A stretch of DNA of 64,000 nucleotides. Origin: an uncultured Pelagibacteraceae bacterium. Lineage in GTDB: Bacteria; Pseudomonadota; Alphaproteobacteria; Pelagibacterales; Pelagibacteraceae. A program made the position numbers and the translations under genes. The stretch is taken from assembly GCA_902605865.1 (NCBI GenBank), contig CACLEJ010000002.1:62001-126000 (forward strand). The letters are read 5' to 3'. Under the pieces are notes generated by a model that made no database searches, had not been told where the DNA came from, and saw only the letters and a program-made list of their open reading frames with translations. Positions 1-64,000 of this stretch are shown in pieces (positions within the stretch are counted from its first letter, which is position 1; each line of letters begins with the position of its first letter).

Positions 1-392
1 TTAACTTTTTGAGATAGAAGGTTACAAGCTCCTGAATCTTGATGTCTTATTACAATAATGTCTGGATGCATTGCATTTAATGTCATAGCAGTGTCTATTA
101 ACGTTTCACCTTTTTTGATTGCAGAATTTGTAATATTCATTGACATTACATCCGCACCTAATCTTTTTCCTGCTAATTCGAACGAGCTCTGTGTTCTTGT
201 TGATGGTTCAAAAAATAAATTAATTTGAGTTTTCCCTTTTAAAATATCAATTTTTTTATTTCTGCTTTTATTTAATTCTATGAATTTAGAGGCTTCATTC
301 AGGATAGTGGTAACATCGCTAACGGATAAATCCTGAATACCTAATAAATGTTTTTGAGATATTTTAATAGCTTTTTTTGATTTAGTTGCCAT
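1..392 (-). CDS. pyrB: Aspartate carbamoyltransferase catalytic chain, N-terminal 130 residues (cut by window edge)
   Basis: This enzyme joins carbamoyl phosphate and aspartate to make N-carbamoylaspartate, the first committed step of pyrimidine synthesis, in the cytoplasm. I translated the minus strand by hand from an ATG at 392. The frame stays open to base 1, so the C-terminal part lies outside the window. About residue 55-60 it shows the family's carbamoyl-phosphate loop FFEPSTRT, followed by FELAGKRLG and, further on, a VIRH segment, all typical of the N-terminal domain. It follows ruvX on the same strand after a 42-base gap, so the two are probably co-transcribed. pyrE lies elsewhere in the window (18092). 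The identification is firm; nothing can be said about the aspartate-binding half. Confidence 0.93.
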
Positions 393-434
393 TAAAATTA
401 ACTCTATAACTATATAGGATTAACTATGCAACCA

Positions 435-890
435 TTAATTTTGAATAAAATCTAAAGCACCTTGTAAAATAAAAGCTGCTGCAAACTTATCAATATCTTT
501 CTCTCTTTTACTGACATTTATATCTAATTCACTTGATAAATTGAAAGCACCAACAGTAGATAGCCTTTCATCCCACAAAGACACAGGAATATCAATTTTA
601 TTTGAAATATTGATTGCTATATCTTTTGCTGATTGTGAAGATTTTCCGTAGGTGCCATCCATATTTATTGGATTACCTATAATAATTCCTTTGATGTCAT
701 ATTCTGTAATAATACTTTCTAGTGCATCAATTAATTTACCTTGTTTAGATTTATCTATGGTTTGAAGGGGAGTGGCAATTTTTTGATTATAATCACTTAT
801 TGCAATTCCGATCCTTTTTGTGCCTAAATCTATACCCAATAATCTTGAACCAATTGATAATTTGTTTTTGAATTCATTAATTGTGATCAT
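435..890 (-). CDS. ruvX: RuvX/YqgF-type Holliday-junction resolvase-like RNase H-fold protein
   Basis: RuvX/YqgF is a small RNase H-fold nuclease implicated in pre-16S rRNA maturation and, in some species, Holliday-junction cleavage. The 151-residue length fits the family. The first acidic strand GIDLGTKRIGIAISD is at about residues 19-33, the IIGNPINMDG segment is in the middle, and the late acidic motif WDERLST is near residue 105. The ATG at 890 gives a normal short N-terminal extension before the core. It is transcribed away from gatC and runs into pyrB. The 50-base spacer to gatC must carry both promoters. Confidence 0.93.
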   Translation of the reverse strand: MITINEFKNKLSIGSRLLGIDLGTKRIGIAISDYNQKIATPLQTIDKSKQGKLIDALESIITEYDIKGIIIGNPINMDGTYGKSSQSAKDIAINISNKIDIPVSLWDERLSTVGAFNLSSELDINVSKREKDIDKFAAAFILQGALDFIQN

Positions 891-940
891 ATTGTATATT
901 TTTAACTTAAGTGGTACTTTGCGACATTATTTTTTACCAT

Positions 941-1228
941 ATGACGATAGATCTTAAAACTGTAAAACACATATCAAAATTAGCAAGGATCTCACTTGAA
1001 GAGAAAAAAGCTGAAAAATTGGCAGATGATATGAATTCTATATTTGAATTTATTGAAAAATTAAACGAACTAAAAACTGAGAATGTTGAACCATTAACCT
1101 CTATAGCTGAAACAACTTTGAGATTCAGAGAAGATAAAATAACTAGTGACAATATAAGGGAAAAAATTCTTAAAAATTCTCCTGAAAAAAATGATGATTT
1201 TTTTGTTGTGCCGAAAGTAGTTGAGTAA
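941..1228 (+). CDS. gatC: Asp-tRNA(Asn)/Glu-tRNA(Gln) amidotransferase subunit C
   Basis: GatC is the small belt-like subunit that holds GatA and GatB together in the transamidating complex making Gln-tRNA(Gln) and/or Asn-tRNA(Asn). I chose the ATG at 941 because the protein then begins [17 protein letters not shown], the usual GatC start, giving 95 residues. The frame is open to a GTG at 911, but those ten extra residues are unlike the family. The C-terminal LREDKITSD-like stretch (here FREDKITSD) is typical. Its stop overlaps the gatA start by one base (TAATG), which suggests translational coupling in a gatCAB operon. Confidence 0.94.
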
Positions 1229-2685
1229 TGACAGAAATAACATCTTTAAGCCTTTTTGAATTAATTAAAAATATTAAAGAAAAGAAAATATCATCAAATG
1301 AAGCCGCAAAATCTTTTGTTGATAGATCTGAAAAGTCAAAAAAACTAAATACATATGTAACTGAAAATTTTGAAAATTGTCTTAAACTTTCAAAAGAGTT
1401 TGATAACAAACCAAATTTTGATTTAAAACTTCCAGGTATTCCAATTGCTGTAAAAGATCTATTTTGTACAAATGAAGTAAGAACAACAGCTGGAAGCAAT
1501 ATCTTAAATAATTTTGTTCCCAGCTATGAATCTACTGTAACACAAAATATATGGAATGAAGGTGGTATTTTGCTCGGCAAACTTAATTGTGATGAATTTG
1601 CAATGGGCTCATCTAATGAAACAAGTTTTTTTGGTAATGTTCAAAACCCAATTGCAAAAGATTTAGTTCCAGGTGGATCATCAGGTGGTTCCTCATCGGC
1701 TTTAGCAGCTAATTTAACACCTGTAACGATAGGAACTGACACTGGTGGATCTATTAGGCAGCCAGCTTCCTTTACTGGAACTGTTGGTCTAAAACCCACT
1801 TATGGAAGCTGTTCAAGATATGGAATTGTTGCCTTTGCATCATCTCTAGATCAAGCAGGACCGATGAGCAAAGACGTCAAAGATAGCTCTATTCTTTTAG
1901 AAGTAATCTCATCATTTGATAAAAAAGACTCAACTTCAATAGATTTTAAAAGAAATAATTATTCATCAGAACTAACTAGAAATATCAAAGGTATAAAGAT
2001 TGGAATCCCAAAAGAATACAGAGTTGATGGGATGCCAGACGAAATTGAGAATCTTTGGAAAAAGGGTATTGAATATGCAAAAGATTGTGGTGCTGAAATA
2101 ATTGATATTTCTTTACCTCACACAAGTTATGCTTTGCCTACTTATTATATTGTAGCACCAGCTGAAGCATCATCTAATTTAGCAAGATATGATGGTGTTA
2201 AATATGGTTTAAGATCTTCTGGGGAAAGTTTAATTGATATGTATGAAAAAACTAGATCAGAAGGTTTTGGAGAAGAAGTAAAGAGAAGGATAATGATAGG
2301 CACATATGTTTTGTCTTCTGGATATTATGATGCTTATTATCTCAAAGCCCAAAAAGTAAGGCAGTTAATTAAAAAAGATTTTGATGAAGCTTATAATAAA
2401 GTCGATGCTATTTTAACACCTTCAACGCCTAGTTCTGCATTTAAAATAGGAGAAAAATCTAATGATCCAGTTTCAATGTATTTAAATGATATATTTACTG
2501 TTCCAGTAAACCTTGCAGGTTTACCTGGGATTTCAATACCAGCAGGTAGGGATAAAAATAATTATCCATTAGGTTTACAAATAATAGGTAAACCGTTCGA
2601 TGAACAAACAGTTTTAAATATTGCTTATTCAATGGAGGAAAAAATCAATTATAAAAATAACATAACTGATTGGTGGATGGAATAA
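1228..2685 (+). CDS. gatA: Asp-tRNA(Asn)/Glu-tRNA(Gln) amidotransferase subunit A
   Basis: GatA is the amidase-family glutaminase that releases ammonia for transamidation of misacylated tRNA. At 485 residues it is full length. The amidase Ser-cisSer-Lys triad can be placed at Lys76 (in IAVKDLF), Ser151 (in the glycine/serine-rich [10 protein letters not shown] loop) and Ser175 (in [10 protein letters not shown]). It overlaps gatC by one base upstream and gatB by one base downstream, so the three subunits are made from one transcript. No GlnRS or AsnRS is in this window, so whether the complex makes Gln-tRNA, Asn-tRNA or both cannot be decided here. Confidence 0.97.
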
Positions 2686-4160
2686 TGTCTAAAAATAATT
2701 CGGAATATTTAATAGAAAGAAATGATAATATTTATGAAGTTGTTATAGGACTTGAAGTTCATGCCCAAGTAACATCAAATTCAAAACTTTTTTCATCTTC
2801 TTCTACAAAATTTGGTGCTGAACCTAACACTCAAGTAAGTTTAGTTGATGCAGCATTTCCAGGTATGCTTCCAGTAATTAATGAATATTGTGTTAAACAA
2901 GCTATAAAAACTGGTATCGGTTTGAAAGCTAAGATCAATAATAAGTCTGTTTTCGATCGAAAGAATTATTTTTATGCTGATTTACCTCAGGGGTATCAAA
3001 TTTCACAATATAAATACCCAATTGTGGGTGAGGGCAATGTTATTTTGGATATGCCTGAAGGTCAAAAACAAGTTGGAATAGAAAGATTACATTTAGAGCA
3101 GGATGCAGGAAAAAGTATTCATGATATTGATCCGAGTAACACATTAGTTGATCTAAATAGATCGGGTGTAGCTTTAATGGAGATTGTTAGTAAGCCTGAT
3201 CTAAGATCACCAGATGAAGTAAATGCTTATATAAAAAAACTTAGATCTATTATGCGATATTTAGGAACTTGCGATGGTAACATGCAGGAGGGATCATTGA
3301 GAGCAGATGTTAATGTGTCTGTAAGAATAAAAGGCTCAACAAAATTAGGAACAAGATGTGAAATAAAAAATGTGAATTCTATAAAGTTCATGCAAATGGC
3401 AATTATTTATGAAGCAAATAGACAAGTTGATTTAATAGAAGAAGGTGAAGAAATAGATCAAGAAACAAGACTTTTTGATACAAAAAAAAATGAAACAAGG
3501 TCAATGAGGTCAAAAGAAGATGCTCATGATTATAGATACTTTCCAGATCCAGATTTACTTCCACTAAAAATTACGGATGAATTTATTGATCAATTAAAAT
3601 CTGAAATCCCTGAATTACCAGATGACAAAAAGAAAAGGTTTATTGATGAGTTTAAAATTTCTTCTTATGAAGCAACTATATTAGTCTCTGATATTGATAC
3701 AGCTAAATATTTTGAAGAAGTTGTTGCTAAAATGGGCAAAAACCGTGATATGAAATTAGCTGTAAATTGGATTACAGGAGAATTATTCGCTGTTTTAAAT
3801 AATAAAAATATTGAAATTGCTCATAGCCCAATAAGTGCAAAAAATTTAGCAAAATTGATTAATTTAATTAAAAACGGAACTATTTCAGGCAAAATTGCTA
3901 AGACAATATTTGAATTAATGATGGATGGCGACATAGACCCTCAAATAATTGTTGAGGAAAAAGGGTTAAAGCAACAAAGTGATCCAAAAGCACTAGAGGC
4001 ATTAATTGATAAAATAATCAACGATAACAGAGAAAAAGCCATTGAATATAAACAAGGAAAAGAAAAGCTATTTGGTTTTTTTGTGGGGCAAGCAATGAAG
4101 GCTTCCGGTGGAAAAGCTAACCCTCAATTAATTAATGAAATATTAAAGAAGAAACTTTAA
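2685..4160 (+). CDS. gatB: Asp-tRNA(Asn)/Glu-tRNA(Gln) amidotransferase subunit B
   Basis: GatB carries the kinase/transamidase active site that activates and amidates the misacylated Glu- or Asp-tRNA. I take the ATG at 2685, which shares a base with the gatA stop. An in-frame ATG at 2670 would lie inside gatA and add five residues. The 491-residue protein has the expected [10 protein letters not shown] start, the [19 protein letters not shown] segment near residue 85, [17 protein letters not shown] near 280, and the C-terminal YqeY-like tail domain ending [13 protein letters not shown]. It is the third gene of gatCAB; the next gene starts 38 bases later. Confidence 0.97.
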
Positions 4161-4198
4161 TTTTAACGAAACCTATAGTCATTATATAGTTAAAATAG

Positions 4199-4849
4199 AT
4201 GGGTAAGAACATTGAAATTTCTGAAAAAATTGAAAAATATATTAATAATTTTAGTTTTAAACTAAGTCCAGTTCAAAAAGAAATCATAGATTATAATAAT
4301 ACACTTGGAAATGAAAAGAGAATGCAAGTAGCGATATCTCAATGTCATTTTCTCCATTTAATAATAAAAATATCTAATATAAAAAATGTGCTTGAGATTG
4401 GAACTTTTACTGGTTTAAGTGCACTTTCTATTGCTCTTGCACTTCCAGAAGATGGAAAACTTACTGCACTTGATAAAGACAAAGAGACAAGCAAGATTGC
4501 ATTAAGTTTTTTTAAGAAAGCTAAACAAGATAAAAAAATTCAAACGATTGTAAAACCTGCACTAGATAGTTTAGATGAATTAAAAAACCTAAAATATGAT
4601 ATGGTTTTTATTGATGCAGATAAGCTAAACTATAAAGAATATTATGAAAAATCAATTAAGATGATTAATAAAGGTGGTTTAATCATCATTGATAATGTTT
4701 TATGGCATGGTGAAGTCGTAGATGAAGATAAAATAGATAAATTTACATTAAATATAAGAGAATTAAATGAGTATGTTTCAAGTGATGAAAGGGTAGAACA
4801 AATAATTATCCCATTGGGAGATGGTATGACTGTTTGTAGAGTTTTATAA
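4199..4849 (+). CDS. SAM-dependent O-methyltransferase of the caffeoyl-CoA/catechol type
   Basis: This 216-residue protein belongs to methyltransferase family 3 (Rossmann fold, divalent-metal dependent). The SAM-binding motif VLEIGTFTGLSALSIA is at about residues 65-80. MVFIDADKLNYKEYY near 138 and IIIDNVLWHGEV near 160 supply the metal-binding acidic/Asn residues typical of the group. Bacterial relatives act on small catechols or, in the YrrM/TrmR branch, on a tRNA wobble uridine. The neighbour trhO is a wobble-uridine hydroxylase that overlaps this gene by one base. TrmR methylates the product of TrhO in Bacillus, so a TrmR role is an attractive inference, though the substrate cannot be read from the sequence. 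Confidence 0.85.
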   Translation: MGKNIEISEKIEKYINNFSFKLSPVQKEIIDYNNTLGNEKRMQVAISQCHFLHLIIKISNIKNVLEIGTFTGLSALSIALALPEDGKLTALDKDKETSKIALSFFKKAKQDKKIQTIVKPALDSLDELKNLKYDMVFIDADKLNYKEYYEKSIKMINKGGLIIIDNVLWHGEVVDEDKIDKFTLNIRELNEYVSSDERVEQIIIPLGDGMTVCRVL

Positions 4850-5751
4850 TGTTTAATATTTTTGGTTTTTATAAATTCAAAAAAATTAATAATTTAAAAA
4901 AATTAAAAAAAAAGTTAGAGAATAATCTAAAAGATTATGGAATTAGTGGAACAATAATTATTTCATCAGAGGGTGTAAATGGAACAATTTCAGCCAAAAA
5001 TAATAACCTTTTAAAATTTAATAAACTTTTAAAAAAAATATTATCTATTAAAAAATATAATTCAGAAAATAATTCTAATAGTAAATTTAATCCATTTCAT
5101 AAACCAAAAGTTAAAATTAAAAAGGAAGTTGTTCCAATGGGTTTTAAAGTTAGAAACTACAAATTTCCCAAGAACAACCTTAATCCAAGAGAATGGAATA
5201 AAATAATTAAAAAAAATGATACGGTTTTGATAGATGCAAGGAAATCTTTTGAGTATGAAGTGGGAACTTTTAAAAAATCTTTAAATCCAAATGTAGAAAA
5301 CTTTCGTCAATTTCCTAAATATTTAAATCAATTTAAAAAAAGTCAAAATATAGCAATGTTTTGCACTGGTGGTATCAGATGCGAAAAAGCAAATATTTAT
5401 TTGAAAAAAAAAGGTTTTAAAAATGTATATGTTTTAAAAGGTGGAATTATTAATTATCTGAATAATATTGATAAAAAAAATAGTCAATGGAGTGGTGAAT
5501 GTTTTGTTTTTGACAATAGAGTTTCAATTAAACATGGTTTAAAGCAGGGCAGTTATTCAGTTTGTAGTGGATGCAGAAAACCTCTTTCTGTTAAAGAAAA
5601 AAAATCTTCTAAATATTTGGAAGGTATTCATTGTCCAAAATGTCACGATCACTTAACTGATGATCAAAAATCTAGATTTGCAATGAGACAAAAACAAATA
5701 ATACTTGCAAAAAAAACTGGCAAGAGACATATCTTTAAAAAAGAATATTAA
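4849..5751 (+). CDS. trhO: tRNA uridine-34 5-hydroxylase (rhodanese-domain YceA/TrhO family)
   Basis: TrhO converts wobble uridine 34 of certain tRNAs to 5-hydroxyuridine. The 300-residue protein has the family layout: an N-terminal acylphosphatase-like domain with GISGTIIISSEGVNGTIS (about 31-48), a central rhodanese domain with active-site Cys172 in FCTGGIRCEKA, and a C-terminal zinc-type tail with CSGCRKPLS and CPKCHDH. It is very lysine-rich, as expected for this A+T-rich genome. Its start shares a base with the stop of the preceding methyltransferase, so the two are probably one operon (see that entry for a possible mo5U pathway). Confidence 0.93.
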   Translation: MFNIFGFYKFKKINNLKKLKKKLENNLKDYGISGTIIISSEGVNGTISAKNNNLLKFNKLLKKILSIKKYNSENNSNSKFNPFHKPKVKIKKEVVPMGFKVRNYKFPKNNLNPREWNKIIKKNDTVLIDARKSFEYEVGTFKKSLNPNVENFRQFPKYLNQFKKSQNIAMFCTGGIRCEKANIYLKKKGFKNVYVLKGGIINYLNNIDKKNSQWSGECFVFDNRVSIKHGLKQGSYSVCSGCRKPLSVKEKKSSKYLEGIHCPKCHDHLTDDQKSRFAMRQKQIILAKKTGKRHIFKKEY

Positions 5752-5767
5752 TTAAATTATAATCTTT

Positions 5768-7129
5768 ATGAATTTACTAAAAGAAAATATACCCTTACTT
5801 GTTAGAAAACTCGCAATACCAGCAAGTGTAGGCACACTTTTTCAAACCTTATACAATATTGTTGATACTTTTTATTCAGGATTAATTTCACCAGAAGCAC
5901 TTTCGGCTCTCAGTAAATCATTTCCAATATATTTTATTATTGTAGCAACATCTATTGGAGTAACAGTTGGGGGAACCTCATTAATAGGTAATAGTATTGG
6001 AGAAAAAAATGAAAAAAATGTCTCTTATTATTTTACCCACATTATTATCTATGGACTGATCATATCAGTTTTTATTACGGGCATAGGTTTATATTTTGCT
6101 GAAAGAGTTTTTAACATAATGGGCTCGACTAAAGAAATTACAAATTTAGGGCTACAATATACAAATATTATGTTTTATGGATCATTTCTTTTTTTCCTTG
6201 TTGTATCACTTAATTCTTTATTACATGCAGAAGGAGATACTAAAACATACAGAAATGTTTTGGTTTTAAGTTTTCTTCTAAATATAATTTTAAATCCAGT
6301 ACTAATATTTGGTTTTCTATTCATTCCTGCTTTCGGTATGATGGGGATAGGTCTATCAACAATTATAGCACAATTTATAGCATTCGCGATTATTTTATAC
6401 AAAGTCTTACAAAATCCTAGAGTAAAAAAGATTACCAAGGAATTTTTTATAATAAAATTAACATTCTTAAAAAATATATTTTTTCAATCAATGCCAATAT
6501 CAATTGCTATTTGTGGATATGCAGTTGCTGCTACTTTTATATTTACTTATGTTGGTCAAACTAGTGAACTAGCAGTAGCTGGTTATGGCGCAGCTACGAG
6601 AATAGAGCAAGTTGTTTTACTGCCTATATTAGGAATTAATACTGCAATTATCTCAATTATAGCTCAAAATTATGGTGCTAATCACTTCGAGAGAGTGAAA
6701 GAGACTTATTTTGTATCTGTTAAATATGGCCTTTTATTAATGATTTTTTCTGGAATATTAGTTTATTTCACAGCAGATATAATACCAAGGCTTTTCTCTA
6801 ATGATGAAACTGTTTTAGAATATGGACGTAGATACTTAAAAATTGCAGCATTTATTTTACCCGCATATCCAATTTTCTTTTTATCAAATGGTTTTTTTAT
6901 GGGATTAAAAAAATCTAATTATGCAATGATAAATAATATGTTACGAAATGTTCTTGTTCCAATATGTGTTTTTTATTTAGCCAAATATCTATCTGCAGAT
7001 TTTGATAGTTTCTTTTGGCTGTGGTTTATTTTTCAATGGACGCTTTCGATACTATTATTTAGTTATGTAAGTTATTATATAAAAAAAAAATTAGATAAAC
7101 CTAGCACTATCCTTAATCCACAACCATAA
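5768..7129 (+). CDS. MATE family efflux transporter
   Basis: A 453-residue polytopic inner-membrane protein with about twelve hydrophobic segments in two homologous halves, matching the MATE/NorM group that exports cationic compounds in exchange for Na+ or H+. Recognisable pieces are IPLLVRKLAIPASVGTLFQ at the N-terminus, LNSLLHAEGDTKTY near residue 148 and AGYGAATRIEQVVLLP near 275. The substrate is unknown. Its 3' end overlaps the convergent soxG by 39 bases (7091-7129), so there is no room for a conventional terminator between them. Confidence 0.9.
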   Translation: MNLLKENIPLLVRKLAIPASVGTLFQTLYNIVDTFYSGLISPEALSALSKSFPIYFIIVATSIGVTVGGTSLIGNSIGEKNEKNVSYYFTHIIIYGLIISVFITGIGLYFAERVFNIMGSTKEITNLGLQYTNIMFYGSFLFFLVVSLNSLLHAEGDTKTYRNVLVLSFLLNIILNPVLIFGFLFIPAFGMMGIGLSTIIAQFIAFAIILYKVLQNPRVKKITKEFFIIKLTFLKNIFFQSMPISIAICGYAVAATFIFTYVGQTSELAVAGYGAATRIEQVVLLPILGINTAIISIIAQNYGANHFERVKETYFVSVKYGLLLMIFSGILVYFTADIIPRLFSNDETVLEYGRRYLKIAAFILPAYPIFFLSNGFFMGLKKSNYAMINNMLRNVLVPICVFYLAKYLSADFDSFFWLWFIFQWTLSILLFSYVSYYIKKKLDKPSTILNPQP

Positions 7130-7636
7130 ATCTTCTGAGAATGATCTTCTCACAAAAAGATTTATTTCATTTATTTCAGTATGATGAATAATTACATCTG
7201 TATGATTTAGTAATGTTTGTGTTACAGAGTTTTTAGTATTTTTAAAATTATTGAAGTTAAAAGGAGACCCTGATGAAAGTAAATCAAAAGTCTTTTTGCC
7301 CTTTATATTAATACATATCCATTGATTAGTAACATCAACTACTGAGCCTAAATTTAATCTAGAAATTTCGTTAAACAGATTATTGTAAATATTGTTATTC
7401 TCTTCATTAAAATATACTAACCATTCATCTGGACTTAGCCAAAGAGCATTAAATTGCTGATTTGATGAACTAGTATTTGGTTCAATTGGCAAGATAATTG
7501 ATAAAATCTTTCCAACTTTCGTAAAAAATTCCTTTTTTTTTCCTCTAATATTTATTTTTTTAATTGGCTCAGATAATGCTAAATCAAGATCATCTAATGA
7601 TTTTTTTTCAAAGTTAGGATATTCTGGATTAAGCAT
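7091..7636 (-). CDS. soxG: Sarcosine oxidase gamma subunit
   Basis: Gamma is the smallest-conserved structural subunit of heterotetrameric sarcosine oxidase. The 181-residue sequence is divergent, but it has the family's middle motif ALWLSPDEWLVYF (near 66-78), followed by VVDVTNQWICINIKG and a late VFVRRSFSEDLWLWI-like segment (here LFVRRSFSEDLWLWI). It starts inside the last codons of soxA (8-base overlap), completing a soxB-soxD-soxA-soxG order. Its tail overlaps the convergent MATE gene. The assignment rests on both sequence and position. Confidence 0.92.
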   Translation of the reverse strand: MLNPEYPNFEKKSLDDLDLALSEPIKKINIRGKKKEFFTKVGKILSIILPIEPNTSSSNQQFNALWLSPDEWLVYFNEENNNIYNNLFNEISRLNLGSVVDVTNQWICINIKGKKTFDLLSSGSPFNFNNFKNTKNSVTQTLLNHTDVIIHHTEINEINLFVRRSFSEDLWLWIKDSARFI

Positions 7637-10631
7637 TGATCCTCTTGTTGTCTTTATCTAAAAAAATAAAATCTGAAACTGTTACATTGATATTTTTGTT
7701 TTCCATAGGAACAAAAAGTTTTTGACCTTTCATCTTTTTTCCACCTTTAACAACTGCTAGTGCAATCGATTTATTTAAATTAGGGCTAAAATAGCTTGAT
7801 GTTACATGTCCAATCATATCGACAGGTTTCTTATCTAATTCAAAAACTATCTGAGCACCTTCTTCTAATATTTCATTGGGGTCATCTGTAAGTAATCCAA
7901 CAAGCTGTTTTCTATCCTCTCTTATTGTATCACTTCTATAAAGTGATCTTTTACCTATAAAGTCATATTTTTTTTTACTAACTATCCAATCCATCTGAAG
8001 ATCAATAGGTGTCATAGTTCCATCTGTATCCTGGCCAACAATAATAAATCCCTTTTCAGCTCTTAATAAATGCATTGTTTCTGTTCCGTAAGGAGTAATT
8101 TTGTATTCTTCTCCAGCTGCAATGCAGTTTTCCCATAATGATTTACCATATTTTGACTCTACATTAATTTCATAACTAAGCTCTCCTGTGAAACTTATTC
8201 TCATTATTCTACATTCAATTTTGTCAATTATTGCATTTTGGTAAGACATGTGAGGAAACGCTTCATCACTAAAATCTTTATTAGGAAATAATTTTTTCAA
8301 TATTTTTTTTGAATTTGGACCACAAATACTTGCTGTAGAATAGTGATCAGTAACAGAGGTTAAGTAAACATCTAATTCTGGCCATTCTGTTTGTAAATAG
8401 TCTTCAAGTTTAGAAAGCACATTTGCTGCGCCACCAGTTGTTGTGGTCATTAAATAATGATTTTCACCCAATCTTGTGGTTACACCATCATCATAAACCA
8501 TACCATCTTCATTTAACATTAAACCATATCGGCATTTCCCAATTCCTAATTTTGACCAAGCATTTGTATAAACTCTGTTTAAAAATTCAGAAGCATCAGA
8601 TCCCTGTATATCTATTTTTCCTAATGTAGAGGCATCCAAAATTCCAGCACTATCTCTTGCAGCTTTACTTTCTCTTTGAACTGCTTCATGAAGATTTTCA
8701 TTATTAATAGGGTAGTACCATGGTCTTTTCCATTGCCCAACATTTTCAAATTTTGCATTATTTTGAACGTGCCATTCATGAATTGAGGTTTTTCTAACAA
8801 TATCAAAAAATTTTCCAACACTTCTTCCTACAATTGCCCCAAAAGTTAATGGTGTAAATGGTGGTCTAAAAGTAGTTGTACCTAAAGTACCCATTTTTAC
8901 TCCGGCTGTGTCAGCAATAATCCCCAAAGCATGCATATTCGATAATTTACCTTGATCTGTAGCCATTCCAGTTGTTGTATATCTTTTTACATGTTCTATC
9001 GATTTAAAACCTTCTCTAAGTGCTAACTTAATATCTTTCGCAGTCGAGTCATTTTGAAAATCTATAAAAGATTTAGTCTTACTCTCTGAGATAGTATTTG
9101 GTAACAGCCATATGTTTTTCTTCTCTGACTCTTTTGAACATAAAACTGAAATTTTATCAAAACCGCCTTCATTAATGTTTAAAAATTTTTTAACTTTATT
9201 ATTTGTATTTTTAACTATTTCTTCTAGTTCAAAATCACCGTTACATGATCCAACATTTATATGATTTTCACTTTTTTCAGTTGGAACAAATACTTGATCT
9301 ATTTCTCTAAAATCTAATTTTCCTCCTGATTGAGTATGCATATGTACCATAGGTGTCCAACCTCCACTTATTGATAAACAATCACACTGAATTTTATGTT
9401 TATTTCCAGTAACATTCGATCCATCTTCTGATAAATTCATAATTTCTATTGATTTTATCTTTTTGTAGCCAAAAGTATTAACCACTGTAGAGTTCCAATA
9501 TATTTTAATTCCTAGGTCTTCAGCATTTTTAACAATATTTGATGAAGATTTTTTTCTAATATCAACAATCTTTACTGATATTCCCTTTTCAAATAACGAC
9601 ACTGCAGTTTCATATGCACTATCGTTGTTAGTAAAAATAATATTATTTAATCCAGTGGATACACCATAAAAATCTAAATATTTTTTGACAGAGTTAGCAA
9701 GTATAATTCCTGGTCTATCATTGTTGTTGAATATAAGAGGTCTTTCTATTGCACCTGCAGCAACAATTACTTTATCTGCTCTTATTTTCCATAATCTCTG
9801 TCTTATACTGCCATTTTTTTTATCTAATGGTAAATGATCTGATATATTTTCTTTGGCCAAAAGGTAGTTATAACTATGAAAAGCTGCCAAACTTGTTCTA
9901 GTTTTTATTATCAAATTATCTAATTTTTCTAATTCTGATATTTCATTCATTAACCATTCATTTGATTTTTGATTATCTATTATAAAATTTTTATTATTTT
10001 GATAAATTGTGGATCCACCAAGTATATTTTTATCTTCGATTAATATTGTCTTTAAATTATTTTTTGCTGCTATTTTAGCAGATATAATACCTGAAATCCC
10101 ACCTCCAATAACTAATACATCACAATGTTCATGTTTATGGTCATAAATGTCTGGATCTGGTTGTGTGGGTGATTTGCCAAGGCCTGCAGACAATCTTATT
10201 AATGGTTCATAAATTTTTTTCCAAAAACTTTTAGGCCACATAAAAGTCTTATAATAAAAACCTGCTGGTATAAATGGTGATATTAAGTTATTAATTCCAC
10301 CTATATCAAAGTTAAGACTTGGCCAACAATTTTGACTAGATGCTTTCAATCCTTCATAAAGTTCTATTTCTGTAGCTCTTACATTAGGCTCTGTTAAATC
10401 AGTATTATCATTTATTTGGCATATTGCGTTTGGCTCTTCAGATCCACATGACATTATACCTCTTGGACGATGATACTTAAAACTTCTGCCAATTAAATGA
10501 ATGCCATTTGAAAGAAGTGCTGAGGCTAAAGTATCACCCTCAAAACCATGATATTTTTTACCATCAAAAGTAAATGAAACAGTTTTTGTTTGATCAACAA
10601 ATCTTGTTTTATTAATTCTATATTTGGTCAT
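7629..10631 (-). CDS. soxA: Sarcosine oxidase alpha subunit
   Basis: Alpha is the large NAD/folate-binding subunit of the enzyme that demethylates sarcosine to glycine, passing the methyl group to tetrahydrofolate as 5,10-methylene-THF. The 1000 residues contain an N-terminal ferredoxin-like/SoxA module with GDTLASALLSNG (about 33-44) and RSFKYHRPRGIMSCG. A dinucleotide-binding fold follows, starting CDVLVIGGGISGIISAK near residue 170. The C-terminal aminomethyltransferase (GcvT-like) half from about residue 610 includes WKRPWYYP and IIVGQDTDGTMTP. It lies one base after soxD and overlaps soxG by eight bases, in one transcript. Confidence 0.97.
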   Translation of the reverse strand: MTKYRINKTRFVDQTKTVSFTFDGKKYHGFEGDTLASALLSNGIHLIGRSFKYHRPRGIMSCGSEEPNAICQINDNTDLTEPNVRATEIELYEGLKASSQNCWPSLNFDIGGINNLISPFIPAGFYYKTFMWPKSFWKKIYEPLIRLSAGLGKSPTQPDPDIYDHKHEHCDVLVIGGGISGIISAKIAAKNNLKTILIEDKNILGGSTIYQNNKNFIIDNQKSNEWLMNEISELEKLDNLIIKTRTSLAAFHSYNYLLAKENISDHLPLDKKNGSIRQRLWKIRADKVIVAAGAIERPLIFNNNDRPGIILANSVKKYLDFYGVSTGLNNIIFTNNDSAYETAVSLFEKGISVKIVDIRKKSSSNIVKNAEDLGIKIYWNSTVVNTFGYKKIKSIEIMNLSEDGSNVTGNKHKIQCDCLSISGGWTPMVHMHTQSGGKLDFREIDQVFVPTEKSENHINVGSCNGDFELEEIVKNTNNKVKKFLNINEGGFDKISVLCSKESEKKNIWLLPNTISESKTKSFIDFQNDSTAKDIKLALREGFKSIEHVKRYTTTGMATDQGKLSNMHALGIIADTAGVKMGTLGTTTFRPPFTPLTFGAIVGRSVGKFFDIVRKTSIHEWHVQNNAKFENVGQWKRPWYYPINNENLHEAVQRESKAARDSAGILDASTLGKIDIQGSDASEFLNRVYTNAWSKLGIGKCRYGLMLNEDGMVYDDGVTTRLGENHYLMTTTTGGAANVLSKLEDYLQTEWPELDVYLTSVTDHYSTASICGPNSKKILKKLFPNKDFSDEAFPHMSYQNAIIDKIECRIMRISFTGELSYEINVESKYGKSLWENCIAAGEEYKITPYGTETMHLLRAEKGFIIVGQDTDGTMTPIDLQMDWIVSKKKYDFIGKRSLYRSDTIREDRKQLVGLLTDDPNEILEEGAQIVFELDKKPVDMIGHVTSSYFSPNLNKSIALAVVKGGKKMKGQKLFVPMENKNINVTVSDFIFLDKDNKRINA

Positions 10632-10907
10632 TTAAATTACAGGAGGTTTTTCACCCATTTTGTAAACTGCATGTATTTTGTCATTTGATGTATCCCTAAC
10701 CATATTAAACCATTTTCTACATCCATGAGCATGGTTCCATCTTTCAAACTGAACACCTTTAATATTCTTTCTCATAAATAAATATTCTGCCCATTCATCA
10801 TCACTTAGCTCTGTAGGTTGTTTTGGTCTTACAATGTGAGCTTCACCACCACATGAAAACTCACTTTGGTCTCTTTCTCCACAATACGGACAATTTATTA
10901 CAAACAT
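10632..10907 (-). CDS. soxD: Sarcosine oxidase delta subunit (zinc subunit)
   Basis: Delta is a small zinc-binding subunit of heterotetrameric sarcosine oxidase. All four expected ligands are present in this 91-residue protein: Cys6 and Cys9 in NCPYCG, and His59 and Cys63 in WNHAHGC. The conserved CGGEAH and DEWAEYLFMR segments lie between them. It shares one base with the soxB stop and is followed directly by soxA, so it is the second gene of soxBDAG. Confidence 0.97.
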   Translation of the reverse strand: MFVINCPYCGERDQSEFSCGGEAHIVRPKQPTELSDDEWAEYLFMRKNIKGVQFERWNHAHGCRKWFNMVRDTSNDKIHAVYKMGEKPPVI

Positions 10908-12160
10908 TAGTGTGCTACAGCAGCTGCACCATGTTCGTCAACAAGATCTCCACTTACAAATCTGTTAAGATTAAATGCTGCATTTAATTTATGTGGCTCA
11001 TCATTAGCAATTGTGTGAGCAAATAAATCACCAGATCCAGGCGTTGCTTTAAAACCTCCTGTTCCCCATCCACAGTTAAAATAAAGACCTTTTATATTTG
11101 TTTTGCTAATGATCGGACTTGCATCCGGGCAAATATCAACAATACCACCCCATTGTCTTAACATCTTCATTCTACTAAAAATAGGGTACAGCTCTAATAT
11201 AGCTTTTAAGGTACCTTCTACTACATCATGACTTCCTCTTTGTGTATAAGATATGTAAGCATCTGTTCCAGCACCAATTACTAATTCACCTTTATCAGAT
11301 TGACTAACATATGCATGGACAGCATTAGACATTACAACTGTATCTATTATTGGTTTGACTGGTTCTGAGACTAATGCCTGTAATGGTTTACTTTCAAGTG
11401 GTAATTTTAAGCCTGCCATATTAGCAATTACACTTGAATGACCTGCGGCTACTACACCAATTTTTTTTGTTTTGATAAATCCTTTTGTAGTATCAAGTCC
11501 TTCAACATGGTCTCCATTTCTTTTTATTCCTTTAACTTCACAATTTTGAATTATATCTACACCCATTGCATCTGCACCTCTTGCATAACCCCATGCAACA
11601 GCATCATGTCTTGCAGTTCCAGCTCTTCTTTGTAAAGTTCCACCAAGTACAGGATATCTAATATCTTGAGAAATATTTATTATTGGACAAAATTCCTTAA
11701 CTTGTTTTGTGTCTAACCAAACAGCATCAATACCATTTAACCTATTTGCATGAGTTCTTCTTTTTAAATCTCTAACGTCTTGAAGGTTATGAGCTAAGTT
11801 CATAACTCCACGTTGACTAAACATTATATTATAATTTAACTCTTGAGATAAATTTTCCCAAATTTTTAAAGCATGGTCATACAATCCAGCGCTAGCATCC
11901 CATAAATAATTTGATCTTATGATTGTTGTATTTCTCCCTGTATTACCTCCACCAATCCAACCTTTTTCTAAAACCGCAATATTTTTCATGTTATGTTTTT
12001 TTGCAAGATAGTAAGCTGTTGCTAATCCATGCCCACCACCTCCAACAATTACTGCTTCATATTCTTTTTTAGGCTCAGGATTGCCCCAGGCTTGTTTCCA
12101 GTTTTCATGCTGCGAAAAAGCATTTTTTATCAGTGAAAAAATTGAATATTTGTTTTTCAT
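10907..12160 (-). CDS. soxB: Sarcosine oxidase beta subunit
   Basis: Beta carries the amine-oxidising flavin site that dehydrogenates sarcosine. The 417-residue protein shows the FAD-binding fold [18 protein letters not shown] at about 36-53 and [13 protein letters not shown] at 73-85. His185, in the [13 protein letters not shown] segment, is the likely covalent FMN attachment histidine of the family. The C-terminal FAD-closing segment is [20 protein letters not shown]. It is the promoter-proximal gene of soxBDAG. A 12-base perfect palindrome nested in a longer dyad lies 16-48 bases upstream of the ATG (separate entry). Confidence 0.97.
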
Positions 12161-12175
12161 ATTTGCAAGAAATTA

Positions 12176-12208
12176 CTTGATTAATATTGAATATTCAATG
12201 ATTTCAAG
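12176..12208. promoter_or_regulatory. Nested palindrome upstream of soxB, candidate operator
   Basis: A perfect 12-base palindrome, TTGAATATTCAA, lies at 12187-12198. It is flanked by an outer inverted pair, CTTGA (12176-12180) and TCAAG (12204-12208). A further TTGAATATT half-site is at about 12142-12150, just inside the soxB coding region. The position, immediately upstream of a catabolic operon, suits a repressor or activator site. No regulator gene is adjacent, and A+T-rich palindromes do arise by chance, so this is only a candidate. Confidence 0.4.
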
Positions 12209-12224
12209 TTACACATGTATCAAC

Positions 12225-12315
12225 GGAAGAGTGGGTGAGTTGGCTTAAACCAGCAGTTTGCTAAATTGCCGAAGGAGCAATCCTTCCAAGGGTTCGAATC
12301 CCTTCTCTTCCGCCA
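12225..12315 (+). tRNA. tRNA-Ser(GCT)
   Basis: The acceptor stem GGAAGAG (12225-12231) pairs with CTCTTCC (12305-12311), followed by discriminator G and an encoded CCA (12313-12315). The anticodon arm is GCAGT-TTGCTAA-ATTGC, giving anticodon GCT for AGC/AGU serine codons. The long variable arm AAGGAGCAATCCTT is the type II arm expected for serine tRNAs, and the T arm AAGGG-TTCGAAT-CCCTT is canonical. The CCA abuts the stop codon of the convergent lytic transglycosylase without any spacer. Confidence 0.97.
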
Positions 12316-14502
12316 TTAATACATGCTCTGATTTTTAAAGAAATCTTTTAGATATATTGGCTTTTGAGACAAAATGTACCTGTAAACATTGTAATTTTCT
12401 AAAACTCTTTGTACATAATTTCTTGTTTCTTTAAATTTAATAAGCTCAACCCAATCAACATAATCAATCTGTTTTTTTTGAGGATCCTTATTAATTTTTT
12501 TCCAATACTTTACTCTCTTAGGACCAGCATTGTAAGCGGCTGTAGCAAAAGGGTAGGATCCTTTATACTGATTGATTAAACCAGCAATATAATGAGATCC
12601 TAAATTAATATTATATTCGGGGTCAGTTGTTAATTTAGCCTTCGAGTATCCTAACTTAGCTTGTTTCGATACAGTCTTAGCCGTATAAGGCATAAGTTGC
12701 ATTAATCCTTGAGCTCCAACTCTACTCCTAGCAGAGGTATCAAATTCACTTTCTTGTCTGATAATAGATAAAATTAATGCTGGATCAGGAATTTTTCTTC
12801 CACCAACAAATTTTGGTACACTCATTATTGGATAATTAAATTGGTTGTGAAATCTTTTTTGATATGAGGCAATTTTAGAGACTTGTATAGCAAAATCAAA
12901 ACGTGATATATCAGAAGCTAATTTAGCAGCTAAAGCCTCACTGCCTTTTTCTACATTATCATTTGCTAAAAACCTTAAGATATGTTTTGTGTATTTATCT
13001 TTATTTAAATAATCAAGTAAATCAATAATTGCGACAAGTTTTTTTGAGTAAAACTCTTGTTCATAATCATCATCTACAAACATTAATTTATCTAGTTCAA
13101 ATTTCTCTTGTGGTTTTACTTTCATATGTGAAAGTTGACCATAGTAGGTTGTTAAATATTTTGATCCCTCCAAGAACCATTTATTTGAGTTTTCTATATC
13201 CCCAATTTTTTCATATGTTTTTCCCAACCAATACGAACCTCTAGATAAGCTGATTGGATAGCTAACATTCCTGTAAAAATTTAAAAAATGATTTTCTGCT
13301 TGTTGTGCATTTTTTAAAAAACTGAGTGCTATCCAGCCACTCATCCACTCAGCTTCCGCATAGTCTGCACCCTCTGTCATTGCGTGATTTGAAACAATTT
13401 TATATGCAGTTTTATATTTTTTTTTATAGATTAAGGATCTTCCAATTATTGACCTTTCTTTCCACCATTTATCTGGTCTTACTAAATATTCTTCGGTGTT
13501 TTTTACTTTATTAAGAATTTCTAGCGAGCTATCTATGCGTCCTTTTTTTCTTCTCCATTTTAATCTATCATAATTTAAACCAGCATCATTCTTAAATTTT
13601 TTTGGTACTTTTTTTATCGCTTCATCAACCCCATACCCTCTGCTTATTAATATTTGTCTTGCTGTATAAAGTAATTGATACTCACTAGGAAGGTATCTAA
13701 TAACCCTTTTAAGATCCCAGTGTTTACCCTCCCAAGCATAATAATCAGCTCTATTTATATAATCAGAGGTATCTAGAATTTTTTTAAATTTTTTTCTGAA
13801 ATATTTTAAATTATTTGTATTTAGATCTGCATTTATAAATCCCTCTTTAATTAATCTTATTCCATCACCAGACTCTCCAGTCTTAATTAAACTCTCTCCT
13901 AACATCATTTTACCATATCCACTTAATGGCTTATTACTTTGAAACCAATTAATTATTTCTGTAGGAGACTGGTTTTGTAAGTTTATTTTGTGTTCAGCAA
14001 GATATTTAATTCTATCAAATCTTGGATAATCTTTAACTCTTTCGATAAACCTTTTGTATTCAGAAAAAGTTGCTTTATTTCCTGATGTAAGAAGATGCCT
14101 CCACTCTATAAAATCATATATTGATTGAGCCCTTGCTTTTTTTGCAGTATTTTTGGCATCTTTCCAATTAGATTTTTCCATAAATCTAATTGCTTGTTTT
14201 GCGAATTCAAAATCTCTTTCACTATAATATCTGGTTTTTTTAACAGTCCTTAATGTTTGTTTTTTTACAATAAGTGGTTTTTTTGGAGGTAACAAAATTC
14301 CAAATATTTCTTTGGGTAAATCTTTATCATCCTTTAAACTTTGTTTTTCATTAAATGTTCCAGGTTTCAACGGTGGAATTACTATCTGACTTTTAAACGC
14401 AGGTTTTTTCTTAGGTATTATTATTTCATTTGAATATGATGATTGAAAAAAGCTAAAAAAAAATATAGTTGTTAGTAGTAATATAGATTTTCTAAAAATC
14501 AT
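12316..14502 (-). CDS. Periplasmic soluble lytic transglycosylase (Slt-type)
   Basis: This enzyme cleaves peptidoglycan glycan strands with formation of 1,6-anhydro ends. The 728-residue precursor begins with a signal peptide (hydrophobic run LLLTTIFFFSFFQSS, cut near residue 24). A long helical repeat region resembling the Slt70 superhelical U domain follows from about 90 to 560. The SLT catalytic domain is at about 590-700: IIRQESEFDTSARS contains the catalytic Glu, followed by GAQGLMQLMP and PFATAAYNAGPKRV. The segment after the signal peptide is rich in KKP/PPLKP, probably a flexible linker. It diverges from dapA with only 27 bases between start codons. Confidence 0.92.
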   Translation of the reverse strand: MIFRKSILLLTTIFFFSFFQSSYSNEIIIPKKKPAFKSQIVIPPLKPGTFNEKQSLKDDKDLPKEIFGILLPPKKPLIVKKQTLRTVKKTRYYSERDFEFAKQAIRFMEKSNWKDAKNTAKKARAQSIYDFIEWRHLLTSGNKATFSEYKRFIERVKDYPRFDRIKYLAEHKINLQNQSPTEIINWFQSNKPLSGYGKMMLGESLIKTGESGDGIRLIKEGFINADLNTNNLKYFRKKFKKILDTSDYINRADYYAWEGKHWDLKRVIRYLPSEYQLLYTARQILISRGYGVDEAIKKVPKKFKNDAGLNYDRLKWRRKKGRIDSSLEILNKVKNTEEYLVRPDKWWKERSIIGRSLIYKKKYKTAYKIVSNHAMTEGADYAEAEWMSGWIALSFLKNAQQAENHFLNFYRNVSYPISLSRGSYWLGKTYEKIGDIENSNKWFLEGSKYLTTYYGQLSHMKVKPQEKFELDKLMFVDDDYEQEFYSKKLVAIIDLLDYLNKDKYTKHILRFLANDNVEKGSEALAAKLASDISRFDFAIQVSKIASYQKRFHNQFNYPIMSVPKFVGGRKIPDPALILSIIRQESEFDTSARSRVGAQGLMQLMPYTAKTVSKQAKLGYSKAKLTTDPEYNINLGSHYIAGLINQYKGSYPFATAAYNAGPKRVKYWKKINKDPQKKQIDYVDWVELIKFKETRNYVQRVLENYNVYRYILSQKPIYLKDFFKNQSMY

Positions 14503-14529
14503 TTTTAATAACTTATGATATAAATATTT

Positions 14530-15417
14530 ATGTTTAAAGGTTCAAATGTAGCTTTAGTAACACCATTTAAAGGCAATAGCCTTGATGAGGAAACGTATAT
14601 AAAAATTATTAATTTTCATTTAGAAAATGGAACAAATGGACTTGTGCCAGCTGGTACAACGGGTGAGTCACCAACTCTTTCGCATAGAGAACATGAAAAA
14701 GTTATAGAGTTATGTATTCAAGAAGCTAAAGGAAAAATTCCAGTGATCGCAGGCACAGGATCAAATTCTACTACAGAAGCCATATCTCTCACAGAGCACG
14801 CTGAAAAGGCTGGTGCAGATGGTGCCTTGATAGTGACACCTTATTATAACAAACCCACTCAGGAGGGCTTATATCAGCATTACAAGGCTATAAATGACAA
14901 ATGCGGCATACCAATTATAATTTACAATATTCCTGGTAGATCAGTTATTGATATGACAGTAGATACTATGGCAAGATTATTTGAACTGAAGAACATAGTT
15001 GGAGTAAAAGATGCAACTGGTGATTTGAATAGGGTAGATGAGACTTTCAAAAAAATTGGCAATGAATTTATCCAACTAACAGGTGAGGACGGTCTTGCTT
15101 ATGAATATAATAAAAGAGGTGGCGTAGGGTGTATTTCTGTTACAGCCAACATAGCTCCTAAAATGTGTTCTGATATGCAAAAATTTTCAAAATCACAGAA
15201 TAATGATGAGCAAAAAAAGGCTGAAGAGATAGATAAAAAACTTCAACCTGTTCATAAATCTTTGTTTATTGAGAGCAATCCATCACCAGTTAAATATGCA
15301 GCTAAATTGATAGGTCTATGTGATGATAATGTGAGATTACCTTTGGTAACAGTTTTAGATGAAACAAAAGCTGAGGTTAAAAAAGCTCTCATATCTGCCG
15401 AATTAATTAATGAATAA
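14530..15417 (+). CDS. dapA: 4-hydroxy-tetrahydrodipicolinate synthase
   Basis: DapA condenses pyruvate with aspartate semialdehyde in lysine/diaminopimelate synthesis. At 295 residues it is full length. Active-site residues can be placed: Thr43/Thr44 in [11 protein letters not shown], Tyr106 in TPYYNKP, Tyr132 and Arg137 in IYNIPGRS, and the Schiff-base Lys160 in VGVKDATGD. It is the first gene of a ten-gene plus-strand run and overlaps smpB by 8 bases. Its promoter must sit in, or extend into, the start of the divergent slt gene. Confidence 0.97.
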
Positions 15418-15880
15418 AAAAACCACTCCTGGTTTAAAAATTATTACAATTAATAGAAAAGCATCTTTTAATTATTTTTTTAAAGAGATGTTTGAAGCAG
15501 GTATAGTTTTAAAGGGCTCTGAAATAAAATCTGTAAGATTAGGTAAAATTAACATAGCAGATTCTTATGCTGTAGATAAAGATGGAGAAATTTTTTTAAT
15601 TAATTCTCATATACCTATCTATAAACAAGCCAGTTATTCAAATCATAATCCTTACTCTGAAAGAAAACTTTTATTGAATAAAAGAGAAATTAATAAAATT
15701 ATCGGTAGAATTCATGAAGATGGTTTAACTATTGTGCCAACAAAAATGTATTTTAAAAAAGGAAAGGCAAAATTAGAAATTGCAGTAGCTAAAGGTAAAA
15801 AACAATTTGATAAAAGACTGACAAAGAAGACAAGAGATTGGAACCGTGAAAAAGCAAGATATATTAGAAAATCAAGTTAA
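15410..15880 (+). CDS. smpB: SsrA-binding protein SmpB
   Basis: SmpB binds tmRNA and delivers it to stalled ribosomes for trans-translation. The 156-residue protein has the usual [24 protein letters not shown] core at about 30-53, the [12 protein letters not shown] segment and the basic C-terminal tail [20 protein letters not shown] that enters the decoding centre. The dapA-smpB adjacency is common in alphaproteobacteria. I found no recognisable tmRNA in this window. Its last 35 bases overlap the folK start. Confidence 0.97.
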
Positions 15881-16376
15881 TTTTGCATATATAGCATTAG
15901 GTTCTAATCTTGGAGACAAGAAAAATAATCTTAATAAAAGTATAGATTTAATCCAAGAGGAGGGAATTTTTATAAAGAAAAGATCAAAATTTTACATTAC
16001 AAAATCTTGGCCAAATGAAAATTTCCCAAACTTTATTAATTCTATCATATTAGTTAAGACAAAATTAAATATAGCAGAATTATTTTTAAAAATAAAAAAA
16101 ATTGAAAAAAAACTAGGTCGAACTAAGTCTAAAAGAAATCATCCAAGAATATGTGATATTGATATAATTGATTTTAATGGTGAAATAATCCATAGAAAAA
16201 TTGGAAATCATAAACTCAATACTCCGCATAAAAGAATGCATAATAGAAATTTTGTTCTGTTTCCTTTATTTGAATTAAATAAAGATTGGGTTCACCCTAA
16301 ACTTAATAAAAATATAGTCATTTTAATGTCAAATTTAACCTCAGATCAGTTATTGGGTATTAAAATTGCTCAATAA
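15846..16376 (+). CDS. folK: 2-amino-4-hydroxy-6-hydroxymethyldihydropteridine pyrophosphokinase
   Basis: HPPK transfers pyrophosphate from ATP to the pterin precursor in folate synthesis. The family start [15 protein letters not shown] is at about residues 15-29, and the signature region is [17 protein letters not shown] at about 99-115, with the metal-binding DIDI aspartates. The best start is a GTG at 15846 inside smpB, since no ATG lies between it and the first conserved strand. The protein is 176 residues. The overlap with smpB suggests coupled translation. Confidence 0.93.
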
Positions 16377-16392
16377 AATGATATAAATAGTA

Positions 16393-18135
16393 ATGCTTAA
16401 ATCTGAAGAATTAATTAATAAGGTAAAAAATTATAATAAGTTTCTTAATCCAGAAACTCTATCAAAAGCCTATGATTTTGCTTTAAAGGCACATGAAAAA
16501 CAAAAAAGAGATGAGGGCTCACCTTATATTATTCACCCGATAGCAGTTGCAAATATTTTAACAGAGTTAAAGCTAGACAGTGCAACTATTGCTACTGGTT
16601 TACTTCATGATACAATAGAAGATACTCATGCAACTTATAATACAATAGAAGCAGAATTTGGAAAAGAGGTTGCTGATTTAGTTGATGGTGTTACAAAAAT
16701 TTCTGAGTTTGAAAATCAAGCTATATCAAACTCTAAAGCAGAAAATTTTAGAAAATTAATATTAGCAACATCAAAAGACATCCGAGTTTTACTGGTGAAA
16801 CTAGCTGATAGACTACACAATATGCGTACCATTAAAGTTGTCGATAAAGAAAAGCAAATTAGAAAAGCAAAAGAAACAATGGAAATTTATGCGCCACTAG
16901 CAGATAGAATGGGCATGCATCGTATAAGAGATGAATTAGAGGACCTTTCATTTGAAGTTTTAAATGAAGATGCAAGAAAATTGATAAAAGACAGACTGGA
17001 TAAAATTAAAGAAAATAATCTAATTAACTTTAATAATATTTCTGACGAGTTTTTTGAAATACTTAAAAACAAAAATATAGAACCAAAAATAGTTGGAAGA
17101 GAGAAAACTCCTTTTTCAATTTGGAGAAAAATCCAAAAAAAAAGAACTTCTCTTGAACAAATAACAGACATTATTGGGTTTAGAATTATTTTAGATAATA
17201 TTGATGATTGCTATAAAGCTTTAGGAATTTTCCATAATAAATGGAATTGTATACCAGGTAAATTTAAAGATTATATCTCATCGCCAAAAATCAATAAATA
17301 TCAATCATTACACACAGCTATTATTGGACCAAATAAAAGACCAATTGAAATCCAATTAAGAACAAAGCAAATGCATGAGTTTGCAGAAAGAGGTATTGCT
17401 TCTCATTGGAAATATAAATCATCAGAAAAATTTAATTCTTTAACTTGGAAGGAGTATGATTGGTTAGCAGATTTAGTTGAAATTATTGATAAAAATGAGA
17501 ATCCAGATGACTCTTATGAATATACAAAACTTCAAATGTTTCAAGAAAACGCTTTTTGTTTCACACCAAAAGGATCAATTATAAAACTACCTAAAAATGC
17601 TACACCAATAGATTTTGCCTATGCTGTCCATACTCAAATCGGAGATGCTGCTGTTGGTTGTGAAATAAATGGAAATGAAAGCGCTTTACAATCTATATTA
17701 AGAAACGGGGATGTAGTTAAGATTATCACCTCTAAAAAAGCCTCTCCCTCATTACATTGGTTAACGAGCACTAAAACAGGGAAAGCTCGTGCTGCAATTA
17801 GACGTTATTGGCAGTACCGTGAAAACAGCAAGCCGATTAAGGAAAAAAGATATAATACTACACTTTGGATTTCTCTGCCTGATGAACCTGGAAAAATGGG
17901 TGATGTAACAACTATGATTGGTGAAAACTTTGTTAATATTTCAAGTGTAGAAATGGTAGAAAAACTTAATGGAAGGATTAATTTCAAATTTAATTTAATC
18001 ATACATGACCTTAAGAACTTTACAAAATTGATAAGTGAACTAAAACAAAAAGAATATAAATTTAAAATTATAAGACACAAAAACAAAAAATATGCTTTCT
18101 TCAAAAAACTCTTTAGCAGTTTTAAGAAAAACTAA
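16393..18135 (+). CDS. spoT: Bifunctional (p)ppGpp synthetase/hydrolase, shortened Rel/SpoT
   Basis: Stringent-response enzyme. The N-terminal hydrolase HD domain shows His48 and the HD pair at 72-73 (GLLHDTIEDT), and VKLADRLHNMRT at about 135-146. The synthetase domain shows REKTPFSIWRKIQKKR (236-251), ITDIIGFRI (257-265) and FKDYISSPK...YQSLHT (291-308). The TGS domain is at about 386-447 and a C-terminal ACT-like domain at about 490-560. Only about 42 residues separate TGS from ACT, where typical long Rel/SpoT proteins have a helical plus conserved-cysteine/zinc-finger region. Total length is 580 against roughly 700-740. Both catalytic domains look intact. It overlaps pyrE by 44 bases. Confidence 0.94.
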   Translation: MLKSEELINKVKNYNKFLNPETLSKAYDFALKAHEKQKRDEGSPYIIHPIAVANILTELKLDSATIATGLLHDTIEDTHATYNTIEAEFGKEVADLVDGVTKISEFENQAISNSKAENFRKLILATSKDIRVLLVKLADRLHNMRTIKVVDKEKQIRKAKETMEIYAPLADRMGMHRIRDELEDLSFEVLNEDARKLIKDRLDKIKENNLINFNNISDEFFEILKNKNIEPKIVGREKTPFSIWRKIQKKRTSLEQITDIIGFRIILDNIDDCYKALGIFHNKWNCIPGKFKDYISSPKINKYQSLHTAIIGPNKRPIEIQLRTKQMHEFAERGIASHWKYKSSEKFNSLTWKEYDWLADLVEIIDKNENPDDSYEYTKLQMFQENAFCFTPKGSIIKLPKNATPIDFAYAVHTQIGDAAVGCEINGNESALQSILRNGDVVKIITSKKASPSLHWLTSTKTGKARAAIRRYWQYRENSKPIKEKRYNTTLWISLPDEPGKMGDVTTMIGENFVNISSVEMVEKLNGRINFKFNLIIHDLKNFTKLISELKQKEYKFKIIRHKNKKYAFFKKLFSSFKKN

Positions 18136-18682
18136 TGCTTTGTTAGATGGACATTTTGTATTGTCATCTGGACTACATTCACCTTCATATGTGCAATGTG
18201 CAAAATTATTAAGTTTTCCACACAAAGCTGAAAAATTTACAAAATCTTTAGCAAGTAAAATTAAAAAAACATTTAAAAATATTGATTTAATTCTTTCGCC
18301 AGCGATGGGTGGAATTGTAATTGGTTATGAAATCGGAAGAATTTTAAAAAAAGAAACAATTTTTTGTGAACGTGTTGAAGGAAATTTTAAGTTAAGAAGA
18401 GGTTTTTATATTAAAAAAAAATCAAGAGTTTTAATTATTGAAGATGTTATAACTACAGGAAAATCAAGTTTAGAATGTGCTAAATTAATAAAGAAATCTG
18501 GCGCAATTTTATTAGGATTTGCATGTTTAATTGACAGATCTAATAAGCAAACTTTAAAAATAAAAAGAAAAAATATAATTACACAAGTAAAATTAAAAAT
18601 TCCAACTTATAAAAAAAAAAATATTCCAGAAAGTCTAAAAAAAATTCCAATTACCAAACCTGGAAGTAGATTTTTAAAATGA
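18092..18682 (+). CDS. pyrE: Orotate phosphoribosyltransferase
   Basis: PyrE makes orotidine 5'-phosphate from orotate and PRPP. The 196-residue protein has LLDGHFVLSSGLHSPSYVQ at about 17-35, AMGGIVIGYEIGR, the FCERVEG hood segment and the PRPP-binding motif VLIIEDVITTGKSS near residue 110-123. The ATG at 18092 lies inside the end of spoT. This start is supported because the conserved SLAVLRKTNALL helix immediately follows it. It overlaps pdxJ by four bases. pyrB (partial) is at the left edge of the window, so the pyrimidine genes are dispersed. Confidence 0.95.
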   Translation: MLSSKNSLAVLRKTNALLDGHFVLSSGLHSPSYVQCAKLLSFPHKAEKFTKSLASKIKKTFKNIDLILSPAMGGIVIGYEIGRILKKETIFCERVEGNFKLRRGFYIKKKSRVLIIEDVITTGKSSLECAKLIKKSGAILLGFACLIDRSNKQTLKIKRKNIITQVKLKIPTYKKKNIPESLKKIPITKPGSRFLK

Positions 18683-19398
18683 AAAAGAGACTAGGGGTTA
18701 ACATCGACCATGTTGCAACGTTGAGAAATGCTAGAGGTGAAAAACATCCTGATCCTTATACTGTAGCTTTAGATGTTTTAAAGGCTGGTGCAGACTCTAT
18801 TACAGTTCATTTAAGAGAGGATAGGCGACACATTAATGATATGGATTTAAAAATTCTCTCATCAAATAAATCAATCCCTATCAATTTGGAAATAGCTTCA
18901 GATCCAAAAATGATTAATATTGCACTAAAAAATAAACCCTCTTTTATTTGTCTTGTTCCTGAAAAAAGAAATGAAATTACCACAGAGGGAGGATTAAATT
19001 TAAAAAAGAATAAAAATAAAATCAAAAAAATATTAGAAATTTTTAATAGAAATAATATTAGAACAAGCTTATTTATAAATCCATCTCTTCAAGATATAAA
19101 ATTATCAAAAACTCTTGGAAGTAAATGTATAGAGATACATACAGGTAAGATTTCTAATAAAATAAAGGAGAAAAAAAATTACTCAAGAGAACTAAATAAA
19201 ATTAAAAAATGTGCCATTTATGCAAAAAAAATAGGTTTAGAGGTTCATGCTGGACATGGTATGGACTATAAGACAACAAAAATACTAAATAAGATAAAAC
19301 AAATTGAGGAATTTAATATAGGCCATTTTATAATTGGAGAGTCTGTCTCACACAGCATTTCAAAAGTAGTTAAACAATTTATTAAAATATTAAGATAA
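18679..19398 (+). CDS. pdxJ: Pyridoxine 5'-phosphate synthase
   Basis: PdxJ condenses 1-deoxyxylulose 5-phosphate with 3-amino-2-oxopropyl phosphate in vitamin B6 synthesis. The 239-residue TIM barrel has the family signatures LGVNIDHVATLRNAR at the N-terminus, ITVHLREDRRHI at about 41-52, CLVPEKR near 92-98, IEIHTG near 155 and LEVHAGHGMDY near 190. It overlaps pyrE by four bases and acpS by one; the pdxJ-acpS-lepB-rnc order is widespread in proteobacteria. Confidence 0.97.
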   Translation: MKKRLGVNIDHVATLRNARGEKHPDPYTVALDVLKAGADSITVHLREDRRHINDMDLKILSSNKSIPINLEIASDPKMINIALKNKPSFICLVPEKRNEITTEGGLNLKKNKNKIKKILEIFNRNNIRTSLFINPSLQDIKLSKTLGSKCIEIHTGKISNKIKEKKNYSRELNKIKKCAIYAKKIGLEVHAGHGMDYKTTKILNKIKQIEEFNIGHFIIGESVSHSISKVVKQFIKILR

Positions 19399-19787
19399 TG
19401 CATATAATAGGAAATGGTGTTGATATTATTAAAAATAGCAGAATAAATAATTCGTTAAAAATTAAAGGTTTTTTAAATAGAATTTTTACAGAAAAAGAAA
19501 TTCAACAAGGAAAAAAATTAAAAAATAAAATTAATTTTTATGCAAAAAGATTTGCTGCAAAGGAGGCATTTGTTAAAGCAATTGGGACTGGTTTTAGATC
19601 TGAAATAAATTTTATAGATATTGAAATAAAGAATTACAAGAGTGGAAAGCCATATATTTTACTATCCAAAAAATTAAAAAATTTTTTACAAAAAAAATTT
19701 AAAATACAAAAATATAAAGTCTTTTTATCACTTTCTGATGAGAAAGATTATTCAATAGCGTTTGTTGTTATAGATAAAAAAATATGA
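19398..19787 (+). CDS. acpS: Holo-[acyl-carrier-protein] synthase
   Basis: AcpS attaches 4'-phosphopantetheine from coenzyme A to acyl carrier protein. The 129 residues include the Mg-binding start IIGNGVDIIKNSRI, the FTEKEIQ segment and the signature FAAKEAFVKAIGTGF at about 54-68. It starts on the last base of pdxJ and overlaps lepB by four bases, so it is translationally embedded in the operon. Confidence 0.96.
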   Translation: MHIIGNGVDIIKNSRINNSLKIKGFLNRIFTEKEIQQGKKLKNKINFYAKRFAAKEAFVKAIGTGFRSEINFIDIEIKNYKSGKPYILLSKKLKNFLQKKFKIQKYKVFLSLSDEKDYSIAFVVIDKKI

Positions 19788-20512
19788 AAAAAATAATAAT
19801 TGAAAATCTTAAAACTATAATTTATGCACTTATAATTGCAGTTTTAATTAGATCTATTTTGTTGCAACCTTTTTATATTCCATCATCGTCAATGGAACCA
19901 AATTTATTAGTCGGTGACAGACTTTTTGTAACTAAATTTACATATGGTTATAGCAAACATTCCTTCCCATTTAGTCCACCTATTTTTGAAAATCGTATTT
20001 TTACTGATATTCCTAAAAGAGGTGACGTTGCTGTATTTAAAACACCGGCCGATAATAGAACCGACTATATAAAGCGTGTGATCGGTTTACCAGGTGACAC
20101 AATTCAGTTTATTAATGGAGATCTTTACCTAAATGGCAATCAAATTCTAAAAACAATTAAATCAAAAAATATCACTAATTATTGTGGGAAATCAAAAATT
20201 AAAGTTAACACATTTGAAGAAAAACTTCCAAACGGTAAAGTTTATTTGGCATCATACAGGACAGATATTACTTTTGCTAACACGGATAAATACCTAGTGC
20301 CAAAAGACCATTTATTTTTCTTAGGAGACAATAGGGATTGCTCAAAAGATAGTAGATTTTTATCTGAAGTTGGATATGTCCATAAAAATAATCTTGTAGG
20401 AAAAGCTCAAATCTTATTTTTTTCATCAGATCCATTTATAGGAAGTATTGTTAAATTTTGGAATTGGAATGAAATATTAAGGTTAAATAGATTTTTCAAA
20501 TTTATTGATTAA
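19784..20512 (+). CDS. lepB: Signal peptidase I
   Basis: Inner-membrane protease that removes signal peptides from Sec/Tat-exported proteins. The 242-residue protein has one N-terminal membrane segment (about 12-30). The catalytic Ser36 is in IPSSSMEPNL and the general-base Lys97 in DYIKRVIGLPGD. The C-terminal box GDNRDCSKDSRF, near residue 185-196, is typical. It lies between acpS and rnc, the usual proteobacterial setting. Confidence 0.96.
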   Translation: MKKIIIENLKTIIYALIIAVLIRSILLQPFYIPSSSMEPNLLVGDRLFVTKFTYGYSKHSFPFSPPIFENRIFTDIPKRGDVAVFKTPADNRTDYIKRVIGLPGDTIQFINGDLYLNGNQILKTIKSKNITNYCGKSKIKVNTFEEKLPNGKVYLASYRTDITFANTDKYLVPKDHLFFLGDNRDCSKDSRFLSEVGYVHKNNLVGKAQILFFSSDPFIGSIVKFWNWNEILRLNRFFKFID

Positions 20513-20514
20513 TT

Positions 20515-21180
20515 ATGAGTACTCTTAAAAATCTTCAAAAAAAGATTAAAATAAATTTCAAAAATGAAAAAATACTTTTGCAAGCTATTACTCATAAAAG
20601 CTATGATCCAAATAATAATTATGAAAATCTTGAATTTTTAGGTGATAGAGTACTAGGACTTGTTGTTTCAAAAAAATTATATGAACTTTATCCAAATGAA
20701 AAAGTAGGGTCTTTAGATAAAAAATTAGCATCATTGGTTAATAAAAATAAATGTTTAGAAGTAGGTAATTCATTAAGCCTTAAAGAATTTGTAATTACAG
20801 GTAATTCTAAGTCGAGCAAAAACATTGTTGAAAATAAAATTATCTCGGATTGCTGCGAGGCATTAATTGGAGCAATCTATTTAGATAAAGGATTAGAAGT
20901 TTCTAAAAGTTTTATTCTTAAACTATGGAAAGATTTAATAAACGATGCAGAAACTACATTTGTTGATGCCAAAACACAACTGCAGGAATACTCTTTAAAA
21001 AATTTTAAATTATTACCTATTTATAAATTAGTTTCTAACACAGGGCCTAGACATAAGCCAAATTTTAAAGTTGGGGTGAAACTTAAAAATAGTACGTATA
21101 TTTATGCAATAGGATCTTCAAAGAAAAATGCAGAGCAATCTGCAGCCTTAGAACTTCTTAAAAAAATTAAGCAAAAATGA
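20515..21180 (+). CDS. rnc: Ribonuclease III
   Basis: Double-strand-specific endoribonuclease for rRNA and mRNA processing. The 221-residue protein has the catalytic signature ENLEFLGDRVLGLV at about 38-51, the second acidic site DCCEALIGAIYLDKG near 115-129 and a C-terminal double-strand RNA-binding domain ending GSSKKNAEQSAALELLKKI. The gene that normally follows, era, is absent; recO begins in the last four bases of rnc. Confidence 0.96.
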   Translation: MSTLKNLQKKIKINFKNEKILLQAITHKSYDPNNNYENLEFLGDRVLGLVVSKKLYELYPNEKVGSLDKKLASLVNKNKCLEVGNSLSLKEFVITGNSKSSKNIVENKIISDCCEALIGAIYLDKGLEVSKSFILKLWKDLINDAETTFVDAKTQLQEYSLKNFKLLPIYKLVSNTGPRHKPNFKVGVKLKNSTYIYAIGSSKKNAEQSAALELLKKIKQK

Positions 21181-21851
21181 ATTGGCAAGATAAAGGATAT
21201 TTATTGTCTTTGAATAAATATAATGAAAATTCATCAATAGCCGAATTTTACACTGAAAATAATGGAAAAATAGTTGGTGTAATTTTTGGATCAACTTCAA
21301 AAAAGATTAAAAGTTATTTGCTAATAGGTAATAAATTTCACATAAATTCAAAACTAAGAGAGGATGGTAGACTTGGATATCTAAAGGTTGAGATTGATGA
21401 AATTAAGACGCCTGTTTATTTAGAAAATAAAAAAAAACTATTTTGTATTATATATTGTATGAATTTGATTAAAATTCTTACTGCTGAAAATGAGAATAAT
21501 ATTGAAATATATAATCTTTTAGAAAAATTATTCAAAATAATTGAACTTGATAATTGGCTTGTTGAATTTTTATATTTAGAACTAAATATACTAAAGTCTA
21601 TTGGTTATGATATTAATTTTAAAGATTACGTAGTCGATAAAAATATTAACGGCCAAACCAAATATATTGTAGACTCAAGTCAAAAAATTATACCTAATTT
21701 TCTAATAGATAAAAATATTAGTCCTGAAAATTTAAAAGATATATATAGTGGCTTTTCCATAGTTGGAGATTTTTTGGATAAAACAATCATTAAACCTAAC
21801 AATAAAAATTATCCTTCCTCAAGAAATGATTTCGTTAATTTGTTAAAATAA
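21177..21851 (+). CDS. recO: DNA repair protein RecO
   Basis: RecO helps load RecA onto SSB-coated single-stranded DNA in the RecFOR pathway. The 224-residue protein is divergent but has the OB-fold N-terminus (WQDKGYLLSLNKYNENSSI, then a GKIVGVIFG strand) and the helical C-terminal half beginning YCMNLIKILTAENE and containing LDNWLVEFLYLELNILKSIGYDI. I saw no cysteine cluster of the zinc-binding RecO type. It overlaps rnc by four bases and abuts the convergent hemB stop with no gap. Position after lepB-rnc supports the call. Confidence 0.87.
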   Translation: MNWQDKGYLLSLNKYNENSSIAEFYTENNGKIVGVIFGSTSKKIKSYLLIGNKFHINSKLREDGRLGYLKVEIDEIKTPVYLENKKKLFCIIYCMNLIKILTAENENNIEIYNLLEKLFKIIELDNWLVEFLYLELNILKSIGYDINFKDYVVDKNINGQTKYIVDSSQKIIPNFLIDKNISPENLKDIYSGFSIVGDFLDKTIIKPNNKNYPSSRNDFVNLLK

Positions 21852-22832
21852 TTAAAGATCTACCTGATCAGCAAAATAAGTTACAATACTATTTGCTCCA
21901 GCCCTTTTAAATGAAATAAGAGACTCTTTTATTGAAGCTTTATCTATTAATTTTTTATTAATTCCATTCATTATCAAACTGTATTCACCAGAAACTTGAT
22001 ATGCAAATACTGGTATTTTGAAATTATCTTTAACTTTTCTTATTATATCAAGATAGGGCATACCAGGTTTAACCATGACCATATCAGCACCTTCTTTTAT
22101 ATCTAATGAAACTTCTCTTAAAGACTCATCTGAATTTCTAAAATCCATTTGGTAAGTTTTTTTATCACCTTTTAATAATTTTTTTGATCCAACAGCGTCT
22201 CTAAATGGTCCATAAAAACTAGATGAAAATTTAACCGCATATGACAAAATTTGTACGTCATTTAAATTATTTTTATCTAAAGCTGATCGAATTTTACCAA
22301 TTCTGCCATCCATCATATCTGAAGGCGCGATTACATCACATCCTATTTTGGCTTGTAGCACTGCTTGTTTGGTAAGTATTTCTACAGTTTTATCATTAAT
22401 AATAATTTTTTTCTTTAATAATCCATCATGGCCATGAGAAGTGTAAGGATCTAGGGCCACATCACACATAATACCAATTTTATTCTTAAATTTCTTTTTA
22501 ATGAACTTTATACCTCTACAAACTAAATTGTCTGGATTTAATGCTTCTGAACCTTTTTCGTCTTTTTTGGTTGGATTTGTGTATGGAAATAAAGCAACCA
22601 TAGGTATACCTTTTTTTATTGCTTTACCTACAACTGTATTTAGTTTGTCTATACTATACCTAAATACATTTGGCATAGATTTAATTGATTCTTTTTTATT
22701 TTTTCCTTCAATTAAGAAAATTGGCAATATCAAATCACTATAAGATAAAGAACTTTCTTGGACTAATTTTCTAGACCAAGCATATTTTCTTGATCTTCTA
22801 AGCCTTAAATTTGGGTATTTACCTGTAATCAT
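21852..22832 (-). CDS. hemB: Delta-aminolevulinic acid dehydratase (porphobilinogen synthase)
   Basis: HemB condenses two 5-aminolevulinates to porphobilinogen in heme synthesis. I place the start at the ATG at 22832 (MITGKYPNLRLRRSRK), giving 326 residues. The frame is open to 22895, but the added 21 residues are unlike the family. The metal-site segment reads CDVALDPYTSHGHDG, with aspartates rather than a cysteine triad, which is the Mg-type. The Schiff-base lysines fall in QAKIGCDVIAPSDMMDGR/LSYAVKFSS and MVMVKPGMPYLD. It ends base-to-base with recO and diverges from the next gene. Confidence 0.96.
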   Translation of the reverse strand: MITGKYPNLRLRRSRKYAWSRKLVQESSLSYSDLILPIFLIEGKNKKESIKSMPNVFRYSIDKLNTVVGKAIKKGIPMVALFPYTNPTKKDEKGSEALNPDNLVCRGIKFIKKKFKNKIGIMCDVALDPYTSHGHDGLLKKKIIINDKTVEILTKQAVLQAKIGCDVIAPSDMMDGRIGKIRSALDKNNLNDVQILSYAVKFSSSFYGPFRDAVGSKKLLKGDKKTYQMDFRNSDESLREVSLDIKEGADMVMVKPGMPYLDIIRKVKDNFKIPVFAYQVSGEYSLIMNGINKKLIDKASIKESLISFKRAGANSIVTYFADQVDL

Positions 22833-22900
22833 ATTGTATTTTATTATGCGACAAAATCTATTATACAAATATATATATAAATGAGTAGAAAACAATCTTC

Positions 22901-23545
22901 ATGACAAACAATAATGATAAAGTCGTAAACTTTAATCTACATAATCAAACTGACAGAGTTTTAGATTTTAGCGATTTTCAAAAACAAACTATACAGTTCG
23001 ATATTGATAAGCTTCAAGATGCTTATAACCAAATCATACAAATTAAAAAATTTGATGATGGAGGTGGCGTAACTAACTTTGGTGCAATTTCTTTAACACA
23101 AATACCAGGTGACCCAGACTCAATAAAAGGCAGTAAAGCTCGAGGTGTTTATTGGACTAAACCTGATAAGTCTGGGAAAGAAGTTTCAAGGGATGTGGAT
23201 ATAGACGAGTCTAAATACAGTGAATTCATAAGAGATTATGAAAATACTTATTTTAAGGAAGTTTATGATGTTCTTTCATCCAAATATAAATTAGGCAGAG
23301 TAAGAATTTTATTAAAACAACCAAGATCAACATTAAGCTGGCATAGAGACCCAGAACCTAGATTGCATATACCAATTATAACTAATCCAGGATGCTTGAT
23401 GGTTATTGATAATGTCGCCAAACATATGCCCGCTGATGGATCTGTTTGGGTTACCAACAATACAAAATATCATAATGCGTTTAATGGTGGTGAAGAAAAT
23501 AGAATACACCTAGTTGCGTGTGTTTTAGATTATAAATTTAATTAA
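22901..23545 (+). CDS. Aspartyl/asparaginyl beta-hydroxylase-like 2-oxoglutarate/Fe(II) oxygenase
   Basis: A 214-residue protein with a cupin-type oxygenase pattern. SWHRDPEPRLHIPI (about 147-159) supplies a candidate iron ligand His148 and Asp150, with Arg154. A distal W..NN...H.A.NGG...RIHLV block supplies His191, Arg201 and His203. This resembles the Asp/Asn beta-hydroxylase group, whose members hydroxylate protein side chains or small molecules; the substrate here is unknown. There is no signal peptide. It is the first gene of the rpiB-glyA-nrdR-rib run but may be functionally unrelated. The ATG at 22901 follows a 68-base divergent spacer shared with hemB. Confidence 0.75.
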   Translation: MTNNNDKVVNFNLHNQTDRVLDFSDFQKQTIQFDIDKLQDAYNQIIQIKKFDDGGGVTNFGAISLTQIPGDPDSIKGSKARGVYWTKPDKSGKEVSRDVDIDESKYSEFIRDYENTYFKEVYDVLSSKYKLGRVRILLKQPRSTLSWHRDPEPRLHIPIITNPGCLMVIDNVAKHMPADGSVWVTNNTKYHNAFNGGEENRIHLVACVLDYKFN

Positions 23546-23546
23546 T

Positions 23547-23966
23547 TTGAAAAAAATCTATATTGCATCTGATCACGCTGGATTTAAGTTAAAAGAAAGT
23601 ATAAAAAAAAATTTTTCTTTAAAATTTAAAGTTTTAGATTTAGGTCCAGAGCATTTAAAAAAATCAGCAAACTATCCAGATTATGCTCATAAATTATCAA
23701 AAAAGATGAAAAAAGGAAATATTGGTATCCTAGTATGTGGTTCGGGTATGGGTATGGCAATGACTGCTAATAAGCATAAAAATATAAGAGCGGCATTATG
23801 TTATTCGGTAAAAAACGCTAAATTATCTAGATTGCATAATGATGCAAATGTTATTACATTAGGAGAAAGGTTGATTAGTAAAAATTTAGCCTTTAAATGT
23901 ATAAATGCATTCTTAAATACTAAATTTGAGGGTGGAAGACACTTAAAAAGAGTTAAAAAAATATAG
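23547..23966 (+). CDS. rpiB: Ribose-5-phosphate isomerase B
   Basis: RpiB interconverts ribose 5-phosphate and ribulose 5-phosphate. The 139-residue protein shows the N-terminal [12 protein letters not shown], the NYPDYA segment and the catalytic-cysteine loop [21 protein letters not shown] at about 60-80 (Cys near 64). The start appears to be a TTG at 23547, one base after the preceding stop; no other initiation codon precedes the first conserved strand. glyA follows after four bases. Confidence 0.94.
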
Positions 23967-23970
23967 AACT

Positions 23971-25281
23971 ATGTCAAGTGAAACAAAATATTTAAATAGT
24001 GAGTACAAAGACTTTTTTGAAAAAAGTTTATTAGATAGTGATCCAGAAATTTATAAAGCTATTAATGATGAGTTAGTAAGACAACAAAATCATATTGAAC
24101 TAATTGCATCTGAAAATATTGTATCTCAAGCAGTCCTTGAAGCTCAAGGTTCTGTATTAACAAATAAGTATGCCGAAGGCTATCCAGGCAAAAGATACTA
24201 TAATGGTTGTGAACATGTCGATGTTGCTGAACAATTAGCTATAGATAGACTTAAAGAATTATTCAACTGTAAATTTGCTAACGCTCAACCACACTCTGGT
24301 GCTCAGGCAAACGGTGCTGTGTTTTTAGCTTTATTAAAACCTGGTGATACTTTTATGGGAATGAGTTTGAATTCAGGAGGACATATTACTCATGGTTTAA
24401 AAATTTCAATGTCAGGTAAATGGTTTAATGCAATTGGATATGAAGTTGATAAAGAGTCTGAACTTATTGATTATGACAATGTTGAAAAACTTGCACTTGA
24501 ACATAAACCTAAACTTATTATCGCTGGTGGTAGCGCTTATTCAAGAGTAATTGATTTTAAAAGATTTAGAGAAATAGCTGATAAGGTTGGAGCATACCTA
24601 ATGGTTGACATGGCTCATTTTTCTGGATTGGTTGCTGGTAAGGGATATCCAAATCCATGTGACTATGCTCATGTAGTTACATCAACTACTCATAAAGTGT
24701 TTAGAAGTGCGAGAGGTGGAATTATATTAACTAATCACGAAGACTTATCAAAAAAATTTAATACAGCAGTTTTCCCTGGATACCAAGGAGGACCACTAAT
24801 GCATATTATAGCTGCTAAAGCTGTTGGCTTTAAAGAGGCATTAAAACCTGAATTTAAAGATTATATAAAAACTGTTTTAGCAAATGCAAAAATTTTAGCT
24901 GAAACTTTAAAAAATAATGGTTTTAAAATTTATTCAGGTGGAACAGATACTCATCTGATGTTAGTTGACTTAAGACCTTTTAATGTAAAGGGTAATGTTG
25001 CTGCAGAAAGCCTTTCTAGAGCTAATATAACATGTAATAAAAATGGTATTCCATTTGATAGTGAAAGCCCAATGATAACTTCTGGTATAAGACTTGGATC
25101 ACAGGCTGCCACAACAAGAGGATTTGGGTTAAAAGAATTTCAAATAGTAGGTGATTTAATAACAAAAACTATAAAAGGGTTAGCTGAAAACCCAGAAGAT
25201 AACTCTAAAACTGAAGATGAAGTAAGAAAAGAAGTTGTAAGCCTTTGTTCTAATTTTCCTATCTATAAACACTTAGGATAA
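23971..25281 (+). CDS. glyA: Serine hydroxymethyltransferase
   Basis: SHMT interconverts serine and glycine with transfer of the one-carbon unit to tetrahydrofolate. The 436-residue PLP enzyme has [12 protein letters not shown] at 41-52, [15 protein letters not shown] at 67-81, and PLP-binding Lys242 in [15 protein letters not shown]. The last reads VFRSA where many family members read TLRGP. It lies in a co-directional run with rpiB and nrdR. Functionally it couples with the sarcosine oxidase of this window through glycine and methylene-THF. No glycine riboswitch could be seen; only four bases separate it from rpiB. Confidence 0.97.
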
Positions 25282-25289
25282 ATTAATTT

Positions 25290-25748
25290 ATGATTTGTCC
25301 ATGCAGCAAAAAAGGTGACACTTCGGTTGTTGACTCAAGGCCCACAGAAGATGGAACCGCAATTAGAAGAAGAAGACTCTGTAGTTGTGGTGAGAGATTT
25401 ACAACATTTGAAAGAGTTCAATTTAGAGAGCTTACCGTAGTTAAAAAAAACGGAAGAAAATCATCATTTGATAGAGAAAAACTTTCAAAATCAATATATG
25501 TCGCCTTAAAGAAAAGACCTATTGATGCTGAGACAACAGAAAAATTCATTTCTAAAATTAGTAGATCATTAGAAGAATTAGGTCAGAGCGAAATTTCATC
25601 TAATACGATTGGCACAATGGTTATGGAGGGTTTAAAAGAATTAGACCCTGTTGCATATGTCCGATTTGCATCAGTCTATAGAAACTTCAGAGAAGAAAAA
25701 GACTTTGTTCAATTTGTGGATAGAATTGATGTCTTTAAAAAAAGATAA
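25290..25748 (+). CDS. nrdR: Transcriptional repressor NrdR (atypical CxC zinc knuckles)
   Basis: NrdR is the nucleotide-sensing repressor of ribonucleotide reductase genes, with an N-terminal zinc ribbon and an ATP-cone. The 152-residue protein keeps [15 protein letters not shown] and ERFTTFERV, then the ATP-cone with [16 protein letters not shown] at about 50-65. Oddly, both zinc knuckles are one residue short: the first reads CPCS (Cys3, Cys5) and the second LCSCG, where the family has CxxC. The symmetric loss suggests a lineage variant rather than an error. I saw no clear NrdR box in the window. The gene glyA-nrdR-ribD order is common. Confidence 0.95.
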
Positions 25749-26826
25749 TTATAAATCATCAGATAAAAAAATTATGAACTTTGCTATAAATTTAGCAGAG
25801 AATAATAAGTATTTAACTGGCACAAATCCATCAGTTGGATGTGTAATTGTAAAAAATAATGAAATCTTATCTTTTGCAACTACTAATAATGGTGGTAGAC
25901 CACATGCAGAAAGCATTGCTTTAAATAAAAATAGATATAATAAAGGAACATCGCTTTACTCGACACTTGAGCCTTGTTCTCATCACGGGGTAACACCTCC
26001 TTGCACAAATGCAATAATAAAAAATAAAGTTAAGAGAGTGTACTACTCAATTGAGGATAAAGATTTACGAACATTTAATAAAACTAAAAAGATTTTAAAG
26101 TCTAAAAAAATAGTTGTAATATCAGGACTTCAAAAACGAAAAGTTAAGAACCTTTATAATGAATATAATTATATAAGATCTAACAAAGCTCCTTATATAA
26201 TTGGAAAAATTGCAAGTTCATTAAATTTAAATATTTTAAGAAACAATTCTTTTATAACAAATGAACATTCAAGAAGCGTTTCACATATTTTAAGATTTCA
26301 AAATCACGCAATATTAACATCTTACAAAACAATTAATACAGACAACCCCAAACTTAATTGTAGATTAAATGGATTAGAGAAATTATCACCCACTGTAGTT
26401 GTAATAGATAAGAATTTAAAAATAAAAATTAACTCTTATGTAATTAAAAATTCAACAAAGAGTAAGTTAATTATATTTCACTGTTCTAAAAATATCTTAA
26501 AAATTAAATATTTAAAAAATAGAGGTGTTAAACTTATTTATCAAAAACTAGAAAATAAGACTAACTTTAACCTTAGGAAAATAACACAAACCCTTTATAC
26601 ACTTGGTCTACATAGACTTCTAATAGAGGCTGGTAAGGATTTAATGACAAATTTCCTTAATGCAAATTTATTAAATGAATTCTATTTTTTTAAAAGCGAC
26701 AAAATAATCTCTAATAGAGATAAAATTAATATATCTTCATTAGTAAAAATGATTAATAAAAACTATAAAAATAAAAAAAAAATAAACACATATTTAGATA
26801 AAGATATACTTACTCACTACTATTAA
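25729..26826 (+). CDS. ribD: Riboflavin biosynthesis deaminase/reductase
   Basis: RibD deaminates the pyrimidine intermediate of riboflavin synthesis and reduces its ribosyl side chain. The deaminase domain shows HAESIAL and [12 protein letters not shown] (zinc His/Cys/Cys) within the first 100 residues, and the reductase half follows with IGKIASSLN and [12 protein letters not shown] place the start at the ATG at 25729, overlapping nrdR by 20 bases. An ATG at 25774 ([11 protein letters not shown]) is nearly as good, and an earlier in-frame ATG at 25651 lies deep in nrdR and is unlikely. One base precedes ribE. Confidence 0.92.
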
Positions 26827-26827
26827 A

Positions 26828-27421
26828 ATGTTTAATGGAATTATATTTAATAAAGGAATAATTAACGAAATCAAAAAAAGGACAAAAGGAGTTAATTTAT
26901 TTATAAAATCTTCATTGAAAGTTTCGAATAAAAATCTTGGGATTTCAATTTCTTGTGATGGAGTTTGTCTTACTTTAATTTCTTATAAGAATAATACTTT
27001 AGAATTCTATCTATCAAATGAAACGTTGGCCAAATCAAAATTTAAAAATATTAAAATCGGAGATGAAATTAATTTAGAAAAACCTTTAAAATTTGGTGAT
27101 AATATTTCAGGACATATCTGCCAAGGTCATGTTGATACAGTTTGTTCTGTAAAAAGTATTAAGAAAGTTGATAAATCAAATATTTTTGAATTTAAAATAA
27201 CAAAACTACTTAAGAAGCAATTAGTAGAAAAAGCTTCTGTATTAATAAATGGAGTATCGCTAACGATATCAAAAATAAAAAAGAATTCTTTTGAAATATG
27301 GATTATACCTCATACATTAAAATTAACTAACTTAATCACTCTTAAAAAAAATGATTTGGTCAATGTTGAGATTGATATTATGTCAAAATATGTAAAGAAA
27401 TTTATCAATGAAAAAAAATAA
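26828..27421 (+). CDS. ribE: Riboflavin synthase alpha chain
   Basis: Riboflavin synthase dismutates two 6,7-dimethyl-8-ribityllumazines to riboflavin plus the pyrimidine precursor. The 197 residues form two similar barrels: MFNGIIFNKGIINEI with ISCDGVCLTL in the first, and GHICQGHVDTVCSV with VLINGVSLTI in the second. It follows ribD after one base and overlaps the next gene by 14 bases. No FMN riboswitch precedes the cluster, since ribD begins inside nrdR. Confidence 0.95.
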   Translation: MFNGIIFNKGIINEIKKRTKGVNLFIKSSLKVSNKNLGISISCDGVCLTLISYKNNTLEFYLSNETLAKSKFKNIKIGDEINLEKPLKFGDNISGHICQGHVDTVCSVKSIKKVDKSNIFEFKITKLLKKQLVEKASVLINGVSLTISKIKKNSFEIWIIPHTLKLTNLITLKKNDLVNVEIDIMSKYVKKFINEKK

Positions 27422-28523
27422 TTTTAGCTCAATTGAAAGTATCATTAAAACAGTTAAAAAAAATGGAATGTTTATTCTTGTTGACGATGAGAGCAAACAT
27501 GAAGAGATGGAAAATGAGGGTGATTTAGTAATTTCCACATCAGCTGTTAATCCTAATCATATTAATTTCATGGCCAAACATGCAAGAGGATTAATTTGTT
27601 TAGCGATGGATAATACACAATCAAAAAAAATTGGATTAACTTTGGCTTCACCAATAAATCAATCAAGAAGCAAAACTGCTTTTACTTACTCTATAGAAGC
27701 TAAAAAAGGAGTTACAACAGGTATATCAGCTTATGATCGTGCTAAAACAATTAAAGCTGCATCAAATAAAAACGCAAAAAAAAACGATATTGTATCACCA
27801 GGCCATGTATTTCCAGTGATAGCCAGAGATGGTGGTGTTCTAGTTAGAGCAGGGCATACCGAGGCTTCAGTTGATATATCAAAACTTGCTAAAAAAAATA
27901 ATTCGGCTGTTATTTGTGAAATAATGGCAGATGATGGAAAAATGGCAACAGGCAAAACATTATTTAATTTTGCTAAAAAACATAAACTTAAAATAGGCAA
28001 GATTGAAGATTTAATTGCTTATAGGTTAAAGAGAGAGAAACTTGTTAAATTAAAAAAAACTTCTTCAATAATTGTTCAAAAACAGAAATTTAAAATAAAA
28101 GTATTTGAAAATGTACTTGATGGATCAGAGAACTTTGCACTGATAAAAGGAACCTTAAAGAAAGGAGTTGTGCCTAGATTAAGAGTAATATCATCTAATG
28201 TGGTTCAAAATTATTTAATTAATCAAAAACTGCCAAATTCATTCGATAAAACAATCTCATATTTCAAAAAATATAATAATTGCGTTCTTGTGTTCATAAG
28301 AGATCCTAATTTAAAATCAGTAACTCAAACACTTAAACAGTATAAAAGCAAAACCTTTTATAAAAAAGGTCATGACAAATTGATTAGAAACTATGGTATA
28401 GGAGCTCAAATTATTAAATCTCTAAATATTAAAAATATGATACTTGTTACTAGATCTAAAAAAAAAGTGATAGGTTTAGAAGGTTACGGAATAAAAATTA
28501 AAAAACAGGAAATTATAAAGTGA
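27408..28523 (+). CDS. ribB: DHBP synthase fused to a degenerate GTP cyclohydrolase II-like domain (RibBX-type)
   Basis: The N-terminal half (about 1-205) is 3,4-dihydroxy-2-butanone-4-phosphate synthase, with ENEGDLVIST, NFMAKHARGLICLAM and RAGHTEASVD. Its acidic loop has a few extra residues and reads MENEGD where the family usually has RENEGD. The C-terminal half (about 220-371) resembles GTP cyclohydrolase II only at its end (NYGIGAQIIKSL...GLEGYGIKI). The zinc-binding cysteine cluster and the RVHSEC-like GTP site are missing; the region reads RLRVISSNVVQNYL. This matches the pattern called RibBX in alphaproteobacteria, with a non-catalytic C-terminal domain. It overlaps both ribE and ribH. 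Confidence 0.92.
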   Translation: MKKNNFSSIESIIKTVKKNGMFILVDDESKHEEMENEGDLVISTSAVNPNHINFMAKHARGLICLAMDNTQSKKIGLTLASPINQSRSKTAFTYSIEAKKGVTTGISAYDRAKTIKAASNKNAKKNDIVSPGHVFPVIARDGGVLVRAGHTEASVDISKLAKKNNSAVICEIMADDGKMATGKTLFNFAKKHKLKIGKIEDLIAYRLKREKLVKLKKTSSIIVQKQKFKIKVFENVLDGSENFALIKGTLKKGVVPRLRVISSNVVQNYLINQKLPNSFDKTISYFKKYNNCVLVFIRDPNLKSVTQTLKQYKSKTFYKKGHDKLIRNYGIGAQIIKSLNIKNMILVTRSKKKVIGLEGYGIKIKKQEIIK

Positions 28524-28906
28524 AAAAAAAGATTTTAATTGTTGTTGCAAATTATTATGAAAATATTGCTAACTCTTTATTAAACAGTGCTAAAAATAAA
28601 ATTAAAAATAAATGTAATATCAAGGTAATTAACGTGCCTGGTGCATTTGAAATACCTGTAACAATATCAAAAAATTTAACTAAATTTAATGGATTCATTG
28701 CTTTAGGGTGTGTTATTAAAGGCCAAACGCCTCATTTTGATTTTATATCAAAGGCAACTACTGATGCATTGATGACATTATCAATAACATCTAAGAAACC
28801 AATAGGAAATGGAGTAATTACATGCTTAAATAAAAAACAAGCTATTGCACGCGGTAGAAAAGGCTCAGAGGCTGCAGAGGCAGTTTTATCCATCCTATCT
28901 CAATAA
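28520..28906 (+). CDS. ribH: 6,7-dimethyl-8-ribityllumazine synthase
   Basis: Lumazine synthase joins the RibB product with the RibD product. At 128 residues it is short for the family (about 150), trimmed at the N-terminus. Core motifs remain: VNVPGAFEIPVTI (about 38-50), ALGCVIKGQTPHFDFI (66-81) and GVITCLNKKQAIARG (96-110). It overlaps ribB by four bases and is followed after three bases by nusB, a classical neighbour pair. Confidence 0.95.
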   Translation: MKKKILIVVANYYENIANSLLNSAKNKIKNKCNIKVINVPGAFEIPVTISKNLTKFNGFIALGCVIKGQTPHFDFISKATTDALMTLSITSKKPIGNGVITCLNKKQAIARGRKGSEAAEAVLSILSQ

Positions 28907-28909
28907 ATT

Positions 28910-29314
28910 ATGACAGTTCATTTTTCACCACAACGAAATCCTAGAGTAATAATTATACAAAAGCTTTACGGGAAACTTTTTAATAATGAGGAAAATATTA
29001 CTTTTCCTAAACATAGATTTAAAAAATTTATAAAAGATATTGTGAATGGAACTATCGAGAGAGAGGAGTTAATTAATACAGAAATTAATAACCATTTAGA
29101 GCAAGATTTAAAAATTAAAAACATGGACAAAGTTTTTCAAATTATTATTAAAAGTGCAATTTTTGAATTTTTATACAAACCAAATACTTCAATAAAAATT
29201 ATAATTAATGAATATCTTAAAGCATCAAATTTTTTTATTGATGACTCACAAACTAAATACTTAAATGCTTTATTAGATAAAATTTCAAAAAAAATTAGAA
29301 TAAGCAATGAATGA
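28910..29314 (+). CDS. nusB: Transcription antitermination factor NusB
   Basis: NusB forms part of the rRNA antitermination complex with NusE/S10. The 134-residue all-helical protein is divergent but shows the family pattern NPRVIIIQKLYG at the N-terminus, a late AIFEFLYKPNTSIKIIINEYLKAS-like block (about 84-107) and DDSQTKYLNALLDKI. Its setting between ribH and thiL is the standard nusB neighbourhood and supports the call. It overlaps thiL by eight bases. Confidence 0.9.
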   Translation: MTVHFSPQRNPRVIIIQKLYGKLFNNEENITFPKHRFKKFIKDIVNGTIEREELINTEINNHLEQDLKIKNMDKVFQIIIKSAIFEFLYKPNTSIKIIINEYLKASNFFIDDSQTKYLNALLDKISKKIRISNE

Positions 29315-30260
29315 GTTTGCTTTAATTCAAAAGTACTTTAAAAAATTAACCTATAACAATCCATCAGCATTAGACTTAAATGATGATGTTTTTTTTGATA
29401 AAAAACATAACGTTGTTGTTTCTGCTGATACTTATGTAGAGGGCGTTCATTTTCTTAATTTTAAAAATCCTGATTTAGTAATTAAAAAAATTGTAAGATC
29501 TTCAATCTCAGACTTGTATTGCAAGGGCGTAAAACCAAAATTTATTTTTATAGGTGCTAGTGGGAACAATAATTCTTTTTCAAAAAAAAATCTTAATATT
29601 ATTTCTAAAAGTCTTAAAGAGGAGCAAAAGAAATATGGTATTAAATTATCAGGTGGCGACACAACAAAATCAAACAAAACAATCTTTACAATAATGTCGT
29701 TAGGTTATTCAAAAAGAATAGTGCAAAGAAATAAGTGTAAGAATGGTGACGATATATATGTAACTGGGAACATAGGTGACAGTTATTTAGGATTACAAGT
29801 TTTAAAAAGAAAGGTATTATTAAAAGAACATAATTATTTTGTTAATAAATACTACTTACCTGACTTACCTATTAAGATTAGCTCAAACCTTTTAAACTTT
29901 GCAAATTCCTCAATTGATATTTCAGATGGGTTATTTGGAGATTTAAGCAAGTTAATTAATAAAAGTGAATTATTTTACAAAATTGACCTAAATAAAATTC
30001 CAATTTCAATTAATTTAAAAAGATATCTTTCAAAATCAAAAAAAAAAAAGATCAATTTAATTTCAAAGGGCGATGACTATCAAATTATATTTACATCCCC
30101 AAAATCAAAGAGAAATTATATTCAAAAATTTTTTAAAAAGATGAATCAAAAAGTAACACTAATTGGCAATTTAACTAAAGATGCAAAAAAAAATGAGATT
30201 ATTGATGGTGATAAGCTATTAAAACATGTGTATAATGAGGGATATTTCCACAATTTTTAA
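29307..30260 (+). CDS. thiL: Thiamine-monophosphate kinase
   Basis: ThiL phosphorylates thiamine monophosphate to the active diphosphate. The 317-residue protein has DLNDDVFFD near residue 20, the VVSADTYVEGVHF segment at about 31-43, the metal-binding SISDLYCKGVKPKF at about 62-75, GIKLSGGDTTKSN near 110-122 and SSIDISDGLFGDLSKL near 198-213, all family signatures. It is the last gene of the rib-nus-thi run. A 74-base gap with a possible promoter separates it from hppA. Confidence 0.93.
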   Translation: MNEFALIQKYFKKLTYNNPSALDLNDDVFFDKKHNVVVSADTYVEGVHFLNFKNPDLVIKKIVRSSISDLYCKGVKPKFIFIGASGNNNSFSKKNLNIISKSLKEEQKKYGIKLSGGDTTKSNKTIFTIMSLGYSKRIVQRNKCKNGDDIYVTGNIGDSYLGLQVLKRKVLLKEHNYFVNKYYLPDLPIKISSNLLNFANSSIDISDGLFGDLSKLINKSELFYKIDLNKIPISINLKRYLSKSKKKKINLISKGDDYQIIFTSPKSKRNYIQKFFKKMNQKVTLIGNLTKDAKKNEIIDGDKLLKHVYNEGYFHNF

Positions 30261-30272
30261 AAAAGTTAAATA

Positions 30273-30300
30273 TTGCGTTTTATATCATATTTTGTATTAC
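30273..30300 (+). promoter_or_regulatory. Possible sigma-70 promoter for hppA
   Basis: TTGCGT (30273-30278) and TATTAC (30295-30300), 16 bases apart, lie 35 bases upstream of the hppA ATG, in the 74-base gap after thiL. A good ribosome-binding site, AAAGGA, follows at about 30326. Promoter boxes are easy to find by chance in this composition, so confidence is low. Confidence 0.3.
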
Positions 30301-30334
30301 ATATTTTTCATAACTTTAATTAACAAAGGATCCA

Positions 30335-32440
30335 ATGAACACATCAACTGAAACAATAATGTATTATATTATAGCGGCTGGAATATTATCCATCGTTTAT
30401 GGTTTTATAACAGGTAGAAATATTTTAAATTCAAGCTCAGGTAATGCCAAAATGTTAGAAATTGCATCTGCAATTCAAGAAGGGGCAAGAGCATATTTAA
30501 ACAGACAATATAAAACAATTGCAATAGTTGGTATAGTGGTTCTAATAATTATAACTATTTTATTTAGTCCATTGGTTGGTTTAGGCTATTTAATTGGTGC
30601 TACTTTATCTGGAATTGCAGGTTATGTTGGAATGCTTGTTTCTGTTCAGGCCAATGTAAGAACAGCTGAAGCTTCAAGGAAGAGCTTAGCGAGTGGTTTA
30701 TCAATAGCATTTAAATCGGGTGCGGTAACTGGAATGTTGGTTGCTGGATTGGCATTACTTTCAATTGCAGTTTATTATTTTTTTTTGGTTAAAACTGGAG
30801 TTGATGAAAGAGAAATTGTTAATGCACTTGTTGCATTAGGGTTTGGCGCATCGTTAATTTCTATTTTTGCAAGACTTGGTGGAGGAATTTTTACAAAAGG
30901 TGCAGATGTTGGTGCAGATCTAGTTGGTAAAGTTGAAGCTGGAATTCCTGAAGATGACCCAAGGAATCCTGCAGTTATAGCTGATAATGTTGGTGATAAT
31001 GTGGGAGATTGTGCAGGTATGGCTGCTGATCTCTTTGAAACTTACGCTGTCACTATTGTAGCTACCATGGTTCTTTCATCTATATTCTTTGTAAATGATT
31101 TAAATATGATGATCTATCCCTTAGCAATTGGTGGTGCATGTATAGTAACATCTATTCTTGGAACTTTTTTTGTTACTCTTGGTAGCGATAAAAATATTAT
31201 GAAAGCGATGTATAAAGGTTTCGTAATAACAGCAATTAGTTCACTGATAATATTATTTCCAATTACAAAGCATGTTATAGGTTTCACAACAGAATATGTG
31301 GCAAATGGAAAATCATTCAATGGATTAGATCTATATTTTTGTGGAATTATTGGTTTAATAATCACAGGTTTAATAATTTGGATAACAGAATATTATACAG
31401 GAACTGATTATAGACCTGTAAAAAGTGTGGCTAAATCGTCAACTACAGGTCATGGTACAAACGTAATTCAAGGTTTAGCTGTTTCTATGGAAGCAACTGC
31501 AGTACCTGCATTAATAATAGTTGGCGGAATTTTATGGACCAATCATATCGCTGGTCTTTATGGTATCGCTATTGCTGTAACTACAATGCTTGCATTAGCT
31601 GGTATGGTTGTTGCTTTAGATGCATACGGTCCAGTTACAGATAATGCTGGGGGAATAGCTGAAATGTCCAATTTACCAAAAAATGTTCGAAAAACAACAG
31701 ATGCACTTGATGCTGTTGGTAATACTACTAAAGCAGTTACGAAAGGTTACGCAATAGGTTCCGCAGGCCTTGGTGCATTAGTTCTTTTTGCAGCATATAC
31801 AGAAGATATAAAACATTTTTCTAAAGTTGCTGGTTCTAATTTAGAGGGAATAGCTGTAACTTTTGATTTATCAAATCCTTATGTGGTTGTTGGTTTACTT
31901 ATAGGTGGGATGCTTCCTTATTTATTTGGATCAATGGGTATGCAAGCAGTTGGTAGAGCAGGTGGTGAGGTTGTTATTGAGGTAAGAAGACAGTTTAAAA
32001 AAATACCTGGAATAATGAAAAGAAAAGCAAAACCTGATTATGGTAGACTTGTTGATTTACTTACAAAAGCAGCGATTAAAGAAATGATAATTCCATCCTT
32101 ACTACCAATTTTATCTCCTATTATTTTATACATAGTAATTTATTTCATAGGTGGACAAGTCGCAGCATTATCATCACTTGGAGCAATGTTATTGGGAGTT
32201 ATAATAACAGGTCTATTTGTTGCAGTTTCTATGACAGCTGGTGGAGGTGCATGGGATAATGCTAAAAAATATATTGAAGATGGAAAGTTTGGTGGCAAAG
32301 GATCGGAAGCACACAAAGCTGCGGTTACAGGTGATACTGTTGGTGACCCTTATAAAGATACAGCTGGACCTGCCGTCAATCCAATGATTAAAATTACAAA
32401 TATTGTAGCTTTATTATTGTTAGCAGTTATTGCTGGATAA
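30335..32440 (+). CDS. hppA: Membrane-bound proton-translocating pyrophosphatase (K+-independent type)
   Basis: This integral membrane enzyme couples PPi hydrolysis to ion pumping. The 701-residue protein with about 16 membrane segments has the catalytic motifs [13 protein letters not shown] (about 190-202), [19 protein letters not shown] (about 217-235) and [18 protein letters not shown] near the C-terminus. The [15 protein letters not shown] segment (about 460) carries Lys where K+-dependent enzymes carry Ala, which by established subfamily rules indicates a K+-independent H+ pump. It is monocistronic in appearance, bounded by a minus-strand gene, and suits energy conservation in an oligotroph. 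Confidence 0.96.
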
Positions 32441-32448
32441 TATTTTAG

Positions 32449-33411
32449 TTAATTATTATATTTAATGTAATTATTTTTCCAAAGTTTATACCAATCTTCT
32501 GTGGTTGCAGGATGATCACGCGATATGTGGTATGATAATGAGTTGACTGGTGATAAACATGGCGTTTCTTTATAAATATCATGCAATGGTTTCTCAAAGG
32601 GAATATTTTCTTTTTCTCCTACTAATCTTATATTTTTTTTATGTTTTTTAAGTAATTTTTTTGACATCATGAAAGTAAGCAATGTTTCACCAACAGTTCT
32701 CCATTTATAATTTTTACCGATAAATAATGAAGTTTTGTATTCAGAATCGTAAAAAAATGGATAGTCGCTAGGACAGAGAAAAATATCATTATTAAAAATA
32801 GTTGATAGTCTTGAATATGTAATGATCATTTCTTCGATACAATCTTTTTCAAAGATGTAATCATCCTCAATAAAGAATATTAGATCTTCAGAATTTTCTG
32901 CTTGATCACAACATTCAAGATAAGATCCTCTATTTCCACTTATTTTAGATTTAACTAAATTTATTTTTATTGAATCATTATAAAGAAGTTTAATTATTTC
33001 ATCGTCAAAATTTTTTCCTGAACTATCAGAAATTAAGTTAATTGAAATGGTTACCTGATTATTAGATAAAAATTTTAAAACACTTTTTTTCAAACTATTT
33101 AAACTGGTTAATATAAGATCTTTTTTGCTTATATCAGGTATTATTCTTTTCCATCTATTTGTTGAATTCCACATTAAGTTGTCAGGTGCATATCTAAAAA
33201 AAATATCTAAACTTTTAATTTTTCTTTTAAATTTTAAGTGGCCGTTAGATAAAATTATTGACTCATTATTAACTTTAAATAAGTTTTTACCAACATTTTT
33301 ATAGTTTGGGTTTACTAAATTTAAAGTTTCTCTATCTAATGCATAAACATTAAGAAGTTTAAGCATTAATCTTTTAAAACTATTTAATTTTTTGTATTTT
33401 CTAGGAAACAT
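32449..33411 (-). CDS. Probable GT-A-fold glycosyltransferase
   Basis: A 320-residue cytoplasmic protein. VTISINLISDSSG (about 110-122), followed by SKISGNRGSYLECCDQAENSE and an acidic motif LIFFIEDDYIFEKDCIEEM (about 177-195), gives the layout of a family-2-like GT-A transferase with an EDD metal-binding site. The C-terminal third ends with SLSYHISRDHP. I do not recognise a specific activity. It opens the accessory stretch right after hppA, convergent with it at an 8-base gap. Together with the neighbouring GT genes it probably works in surface polysaccharide or lipid glycosylation. Confidence 0.72.
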   Translation of the reverse strand: MFPRKYKKLNSFKRLMLKLLNVYALDRETLNLVNPNYKNVGKNLFKVNNESIILSNGHLKFKRKIKSLDIFFRYAPDNLMWNSTNRWKRIIPDISKKDLILTSLNSLKKSVLKFLSNNQVTISINLISDSSGKNFDDEIIKLLYNDSIKINLVKSKISGNRGSYLECCDQAENSEDLIFFIEDDYIFEKDCIEEMIITYSRLSTIFNNDIFLCPSDYPFFYDSEYKTSLFIGKNYKWRTVGETLLTFMMSKKLLKKHKKNIRLVGEKENIPFEKPLHDIYKETPCLSPVNSLSYHISRDHPATTEDWYKLWKNNYIKYNN

Positions 33412-33458
33412 TATTTTATATATTTAATTAACTGCATTTAGACTGTATATAAAACATA

Positions 33459-33722
33459 ATGATATATTATGTATATCTAATATTATCCAAAAAAAACAAC
33501 AAATATAGATCTTATGTTGGTTATACAATTAATATTGAAAAAAGATTACATCTTCACAATAATTCAAAGGGAGCAAAATATACAAAAGGCAATACTTGGA
33601 AACTAATTTATTATAAAAAATATAACGATAAAATTATTGCTATGAAGGAAGAATATAAGTTAAAAAAAAATTACATATTAAGAAATAAATTAAAATATAA
33701 ATATATTAAAAATATAAAATGA
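33459..33722 (+). CDS. GIY-YIG domain protein (UPF0213-like)
   Basis: An 87-residue single-domain GIY-YIG protein: YYVYLILS at residues 3-10, then SYVGYTINIEKRLHLHN at about 18-34 with the active-site arginine region, and GAKYTKGNTWKLIYYKKY at about 38-55. It looks like a complete small protein of the UPF0213 group rather than part of a homing enzyme. Its biological role is not known, although members are often found near mobile or variable regions. It overlaps the next glycosyltransferase by four bases. Confidence 0.85.
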   Translation: MIYYVYLILSKKNNKYRSYVGYTINIEKRLHLHNNSKGAKYTKGNTWKLIYYKKYNDKIIAMKEEYKLKKNYILRNKLKYKYIKNIK

Positions 33723-35833
33723 AAATTGCCATATTGTTACCTTATAAAGAAGATTATACACCAAAGTATTCTGGTGCAGTCTCAATCCATGTTTCAAATT
33801 TATTAAATTATTCTAGATTTAAATTGACCACTACAATTTATGGAAATACTGAAAGTAATCATTATTTGACTAAAAATTTTCAAAATATAAGATTTAAATC
33901 CTCTATCCTCTTAAGTAATAATAAAAGATATTTAAATAAATTTATTGACACTGCAAAATCAAAAAATTTTGATTTAATAGAGATACATAATAGACCTTCA
34001 TATTTTAAATCTTTAAAAAATAACTTGAAATCAAAGATAATTATTTATTTTCATAATGACCCACTCACTTTATCTGGATCAAAAACTAAAAATGAACGTT
34101 TAGATTTAATTGAAAGCTGTGATTTTATTTTTTTTAATAGTGTATGGACAAAAAATCAATTTTTTAAAAACTTGAGTGAACAAAACTACTTAAATAAATT
34201 TAAAATTTGTTATCAATCAACAAAAAAAATAAATGTAAATTTGTCAAAAAAGCAAAAAATTATATCATTTGTCGGTAAACTCAATTCTGCAAAGGGCTAT
34301 GATTTATTTGGAAAGACAATTATCAGAATTCTAAATGAATTTCCTGAATGGAAATCAATAGTCATAGGTGATGAACCAAGAGAAAAACATATTTTTGATC
34401 ATAAAAATTTGAAAATTTTAAATTTTCAAAAAAATGATTTTGTTTTAAATATTTTAAAGAAAACAAGTATATTTGTAGCGTGTCCCAAGTGGGAGGAACC
34501 ATTTGGAAGATCTAGTCTTGAGGCTTCTAGTATGGGATGTGCCACAATAATAACAAATAGAGGAGGGTTGATTGAAACAACAAGCCATCCCATAGTACTT
34601 AAAAAAATCAATGAAAATGAACTTTATAAATCTATTAAAAATTTGATTCATAACCCTGAAATTATGAATAAATTTCAAAAATTAAATTATAAAAATTTTT
34701 TTCTCACTCATAAATATGTATCTAAATTAATTGATGATGTTAGAAAAAAAATTTTTTCTAATTTATTTAGCAATAAAATAAATATTAACAGAAACTCGAA
34801 CTTAAAAATAATTCATATTACTAATTTTAACTATAGGTACTTTGGTAGACTGCAATATAATACGGGTATACGTATTAATAATGGATTAATCCGTGAAGGT
34901 CACAATGTTCTGAGTCTATCAGATAGAGATATTATTAGTTATACAAGATCAATCAAAGACCCTACTGGTGAAAAGTATCTAAATAAGTTGGTTGATAATA
35001 CAATAGATAATTTTAAACCAGATTTATTAATACTTGGACACGCGGATCGTATTGATAAGAAAATATTAATGAATGCTAAAGAAAATCATTCAAATTTAAG
35101 AATATGCCAGTGGTTTCTTGACCCTTTATCTAGATATGGTCCAGATTTTAACAAAAATAAATTGCGTGTAATGGATAAAAGTAAATCATGTGATGCAACA
35201 TTTATAACAACAAGCCCAGATGCATTAAATTATCGGATCGATAATTCCTTCTATATGCCTAACCCGTGTGATAAATCCTTAGATTACCTAGAAAATTTTA
35301 GAGAAAATAAAATCTTTGATATTTTTTATGCTATAAGCCATGGTGTGCATAGAGGCAATCTTAGACCTGGTAAAAACGATGAGCGCGAAAAATTTATTTT
35401 AAAATTAAAAAAAATTTGTAAAGATATTAAATTTGATATTTATGGTATGTTTGGAAGAGAGCCTATTTGGGGAGATACATTCATAAATAAATTAGCTAAT
35501 TCTAACATGGCCATTAATTTAAGTAGAGGTAAGCCTGTTAAATATTATAGCAGTGATAGAATTGCACAGTTAATTGGAAATGGTCTTTTAACTTTTATCC
35601 ATAGAGACACTAAGTATAACGATTTTTTTGATAACAATGAGATGATTTTTTATAAAGATATAAATGATTTATCTGAAAAAATACTAAAGTATAAAAAAGA
35701 CAAAAAAATAGCTTCAAAAATAGCAAGGAAAGGTCACTTAAAGTATCATAAATATTTTAATAGCTCATTAATATCTAGGTACATTATTGAAAGAACATTC
35801 GGCATTAACTCAAAATTTTATTGGGATAAATAA
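33719..35833 (+). CDS. Two-domain glycosyltransferase (GT4 plus CgeB-like GT1 domain)
   Basis: A 704-residue fusion of two GT-B-type units. The first (about 1-355) ends in a GT4 donor-binding half with FVGKLNSAKGYDLFGK (about 182-197) and the E-x7-E motif within EEPFGRSSLEASSMG (about 258-272). The second (about 360-704) begins KIIHITNFNYRYFGRLQYNTG and resembles CgeB/family-1-like transferases, with CQWFLDPLSRYGPDF, NMAINLSRG and DRIAQLIGNGLLTF. There is no signal peptide or obvious membrane segment. Two active sites in one chain would suit addition of two sugars or an alternating polymer; this is inference. Confidence 0.8.
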   Translation: MKIAILLPYKEDYTPKYSGAVSIHVSNLLNYSRFKLTTTIYGNTESNHYLTKNFQNIRFKSSILLSNNKRYLNKFIDTAKSKNFDLIEIHNRPSYFKSLKNNLKSKIIIYFHNDPLTLSGSKTKNERLDLIESCDFIFFNSVWTKNQFFKNLSEQNYLNKFKICYQSTKKINVNLSKKQKIISFVGKLNSAKGYDLFGKTIIRILNEFPEWKSIVIGDEPREKHIFDHKNLKILNFQKNDFVLNILKKTSIFVACPKWEEPFGRSSLEASSMGCATIITNRGGLIETTSHPIVLKKINENELYKSIKNLIHNPEIMNKFQKLNYKNFFLTHKYVSKLIDDVRKKIFSNLFSNKININRNSNLKIIHITNFNYRYFGRLQYNTGIRINNGLIREGHNVLSLSDRDIISYTRSIKDPTGEKYLNKLVDNTIDNFKPDLLILGHADRIDKKILMNAKENHSNLRICQWFLDPLSRYGPDFNKNKLRVMDKSKSCDATFITTSPDALNYRIDNSFYMPNPCDKSLDYLENFRENKIFDIFYAISHGVHRGNLRPGKNDEREKFILKLKKICKDIKFDIYGMFGREPIWGDTFINKLANSNMAINLSRGKPVKYYSSDRIAQLIGNGLLTFIHRDTKYNDFFDNNEMIFYKDINDLSEKILKYKKDKKIASKIARKGHLKYHKYFNSSLISRYIIERTFGINSKFYWDK

Positions 35834-35872
35834 TATGTTTAAATACAAATTATAATTAATTTTGAAAAATTA

Positions 35873-36733
35873 ATGAAAGCAATAATTTTAAATGCATCTG
35901 CCTGGATGATTGTTCCTGTGATGGACGCACTTGCAAAATATTTAAGCTCGTCAATGAGTGTTTTACAAATCACTTGGGCTAGGTATTTTTTTACAGTTGT
36001 TTTCGCGCTTTCAATAATGCTTCTTTTTGATAGAAAATCTTTCGTTTGGAGTAAAAAACCTATGCTTCAATTGATTAGAGGGTTGATTTTTGTATTTTCA
36101 ACATATTTATTTTTTTTTGCAATATCTGAGATTTCGTTACCCAAAGCATTAACCTTAGCATTTGTTGCCCCGATTTGTGTAACAGCAATGTCACCCTTTT
36201 TTTTAAACGAGAAAGTAGGTTTAAGAAGGTGGACAGCAGTATCCATCGGCTTTATAGGTACCTTAATTGTTATTAGACCTGGATTTATAGAGATTAATTT
36301 GGCTACATTAGCTGCTTTAGGTAATGGAATTTGCTATGGATTTTACCTAATTATTACAAGAAAATTAAGCACATCTGATAACTCTCTGCTAACATTGTTA
36401 TTTGCTGGCACGGTAGGGACTATTGTTATGTCTATATTCATGCCTGGTGTCTGGATCCAGCCATCTAATAGTCAGTGGATTATGATGGCTTTAATTGGCT
36501 TTATAGCGGCTATTGCTCATCTTTTTATCATTTTATCGCTTAAATATGCAGATGCATCAAAATTAGCACCCCTTGGCTATACTGAAATTATCACTAATAT
36601 TTTGCTTAGTTATTATATATTTAATGAATTGCCTGATAATTGGACATATTTAGGTCTATTTATAATAATTTTATGTGGTCTTTATATATCAAGGAGAGAG
36701 TATTATTTATTAAACATTTATTTGGGTAAGTAA
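35873..36733 (+). CDS. EamA-family (drug/metabolite superfamily) transporter
   Basis: A 286-residue inner-membrane protein with about ten hydrophobic segments arranged as two EamA repeats: LNASAWMIVPVMDALAKYL and WARYFFTVVFAL in the first, AALGNGICYGFYLIITRKLS starting the second, and KYADASKLAPLGYTEII late. Relatives export amino acids or other metabolites; the substrate is unknown. It follows the double glycosyltransferase after 39 bases. A short inverted repeat (AAGTAA/TTACTT, 36728-36742) spans the stop codon but lacks a T-run. Confidence 0.88.
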   Translation: MKAIILNASAWMIVPVMDALAKYLSSSMSVLQITWARYFFTVVFALSIMLLFDRKSFVWSKKPMLQLIRGLIFVFSTYLFFFAISEISLPKALTLAFVAPICVTAMSPFFLNEKVGLRRWTAVSIGFIGTLIVIRPGFIEINLATLAALGNGICYGFYLIITRKLSTSDNSLLTLLFAGTVGTIVMSIFMPGVWIQPSNSQWIMMALIGFIAAIAHLFIILSLKYADASKLAPLGYTEIITNILLSYYIFNELPDNWTYLGLFIIILCGLYISRREYYLLNIYLGK

Positions 36734-37258
36734 AACTTACTTATATATTAATGTAATACTTTCACTATTATATGTAAACTACTGTTATTTAACGTATATT
36801 TATAAATATAGTTTTTATATAAGTATCAAGACTATTTCGTATATTATTAAAATCACTATAAAGATATTTTCTAAGAGAAATAATTTTATAAATATTTCTT
36901 AATTGGGTAATATCTTAAGAAAATAGAGCAGGGAATGAATTCCAGTTTATCATTAAAACTATAATTTTAAAAAATGAGTTAAAAGTAAATTAAAAAAAGC
37001 AAGTAAATATGCCAATATTTTATTGAATAGATAATTCAAGGACATATTATTAAGATATATCAGATAATTAAAATTAAACTTTTGGGTTAAAAAGAGGTAA
37101 TTTCTAAATAGCTCTGCAATATTCGAATATACCGTTTAAAAGCCCATAATTGGGTCTATTTTAAGTATTTATAATTTTACAGTGCAACTTATAGGTGATA
37201 TTAAAAAATAAATACTAAATATTGTATTTTAATCAAAAAACGTTGGAATTAAACGTTT
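36734..37258. other. 525-base A+T-rich intergenic gap, no gene found; one long imperfect stem
   Basis: I see no credible coding frame on either strand and no tRNA. Two structural features stand out. One is an imperfect stem of 12-13 bases, TATTTTCTAAGA (36865-36876) with TCTTAAGAAAATA (36913-36925), enclosing a second hairpin (AAGAGAAATA/TATTTCTT). The other is a perfect 12-base palindrome, ATATTCGAATAT (37119-37130). The stem could be a small RNA, a decayed element or a chance dyad in A+T-rich DNA. In a genome this compact a gap of this length is unusual and marks the accessory region. Confidence 0.5.
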
Positions 37259-37260
37259 TT
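37236..37260 (-). terminator. Rho-independent terminator after the alkyltransferase gene
   Basis: AAAAACGTT (37236-37244) and AACGTTTTT (37252-37260) form a perfect 9-base stem with a 7-base loop, directly after the stop codon of the minus-strand gene. On the minus strand the stem is followed by an uninterrupted T-run. The dyad is symmetric, so it might act in both directions. Confidence 0.6.
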
Positions 37261-37534
37261 AGAGCAAAATACCCTCTAATTTTAGTAGTTTTCTCTTGGT
37301 ACTTATTCCGCCTTTGGCCGAGTAACCACCTAGAGAACCATCTGACCTTATCACTCGATGACAAGGTATCTTAGGAGCATAAGGATTTTTTCCAATGGCA
37401 TTTGCCACAGCTCTTACTGCTTTTGGCTTTTTGATTGCTTTTGCTACCTGAGAATAGGTTCTTAGTTGGCCTTTCGGAATAGTTTTTAAATAATTCCAGA
37501 CTTTTAATTGAAATTTAGTGCCTTTTAAGATCAT
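37259..37534 (-). CDS. Short methylated-DNA--protein cysteine methyltransferase (C-terminal domain only)
   Basis: A 91-residue protein consisting of just the DNA-binding/active-site domain of O6-alkylguanine-DNA alkyltransferases. GTKFQLKVWNYLKTIPKGQLRTYSQVA is followed by RAVANAIGKNP, the active-site PCHRVI (Cys near residue 58) and the C-terminal GGYSAKGG...KRKLLKLEG. The cysteine is present, so it is not an alkyltransferase-like (ATL) protein with Trp at that site. The N-terminal domain of Ogt/Ada proteins is absent, as in other short family members. Its ATG lies only seven bases after the T-run of a strong terminator hairpin, with no visible ribosome-binding site in between. Confidence 0.87.
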   Translation of the reverse strand: MILKGTKFQLKVWNYLKTIPKGQLRTYSQVAKAIKKPKAVRAVANAIGKNPYAPKIPCHRVIRSDGSLGGYSAKGGISTKRKLLKLEGILL

Positions 37535-37540
37535 ATATAG

Positions 37541-37584
37541 AAAAAAACCCTGTTTCCTTGCACCTTTTCAGGTACAAAGAACAG
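37541..37584 (-). terminator. Strong intrinsic terminator ending the structured RNA
   Basis: On the minus strand CTGTTCTTTGTACC (37571-37584) pairs with GGTGCAAGGAAACAG (37550-37564) across a TGAAAA loop, with 14 pairs, two G-T wobbles and one bulged A. GG and a run of seven Ts (37541-37547) follow. It sits immediately upstream of the alkyltransferase start codon, so either it ends a separate RNA or it is an attenuator for that gene. Confidence 0.7.
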
Positions 37585-37725
37585 TAGTTTTTGGCACGTC
37601 GTTGTACGCGCTACCGCCATGCCGTCCACCCTGCAATTTTAGCGCTACTCTGCAGAGCTTTCTGCCCTCTGGGCTTGAACCTCTCGGTTTTTCCCCAGCT
37701 GGTCAGTTAAGAGTTGCCTCTTAAT
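37541..37725 (-). ncRNA. G+C-rich structured RNA candidate of unrecognised family
   Basis: This stretch is visibly far richer in G+C than its surroundings, the classic mark of a structured RNA in an A+T-rich genome. Read on the minus strand it gives, in order: a 7-base hairpin TTAAGAG-GCAA-CTCTTAA with a GNRA loop (37707-37724); CTGGG-gaaa-AACC-GAGA-GGTT-caag-CCCAG, a two-tier stem with a GNRA loop (37669-37698); GCAGA-AAGC-TCTGC (37652-37665); a longer-range TAGCGC/GCGCTA pairing (37640-37645 with 37608-37613); and a final 14-base terminator-like hairpin followed by seven Ts. It does not show the signatures of tmRNA, RNase P RNA, SRP RNA or the riboswitches I know. It could be a free small RNA or the leader of the alkyltransferase mRNA. 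Confidence 0.65.
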
Positions 37726-37831
37726 TCATTTTTAACAGTATCAGATAGGGTAGGTTGTATGTATCACTTTATCGTTGAATATTCTAAGTTTTTAACAGGG
37801 ATGAATAGCGGGGATAACTTAATCTAAAGCT

Positions 37832-38305
37832 TTAATTAAACCATCTAAAACCCTCATACATTGCAATTCCGTAAATTGAGTGTCTGACTAGAAACATAAT
37901 TGATGTTTTGATAGGTATTCCAGTATTATTTGCAAACACGCCCTGTCCTGTAAAGGGTAGAAATATCAGTAATGGAGCTAGTGTCGTAAGAGCTCCAAAA
38001 ATAAAGCCTGAAAAATATGTCATTTTTAGACCTATCATTAAAAAACAAAAATAATAAATTACAGCCCAACATATCGATACATAATAGTGAAAAATCCAAC
38101 CAAGTATGACCTCATACCTAAAATTGGGCATTTGGGCAATATTTGGGTTATAAAAAGTGGCATTTTTAAGCATATAATAAGTCCACCTTCCAACAATTCC
38201 CCAAGATGGTTCCGGAATACCCATCAATTTGAGTAAATAACCCAGAATATCAAGAATTATGCACGAAAATATTCCAGCAACTAAAATACTAATTATATCT
38301 ATCAA
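37832..38305 (-). CDS. DUF2938-like four-helix membrane protein
   Basis: A 157-residue membrane protein with about four hydrophobic helices: residues 5-27, 68-92 (FHYYVSICWAVIYYFCFLMIG), 97-118 and about 135-150. The pattern GIPEPSWGIVGRW near residue 32, EVILGWIFHYY, and FTGQGVFANNTGIP near 118 match what I recall of the DUF2938 family, whose function is unknown. The start is a TTG at 38305, preceded by GAGG at a good distance. That GAGG overlaps the stop of the upstream small membrane ORF, so the pair is probably translationally coupled. Confidence 0.75.
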   Translation of the reverse strand: MIDIISILVAGIFSCIILDILGYLLKLMGIPEPSWGIVGRWTYYMLKNATFYNPNIAQMPNFRYEVILGWIFHYYVSICWAVIYYFCFLMIGLKMTYFSGFIFGALTTLAPLLIFLPFTGQGVFANNTGIPIKTSIMFLVRHSIYGIAMYEGFRWFN

Positions 38306-38311
38306 ATTACC

Positions 38312-38476
38312 TCAAAACATTAATAAAAATAGTAAAACAAATATGCTGATAAAAAATATGCCAAAAATAACCATTAATATTCTATTTTTTGTTTGTTCTT
38401 TCAGTTTTGGCCAATAATTCATTATAAGAAATGTTCCAAAAACAACTATCAGACCAATTATGACATATTTAGGCAT
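38312..38476 (-). CDS. Small two-helix membrane protein, 54 residues
   Basis: Translating the minus strand from the ATG at 38476 gives a 54-residue protein: a first hydrophobic segment YVIIGLIVVFGTFLIM (about 4-19), a short charged linker WPKLKEQTKNR, and a second hydrophobic segment MVIFGIFFISIFVLLFLLM (about 35-53). It resembles the small hairpin-type membrane proteins common in SAR11 genomes. I recognise no family. It lies just upstream of the DUF2938-like gene, whose ribosome-binding site overlaps its stop, and it diverges from the integrase. Confidence 0.6.
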   Translation of the reverse strand: MPKYVIIGLIVVFGTFLIMNYWPKLKEQTKNRILMVIFGIFFISIFVLLFLLMF

Positions 38477-38499
38477 TAAGATTCTTTTACATTAAATGC

Positions 38500-38528
38500 T
38501 TGACTTGTAAAATGTGTTATATTATATT
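38500..38528 (+). promoter_or_regulatory. Sigma-70-type promoter of the integrase gene
   Basis: TTGACT (38500-38505) and TATATT (38523-38528) are separated by exactly 17 bases. Transcription would start near 38535, inside the inverted repeat described next, leaving a leader of about 24 bases. The -10 box overlaps the left arm of that repeat by three bases. Confidence 0.55.
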
Positions 38529-38554
38529 TCCGATAATTAATGGTTATCGGAAAT
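38526..38554. repeat. Perfect 11-bp inverted repeat with 7-bp spacer, candidate recombinase core site/operator
   Basis: ATTTCCGATAA (38526-38536) and TTATCGGAAAT (38544-38554) are perfect inverted copies around the spacer TTAATGG. The arrangement (11-bp arms, 7-bp spacer) is that of a tyrosine-recombinase core site. It ends four bases before the start codon of a complete tyrosine recombinase and overlaps its -10 box and transcription start. It could be the crossover site, an autoregulatory operator, or both. I found no second complete copy in the window. Confidence 0.6.
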
Positions 38555-38558
38555 TATT

Positions 38559-39476
38559 ATGAATAACGTTATTACTGATATTAAATCACTTGAATTAGAA
38601 ACAATTAAGAATCTAAAAAACTCAAAGGCAATAAATACAGTTCGTGCTTATGAGTCTGATTTTAAGGATTTTTCATTATTTTGCATAAAAAATGGACTGA
38701 ATTCACTTCCAACTGAGCCAAAGATATTATCTTTATACTTAACTCATTTGTCAAAAAAAAGTAAATTTAGCACATTAAAGAGAAGAATTGCCTCAATAAA
38801 GGTTGTACATAAAATTAAAGGCCATTATCTGGATTCTAAACATCCTATAATAATGGAAAATCTGTTAGGCATAAAAAGAATAAACGGATCGCATCAGAAG
38901 TCAAAAAAACCTTTATTAATCAATAGTTTAAAACATATAATTAAAGCTATAGATGACAATGAAAAAAATGAATTTAAAAGGATAAGAAATAAATCAATAA
39001 TATTATTAGGATTTTCTGGAGGTTTTAGAAGATCAGAGCTTGTTAACATTGAGTACGATGATCTGGAATTTGTGGATGAGGGTCTTAAAATTTTTATTAA
39101 AAGATCTAAGACAGATCAATCAGGTGAAGGTAGTTTAAAAGCAATACCCTACTTTAAAAATTTAGAATTTTGTCCAGTAATAAAACTTAAAGATTGGATT
39201 AATTTAAATAAAATAAAATTTGGAAAAATTTTTGATATTTCGGATAAATCTGTCTCGCTCATAATTAAAAAATATGCCTTTATGGCAGGTTTAGATCCAA
39301 AAAAATATGGTGGACACAGTTTAAGATCAGGATTTGCTACATCAGCAGCAGAAGCAGGTGCTGAAGAAAGAAACATTATGGCTATGACAGGTCATAAAAC
39401 AACACAAATGGTAAGAAGATATATTAATGAAGCAAATTTATTTAAAAATAATGCACTTAATAAAATAAAGATATGA
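38559..39476 (+). CDS. Tyrosine recombinase / site-specific integrase
   Basis: A complete 305-residue tyrosine recombinase. The N-terminal SAM-like core-binding domain (about 10-105) contains AINTVRAYESDFKDFSLFC. The catalytic domain carries all the expected residues: Arg157 in GGFRRSEL, Lys184 in RSKTDQ, His253 and Arg256 in HSLRSG, His279 in TGHKT and Tyr288 in RRYI. It lacks an extra arm-binding domain, so it is a simple (Xer-like in size) recombinase. The diverged sequence and accessory setting argue against it being housekeeping XerC or XerD. No excisionase, transposase or phage gene is adjacent. Base composition matches the neighbours. Confidence 0.93.
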   Translation: MNNVITDIKSLELETIKNLKNSKAINTVRAYESDFKDFSLFCIKNGLNSLPTEPKILSLYLTHLSKKSKFSTLKRRIASIKVVHKIKGHYLDSKHPIIMENLLGIKRINGSHQKSKKPLLINSLKHIIKAIDDNEKNEFKRIRNKSIILLGFSGGFRRSELVNIEYDDLEFVDEGLKIFIKRSKTDQSGEGSLKAIPYFKNLEFCPVIKLKDWINLNKIKFGKIFDISDKSVSLIIKKYAFMAGLDPKKYGGHSLRSGFATSAAEAGAEERNIMAMTGHKTTQMVRRYINEANLFKNNALNKIKI

Positions 39477-39644
39477 TTATTAAAAATAAAAATAGATATT
39501 TTAAAATAAAAAAACCTAGAAATTTTTGATTAATAAATCGAGTTTATTTTAAATATTAAAATTCATAAACTACTTATTAATAATGGTTATAATCAATTCT
39601 ATGAACGAACTCTAATTTTTATTTTTATGAAGAGTAGAATTAAA

Positions 39645-40544
39645 TTAAAGTGATATATTAAGTAAGGCTTTGTTTATATCATTAGATAAATCAGTAAATT
39701 TTTTTCTAATCACATAATTATAATTTCTAAAATGTGAGGTCCAAATACTGTAATCATATGATTTATCTATTATGTCTATTTGAGGAATTTTTTTTGAAGC
39801 AGCTATATGTGAAACGGATCCATGACAAGAAATTAATAATTTTGAATTAAAAACTATTTTTTCTAGTTCAAGAAAACTTTGATTTAATAAAATTTCAACA
39901 TTTTTAAAATAATCAGAGGAATTAAGTTTTATTAATTTCTGAGGTGCATGACTACCTGTGGTAATAATTATTTTTAATTTAAGTTTTTGCTCTAATTGTT
40001 TAATAAAATTAACCAATTCATCAAAATTAGGTTCAATATTTACATAATTTGAAAAATATGTATCCCTTGACCATTTTTCATCATAATGAAAAATAATATA
40101 TTTACCCTTAGATCTATCAATTAAATTAACTTTACTATCTAAAATATTAAGATCATTTTGAGAATAATTAAAACCTATTTGAGTAATAATATTTTTAATA
40201 ATATCAATTTTTGTTTTTTGTTGATTTTTATCTATTAAAATTGTCTTTTCTTTTCTAATTAAATAATTAAAAATTTTAGATCTATCTTTATCATCGTGTA
40301 TTATCGAATAATTAAATTTTTTTTTAAATAATTTTAAAAGATTAAAAAAAAAAGAAAATAAATTCTTTTTATAAATAATAATTTGATCAATATTTTTATA
40401 TCTAGATATATATTCAAAGTTTTTTTTTGAACAGACAATTGTAATAAAGCTATTTGGATCATTAAATTTAATATTTTTAATTAGTATGCAAGTAAGCAGA
40501 AAATCACCTATACGGTCAGTTCGAAAAATAAGATAATTCTTCAT
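39645..40544 (-). CDS. Family 9 (heptosyltransferase-like) glycosyltransferase
   Basis: A 299-residue GT-B-type protein. The start KNYLIFRTDRIGDFLLT, the ADP-heptose:LPS heptosyltransferase opening motif with Asp-Arg-Ile-Gly-Asp, is clear. In the C-terminal half KYIIFHYDEKWSRD, IIITTGSH and LLISCHGSVSHIAASKKIPQIDII (about 232-255) correspond to the donor-binding end of family 9. Probable role is in LPS core or other surface glycan assembly, in line with the glycosyltransferases at 32-36 kb. It shares one base with the next gene upstream. A 168-base gap with no visible gene separates it from the convergent integrase. Confidence 0.83.
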   Translation of the reverse strand: MKNYLIFRTDRIGDFLLTCILIKNIKFNDPNSFITIVCSKKNFEYISRYKNIDQIIIYKKNLFSFFFNLLKLFKKKFNYSIIHDDKDRSKIFNYLIRKEKTILIDKNQQKTKIDIIKNIITQIGFNYSQNDLNILDSKVNLIDRSKGKYIIFHYDEKWSRDTYFSNYVNIEPNFDELVNFIKQLEQKLKLKIIITTGSHAPQKLIKLNSSDYFKNVEILLNQSFLELEKIVFNSKLLISCHGSVSHIAASKKIPQIDIIDKSYDYSIWTSHFRNYNYVIRKKFTDLSNDINKALLNISL

Positions 40545-41446
40545 TAGCTATAATATTTTAATGCGAAAAAGACTGTTAAAGGAACTGTGATTAATGACAT
40601 TAACGTTGAAACAACTATTGTACTAGATATATTATCAACTATCTCCTTAGGAGAATACATAGAGGCAACCAGATAACAAAGAATTGCACTTGGCATAGAT
40701 GATTGAATTAATAGAACACCAGCAGCAAACCCAGATAGATTAAAAAAAGAGATCAGCGAAAAACCAATTAAGGGCCCTATAATAACTCTTCCGGTAGATG
40801 TAATTAAAGCGTCCTTAAAGGAAAAAACTTTCATTTGTGTTAATGAAACTCCTAAAGACATTAAAATCATTACTATCATTCCATAAGCAAGAAGCATAAC
40901 AGTATTCAATACAAATATTGGCAAAGGTATTTCGAAATAAAGAAAAATAATGGTAGCAACTATTGCATAAAATGATGGACTTTTTATTATAATCTTTAAA
41001 TCAAACTCACGTTTAGCTAAAAAAATATTAAGAGTAAAATGAAGAAGCACGACCAAAGAAGATATAGCAGCCGCAATACCCATACCTAATTTACCATATG
41101 CAAACAAGCATATTGGAATACCCATATTACCTGTATTAGGTAAAAAAAATGTTGGTAATTCTCTCAAATAATCTTTTTTCATCAAAATTAAAAAAATTAG
41201 CCCAACAATTAGGAAAGAGGATAAAAGTATTACTGCATATAAAAAATACTCTGAAAACATTGCAAAAGTTACACCACTTGCTGAAATAGAAAATATTACT
41301 ATAGACGGTGTACCAAAATTTGCAGAATATGTAGTTATAAATGATGTATCAAAATTTGGGTTTTTTTTACCTAAAAAATATCCAATACCAACTATAAAAA
41401 AAACTGGAAAAAGAACTTCAAATAATTTTATATAAAGTTCCATCAA
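40544..41446 (-). CDS. AEC-family (auxin efflux carrier-like) transporter
   Basis: A 300-residue inner-membrane protein with about ten hydrophobic helices. LFEVLFPVFFIVGIGYFLG starts it, FFLPNTGNMGIPICLFAYG (about 96-114) is the AEC signature with the paired Asn residues, and GVLLIQSSMPSAILCYLVA (about 242-260) is the second conserved site. Relatives carry malate, other organic acids or auxin-like compounds; the substrate is unknown. It overlaps hom by four bases and the GT9 gene by one. Confidence 0.88.
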   Translation of the reverse strand: MMELYIKLFEVLFPVFFIVGIGYFLGKKNPNFDTSFITTYSANFGTPSIVIFSISASGVTFAMFSEYFLYAVILLSSFLIVGLIFLILMKKDYLRELPTFFLPNTGNMGIPICLFAYGKLGMGIAAAISSLVVLLHFTLNIFLAKREFDLKIIIKSPSFYAIVATIIFLYFEIPLPIFVLNTVMLLAYGMIVMILMSLGVSLTQMKVFSFKDALITSTGRVIIGPLIGFSLISFFNLSGFAAGVLLIQSSMPSAILCYLVASMYSPKEIVDNISSTIVVSTLMSLITVPLTVFFALKYYS

Positions 41447-42732
41447 AATAATCGAATAAGAACAGGATTTTTAAAAATATTTTTATTTGATTTAAATGAT
41501 TTAGCACATCTTTTAGCGTCTAATTCATTTGCATTATGAGTGATAAGAACAATTGAAGCTGTCTTACTTTTATGATCAGGTATTTGTATCAATCTCTGAA
41601 TAGAAATTTTATACTTTGCCAGAATTTTTGTTATAGAAGATAAAACACCAGGTTTATCCTTAACCTCTAATCTTACGTACAGTGGATTTGATGATTGGTC
41701 TTTATTAAATGTTTTAGGTTTTATTCTTTTATTTTTTGATATACCAAAAGGATATTTTATATTTCCTCTCAATATAGATAATAGGTCAGACATCAAAGCA
41801 GAGGATGTTGGCCCTGGTCCAGCCCCCTCCCCTTGTAATACAGTTTCTCCTATTGGTGAACCATTTAATATAACAGCATTCATTACACCATCTACATTTC
41901 CTATGTAAGAATCCTTTTTAACTAAACATGGATGAACTCTTTCAAAAATGTTATTATTTATAATCTCAGTTATACCTAATAATTTTATTCTAAAACCTAA
42001 CTGATAAGCAATTTTGATATCTGTATAATCAATATTTTCAATACCTTCCATTAAACATCTAGATTTTGAAATTTTCTTATTGAAAGCTAATGATGTCAAA
42101 ATTTTTATTTTAGCTAATGCATCATAACCATTAAGATCTAATTTTGGATTTCCGGGTTCAGCATAACCTAGTTTCTGTGCCATCTTCAGAACATTTTTGA
42201 AACTATCTTTGGTTCTCTCCATTTCTGACATTATATAGTTACAAGTGCCGTTAAGAATGCCATAAACTTTTGTGATTTTATTTGTCGCCAAACCTTCTTT
42301 AATTGTTCGTACGATTGGAATACCACCTGCAACAGATGCCTCAAATTCTAAATTAACTTTATTTTTTTCAGCTAATTCACCCAGTTTATCACCGTGTTTG
42401 GAAATTAATGCTTTATTTGGAGTTATTACATGAATTTTATTTTTAAGAGCTGCTTCAATAATTTTTTTTGATATACCGTCTGATAAACCTATAGCTTCGA
42501 TTACTATATCTAAGTTTTTAATCTTCAAAATGTCTAAAGGATTTGAATAAAAAATTTTCTTATTAATCTTAAATTTTCTTTTCTTATTTTTATTTTTAGC
42601 CGATATAGCTATAACTTTAATTCTCTTTCCAGTTTTAGTCTCAATATCCTTTTTTTTTGAATTTAACTCATTTAGAACATAAGAACCAATTTGACCAAGT
42701 CCAATAACAGCAATATTTATATTTTTATTCAT
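41443..42732 (-). CDS. hom: Homoserine dehydrogenase
   Basis: Hom reduces aspartate semialdehyde to homoserine, the branch to threonine and methionine. The 429-residue monofunctional enzyme has the NAD(P) fold AVIGLGQIGSYVLNEL at about 8-23, HVITPNKALISKHG near 105-118, the catalytic KLDLNGYDALAKIKILTSLAF block (Asp and Lys, about 197-217) and a C-terminal ACT domain from about residue 350 (VRLEVKDKPGVLSSITKIL) that usually gives threonine feedback inhibition. Its product can feed the MetY-like enzymes encoded at 45-48.6 kb. Confidence 0.96.
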   Translation of the reverse strand: MNKNINIAVIGLGQIGSYVLNELNSKKKDIETKTGKRIKVIAISAKNKNKKRKFKINKKIFYSNPLDILKIKNLDIVIEAIGLSDGISKKIIEAALKNKIHVITPNKALISKHGDKLGELAEKNKVNLEFEASVAGGIPIVRTIKEGLATNKITKVYGILNGTCNYIMSEMERTKDSFKNVLKMAQKLGYAEPGNPKLDLNGYDALAKIKILTSLAFNKKISKSRCLMEGIENIDYTDIKIAYQLGFRIKLLGITEIINNNIFERVHPCLVKKDSYIGNVDGVMNAVILNGSPIGETVLQGEGAGPGPTSSALMSDLLSILRGNIKYPFGISKNKRIKPKTFNKDQSSNPLYVRLEVKDKPGVLSSITKILAKYKISIQRLIQIPDHKSKTASIVLITHNANELDAKRCAKSFKSNKNIFKNPVLIRLF

Positions 42733-42736
42733 TAAA

Positions 42737-42943
42737 TTAATCTAATTTAGGAAAACCGCTAATCTTACCATATTTAATAACATTTTTTTTAAAATCTTCA
42801 AAAGATGTTTCATTTTGAAGGTTTAATTTAGAAATATCTTTGTCAGCACTGTCTTCCTCTTTATTCATTATGGAAACAGGATAATTTAGTGAACAATGTG
42901 ATAATGAAAATAATAATAAAATTATAAAAATATATTTACACAT
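42737..42943 (-). CDS. Small lipoprotein, 68 residues, unknown function
   Basis: A 68-residue precursor with a short charged start (MCKYIF), a hydrophobic stretch (IILLLFSLS) and a lipobox LSHC with lipidation cysteine near residue 17, leaving a mature peptide of about 50 residues rich in Asp/Glu/Lys. Its start overlaps the argC end by eight bases and its stop lies four bases before hom, so it is translated within the argC-hom unit. I do not recognise a family; its context resembles the tiny lipoproteins often wedged in amino-acid biosynthesis operons. Confidence 0.72.
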   Translation of the reverse strand: MCKYIFIILLLFSLSHCSLNYPVSIMNKEEDSADKDISKLNLQNETSFEDFKKNVIKYGKISGFPKLD

Positions 42944-43961
42944 TTAGACCTTCACTTTGATTAAAGCCATAATAATTATTCATGTTTTGTACAGCTTGTC
43001 CACCACCACCTTTAATCAAATTATCAATTGCAGACAATATTATTATTTTATCTTTATATTTACTTTTACATACAGAAATTAAGCAATTATTAGTGTTGAT
43101 CACATCGTTTGTGCTTAAGAAAGTATTTATTTTACTAATTTTTACAAATTCTTGATTCTTATATTGAACATTTAGAACATTAATAATTTTTTTTAAGTTA
43201 ATACCCTTTTTTAAATCAACATAAATAGTGCTTAAAATTCCCCTAAACATAGGTGTAAGATGAGGAGTGAAATGAAATTTATTTTTTTTGCCAGTTTTAA
43301 GATCAAGCTCTTGTTGAATTTCAGAATTATGTCTATGATTTGCTAATCCATAAGCACTCAAAGACTCATACAAATTTTTATCTTTATATTTTTTATGTAC
43401 TCCTCTACCTGCTCCTGAATAACCAGATTTTGAATCAATAATAATTGTTTTATTATTAATTAAATTTTTTTTTATTAAAGGGATTAAAGGAATTAATACA
43501 GATGTGGGGTAGCATCCAGGACAAGATATTATTGGAAATTTTTTAATTAATTGACCAGTAATTTCAGGTATAGAATAAATGCTTTTTTTGATTTGATTTA
43601 ATGCTTTGTGTTTAATTTTATACCATTTTTCATAATCTTTTTTATTGTTAAGTCTAAAATCAGCCGCTAGATCTATTAGCAAATTATTTTTATTTAAAAA
43701 TTTTGAAATAGATTGTGCCTCACCATTTGGCAATGCTGTAAATATTATATCCACATCTAATAAATACTCTTTTTTAAATTTTGATATTTTTGGTAATTTG
43801 TATTTCTTTAATTCTTTTTCATAGTAATCTATTTTTTTTCCTACAGAAGTGCTTCCACACAAATATTTAATATTTATTTTTTTATGTTTAGATAGAAGCT
43901 TAGTTAGTTGTAATCCTATATATCCAGTAGCACCACATATAAGAACATTTTTCTTGCCCAT
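42936..43961 (-). CDS. argC: N-acetyl-gamma-glutamyl-phosphate reductase
   Basis: ArgC reduces N-acetylglutamyl phosphate in arginine synthesis. The 341-residue long-form enzyme has the NADP fold VLICGATGYIGLQLTKLL at about 6-23 and active-site Cys150 in IISCPGCYPTSVLIPL. ANHRHNSEIQQEL and HFTPHLTPMFRGIL, near 210-245, are also family features, as is the C-terminal NLIKGGGGQAVQNMN (about 317-331). It is downstream of rplM-rpsI with a 33-base gap, an order seen in other alphaproteobacteria. Confidence 0.96.
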   Translation of the reverse strand: MGKKNVLICGATGYIGLQLTKLLSKHKKINIKYLCGSTSVGKKIDYYEKELKKYKLPKISKFKKEYLLDVDIIFTALPNGEAQSISKFLNKNNLLIDLAADFRLNNKKDYEKWYKIKHKALNQIKKSIYSIPEITGQLIKKFPIISCPGCYPTSVLIPLIPLIKKNLINNKTIIIDSKSGYSGAGRGVHKKYKDKNLYESLSAYGLANHRHNSEIQQELDLKTGKKNKFHFTPHLTPMFRGILSTIYVDLKKGINLKKIINVLNVQYKNQEFVKISKINTFLSTNDVINTNNCLISVCKSKYKDKIIILSAIDNLIKGGGGQAVQNMNNYYGFNQSEGLNV

Positions 43962-43994
43962 AATTTAATATAACAGTTGAAATTTAAAAAGTAA

Positions 43995-44426
43995 TTATCT
44001 TTTAGAAAACTGGTAGCTTTTTCTAGCTTTTGCTCTACCTGGTTTTTTTCTCTCTACAGATCTTGAATCTCTTGTTGTGAGTTTTTCTTTACGCAAGGTT
44101 GATTTTAAAGTTTCGTCAAATTTTAGTAAAGCTCTTGAAATACCATGTACTAAGGCGCCAGCTTGACCAGTTTGTCCTCCACCTACAACTTTAGATCTAA
44201 CATCATAATCAGTTGACTGGTTTATAATTTCAAAAGGTCTTAAAATTTGCATTACATGATTAGCTCTAGGAAAGTAGTCGTTTAAAGATTTACCATTTAC
44301 ATAAAATTTACCTGAGCCTTTTTTTAACCAGACTTTAGCTACAGATTTTTTTCTTCTTCCAGTTGCGTATTTGCTATCTTTAAAATCCAACTTTATTTTT
44401 GATGAAGATGTCTGAGAAGTTTCCAT
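43995..44426 (-). CDS. rpsI: 30S ribosomal protein S9
   Basis: Small-subunit ribosomal protein. The 143-residue sequence has YATGRRKKSVAKVWLKKGSG at about 20-39, VNGKSLNDYFP, VVGGGQTGQAGALVHGISRAL (about 81-101) and the C-terminal tail KKPGRAKARKSYQFSKR that reaches the P-site tRNA. It lies one base after rplM, the universal rplM-rpsI pair. The first 18 residues are a low-complexity Ser/Thr/Lys extension. Confidence 0.98.
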   Translation of the reverse strand: METSQTSSSKIKLDFKDSKYATGRRKKSVAKVWLKKGSGKFYVNGKSLNDYFPRANHVMQILRPFEIINQSTDYDVRSKVVGGGQTGQAGALVHGISRALLKFDETLKSTLRKEKLTTRDSRSVERKKPGRAKARKSYQFSKR

Positions 44427-44427
44427 A

Positions 44428-44886
44428 TTAATTTCTTACAATATTTTTTTGATTAAGTTTACCTATTTCGATTATTTTTGGATTTTGCGCACTATGAGGA
44501 TGATTCTCTCCTGAATAAATTTTAAGTTTTGTTAATTGTTTTTTACCCAACGCACCAGAAGGCAGCATTCTTTTAACAGCTAACTTTAATAGTTCACCAG
44601 GTTTTTTTTCACTCAATTTTTCAGGTGTTATTTCTTTAATACCACCTGGATATCCAGTGTGTCTGTAATATTTTTTATTTTGAAATTTATTGCCTGTAAA
44701 TTTAATTTGGTCTACATTTTTGATAACAACAAAATCACCATGGTCCATATGAGGAGTGTATGTTGTTTTGTTCTTCCCTCTTATAATCTTTGATACAACT
44801 GTTGCTAGTCTACCTACAACGGCTCCTGTGGCATCGATTTCAAACCATTCGCTATTTATCTCATCTTTTTTAACAAACTTTGTCAT
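44428..44886 (-). CDS. rplM: 50S ribosomal protein L13
   Basis: Large-subunit ribosomal protein. The 152-residue sequence has WFEIDATGAVVGRLATVVSKI at about 15-35, the HMDHGDFVVIKN segment, KYYRHTGYPGGIKE at about 72-85, VKRMLPSGALGKKQL and the terminal IYSGENHPHSAQNP. It is the first gene of the rplM-rpsI pair. A well-formed promoter lies so close that the predicted leader is only a few bases. Confidence 0.98.
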   Translation of the reverse strand: MTKFVKKDEINSEWFEIDATGAVVGRLATVVSKIIRGKNKTTYTPHMDHGDFVVIKNVDQIKFTGNKFQNKKYYRHTGYPGGIKEITPEKLSEKKPGELLKLAVKRMLPSGALGKKQLTKLKIYSGENHPHSAQNPKIIEIGKLNQKNIVRN

Positions 44887-44896
44887 GAATGCGGGA

Positions 44897-44925
44897 TTAA
44901 TACTTATAATTACTTATATTGTCAA
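44897..44925 (-). promoter_or_regulatory. Sigma-70-type promoter for rplM-rpsI
   Basis: On the minus strand, consensus TTGACA (plus coordinates 44920-44925) is followed after exactly 17 bases by TATTAA (44897-44902). The rplM ATG starts at 44886, so transcription would begin about four bases before the start codon. The mRNA would then be nearly leaderless, with no room for a ribosome-binding site or L13 autoregulatory leader. Confidence 0.55.
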
Positions 44926-45032
44926 ATTATTATATTTTGGTTGGACTGAATGGTTGATTGAATTATGACCATTTATTAGTAATAATAACGTGATAAAAAC
45001 GAACTCACAAAATTATAAATTAAAGGAGTCTA

Positions 45033-46364
45033 ATGAGTGATAAAAAAAAAGAATTGAAACCAAATACGTATAAATTTGATACCCTTAGTTTACATGCTGG
45101 TTATCAGCCACACAAAAATGCTGGCTCAAGACAAGTACCAATATATCAAACCACATCATACCTTTTTGATGATGTTGATCACGCAGCTGCTCTTTTTAAT
45201 TTAGAAAGAGGCGGACATATTTATAGTAGAATTTCAAACCCAACTGTTGGTGTATTAGAAGAAAGAGTTGCATCACTTGAGGGTGGTACAGCAGCATTAG
45301 CTACATCTTCAGGAATGAGTGCAATATTTTTGACAGTTATGACATTGTGTGAAGCAGGAGACCATTTAGTTGTATCATCTCAACTTTATGGAGGCACTGT
45401 AAACTTATTTAGATTAACTTTACCTAAATTTGGAATTAAATGTACATTTGTTAAACCGAGAGATACTGAAGGATTTAAAAAAGCAATTCAAAAGAATACA
45501 AAAGGTATTTTTGGAGAACTTGTTGGAAATCCAGGTAACGAAATAATGAACATGCCTGAAATTGCAAAAATCGCTCATGACGCTGGAATTCCATTGATGG
45601 TTGATGCAACTTATCAAACTCCTTATTTATGTAAACCGTTTGAACATGGCGCTGATATAGTAATTCATTCACTAACAAAATGGATGGCAGGTCATGGATC
45701 TTCTATGGCGGGAATATTAGTTGAAGGTGGAAAATTTGATTGGATGCAAAATGATAAATTTCCAACAATGATAAAACCTTATGAGGGATATCATGGATTA
45801 TCTTTTGCAGAGGAATTTGGCCCAACTGCTTTTACAATGAAAGCTAGAGCTGAGGGTATGAGAGATTTTGGTCCTTGTTTAAGTCCTCAAAATGCATGGA
45901 ATGTTTTACAAGGCATAGAAACTTTGTCAGTAAGAATGAAAAAACATTGTTCAAATGCAGAAGAAATGGTTAAATATTTATCAAACCATGAAAGTGTTGC
46001 TTGGGTATCACATCCAAGTGCACCAAATCATCCAGATGCAGAGCTTGCTAATAAGTTACTTCCAAATGGTAAAGGTTCTATGATTGCATTTGGTATTAAA
46101 GGTGGAAAAGATGCTGGTGTTGCATTTATTAATAACGTAAAATTAGCATCACATTTGGCAAATGTAGGCGATACAAGGACTTTAGTTATCCATCCTGCAT
46201 CTGGAACCCATTCACAAATGGATGAGGCAACTTTAAAGTTTGCTGGATTGTCCCACGACATGATTAGATTATCAGTAGGTATAGAAGACATTGATGATAT
46301 AAAAAACGATTTTGAGATTGGTTTTAGAGCAGCTAGAAAACCAAGGCTTGTTTCAAATCAATGA
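45033..46364 (+). CDS. MetY-like O-acetylhomoserine sulfhydrylase / Cys-Met metabolism PLP enzyme (copy 1)
   Basis: A 443-residue fold-type I PLP enzyme of the Cys/Met metabolism family, closest in pattern to MetY, which makes homocysteine or methionine from an O-acylhomoserine plus sulfide or methanethiol. It shows FDTLSLHAGYQPHKNAGSRQ at the N-terminus, YGGTVNLFRLTLPKFGI (about 119-135) and PLP Lys216 in VIHSLTKWMAGHGS. The strand before it reads VDATYQTPYL, where the second copy and many relatives have DNT. It has an excellent ribosome-binding site (AAAGGAG). The next gene overlaps it by four bases. A second paralogue is at 47240. Confidence 0.88.
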   Translation: MSDKKKELKPNTYKFDTLSLHAGYQPHKNAGSRQVPIYQTTSYLFDDVDHAAALFNLERGGHIYSRISNPTVGVLEERVASLEGGTAALATSSGMSAIFLTVMTLCEAGDHLVVSSQLYGGTVNLFRLTLPKFGIKCTFVKPRDTEGFKKAIQKNTKGIFGELVGNPGNEIMNMPEIAKIAHDAGIPLMVDATYQTPYLCKPFEHGADIVIHSLTKWMAGHGSSMAGILVEGGKFDWMQNDKFPTMIKPYEGYHGLSFAEEFGPTAFTMKARAEGMRDFGPCLSPQNAWNVLQGIETLSVRMKKHCSNAEEMVKYLSNHESVAWVSHPSAPNHPDAELANKLLPNGKGSMIAFGIKGGKDAGVAFINNVKLASHLANVGDTRTLVIHPASGTHSQMDEATLKFAGLSHDMIRLSVGIEDIDDIKNDFEIGFRAARKPRLVSNQ

Positions 46365-47179
46365 AATTTAAAGTAAACGGGCATGAGGTTTTCGCCTCTA
46401 CTGGTGGAAGACCATTTGATAAAAAAAAACCATTAATTATATTTGTTCATGGAAGTGGTTTAACCCATATGACCTGGGTACTTCAAACAAGGTACTTTGC
46501 TTTTCATGGATATAACTCTTTAGCGGTTGATCTGCCCGGTCATGGTTTATCTAGCGGTAAAAGTCTTAAATCAATTGAGGAAATGGCAGATTGGGTAAGT
46601 GAAGTAATTGATGCTGTTGGTCATAAAAAAGCTTCATTGGTAGGACACTCGCAGGGATGTTTAGTAACTGTAGAATGTACATCAAGATATCCTAACAAAA
46701 TTAAAACTTTGAGTTTAATGGGTGGAGCTGGTGCTATTCCTATGAATCCCGAACTACTTTCATTAGCTGAAAATAACGATCCAAAAGCAGTAGATTTAAT
46801 GATGGATTGGGCTCATGGTCCTGCCGGTCACTTTGGTGGTCATCCAGTGCCTGGTCTTTACCATATTAACACAGGAACAATGCTTGCAAAATCTAGAACC
46901 ATACAGAATACATTAGGTGTAGATTTTAGAGCTTGTGATAATTATAAGAACGGATTTGAGGCAGCTAAAAAAATTAAATGCCCTACTCTATCAATTTTAG
47001 CAACTGATGACAAAATGTGCCCTGTTAAAGAGGGAAAAAAATTAGCTGCATTAATTGATGGAAGTCAAGTTGATATAATTGATAACTGTGGACACATGAT
47101 GTTGTTAGAAGAAGCAGATAGAGTGCTAACTGTACTTAAAAAATTTATAACCACAAATTACCCCCCATTATCAAGTTAA
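46361..47179 (+). CDS. Alpha/beta-fold hydrolase
   Basis: A 272-residue hydrolase with the oxyanion segment IIFVHGSGLTHMTW (about 26-39), nucleophile Ser97 in LVGHSQGCLV, acidic residue in ATDDKMCPV (near 217) and His near 244 in DNCGHMMLLEEA. There is no signal peptide. Its four-base overlap with the first MetY-like gene, and its place between two such genes, point to a linked step, perhaps hydrolysis of an organosulfur ester/thioester or an acyl transfer related to MetX. The residues alone cannot decide. Confidence 0.82.
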   Translation: MKFKVNGHEVFASTGGRPFDKKKPLIIFVHGSGLTHMTWVLQTRYFAFHGYNSLAVDLPGHGLSSGKSLKSIEEMADWVSEVIDAVGHKKASLVGHSQGCLVTVECTSRYPNKIKTLSLMGGAGAIPMNPELLSLAENNDPKAVDLMMDWAHGPAGHFGGHPVPGLYHINTGTMLAKSRTIQNTLGVDFRACDNYKNGFEAAKKIKCPTLSILATDDKMCPVKEGKKLAALIDGSQVDIIDNCGHMMLLEEADRVLTVLKKFITTNYPPLSS

Positions 47180-47239
47180 ATTTAAGCTTGATTGTATTTT
47201 TCATTTTAGTTTAATAGCATTTTAAACAGAAGGGGAAAT

Positions 47240-48565
47240 ATGAGTAAAAATAAACATCCAGAAACAATTGCTTTACATGGTGGAGATTACAGAAGTGATC
47301 CAGCTACAACAGCAGTAGCAGTACCACTCTATAGAACAACATCTTATCAATTTAATGATACAGATCATGCTGCAAATTTATTTGCACTAAAAGAATTTGG
47401 AAACATATACACAAGAATTATGAATCCAACTAATGACGTACTTGAAAAAAGAGTTGCGGCACTTGAAGGTGGGCTTGCAGCTGTAACTGTTGGTTCAGGA
47501 CAAGCGGCATCAACATTCGCTATAATGAACGTGTGTCAATCAGGAGATAACTTTGTCAGTTCAACTGATTTATATGGTGGAACGGTAAATTTATTCACTC
47601 ACACACTTAAAAAATTAGGTATTGAATGTAGATATGCAGATCCATCAGATCCAAGTAATTTTGAAAAATTAATTGATGATAGAACTAGATGTTTTTATGC
47701 AGAAACTTTGCCTAATCCATATTTAAGAGTATTTCCAATAAAAGAGGTATCTGATATAGGTAGAAAGTACAGTATTCCATTAATTATGGATAATACTGCA
47801 GCACCGGTAATTTGTAAGCCTTTGGAACATGGAGCTGCTGTAGTAGTTCATTCACTTACTAAATTTATTGGTGGTCATGGTACGGTAATTGGAGGATGTC
47901 TTGTTGATGGAGGTAATTTTGACTGGACAAAAGATCCAAAAAGACAGCCTTTATTTAACGAGCCAGATGCTAGTTATGGTGGCGCGCAATGGGGTGTTGT
48001 TGTTCCACAATTGACAGGAGCAAATGTCTCATACGCAGTAAGAGCACGTGTTGTACTATTAAGAGATCTAGGAGCACCATTAGCACCTGATAATGCATGG
48101 GGAATAATTCAAGGTTTAGAAACTGTTCCCTTAAGAATGAAACAACATTGTTCTAATGCCGAGAAAGCTGTTGCATTTTTACAAAAACATAAAAATGTAG
48201 ACAGAGTCATCTACCCTACTTTGCACAAAGGAGAAATTGGTGAAAGATCCAAAAAATATATGAAGGGTGGAAATGGAGCACTTATAGGTATCGAAGTTAA
48301 AGGTGGCGTTGAAGCAGGTAAAAAATTCATAGAGTCATTAAAGATGTTTTACCATGTTGCAAATATTGGAGATGCTAGAAGTTTAGCTATTCATCCTGCA
48401 ACTACTACTCACAGCCAATTAACTGAAGAGGAACTTTTAGCTGCCGGTGTAACACCTGGATATGTTAGATTGTCGATTGGTATTGAACATCCAGACGATA
48501 TTATAGCTGATCTAGATCAAGCTCTAGGAGCTTCGGGAAAACCTAGCTTGAAAGCTGTAAGTTAG
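47240..48565 (+). CDS. metY: O-acetylhomoserine aminocarboxypropyltransferase, MetY (copy 2)
   Basis: A 441-residue PLP enzyme, the more canonical MetY of the two. ETIALHGGDYRSDP starts it, followed by AANLFALKEFGNIYTRIMNP (about 45-64), LYGGTVNLFTHTLKKLGIE (about 111-129) and PLP Lys208 in VVHSLTKFIGGHG. The C-terminal end has ANIGDARSLAIHPATTTHSQL, typical of MetY. It probably forms homocysteine (sulfide) or methionine (methanethiol) from O-acetylhomoserine. A ribosome-binding site AAGGGG precedes the ATG. Its 3' end overlaps the convergent heme A synthase by 23 bases. Confidence 0.9.
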   Translation: MSKNKHPETIALHGGDYRSDPATTAVAVPLYRTTSYQFNDTDHAANLFALKEFGNIYTRIMNPTNDVLEKRVAALEGGLAAVTVGSGQAASTFAIMNVCQSGDNFVSSTDLYGGTVNLFTHTLKKLGIECRYADPSDPSNFEKLIDDRTRCFYAETLPNPYLRVFPIKEVSDIGRKYSIPLIMDNTAAPVICKPLEHGAAVVVHSLTKFIGGHGTVIGGCLVDGGNFDWTKDPKRQPLFNEPDASYGGAQWGVVVPQLTGANVSYAVRARVVLLRDLGAPLAPDNAWGIIQGLETVPLRMKQHCSNAEKAVAFLQKHKNVDRVIYPTLHKGEIGERSKKYMKGGNGALIGIEVKGGVEAGKKFIESLKMFYHVANIGDARSLAIHPATTTHSQLTEEELLAAGVTPGYVRLSIGIEHPDDIIADLDQALGASGKPSLKAVS

Positions 48566-49574
48566 ATTTTGTGTTTACAAATAAGAAATAGATACAAGAT
48601 GCAACTAAAAAAATAGAACTTATTTGGTGCATAGATGCAATTAATATCTGTGCACCATATAATAAAGTAAATATTCCTAAAACAATCTGTAAAATTATAA
48701 AAAATCCCAAAATATTAACAGATTTATATAAATCTCTTTTTTTATTCTTGTAAATATAAAATAATAAATACAAATAAAATAAACCTATTAGATAGGCTAG
48801 TTTTCTATGTATAAATTGCACCAAGGAAGGATCACTAAAAGCAGATAATTTTAACAAATTACTAATGGTATTATCATTTGGAAAAATTGAGTTACCCATT
48901 AAAGGCCAAGAATTATAAATTTTACCAGCATCCATTCCGGAAACAAATGCACCAATAGAAATTTGCAAAAAAATCAAGAAAAGAAAACTAAATGGATATA
49001 TTATATTTATAGTACTATTAAAGTTGGTTTTAACTTTTATTTTTAAATAATTCCAAAAAATTAAAGATAAAATAAAAAAAGCAACTAATAAATGTACTGA
49101 TAATCTAAAATGACTAACATCTACTCTATCAATTAAGCCACTGCTAACCATATACCATCCTATAAAACCTTGAAAACATATTAAAGCAAAGATGAAATAA
49201 AGATTTATTAATTTTTTAAATTTAATTTTAAATGTGAAATATATTAGTGGTACCAAAAAAGCTAAACCTATTAACCTTCCCATAAATCTATGAGCCCATT
49301 CCCACCAAAATATTACTTTAAATTCTTGCATGGTCATATCATAATTTTGTAATTTGAATTCAGGTATCTCTTTGTATAAATCAAAATAAAAAATCCATTG
49401 AGAATTATTAAGTGGAGGAAAGAAACCAGAGAATAATTGCCATTCAGTAATTGATAAACCAGAATCAGTTAGTCTTGTTAAACCTCCAACTACTATCATT
49501 GCTGAAATAATCCAAAACATAATTATTAGCCATGTTGATATTTGATTATTTAACTTTAGATTTTCACTATACAT
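48543..49574 (-). CDS. ctaA: Heme A synthase (COX15/CtaA family, type 2)
   Basis: This integral membrane monooxygenase converts heme O to heme A for cytochrome oxidase. I place the start at the ATG at 49574 (MYSENLKLNNQ), giving 343 residues. The frame is open to 49700, but that part overlaps the divergent next gene and is unlike the family. About eight membrane helices are visible, with conserved GGLTRLTDSGLSITEW (about 29-44), WEWAHRFMGRLIG (about 89-101), DVSHFRLSVHLLVAF and VQFIHRKLAYLIG, carrying the heme-ligand histidines. Confidence 0.94.
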   Translation of the reverse strand: MYSENLKLNNQISTWLIIMFWIISAMIVVGGLTRLTDSGLSITEWQLFSGFFPPLNNSQWIFYFDLYKEIPEFKLQNYDMTMQEFKVIFWWEWAHRFMGRLIGLAFLVPLIYFTFKIKFKKLINLYFIFALICFQGFIGWYMVSSGLIDRVDVSHFRLSVHLLVAFFILSLIFWNYLKIKVKTNFNSTINIIYPFSFLFLIFLQISIGAFVSGMDAGKIYNSWPLMGNSIFPNDNTISNLLKLSAFSDPSLVQFIHRKLAYLIGLFYLYLLFYIYKNKKRDLYKSVNILGFFIILQIVLGIFTLLYGAQILIASMHQISSIFLVASCIYFLFVNTKSNLQLSS

Positions 49575-49617
49575 ATGCGGATAAATATAATAATTTTTAA
49601 ATAATCCAATTATATAA

Positions 49618-49908
49618 ATGTCGCCATTAAAAAAAGAAAAACTAAATAAAATTAGAAAAGAATTGGATAAATTAGATGATTCACTAATAAAAATAATCAA
49701 AAAAAGAACTAACTTAGTGAAAAGAGTTCTTGCACTTAAAGAGAGAAAAAACCAAATTGTTGATCAAAAAAGGATTTATTTAATACTAAAAAATATTAAA
49801 AAAAAATCAATTAAACATAAAATTGATCCAAAAATCACAAACAAAATTTGGAGGAATATGATCTATGCTTATATTGATTTTGAGAGAAGAAATTTTAATA
49901 AAAAATAA
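49618..49908 (+). CDS. Chorismate mutase, AroQ type (stand-alone)
   Basis: A 96-residue three-helix protein. KIRKELDKLDDSLIKIIKKRTNLVKRV (about 10-36) matches the first long helix of AroQ mutases with the paired Arg/Lys and Asp residues; KERKNQIVDQKR follows, then a C-terminal helix ending IWRNMIYAYIDFERRNF. It would convert chorismate to prephenate for Phe/Tyr synthesis. It stands alone rather than fused to prephenate dehydratase or dehydrogenase. It diverges from ctaA at a 43-base spacer. The family is short and weakly conserved, so the assignment is likely but not certain. Confidence 0.8.
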   Translation: MSPLKKEKLNKIRKELDKLDDSLIKIIKKRTNLVKRVLALKERKNQIVDQKRIYLILKNIKKKSIKHKIDPKITNKIWRNMIYAYIDFERRNFNKK

Positions 49909-49912
49909 TAAA

Positions 49913-50104
49913 TTATTTACTATGAGGTGGTAATTTTTTTTCTACAAAAACTTCATGTTTTCTTGTTGCTGGATTGTATTTTTTTGCTTTTAATTTAACT
50001 TTAGCTTTTTCACCACCCGCTGGTTTTTTTACATAATAGAAGAAAGGGCTATCTGGTTTTTCTTCAGGCACTAATCTGACTTTTACATGTGTTTTTTTTG
50101 CCAT
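49913..50104 (-). CDS. rpmG: 50S ribosomal protein L33
   Basis: Large-subunit ribosomal protein. The 63-residue sequence begins MAKKTHVKVRLVPEE, contains FFYYVKKPAGGEKAKVKLKAKKYNP-type core (split here for length) and the signature KKYNPATRKHEVFVEKKL. It is a few residues longer than the common 55-residue form and has no CxxC motifs, so it is the zinc-free type. It lies one base after the merR-like gene, and its stop is four bases from the convergent chorismate mutase stop. Confidence 0.95.
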   Translation of the reverse strand: MAKKTHVKVRLVPEEKPDSPFFYYVKKPAGGEKAKVKLKAKKYNPATRKHEVFVEKKLPPHSK

Positions 50105-50105
50105 A

Positions 50106-50477
50106 TCAATCTTTAAATTTATTTAATAATTTTTTAATATTTAAAATTTTAGATTTTATTATTTTTTTTTGTGTTATAGATGTATTGTATAATTCGTCAA
50201 TATCTGAATTTTCTGAATTTAAAACCTTTTTTACACCATTAAGTGTCATTCCCTTGACTTTTAGCAAATATTTAATTTTTTTTAAAATGTCGATGACAGA
50301 TTCATCATAATACCTTCTATTTCCAGAAAAAATCTTTGGCTTAACCTGCTTAAATTCTTTTTCCCAGAAACGAATAGTATGGGTTGATAATGATCCATTT
50401 TTCTTATTAAAAAGATTTAAAATTTGAGCTACCTCTCCTATAGTTTTATATTTACTGTTATCTTTTGCACTATTCAT
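50106..50477 (-). CDS. MerR-family transcriptional regulator
   Basis: A 123-residue DNA-binding protein with an N-terminal MerR winged helix: KTIGEVAQILNL (about 11-22), STHTIRFWEKEFKQVKPK (about 31-48), GNRRYYDESVIDILKKIKYLL (about 52-72) and GMTLNGVKKVL. No cysteines suggest metal sensing; the tail is a short lysine-rich helix. Its position directly after ihfA is conserved across alphaproteobacteria, where this small MerR protein has no established target. It overlaps ihfA by eight bases. Confidence 0.9.
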   Translation of the reverse strand: MNSAKDNSKYKTIGEVAQILNLFNKKNGSLSTHTIRFWEKEFKQVKPKIFSGNRRYYDESVIDILKKIKYLLKVKGMTLNGVKKVLNSENSDIDELYNTSITQKKIIKSKILNIKKLLNKFKD

Positions 50478-50766
50478 CAGTATTAATAAAATGTTTAAAT
50501 TCTCTTGATGGCTTAAATAAAATTACATTTCTTTCAGTTATAATTTTTATTTCTCTTGTTTTAGGATTTCTTCCAATTCTTTGTTTTTTTTTTCTTAACG
50601 AAAATGTTCCAAATTTAGCAATCTTAACTTTTTTTTGCTCTATAATATTTTTTAAAATAATTTGTAATATATCTTCTAATAATGTTTCACTAATTTTTTT
50701 TGAAAAACCAATTTGCATATATATAGAATTAATAATATCCTTTTTTTTTAAATTTATTCTTTCCAT
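50470..50766 (-). CDS. ihfA: Integration host factor alpha subunit
   Basis: IHF alpha is a nucleoid-associated DNA-bending protein of the HU family. The 98-residue sequence has LKKKDIINSIYMQIGFSK at the start, VKIAKFGTFSLRKKKQRIGRNPKT-type central arms (about 46-69, with the Pro-containing DNA-intercalating tip) and ITERNVILFKPSREFK near the end. The adjacency ihfA-merR is an alphaproteobacterial signature supporting IHF-alpha over plain HU. Here it follows plsX with no base in between; fabH, usually found between, is absent. Confidence 0.92.
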   Translation of the reverse strand: MERINLKKKDIINSIYMQIGFSKKISETLLEDILQIILKNIIEQKKVKIAKFGTFSLRKKKQRIGRNPKTREIKIITERNVILFKPSREFKHFINTDE

Positions 50767-51774
50767 CTATTTAATGTTATTTTTGATTTGATCTATTAAA
50801 TTACCTTTGATAATTTTTTCACAAACTTTTAATGAATTAGAAAATCCAATTGAGTCGGTTGAACCATGGCTTTTTATTACTGGCTTGTCTAATCCTAAGA
50901 GTATAGCTCCATTGTAAAGCCTAGGGTCTAGTTTATCTTTGAAATTTCTTAAGTTTTTGTAGTTTATTAAGGATGATAGTTTTCCTATTACAGATGATGA
51001 TAAAGCTTTTTTTAACTCACTAATTATAAAATTAGAAGTACCTTCGGCAGTCTTAAGTGCAATATTTCCAGTAAATCCATCTGCAACTATCACATTAACA
51101 TCTCCTTCCATTATATTGTTACCCTCAATATATCCTTTAAATTCAAATGAAGGATGTTGTTTTTCATTCAAAATTTTATAAGTATCTTTAATTATTGCAT
51201 TACCTTTAATTTCTTCAGAGCCAATATTAAGTAGTGCAACTTTTGGTATTTCATTATTAAATAAAGCTTTATGTAAGGCTGAACCCATAATTGAAAAATC
51301 TATTAAATTTTTAGAACTGCATTCTATATTGGCACCTAAATCTAAAACTATATTCATTCCTTTTTTGCTTGGCCACAAAGCAGATAGTGCAGGCTTATCA
51401 ATATTTTCGATCATTTTTAAATTCAATTTTGAAATCAAAAAAAGAGCTCCAGTATTTCCTGCAGAGATTACAGCATGTGCTTCACTATTTTTTAAAGATT
51501 CAATTGATAGCCATAAACTAGTGTCCTTTCCTCTTTTAGCTGCAGATAAAGCTGTATCTTCACCTTCGACAATTTTATCAGTATGTGTTATTGAATAAAT
51601 TTCATTAGATAATTTATATTTTTCTATTAGAGGTGATAAAAGAGTTTCGTTACCAAAAATTTTGTAATTTATATTGCTTGATGATTTAGAATGTAAACTA
51701 ATTCCTTCAATAACTTTTTTTGGAGAATCATCACCACCCATTGCATCAACAGCAATAATAATTGGGTTATTCAT
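50767..51774 (-). CDS. plsX: Phosphate acyltransferase PlsX
   Basis: PlsX makes acyl-phosphate from acyl-ACP for phospholipid synthesis. The 335-residue protein has IIIAVDAMGGDDSPKKVIEG at the N-terminus, HAVISAGNTGALF near residue 99-111, LDLGANIECSSKNL near 144-157, VIVADGFTGNIALKTAEG near 229-246 and GAILLGLDKPVIKSHGS near 288-304. It follows rpmF in the usual order rpmF-plsX, but the next gene is ihfA rather than fabH. Confidence 0.97.
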   Translation of the reverse strand: MNNPIIIAVDAMGGDDSPKKVIEGISLHSKSSSNINYKIFGNETLLSPLIEKYKLSNEIYSITHTDKIVEGEDTALSAAKRGKDTSLWLSIESLKNSEAHAVISAGNTGALFLISKLNLKMIENIDKPALSALWPSKKGMNIVLDLGANIECSSKNLIDFSIMGSALHKALFNNEIPKVALLNIGSEEIKGNAIIKDTYKILNEKQHPSFEFKGYIEGNNIMEGDVNVIVADGFTGNIALKTAEGTSNFIISELKKALSSSVIGKLSSLINYKNLRNFKDKLDPRLYNGAILLGLDKPVIKSHGSTDSIGFSNSLKVCEKIIKGNLIDQIKNNIK

Positions 51775-51780
51775 AAGGAT

Positions 51781-51960
51781 TTAATCTTTTGGATCTAAAA
51801 CTTGTCTTCCTTTATATAATCCTGTTTTCAAATCTAAATGGTGAGACAGTCTATATTCACCAGTTTTTTTATCCTCAATAACATTTTTTAAAGAAGCTCT
51901 TATATGAGAACGTCTTTTACCTGCTCTAGATTTAGTTGTTTTACGTTTTGGTACAGCCAT
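51781..51960 (-). CDS. rpmF: 50S ribosomal protein L32
   Basis: Hand translation of the minus strand from the ATG at 51960 gives 59 residues: [19 protein letters not shown] at the start, then [20 protein letters not shown] and ending [12 protein letters not shown]. The opening is the standard L32 signature. It is too short to be listed by most length cut-offs. It sits six bases upstream of plsX and two bases after the chaperone gene; the DUF177 (YceD) gene often found in front of rpmF is missing. Confidence 0.96.
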
Positions 51961-51962
51961 TT

Positions 51963-52436
51963 TTAAAATTTAAAATTTAATATATCTTTTGTAAAGTTAT
52001 TTAAAGTGTTTTTTACAAGAAAATCTCTAAATTTATCAAAATATTCTACAAATATATCATTATCTGGTGAGATGTTAAGAAAACTTTTAAATATAATCTT
52101 TTTCTTATAGCTGTCAAAAGAATCCCAAGTTTCAACTTTTTCTAAAATAGAATAAAACAAATTAATATAATCTTTCATTTTTTTATTAACTGATACATCG
52201 CCATAACCTATTTCCCTTATAGATAATTCAATTTGTCTTATAAAGTAATCAAAAAGATCTTGGGCTTCTTTTTTTGAAATTTCATTTTTATATATTTTTA
52301 AAAAAAAACCAAAATGAAATAAAAGAATTATTAATCTATCAGAAAAGGTATCATTATTTTTTAAATTTAAATAAAGATTTTTATTTCTAGTTAATTTTAT
52401 TAAATTGTTGTAAATATTTAAGTGATTTTTGTTCAT
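51963..52436 (-). CDS. Ubiquinol-cytochrome c chaperone-like protein (CBP3 family)
   Basis: A 157-residue helical protein. [25 protein letters not shown] (about 40-64, in two conserved pieces), followed by [21 protein letters not shown] (about 77-97) with the conserved Gly-Asp-x-x-Val-x-Lys-Lys-Met-Lys, is the core of the ubiquinol-cytochrome c chaperone family, which helps assemble the bc1 complex. The alphaproteobacterial context (divergent from bamE, upstream of rpmF-plsX) supports the call. Its ATG abuts the divergent bamE ATG back to back (CATATG). Confidence 0.87.
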
Positions 52437-52892
52437 ATGAAAAAAATTTTAATTATAAGTGTTTTTTTATTTACACTGAATTGTTCATTAAATAAAGTTT
52501 CAAATACCCATGGATTTCGTTTTTTAGACTCTAAATATGATAAAATTATAGTTAACAAGTCTAATAAAAATGATGTAAAGAAAATAATAGGCCCACCCTC
52601 AGATATAAGTAATTTTAATGATACCTGGTTCTATATCGAAAGACAAAAAGTAAACCAATCTTTAATAAAATTGGGTATAAAAAAAATTGAAAAAAATAAT
52701 GTTTTGATAATAGAATTTAATAAAATGGGTATGGTTAGTGATAAAATTTTATTAGATTTAAATGACATGAATGACATTAAAATAGCCGAAAAGAAAACTA
52801 AGAAAAAATTTCAACAAGATAACTTAGTTTATAATATATTTTCAACCTTAAGAGAAAAAATTAATGCGCCTACAAGAAGAAAAAAGAAATAA
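52437..52892 (+). CDS. bamE: Outer-membrane assembly lipoprotein BamE (SmpA/OmlA family)
   Basis: BamE is a small lipoprotein of the outer-membrane beta-barrel assembly machine. I choose the ATG at 52437 (MKKILIISVFLFTLNCSL), giving a 151-residue precursor with a hydrophobic signal and lipobox LNC (Cys near residue 15). The SmpA/OmlA domain shows SNKNDVKKIIGPPSDISNF and DTWFYIERQ, with an I..FN.MG.V strand after it. An in-frame ATG at 52422 would lie inside the divergent gene. The stop codon is at 52890-52892, directly before tRNA-Glu. Confidence 0.9.
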   Translation: MKKILIISVFLFTLNCSLNKVSNTHGFRFLDSKYDKIIVNKSNKNDVKKIIGPPSDISNFNDTWFYIERQKVNQSLIKLGIKKIEKNNVLIIEFNKMGMVSDKILLDLNDMNDIKIAEKKTKKKFQQDNLVYNIFSTLREKINAPTRRKKK

Positions 52893-52967
52893 TGGCGGTC
52901 CCTAGGGGAATCGAACCCCTCTTTCATGGATGAAAACCATGTGTCCTAACCGATAGACGAAGGGACC
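52893..52967 (-). tRNA. tRNA-Glu(TTC)
   Basis: On the minus strand the acceptor GGTCCCT (52961-52967) pairs with AGGGACC (52897-52903), followed by discriminator G and an encoded CCA (52893-52895). The anticodon arm CATGG-TTTTCAT-CCATG gives anticodon TTC, and the T arm AGGGG-TTCGATT-CCCCT is canonical. The CCA end abuts the stop codon of bamE on the other strand. Confidence 0.97.
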
Positions 52968-53002
52968 AGTGGAGGATCTTTTATTGTAATTTTTTAAAAT
53001 AA

Positions 53003-53947
53003 TCAAGTAAGTGAAACCACTTTTTTTATTAGCTTTAATTCAGATTTATTATGAGTGATAATTGTCTCAGTAACGTACTTATCATTTTCCATAATTACAC
53101 CATTCATTAAATCACCAGATGTAATACCTGTTGCACAAAAAATACTTTCACCCTTAATTATTTCATTGATTTCATATTTTTTGTTTAAATCTTTTATACC
53201 CATTTTATTAGCTCGACTTTTGTCCTCTGCTGTTTTGAATAAGAATCTTCCCTGAAAATTACAATTTAATGCATCTAAGGCCGCAGCTGCTATAACGCCC
53301 TCTGGACCTCCACCAATACCCATAAAAATATCTACATTAAATTTTTTATCCGAAACAAGTAATGCTCCAGAAACATCACCATCAGTTATAAATTTTATAT
53401 TTACATTTAGTCTTTTTAATACACTTATAATTTCTTTATGTCTTGGTCTTTTAAGAATGCATACTGTAATTTCTGAATTTTTCTTTTTTGTAATATCAGA
53501 GTAAATATTAATATTTTTTTCAACACTAAAATCAATATCTAAAGATCCTCTTGGAATATGACTGCCTGTAACAATTTTATCCATGTATGTTTCAGGTGCG
53601 TTAAGTAAATTACCCTTTTCTGCAACTGCTAATACTGACATTGCACCAGGTAAATTCTTTGCAACAAAATTTGTACCCTCAACAGGATCAACAGCTATAT
53701 CTATTTGGGGTCCATTACCATTGCCAAGGATTTCACCAATATAAAGCATAGGAGCTTCATCAAGCTCACCCTCGCCTATTACAACTTTGCCATTTATATT
53801 TAATTTATTTAATTGATATCTCATTACATCAGTTGCAGCTTTATCTGCTAATATTTTTTCATTTTTGCCTATGTATGGATAACAAGCTATTGCTGAGTTT
53901 GAGGTTATTTCAATAAGACTATTTAATAATTCTTCTGATATTTTCAT
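53003..53947 (-). CDS. glpX: Class II fructose-1,6-bisphosphatase (GlpX family)
   Basis: GlpX hydrolyses fructose-1,6-bisphosphate in gluconeogenesis. The 314-residue protein has DKAATDVMRYQLN (about 32-44), VVIGEGELDEAPMLYIGE (about 55-72), the metal/phosphate site IDIAVDPVEGTNFVAK (about 82-97) and GIGGGPEGVIAAAALDALN (about 208-226). SAR11 organisms are often reported to lack the complete Embden-Meyerhof route downward, so a gluconeogenic phosphatase is in keeping. It lies three bases after the sbmA-like gene. Confidence 0.95.
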   Translation of the reverse strand: MKISEELLNSLIEITSNSAIACYPYIGKNEKILADKAATDVMRYQLNKLNINGKVVIGEGELDEAPMLYIGEILGNGNGPQIDIAVDPVEGTNFVAKNLPGAMSVLAVAEKGNLLNAPETYMDKIVTGSHIPRGSLDIDFSVEKNINIYSDITKKKNSEITVCILKRPRHKEIISVLKRLNVNIKFITDGDVSGALLVSDKKFNVDIFMGIGGGPEGVIAAAALDALNCNFQGRFLFKTAEDKSRANKMGIKDLNKKYEINEIIKGESIFCATGITSGDLMNGVIMENDKYVTETIITHNKSELKLIKKVVSLT

Positions 53948-53950
53948 TAA

Positions 53951-54946
53951 TTATGTTTTGATATCACTTTCAGAACTTTCAATTTGTAATTTATATTCAA
54001 ATTCTCTTAATCTTTTATAAACACTTGCTAATTCTATAATCGTGGGCCAAGCTTTTAGAATATACTGCATTGATCCCTCTACTCGTCCAAAGGCTCTAAT
54101 AATTTGTTGCATAACCCCTAACGTAACTGCTCCAGCTACTATTGCAGGTGCAAGAAAAACGTAAGCGGATAATACATTGGCCTGCAAATAAGCTATTCTG
54201 CCAATATTAAAATAAAGGTACCTAATGTAACTTAAAAAATGAATGCTTCTGACATCATCAAATAATTCCTCAATTGATTTTGGTCTTACTGTGCCATCAT
54301 CTTCTGCTATAACTAAAATTTTTCTATAAGCTGCCTCTTTTTTTTGAAGGTCGTATTCAACACCTACTAATCTTAAAATTAAACCTAAAATAACTAAAAA
54401 AATTGTTCCACCTATAGACCAAATAAGTGCACCTACGATTAAACCATACTCCCAGTCACCAAAAAAAAATATTGGAATTCCTATACTTAAGCCAAATAAT
54501 ATTGGCATAAATTCCACTAATATCATTATTGCTTCTATTAAGCTTGTCCCTAAAGACTCCATTATTCTTGAGAATTTTATTGTGTCTTCTTGAACCCTTT
54601 GGGATGCTCCCTCAATCTTACGTGCCTTCTCATATACGCTATGATAATATTCAACCATAGCTGTTCTCCATCTAAATAAATAATGAGATGTAAAATAGCT
54701 AACTATAACAGCTACACCAACATACATTGCTGCAAGAACAATAAACGAAAACAGACTTGCCCAATATTCTTCGATAGTAATAGCATTTGGTTTTCCAAGT
54801 GCTTTTTGGATCATGTCATAAAATTCACCAAACCATTCATTTATTTTTACATCAATTTTTACCTGCACCCAAAGTGATGACAAAATAACTAATGATCCTA
54901 TCCAGGACCATAAATACCATTTTTTTATAGTAAAAAATCTAAACAT
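53951..54946 (-). CDS. SbmA/BacA-like inner-membrane transporter
   Basis: A 331-residue membrane protein with about six hydrophobic helices and no ATPase domain. The pattern VKINEWFGEFYDMIQKAL near residue 33-50, YLFRWRTAMVEYYHSVY (about 89-105), NPxxRVQED-like segment here GASQRVQEDTIKFSRIMES (about 113-131), and the late LGVMQQIIRAFGRVEGSMQY (about 276-295) match SbmA/BacA, proton-driven importers of peptides and vitamin B12-like compounds. It is shorter than E. coli SbmA (about 400 residues), mainly at the N-terminus. It shares one base with the next upstream gene. Confidence 0.88.
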   Translation of the reverse strand: MFRFFTIKKWYLWSWIGSLVILSSLWVQVKIDVKINEWFGEFYDMIQKALGKPNAITIEEYWASLFSFIVLAAMYVGVAVIVSYFTSHYLFRWRTAMVEYYHSVYEKARKIEGASQRVQEDTIKFSRIMESLGTSLIEAIMILVEFMPILFGLSIGIPIFFFGDWEYGLIVGALIWSIGGTIFLVILGLILRLVGVEYDLQKKEAAYRKILVIAEDDGTVRPKSIEELFDDVRSIHFLSYIRYLYFNIGRIAYLQANVLSAYVFLAPAIVAGAVTLGVMQQIIRAFGRVEGSMQYILKAWPTIIELASVYKRLREFEYKLQIESSESDIKT

Positions 54947-55227
54947 TATTTTATAAAATTATCTGCGTATGATTTTTTTGTTATCTTTCTTTTTTGCGGT
55001 TCTATGACTTCAAAAAGAATATTATTTTTTTTAGCATACTCTATTGCTAGATCTTTTGATTTAAATTCTAAGTTTAATTCTGAATAAGTATCTGAAGAGC
55101 TTTCCCATCCCATAAGTGGGTTTTTACCTGGATCTTCTGTTAAAAATTCTATAATCCATTTATCAAACTTTTTAAGACCTGATTGCATAGCAGTTTTTGA
55201 GGGTTTGTAAATTTTTGCTTTTTTCAT
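54946..55227 (-). CDS. NDUFS4-like accessory subunit of respiratory complex I
   Basis: A 93-residue protein of the ETC complex I subunit family (mitochondrial NDUFS4/AQDQ homologue, known as an alphaproteobacterial accessory subunit). It shows AKIYKPSKTAMQSG at the start, WIIEFLTEDP, the signature PLMGWESSSDTYSELNLEF (about 38-56) and SKDLAIEYAKKNNILFEV. It would sit on the peripheral arm of NADH:quinone oxidoreductase. The main nuo genes are not in this window. It is followed by the SbmA-like gene with a one-base overlap, and preceded by tRNA-Pro. Confidence 0.92.
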   Translation of the reverse strand: MKKAKIYKPSKTAMQSGLKKFDKWIIEFLTEDPGKNPLMGWESSSDTYSELNLEFKSKDLAIEYAKKNNILFEVIEPQKRKITKKSYADNFIK

Positions 55228-55233
55228 AAATAG

Positions 55234-55310
<77 letters not shown>

Positions 55311-55405
55311 ATTGCAGTACTAATACAGCAGATAAAAGAAAATTCAAAGGTTATATTGGTTACAAATTTCTAATAATTTTGGTATTTAATGCTATAAGAG
55401 ATTTT

Positions 55406-55942
55406 ATGATCATAGAATGTCCAAATTGTAATAAAAAATTCAGTCTTCATAAAAAATTAATACCTGAAAATGGCAGAAATCTTAAATGTAGTAGTTGTGA
55501 TCATATTTGGCTTTATAAGATACAAATAACTAAAAGTGTTGATGATCTAGAAATATCTGAAGACAAAAATACTAATTTAGATACTAATATTTCTGAAATA
55601 GACAAAAAAGAAGATGAGTATAATAAAGAAATAAATTCTGAGAATTTAACTGATATAAATCAAGAAGTTTTGTCTGAAGACAGTAAAGAAGATGAGGAAG
55701 ATAAGGAAAACGATGAAGATTATATAAAAGATGAAATAAAAGATGAAGAAAAGCAAGGAAAAATAAAGATGATATTGATTTATATTACTGTAGTTATTAT
55801 TTCTCTATTAGGTCTTATATTTTTATTAGATACATTTAAGTCTTATTTATTTAATATGTTTCCAAGTATAACTCCACTTTTTGATAGTTTTTACGAAACT
55901 CTTTTAGACTTCAAGCTTTTTATAAAAGATCTTACTAACTAA
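55406..55942 (+). CDS. MJ0042-type zinc-ribbon membrane protein
   Basis: A 178-residue protein starting at the ATG at 55406 (MIIECPNCNKKFSLHKKLIP). The N-terminal zinc ribbon has two CxxC knuckles, CPNC and CSSC, then CDHIWLYK, the pattern of the MJ0042-type finger found in alphaproteobacterial predicted membrane regulators. A very acidic low-complexity linker (about 55-115, rich in Asp/Glu/Lys) follows, then one membrane helix (MILIYITVVIISLLGLIFLL, about 123-142) and a short tail. Upstream frame extension to 55283 would translate the tRNA-Pro antisense and is rejected. It precedes nhaA by two bases. Function is unknown. Confidence 0.85.
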   Translation: MIIECPNCNKKFSLHKKLIPENGRNLKCSSCDHIWLYKIQITKSVDDLEISEDKNTNLDTNISEIDKKEDEYNKEINSENLTDINQEVLSEDSKEDEEDKENDEDYIKDEIKDEEKQGKIKMILIYITVVIISLLGLIFLLDTFKSYLFNMFPSITPLFDSFYETLLDFKLFIKDLTN

Positions 55943-55944
55943 AT

Positions 55945-57117
55945 ATGATTCAAAAAATTACAAAAGGTTTTACATCTTTTTTTAAACTTGAAGCTGCAAG
56001 TGGAATAGTGCTTCTTTTTGCTGCAATAATAGCACTAGTTATAAGCAATTCTGAATTATCTAATCTATATTTTTCAACATTAGAGAGATATTTATTTATT
56101 GGGATAAATAATTTTGGACTTAAACTTTCTGTTTTGCATTGGATAAATGATGCATTAATGGCAATCTTTTTCTTTTTTGTAACACTTGAAATTAAAAGAG
56201 AATTTTTACAAGGAGAGTTATCTAATATTAAACAAGCTTTACTTCCTATAATAGCAGCAGTAGGTGGAATGTTAATTCCTGCATTAATTTATGTGTTTAT
56301 AAACTTTGGAGATGGAGAAACATTAAAAGGTTGGGCAATACCATCAGCAACAGATATAGCCTTTTCTTTAGGCGTATTATCACTATTGGGTAAGAGAGTG
56401 CCTCTCTCGCTGAAAGTATTTCTAACAGCTTTAGCAATTATAGATGATTTAGGAGCAATAGTTATTATAGCTTTATTTTATTCTGGTGACTTAAGTATTA
56501 AATATTTATCTCTGATGTTATTAGCTTTTATTATTTTATTAATTATAAATAAATTTAATATAAAAAAATTTCTACCCTATCTGATAGTAGGAATTTTCTT
56601 ATGGGATTTTACTCATAACTCAGGAATTCATGCAACAATTGCCGGTGTACTACTTGCAATGACAATCCCACATAGAAAAAAAGATAAAGATTTCTCACTT
56701 TTAATTAAGGTAGAGCATGCAATAAGTCCTTATGTTGCATTTGGAATAATGCCTATTTTTGCTTTTGCAAATGCTGGTGTGTCATTAGAAGGTTTGTCCT
56801 TTTCATCTTTGCTAGATAAGGTTCCATTAGGAATAGTACTTGGATTGTTTGTTGGAAAACAATTAGGCGTATTTGTATTTTCATATATATCAATTAAATT
56901 AAAAATTGCTCAAATGCCAAGTAATACAAGCTGGTATAATTTTTATGGTGTTGGTGTTTTAACTGGCATTGGTTTCACAATGAGTTTATTTGTTGGAAAT
57001 TTAGCATTTGCTGAAAGTATGCAGTACATGGATGGTGTAAAAATTGGGGTTCTAACTGGGTCATTATTATCCACTTTATTTGGGTACTTTTTAATATTAC
57101 TTACACCAAATAAATAA
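55945..57117 (+). CDS. nhaA: Na+/H+ antiporter NhaA
   Basis: NhaA exports Na+ in exchange for H+, controlling pH and sodium. The 390-residue protein has about twelve helices: FFKLEAASGIVLLFAAI at the start, WINDALMAIFFFFVTLEIKREFL (about 66-88), ATDIAFSLGVLSLLG (about 135-149) and LAIIDDLGAIVIIALFY (about 162-178), where the paired Asp residues of the ion-binding site lie. GFTMSLFVGNLAF is near 342-354. A sodium antiporter suits a marine organism. It starts two bases after the zinc-ribbon gene. Confidence 0.96.
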   Translation: MIQKITKGFTSFFKLEAASGIVLLFAAIIALVISNSELSNLYFSTLERYLFIGINNFGLKLSVLHWINDALMAIFFFFVTLEIKREFLQGELSNIKQALLPIIAAVGGMLIPALIYVFINFGDGETLKGWAIPSATDIAFSLGVLSLLGKRVPLSLKVFLTALAIIDDLGAIVIIALFYSGDLSIKYLSLMLLAFIILLIINKFNIKKFLPYLIVGIFLWDFTHNSGIHATIAGVLLAMTIPHRKKDKDFSLLIKVEHAISPYVAFGIMPIFAFANAGVSLEGLSFSSLLDKVPLGIVLGLFVGKQLGVFVFSYISIKLKIAQMPSNTSWYNFYGVGVLTGIGFTMSLFVGNLAFAESMQYMDGVKIGVLTGSLLSTLFGYFLILLTPNK

Positions 57118-57122
57118 TTAAA

Positions 57123-57671
57123 ATGATGAAAAATCTACTAATTGGAGTAACTATAATTATGTTTTTTTTTAAAAGTTCATCTCATGCAGATTATGAAAAA
57201 ATCTTTTATGATTTTAAAATAAATAGCATATCAGGTGATATAATAGATTTAAGTGACTTTAAAGGTAAACCTGTTTTAGTAGTGAATACTGCTAGTTATT
57301 GTGGATTTACAAAACAATATGATGACATGCAAGAGTTATGGAAAAGATATAAGGATAAAGGGTTGATTGTGCTTGGCATACCATCAAATTCTTTTAATCA
57401 GGAAAAAAAAATTAATAGTGAAGTTAAAAAGTTTTGTGAGGTTAACTTTAATATTAACTTTCCACTTACTGAAATAACTGATGTAAAAGGTGATAAAGCA
57501 CATGAAATTTATAAATGGGCCAAAGAAAACTTCGGTAAATCTGCTGTGCCAAAATGGAATTTTTATAAAATTTTAATAAATAAAGAAGGTATAATTGAAG
57601 ATACTTATGCATCTTTAACTAACCCAACATCAAAGAAAATTACAAAAAAAATTGAAAGTTTGTTAGATTAA
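57123..57671 (+). CDS. Glutathione peroxidase-family protein, exported
   Basis: A 182-residue thioredoxin-fold peroxidase with an N-terminal signal peptide (LLIGVTIIMFFFKSSSHA, cleaved near residue 22), so it acts in the periplasm. The catalytic cysteine (not selenocysteine) is in NTASYCGFTKQYDDMQ (about 55-70), the Gln/Trp partners are GIPSNSFNQ and VPKWNFYK, and a further cysteine is in KKFCEVNF. Such Cys-type members usually use thioredoxin or other thiols to reduce peroxides. It overlaps the convergent MBL gene by nine bases. Confidence 0.92.
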   Translation: MMKNLLIGVTIIMFFFKSSSHADYEKIFYDFKINSISGDIIDLSDFKGKPVLVVNTASYCGFTKQYDDMQELWKRYKDKGLIVLGIPSNSFNQEKKINSEVKKFCEVNFNINFPLTEITDVKGDKAHEIYKWAKENFGKSAVPKWNFYKILINKEGIIEDTYASLTNPTSKKITKKIESLLD

Positions 57672-58436
57672 TACTGTTAATCCATCATGTGCAGGAATTA
57701 CATTTTTAGGTAATTTTTTTTTTATTTCATTATAATCAATTTCATTACTAAGATTTGTAAGAATTGCTTTCTGAGGTTTAATTTTTCTAATTAATTTTAG
57801 TACATCATCTAAATTAAAATGTGTTGGATGATAGTTATATCTTAAACAATCAATAATAAAATATTTTAAATTTTTTAAATATCTTAAATCTTTACTATCT
57901 ATATAGTTGACATCAGGTGCATAAGCACATTTTTTATTAATAATATAACAGATACTTTTTATTGATCCATGATGAACCTTTAATGATTTAATAACAATCT
58001 TATTATTTGTATCATTTAATATGTGTTTATTCTTTAAAGTTTTTGCATCAAGTATTGATGGATAATTTTTGTAATCTTTAAAACAATAACCAAAAGTATT
58101 TATAAGACTTCTTTTTGTAATTAAGTCAGCATAAATAGGTATTTTTTTTCTATTTTTTAATGAGAATACTCTTAACTCATTGATTCCATGCGTTTGATCT
58201 GCATGAGCGTGTGTATAAAAAACTTTATGAATATTTTTAACTTTATTTGCTAACAATTGAGATTTTAGATCTGGAGAAGTATCAATTAGTATGTTTAAAT
58301 TTTTAGATCTTATTAAAGCTGAACATCTAGTACGCACATTTTTCTTATTATTGGGATCACAGTCTCCATAATAACCGTCAATCCTAGGTATGCCTAAAGA
58401 ACTACCACAACCTAAAATAGTAAATTTTAAGCTCAT
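57663..58436 (-). CDS. Metallo-beta-lactamase-fold phosphodiesterase (PhnP-like)
   Basis: A 257-residue MBL-fold hydrolase. FTILGCGSSLGIPRIDG starts it, RTRCSALI and ILIDTSPDLKSQLL follow, and the two-metal motif YTHAHADQTHGINEL (about 75-89, HxHxDxxH) is complete, with later ligands in KVHHGSIKS and LRYNYHPTHFNLDD. PhnP-type enzymes cleave cyclic phosphodiesters, but here the location after tatD-metG, common in alphaproteobacteria, does not indicate phosphonate metabolism. Substrate unknown. It overlaps tatD by four bases. Confidence 0.88.
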   Translation of the reverse strand: MSLKFTILGCGSSLGIPRIDGYYGDCDPNNKKNVRTRCSALIRSKNLNILIDTSPDLKSQLLANKVKNIHKVFYTHAHADQTHGINELRVFSLKNRKKIPIYADLITKRSLINTFGYCFKDYKNYPSILDAKTLKNKHILNDTNNKIVIKSLKVHHGSIKSICYIINKKCAYAPDVNYIDSKDLRYLKNLKYFIIDCLRYNYHPTHFNLDDVLKLIRKIKPQKAILTNLSNEIDYNEIKKKLPKNVIPAHDGLTVLI

Positions 58437-59203
58437 ACTTCAAAAAATAATCTATTAAAATTATCTGTAGTTATTTTATCAAGCTCTTGGGAGCTAATAT
58501 TTTTTAATTCCGATAATTTTTTTAAGGTATAACGCACAAAAGATGGTTCATTTTTCTTACCTCTCATTGGTTCAGGTGCTAAAAAGGGGCTGTCTGTTTC
58601 AATCAGTAGTCTTTCCAAAGGTAACTGTTTAAAGGTATTTTGAAGGTCGCTGCTATTTTTAAATGTAATAATACCGCTAGCTGAAAAATAAGAATTAAGT
58701 TCCATCAATTTTAAAGCAAATGGAAGGGAACCTGTGAAACAATGCATCAATATTTTTAATTTCTTGTCCGAATTTTTTAATATTTCATAAGTTTCATCTT
58801 CAGCATTTCTTGAATGAACTATTAAAGGGAAGTTTAATTCTAATGCAGCATTAATATGATTCTTGAAGCTTGTTATTTGTTTATCTTTATCACTATTGTT
58901 ATAATAAAAATCCAAACCTGTCTCACCCACTCCAATAATTTTACTATTTGATTTTATTTTATTGATTATCTCCTCTTTTGGAACTTGATCAGTGTTTGTC
59001 TCGTGAGGATGTATGCCAAAAGTTCCAAATATCATTTCATCTTTAGCAATAATCTCCAAAATTTTTGGGAAGCCACTTAATGTTGTAGAAATTGTTAATA
59101 CTTTATTAATTCCTTCCTTTTTACATCTTGATAAAACATCTTGAATATTTTGAGCTAAAGGTTCGTGATCTAGGTGACAATGTGAATCAATCATTTTTTT
59201 CAA
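58433..59203 (-). CDS. TatD-family metal-dependent deoxyribonuclease
   Basis: A 256-residue TIM-barrel hydrolase with IDSHCHLDH at the N-terminus, FGTFGIHPHETNTD near 60-73, GVGETGLDFYY near 92-102, PLIVHSRNAEDET near 126-138, LMHCFTG near 151-157 and LLIETDSPFLAPEPMRGK near 200-217. TatD proteins are 3'-5' DNA exonucleases with roles in DNA repair. It overlaps metG by 17 bases and lies in the metG-tatD pair common to many bacteria. Confidence 0.94.
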   Translation of the reverse strand: MKKMIDSHCHLDHEPLAQNIQDVLSRCKKEGINKVLTISTTLSGFPKILEIIAKDEMIFGTFGIHPHETNTDQVPKEEIINKIKSNSKIIGVGETGLDFYYNNSDKDKQITSFKNHINAALELNFPLIVHSRNAEDETYEILKNSDKKLKILMHCFTGSLPFALKLMELNSYFSASGIITFKNSSDLQNTFKQLPLERLLIETDSPFLAPEPMRGKKNEPSFVRYTLKKLSELKNISSQELDKITTDNFNRLFFEV

Positions 59204-60725
59204 TTTTTTTAAACAAAATATCTAACGTATTCAATTTGTGACCTTTTTTTAGATAATTGTTTTCTTTAACAGATTCAAATTTAATTTGTTCCTCATTTAT
59301 GCCAAATATACCTAAAACTTTTAGAGATGATGATGGTATAATAGGATAAAGTAGTATGGTTACTTTTCTTATTAGTTCCAAAGCAACATAAATAATTGTA
59401 TTCATCCTTAATTTATCATTCTTTTTTTTCCAAGGTTCTTGATCATTAAAATACTTATTTGCTGAAAATAGCTGCTCAACAATAAAATTTATGTATGAAT
59501 TTACATCTTGATTATCTGAATACTTTACTAAATCATCATAATATTTAGAGTATTGATCTAAAATAATTTTATCATCCTCTGTTAAATTATCTATATCAGG
59601 AACCTGTAAGTTAGCATTCTTATCACAAAAAGACAAAACTCTTTGACACAAATTTCCATAATTATTTGCTAAATCACTATTAATACAAGACTCTAATTTT
59701 TCTTGTGAGATATTTCCATCATTACCAAATGAAACTTCTTTGATTAAATAATATCTTAAAGGGTCTAAACCATAATTTTCTATAATTTCAAGCGGGTCTA
59801 AAATGTTACCTTTAGATTTAGACATTTTTTCATCACCAGAAAGTATCCAACCGTGGCCAAATACTCTTTTTGGGGGATCTATATCTGCAGCTAATAAGAA
59901 AGCCGGCCAATAAATAGCATGAAATCTTAATATATCTTTTCCAATAAGATGTAGATCTGCAGGCCAAAAAGATTTGTATAAATTATCGTTTTCATTTGGA
60001 TAATTTAAAGCACTCAAATAATTCGTTAAAGCATCCAACCAAACATAAATAACATGGTCTTTATTAGACGGAACTTTTATACCCCAATTAAACGATTTTC
60101 TACTTACAGATAAATCTTTTAATCCTGATTTAACAAAACTGATAACTTCATTTTTTCTTGTTTCAGGTAGTATAAAATCTGGATTTTTATTATAAAACTG
60201 AATTAATTTATCCTGCCAATTTGATAATTTAAAAAAATAAGACTCTTCCTCTAACCACTCTACTTTTGAACCTGAACTAATTGATTTTTTTACACCATCT
60301 AAATCTTCAATTTCACTTTCTGCATAAAATGCTTCATCTGACACTGAATACCAACCAGAGTACTTAGATAAGTAGATTTCACCTTTTTTTTCTAAAATAT
60401 TCCAGAGATGTTCAACAGATTTTGCATGTCTTTTCTCAGTAGTTCTAATGAAATCATTATTAGATAAGTTTAATGTGTCAGATAAATCTCTAAAGGTTTT
60501 ACTAATTTCATCACAAAATAATAAAGGATCCATTTTTTTTTCTTCTGCAGCTCGTTGTATTTTTTGTCCATGCTCATCTGTACCAGTCAAAAAATAGACA
60601 TTAAAACCCTGTATTCTTTTTAATCTTGCAAAAAAATCAGCAATAATACTTGAATAAGCATGACCCATATGTGGTTTTGCAGATGGATAATAAATTGGTG
60701 TTGTAATATAGTAATTTTTATTCAC
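59187..60725 (-). CDS. metG: Methionyl-tRNA synthetase
   Basis: Class I aminoacyl-tRNA synthetase charging tRNA-Met. The 512-residue monomeric form has the HIGH-type motif PSAKPHMGHAYSSIIADFF (about 13-31) and the KMSKS motif GDEKMSKSKGNILDPL (about 301-316). The connective peptide reads GWYSVSDEAFYAESEI with no CxxC knuckles, so it is the zinc-free subtype without the C-terminal dimerisation domain. It overlaps holB by eight bases and tatD by 17. Confidence 0.96.
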   Translation of the reverse strand: MNKNYYITTPIYYPSAKPHMGHAYSSIIADFFARLKRIQGFNVYFLTGTDEHGQKIQRAAEEKKMDPLLFCDEISKTFRDLSDTLNLSNNDFIRTTEKRHAKSVEHLWNILEKKGEIYLSKYSGWYSVSDEAFYAESEIEDLDGVKKSISSGSKVEWLEEESYFFKLSNWQDKLIQFYNKNPDFILPETRKNEVISFVKSGLKDLSVSRKSFNWGIKVPSNKDHVIYVWLDALTNYLSALNYPNENDNLYKSFWPADLHLIGKDILRFHAIYWPAFLLAADIDPPKRVFGHGWILSGDEKMSKSKGNILDPLEIIENYGLDPLRYYLIKEVSFGNDGNISQEKLESCINSDLANNYGNLCQRVLSFCDKNANLQVPDIDNLTEDDKIILDQYSKYYDDLVKYSDNQDVNSYINFIVEQLFSANKYFNDQEPWKKKNDKLRMNTIIYVALELIRKVTILLYPIIPSSSLKVLGIFGINEEQIKFESVKENNYLKKGHKLNTLDILFKKIEKND

Positions 60726-61638
60726 TTAATAATTTATCATTAAATTCTAGAAAAAAAGACTCAAAATCTAAATTATATTTTTTAACAAAAGAAAGTTTTA
60801 GGTAAAAATATTTTTTTATTTTAAATGAAATTTTCTTAGAAGTATTTATATTTTTAAAGAAAAAAAGTTCAATAAATAAATTCAAATATTCTTTTATAAA
60901 TTCATTAGATGTATATGATTTATTTTTTATTACATAGATTAATAAATCCTCTATAGTGGTTTCTTTAATAGACAAACCATTGCTATCCAAAAAGTTGACA
61001 AATGATATTAAAAATGAGGGTGAATTATAATTATTAATATAATCTAGATTAATATCATTATATATATTATCACCGAAATGATAATTCACTATCTCCATTA
61101 CTTCTGAGTTTAGTAGACTTAATTTAAATTCTAAACATCTTGATTTAATGGTTTCCAAAGTTTTAAATTCAGAATTATTGATTAAAATAAAGTATAGTTT
61201 GCTATTAGGCTCCTCAATTGATTTTAATAAAGCATTAGCAGAATTAATCCCCAATAAATTAACATTTTCTATAATTATAAACTTTCTATCGTTGTTAAAA
61301 GAGGTTTGATTAGTGAATTGAATCATGTCTCTGATTTGATCTATATCAATTATTTTTTTATCATTTTTTTTATAGATTTTGAGAACATTAGGATGTGAGT
61401 TAGAAGAAATAAGTTTAGATATGTTATTACTCAAATTATATTCATAATTTTTTAAATTATAAGATTGTTTGTTACCTTTTAAATAAAAAAAATTTAAAAG
61501 ATGATTTACAAATAGTTTTTTTCCAATGCCTTTCGGTCCATTTAATAAAATTTTATTGGGAAATTTTTGTATTTGCTCAAAAAAAATAAAGTCATTAAAA
61601 AGGGACTTATGACCGATCATTTTACTTATCTCACTCAT
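60718..61638 (-). CDS. holB: DNA polymerase III delta-prime subunit
   Basis: Delta-prime is a stator subunit of the clamp loader. The 306-residue protein begins MIGHKSLFNDFIF-like (residues 7-19), has a Walker A NGPKGIGKKLFVNHLL (about 34-49) and the AAA+ sensor region NVNLLGINSANALLKSIEEP (about 126-145) and TIKSRCLEFKL (about 165-175, the SRC motif). The cysteine zinc module seen in enterobacterial delta-prime is not evident. tmk lies one base upstream, the common tmk-holB pair. Confidence 0.92.
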   Translation of the reverse strand: MSEISKMIGHKSLFNDFIFFEQIQKFPNKILLNGPKGIGKKLFVNHLLNFFYLKGNKQSYNLKNYEYNLSNNISKLISSNSHPNVLKIYKKNDKKIIDIDQIRDMIQFTNQTSFNNDRKFIIIENVNLLGINSANALLKSIEEPNSKLYFILINNSEFKTLETIKSRCLEFKLSLLNSEVMEIVNYHFGDNIYNDINLDYINNYNSPSFLISFVNFLDSNGLSIKETTIEDLLIYVIKNKSYTSNEFIKEYLNLFIELFFFKNINTSKKISFKIKKYFYLKLSFVKKYNLDFESFFLEFNDKLLSE

Positions 61639-62262
61639 TTACTTTAAAATTCTCTCAATTTTGTTAATTAATTTATTTTCAATTATTTTTAAATTATCTT
61701 TATTGGTATCTAAAATAAGGTATTTAGATTTGTTTTTATTAGCAATTTTTAAAAAACCTTTCTGAACTTTATTATAAAAATTATAATCAAATTTATCATA
61801 CTTATTTTTATTTTTTCTCAACTTTAATCTTTTGAACATATTTTTTTTATTTACAATACTTAAGAAAGTGAAATTTGGTCTTATATTACCTAATAAAAAA
61901 TTATTCATTTTTAAAATTATATCTTTATCTAGTTTCATACCATAATGTTGGTAAGCTAATGTTGAGTCTATAAATCTGTCAATCAATATAACTTTTTTTT
62001 TATAATTTTCTTTTAGAATTTTATCTATATTTTCTGATCTAGATGCCATTAGTAAAAATAAATCTGTTTTATTGCTTAATGCTGATTTTTTATTTAACAT
62101 TAAAGATCTTAATTTCTCAGATAGATTTGTGCCACCTGGTTCTCTAAAGGATACATAATTAATTTTATTTGTTTTTAAATATTTAATTATTTTTTTTAAG
62201 CTAGTAGATTTTCCTGAAGCCTCTATACCTTCAAAAACTATAACAGGATATTTAGACATCAC
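61639..62262 (-). CDS. tmk: Thymidylate kinase
   Basis: Tmk phosphorylates dTMP to dTDP. The 207-residue kinase has the P-loop VFEGIEASGKSTSLKKI (about 9-25), FREPGGTNLSEKLR (about 39-52), IDRFIDSTLAYQHYG (about 94-108, with the DRF/Y motif), and a basic lid region near 145-155. It overlaps dacA by 11 bases and precedes holB. Confidence 0.95.
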   Translation of the reverse strand: MMSKYPVIVFEGIEASGKSTSLKKIIKYLKTNKINYVSFREPGGTNLSEKLRSLMLNKKSALSNKTDLFLLMASRSENIDKILKENYKKKVILIDRFIDSTLAYQHYGMKLDKDIILKMNNFLLGNIRPNFTFLSIVNKKNMFKRLKLRKNKNKYDKFDYNFYNKVQKGFLKIANKNKSKYLILDTNKDNLKIIENKLINKIERILK

Positions 62263-63406
62263 CCCAGATTAGGAAATTTATTGATGAAATAAACCTAGAG
62301 AAAATGTTTTGTCTTTTAACATCTTCAAATGCTAATAGATCGTATTCTCCTATTTGTTCATCTTTATAAGATATTTTAACTTTGCCTATTATGTCATTTT
62401 TTAATATTGGAGCTTTTAATGGTCCTTGGTAATTGACAGACACTTTTAGATATTTTTTTTTAGCTTTTGGAATTGTTTGATAAATATCTTCACTTATATA
62501 AGATTTAACTGTTTTTTGAGTCCCTTGCCAAACTTCTAACTCATCAAATATTTCGTCTTTTTTAGCAATATTAATCGTATCGAAATTAGTTAGTCCATAA
62601 GTTAATAATTTAAGTGACTCTTTTGATCTTGAATTTTTTGATACAAAACCACTTCCGACCGCAATTATTCTTCTTTCATTTCTTTTAATAGTTGAGGCTA
62701 GAGAATATTTTTCATATGCAAGAAATCCTGTTTTTATTCCATCAACACCAATATTTTTATAAAGCAAAGGATTACGATTACCTTGTTTAATTGGATCTCC
62801 GCCAGTTCTTTCCCATGTAAATTCTGTTTCTTGGTAATATTCATAGTAGTTTGGATAGTTTTTTATTAAGTAATTGGACATGATTAATATATCTCTAACT
62901 GTGGATAAATTGTCTGGAGCATTTATTCCTGATGAATTAGAAAAATTAGTATTTTCCATTCCAATTTCTCTCGCTTTTTCAGTCATCATAATTGCAAACT
63001 CTTCCTCTGTTCCAGCAATACCCTCTGCAAGTGCAATACAAGCATCATTACCTGATGAAACAATTATACCTCTTAATAGATTTTCAACAGTTATTTCATC
63101 TCCAACCATAATAAACATTGAGGAATATCCTGCTTGGGACAGTCTCCACGCATTTTCTGAAACTAGAAACTTATCGTCTAATGATAATTCACCACTTTTT
63201 AGTAAATCAAAAGCTATAATCGAAGTCATAATTTTCGTCATAGATGCTGGAAAAATTTGTCTATCAGCATCTTTTTCGAATAATATTTTGCCTGACAAAT
63301 AATCTTGAACAATAGCAGTTCTTGCATTTACATCAAAGTTTGCAAAAACAGGTTTTATCAAGAATATTAAAATTGTTAAAATTAATGATAAATTTTTAAT
63401 TTTCAT
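62252..63406 (-). CDS. dacA: D-alanyl-D-alanine carboxypeptidase (PBP5/6 family)
   Basis: This penicillin-binding protein trims the terminal D-Ala from peptidoglycan stem peptides. The 384-residue precursor has a signal peptide (LSLILTILIFLIKPVFA, about 6-22), the SxxK motif FPASMTKIM with nucleophile Ser55 and Lys58, the SxN motif VSSGNDACIALAEG (about 116-129) and the KTG box GIKTGF (about 225-230). The C-terminal beta domain and a terminal amphipathic stretch follow. It overlaps rlpA by four bases and tmk by 11. Confidence 0.95.
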   Translation of the reverse strand: MKIKNLSLILTILIFLIKPVFANFDVNARTAIVQDYLSGKILFEKDADRQIFPASMTKIMTSIIAFDLLKSGELSLDDKFLVSENAWRLSQAGYSSMFIMVGDEITVENLLRGIIVSSGNDACIALAEGIAGTEEEFAIMMTEKAREIGMENTNFSNSSGINAPDNLSTVRDILIMSNYLIKNYPNYYEYYQETEFTWERTGGDPIKQGNRNPLLYKNIGVDGIKTGFLAYEKYSLASTIKRNERRIIAVGSGFVSKNSRSKESLKLLTYGLTNFDTINIAKKDEIFDELEVWQGTQKTVKSYISEDIYQTIPKAKKKYLKVSVNYQGPLKAPILKNDIIGKVKISYKDEQIGEYDLLAFEDVKRQNIFSRFISSINFLIWGDV

Positions 63407-64000
63407 AATTTAATTATTTCTATACTGTCAAAATCAAGATTTTCGATGTTATGAAATCCTTTCTTTAATTTTTCAAAATCTTTATAAGGTCCTTTATAAA
63501 CTCTAAAATTATTTTGTGACAACTTTTTGATCAAGATATTCTCGATATTATATTCTTCATATAACCTGTTTTTTAACATAATAGCAGAATCTTCAAAATA
63601 AAAATCTGCGAATTTAATTATATAATTAAAATTTGTTACAAAATTCTCATTATTAGATTTTTTTGTTTCTGTCTCAAGACTTATATTCTGTATAATTATA
63701 TCGTCTACTGGAGCTTTATTAGCAACCTCTTTTTCTTCATCAAATGTTTTAACATCATTTGCAACATACAAATTATTAGAATTAATTGTTTCAATAAATA
63801 TATAAGGCTCATTTGGATTTATTGATAATTCACTTACAATTCTTCCAGTAATTACAGAATTATAAAAGATAGGTAAAACTGTTTTATTTTTAACCACAGT
63901 AATTAACGATTTTTCATTAATTATATTTGTTATTCTAACTGGTGTTCCATTTGGTAAGTTAGGACTTAATATATTAATTGAGGCATTATCTAATTTATAT
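63403..64000 (-). CDS. rlpA: RlpA-like septal-ring lytic transglycosylase with SPOR domain (5' part beyond window)
   Basis: The frame is open to the right edge of the window, so the N-terminus (signal/lipobox) is outside; a GTG at 63897 is internal, not the start. Hand translation of the edge gives the double-psi beta-barrel piece LPNGTPVRITNIINEKSLI, then VVKNKTVLPIFYNSVITGRIV. The C-terminal 75 residues form a SPOR domain (YIIKFADFYFEDSAIMLKNRL ... FRVYKGPYKDFEKLKKGF), which binds denuded septal peptidoglycan. The barrel looks degraded relative to canonical RlpA (the usual ND-RGP motif reads NKTVLPI), so catalytic activity is doubtful. Its position before dacA-tmk is typical. Confidence 0.82.
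   Translation of the reverse strand, partial: YKLDNASINILSPNLPNGTPVRITNIINEKSLITVVKNKTVLPIFYNSVITGRIVSELSINPNEPYIFIETINSNNLYVANDVKTFDEEKEVANKAPVDDIIIQNISLETETKKSNNENFVTNFNYIIKFADFYFEDSAIMLKNRLYEEYNIENILIKKLSQNNFRVYKGPYKDFEKLKKGFHNIENLDFDSIEIIKL

Follow-up and report, generated by a model that had tools for sequence, protein, structure and literature searches.

The described RNA family closest to the locus analysed here is IMES-2 (Rfam RF02035), which, judging from its name, we take to be an RNA of marine bacteria and which the founding metagenome survey reportedly counted among the very abundant marine RNAs, with a discrete transcript of its own. Some of the ocean's most numerous cells carry this orphan RNA. 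IMES-1 (RF02034), reportedly found abundant in the sea by that survey as well, is a sister in name, but has no match in the Pelagibacterales genomes that we tested. Two better-known RNAs share features with IMES-2. 6S RNA (RF00013) is of similar length and is likewise a stand-alone RNA gene, but it was detected neither at the locus nor in any genome searched, and its architecture differs. The purine riboswitch resembles IMES-2 in form only, through a loop-loop clamp between adjacent hairpins, whereas IMES-2 has neither a closing helix around that pair of hairpins nor a constant linked gene, and is not known to bind a ligand. Among the papers listed for IMES-2, IMES-1 and SAR11 small RNAs we found a single relevant mention, which counts IMES-2 among the likely environmental contaminants of a squid genome (PMC6962438).

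To this picture the present analysis adds the SAR11 setting of IMES-2, the refutation of a reading as a leader, the boundaries of the unit, genomic sites that lack the RNA, two conserved upstream boxes and a kissing pair between two loops. With a host clade, boundaries, boxes, RNA-less sites and a kissing pair open to testing, what had been a motif in seawater DNA becomes a gene amenable to assay.

An IMES-2 gene in a G+C-rich island

Within the window, by which we mean the whole 64-kb stretch of DNA analysed, the most G+C-rich 120 nt (in steps of 10) start at 37601 and reach 55.8%, compared to 28.1% overall; the runner-up, with 53.3% at 55231, is tRNA-Pro. An earlier note, made from the letters alone, had pointed to an abrupt G+C-rich island here, and this was an accurate observation. 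A cmscan search placed all 141 positions of the RF02035 model on the minus strand of this island with 161 bits (E = 2.2e-42; curated cut-off, 54.7 bits), and a permissive scan of 36700–38600 returned no competing Rfam family, with no match to 6S RNA up to an E-value of 5. The region is an IMES-2 gene, a member of an already catalogued small RNA family of SAR11 ocean bacteria. Membership is seen in the full-length match well above the cut-off, in consensus hairpins that covary across 65 homologues (double-sided change in 28 of 39 pairs, kissing helix excluded) and in the hosts: a pattern derived from hairpin P4 found at least 119 stretches in named genomes, and all 80 of the matches listed are titled Pelagibacteraceae or Pelagibacterales, which are marine. 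Thus the note was wrong in calling the family unrecognised and the locus the window's best candidate for something undescribed, given that Rfam already holds it as RF02035. The note had also offered a confident Rfam match as a refutation; the match found disposes of the novelty and leaves the reality of the RNA intact. The note was right that the minus strand encodes a structured RNA with a terminator-like hairpin at its end.

The helices are the same as those in the printed Rfam consensus structure, to which we add a kissing pair of 6 bp that joins loop 3 to loop 4; the printed covariance-model structure leaves both loops unpaired. This pair may already be annotated in the Rfam seed or in the founding paper; because covariance models cannot hold pseudoknots, the printed model is uninformative on that point. 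The previously proposed extent of 37541–37725 captured a real RNA, but the 5′ start of the core lies at 37731 and conserved sequence continues upstream to about 37817 (Table 1). The terminator-like hairpin followed by seven Ts is present as described, although the distance from the T-run to the alkyltransferase ATG is 6 bases rather than the seven given. Two GNRA tetraloops (GCAA on hairpin 1 and GAGA on hairpin 2a) and a longer-range helix, which is the one closing hairpin 2, had likewise been read correctly.

Table 1 Features of the IMES-2 locus in window coordinates
Feature	Position	Strand	Basis
IMES-2 RNA core (RF02035 positions 1–141)	37591..37731	-	cmscan, 161 bits
Transcript, about 190 nt, core plus terminator	37541..37731	-	inferred from Rfam core and conserved terminal hairpin/T-run
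Hairpin P1, GCAA tetraloop	37707..37724	-	covariation, helix 1
Hairpin P2 with inner P2a, GAGA tetraloop	37662..37706	-	covariation, helices 2 and 3
Hairpin P3, large conserved loop	37628..37658	-	covariation, helices 4 and 5
Kissing pair, loop 3 half, GCGCUA	37640..37645	-	complementarity and covariation with loop 4
Hairpin P4, large conserved loop	37593..37623	-	covariation, helix 7
Kissing pair, loop 4 half, UAGCGC	37608..37613	-	complementarity and covariation with loop 3
Terminator-like hairpin and T7	37541..37589	-	fold, positional conservation
Upstream box B, TCAACGATAAAGTGATA	37762..37778	-	core AAGTGAT conserved
Upstream box A, degenerate in the window, TTATCCCCGCTATTCAT	37801..37817	-	DnaA-box-like in most relatives
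-10 region, tentative	37736..37744	-	position only, inference

Covariation of the fold and a pair between loops 3 and 4

The minimum-energy fold of 37541–37731 on the minus strand has −73.4 kcal/mol (z = −5.5), a value as low as which was reached by none of 200 shuffles. Covariation was assessed on an alignment of 65 homologues with 45 pairs (39 without the kissing helix); an alignment of the 80 named loci was kept out of this evidence because the P4 search pattern had fixed letters of loop 4. Over the whole fold, 94.8% of the cells are paired and 31 of the 45 pairs show double-sided change, with 377 double-changed cells against 115 in shuffles. The covariation score is 0.401; shuffles score 0.168, and sliding the structure along the alignment yields no more than 0.091. 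The check for covarying pairs across SAR11 relatives that the earlier note had proposed therefore came out in favour of the RNA.

Helix 1 of P1 is paired in 100% of the cells and shows double-sided change in 4 of 7 pairs; the corresponding fractions are 9/11 and 2/4 for helices 2 and 3 of P2/P2a, 8/8 for helices 4 and 5 of P3, and 5/9 for helix 7 of P4. There are blemishes: pair 39–70 in P2 fails in 26 of the 65 sequences, helix 5 is only 76.9% paired, and in P4 all 65 have a non-standard combination at one of the pairs drawn by Rfam (G-A in the window).

The loop segments GCGCUA and UAGCGC are complementary over 6 bp, beyond the printed Rfam structure. This kissing helix alone is paired in 98.2% of the cells of the 65 homologues, with double-sided change in 3 of its 6 pairs and in 11 cells (0.7 and 0.9, respectively, in shuffles), and the loop 3/loop 4 variants include GCGC/GCGC, GUGC/GCAC, GCAC/GUGC, GUAC/GUAC and UCGCUG/UAGCGA. 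A pair is broken in one row (UCGCUG with UAGCGC), and the last pair is missing from six. The double changes are confined to 9 of the 65 rows, several of them related, so that the independent events are fewer than nine. A count of further pair types is not above shuffles (308 of 500 as high), and sliding the helix by +3 gives 9 double-changed cells, yet only 51.9% pairing. The minimum-energy fold, a method unable to show kissing pairs, places weak local pairs inside loops 3 and 4 instead. Taken as covariation evidence, these data support a 6-bp kissing pair that joins the last two loops. The same covariation is expected of a pair formed between two molecules, and the loops could equally well join in a dimer.

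Neighbouring genes and the control region of the unit

The earlier note had left two options, an independent small RNA or the leader of a DNA-alkylation repair gene. The second of these would make the RNA a cis-acting leader or riboswitch that stops or passes transcription into the MGMT gene, and the window itself, with its 6 bases between T-run and ATG, is suggestive of such an arrangement. We compared gene order at 21 loci of up to 10 kb from six genera (g1, g2, g5, g6, g8 and g9), naming neighbours by Pfam from one member of each cluster. In genus g1, to which the window belongs, all 10 loci have a tyrosine recombinase upstream and an MGMT-domain protein (PF01035) just downstream on the same strand. 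Elsewhere the neighbours differ. At the 7 loci of g5, g6 and g9, a gene of the mnmA type (PF03054) lies upstream and the gene downstream, without Pfam match, is on the opposite strand; at the 3 loci of g2, an SNase-domain gene lies upstream and an SRAP gene on the opposite strand downstream; and at the single locus of g8, a selO gene lies upstream. In total, the downstream gene is a same-strand alkyltransferase at 10 of the 21 loci, an opposite-strand gene at 10 and another same-strand gene at 1. A further set of 80 named loci among the at least 119 matches, reduced to 72 evaluable ones by dropping 2 that cut the RNA and 6 that end too soon, gave 44 same-strand alkyltransferases, 27 opposite-strand genes and 1 other gene among the matches listed.

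Conversely, the MGMT gene occurs without the RNA. In two g1 genomes that lack IMES-2 (G003 and G030) the MGMT ORF directly follows a small ORF with no RNA between them, and the same arrangement is found in a g5 genome (G094) that carries IMES-2 elsewhere; in two more genomes (G005 and G020) MGMT follows another ORF, again with no RNA there. A constant same-strand downstream gene, as a leader or riboswitch calls for, is not found. Because the neighbours change with the genus, MGMT sites without the RNA exist, and the terminator and upstream boxes travel with it, we conclude that IMES-2 is an independent small-RNA gene and not a leader. The first option of the note thus stood, the second is contradicted by gene order in relatives and is highly improbable, and a tempting but wrong reading as the switch of a repair gene is removed. 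In g1, the MGMT-domain protein (91 aa, 37259–37534) may nevertheless depend on read-through from the putative IMES-2 promoter.

At the other side of the RNA, a DUF2938 protein (PF11158; 37832–38305) lies upstream of IMES-2 in 4 of the 10 g1 loci (cluster c23), with different small ORFs at this position in the other g1 loci.

Two boxes stand upstream of the RNA at a near-constant distance in relatives whose flanking genes differ. Box A, about 74–87 bases upstream, is within one mismatch of TTWTNCACA in 75 of 83 distinct homologous stretches, compared to 11% of shuffles and 2 of 83 for the pattern in reverse orientation, and the core of box B, AAGTGAT, is exact in 62 of 74 against 0.7% of shuffles, counts that speak for conservation and not for binding, since related sequences share letters by descent. 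In most relatives box A resembles a DnaA box; by our reading, the window's own copy has 2 mismatches to TTWTNCACA. Some versions of box B are inverted repeats. The sequence TTATCCACA was also observed upstream of the RNA (e.g., at loci L054, L063 and L064); it is perfect in 4 and has one mismatch in 50 of the 83 distinct stretches, and in many cases another repeat directly adjoins it. Position alone hints at a −10 element: TATAAT with at most one mismatch occurs there in 55 of 83 stretches and in 49% of shuffles, and an automatic promoter scan returned nothing on the minus strand. A search of six genomes for a box B regulon gave 19 matches, near the number for the reversed-pattern control, and no regulon was found; 2 of the matches are IMES-2 itself, and the 6 examined of the other 17 lie in coding ORFs. 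GC skew, sampled in one carrier genome (G015) as 20 sparse stretches of 15 kb, gave gene-orientation noise only and no origin or terminus signal, and thus provided no link between the DnaA-like box and an origin.

Downstream, a hairpin below −8 kcal/mol followed by at least 5 T in 7 bases was found in 85 of 89 distinct homologous stretches, the window's among them. Mononucleotide shuffles passed this test in 12 of 445 cases, and control stretches taken further upstream in 8 of 87. A simple consensus terminator scan found 0 terminators and missed the window's hairpin, perhaps because the T-run partly pairs with the stem. In two carriers (G015 and G048) the extra stretch spans some 280 bp, from about box A to the T-run. 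As judged from these sequences, the IMES-2 unit appears to have an upstream control region and a terminator of its own.

The neighbouring recombinase raises the question of whether IMES-2 is part of a mobile element or phage and is carried by that enzyme, a reading that we consider extremely improbable. A recombinase ORF (PF00589) is upstream in 10 of 10 g1 loci, and IMES-2 is patchy, with sites that lack the RNA. However, 18 of 20 genomes searched, with or without IMES-2, have exactly one copy of the recombinase, which is the pattern of a chromosomal Xer (the other two genomes have two weak matches and none, respectively), and 11 loci of g2, g5, g6, g8 and g9 are without that recombinase cluster within 5 kb. 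No IMES-2 was found in phage and plasmid records. Viral contigs, scanned with two patterns, yielded 0 and 1 matches, and the single match is not IMES-2.

A recombinase tree of 54 rows (45 with and 9 without IMES-2) needs 6 changes in the presence of IMES-2, 4 of them forced by well-supported branches, compared to a mean of 8.5 in shuffles, of which 6 in 500 were as low as 6. Since 29 rows came from top-scoring matches, one genome is present twice and the protein tree does not follow genera, we conclude from it only that IMES-2 is patchy. There is also a hint that recombination may have occurred at the IMES-2 locus. The recombinase of the window (38559–39476) appears to be the one Xer present in these genomes, with a match in 19 of 20.

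Distribution and possible mode of action

The genome of the window (1.24 Mb in 30 contigs) holds one copy of IMES-2. Under filters that were stricter and lost some weak matches, the RNA was found in 200 of the 397 genomes that represent the order, with one match each (75 of 151 near-complete genomes). A class-wide draw of 385 genomes gave 3 matches, each in a member of the family to which the window belongs, Pelagibacteraceae. IMES-2 is thus a patchy gene, found in these searches in Pelagibacteraceae alone, and its presence in about half of the genomes implies that it is dispensable in many relatives. In 25 genomes that the Rfam model does not match, a model built from 65 sequences (R1) revealed no convincing diverged copy of IMES-2. 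Its 12 matches are weak (best E = 0.015, 18 bits); the 9 examined overlap long ORFs, and the best falls, by our reading, at the rpoA-rplQ junction. IMES-1 was considered as a counterpart in genomes that lack IMES-2 and was rejected, with matches in 0 of 30 Pelagibacterales genomes, the window's included.

6S RNA was sought in 28 chosen genomes, among them that of the window (G000), with no match at E-values up to 1, and, under stricter filters, in 198 drawn Pelagibacteraceae genomes that overlap the first set, with none found; several genomes are single-contig, and a Caulobacter control matched in both searches. The apparent absence of 6S RNA from the host bacteria could be taken to mean that IMES-2 is its functional stand-in as a regulator of RNA polymerase. 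We regard this as very unlikely. As many as 11 of the 28 genomes are also without IMES-2, which is too patchy for a simple replacement; 6S RNA is built as a long rod, unlike the separate hairpins of IMES-2; and no 6S match was seen at the locus itself. Hardly less improbable is a replication-linked accessory RNA, which would combine the DnaA-box-like site and a palindrome-like operator with a kissing-clamped particle adjusting growth or transcription in cells without detectable 6S RNA.

Our main reading, to which we assign a probability of roughly 0.7, is that IMES-2 is a stand-alone gene of SAR11 with a covarying fold and a kissing pair, which would be transcribed on its own and would yield a compact RNA that acts in trans and is more likely protein-bound. 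The RNA would fold into a compact particle in which the two 3′ hairpins are clamped side by side, and would probably work through a bound protein rather than as a switch of the adjoining gene. A possible but considerably less probable mode of action is that of a trans-acting antisense sRNA pairing with mRNAs, for instance with Hfq. The size of IMES-2, its own terminator with a T-run and its patchy distribution are all typical of such sRNAs, and conserved unpaired bases remain in loop 3, loop 4 and the P2–P3 linker (AAA), where pairing with targets might occur. On the other hand, the 45 pairs leave the remaining conserved sequence in short pieces, and the best-conserved segments of the two loops are taken up by pairing between them. 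Because 90 of the 141 core nucleotides lie in the 45 pairs and the conserved free stretches (loop flanks and P2–P3 linker) are short, we mildly favour a protein-bound particle over an antisense RNA.

For Candidatus Pelagibacter ubique, PMC2704228 lists a G+C-rich, conserved intergenic region of 195 nt downstream of recA, there without an RNA assignment, which could be another structured RNA of SAR11.
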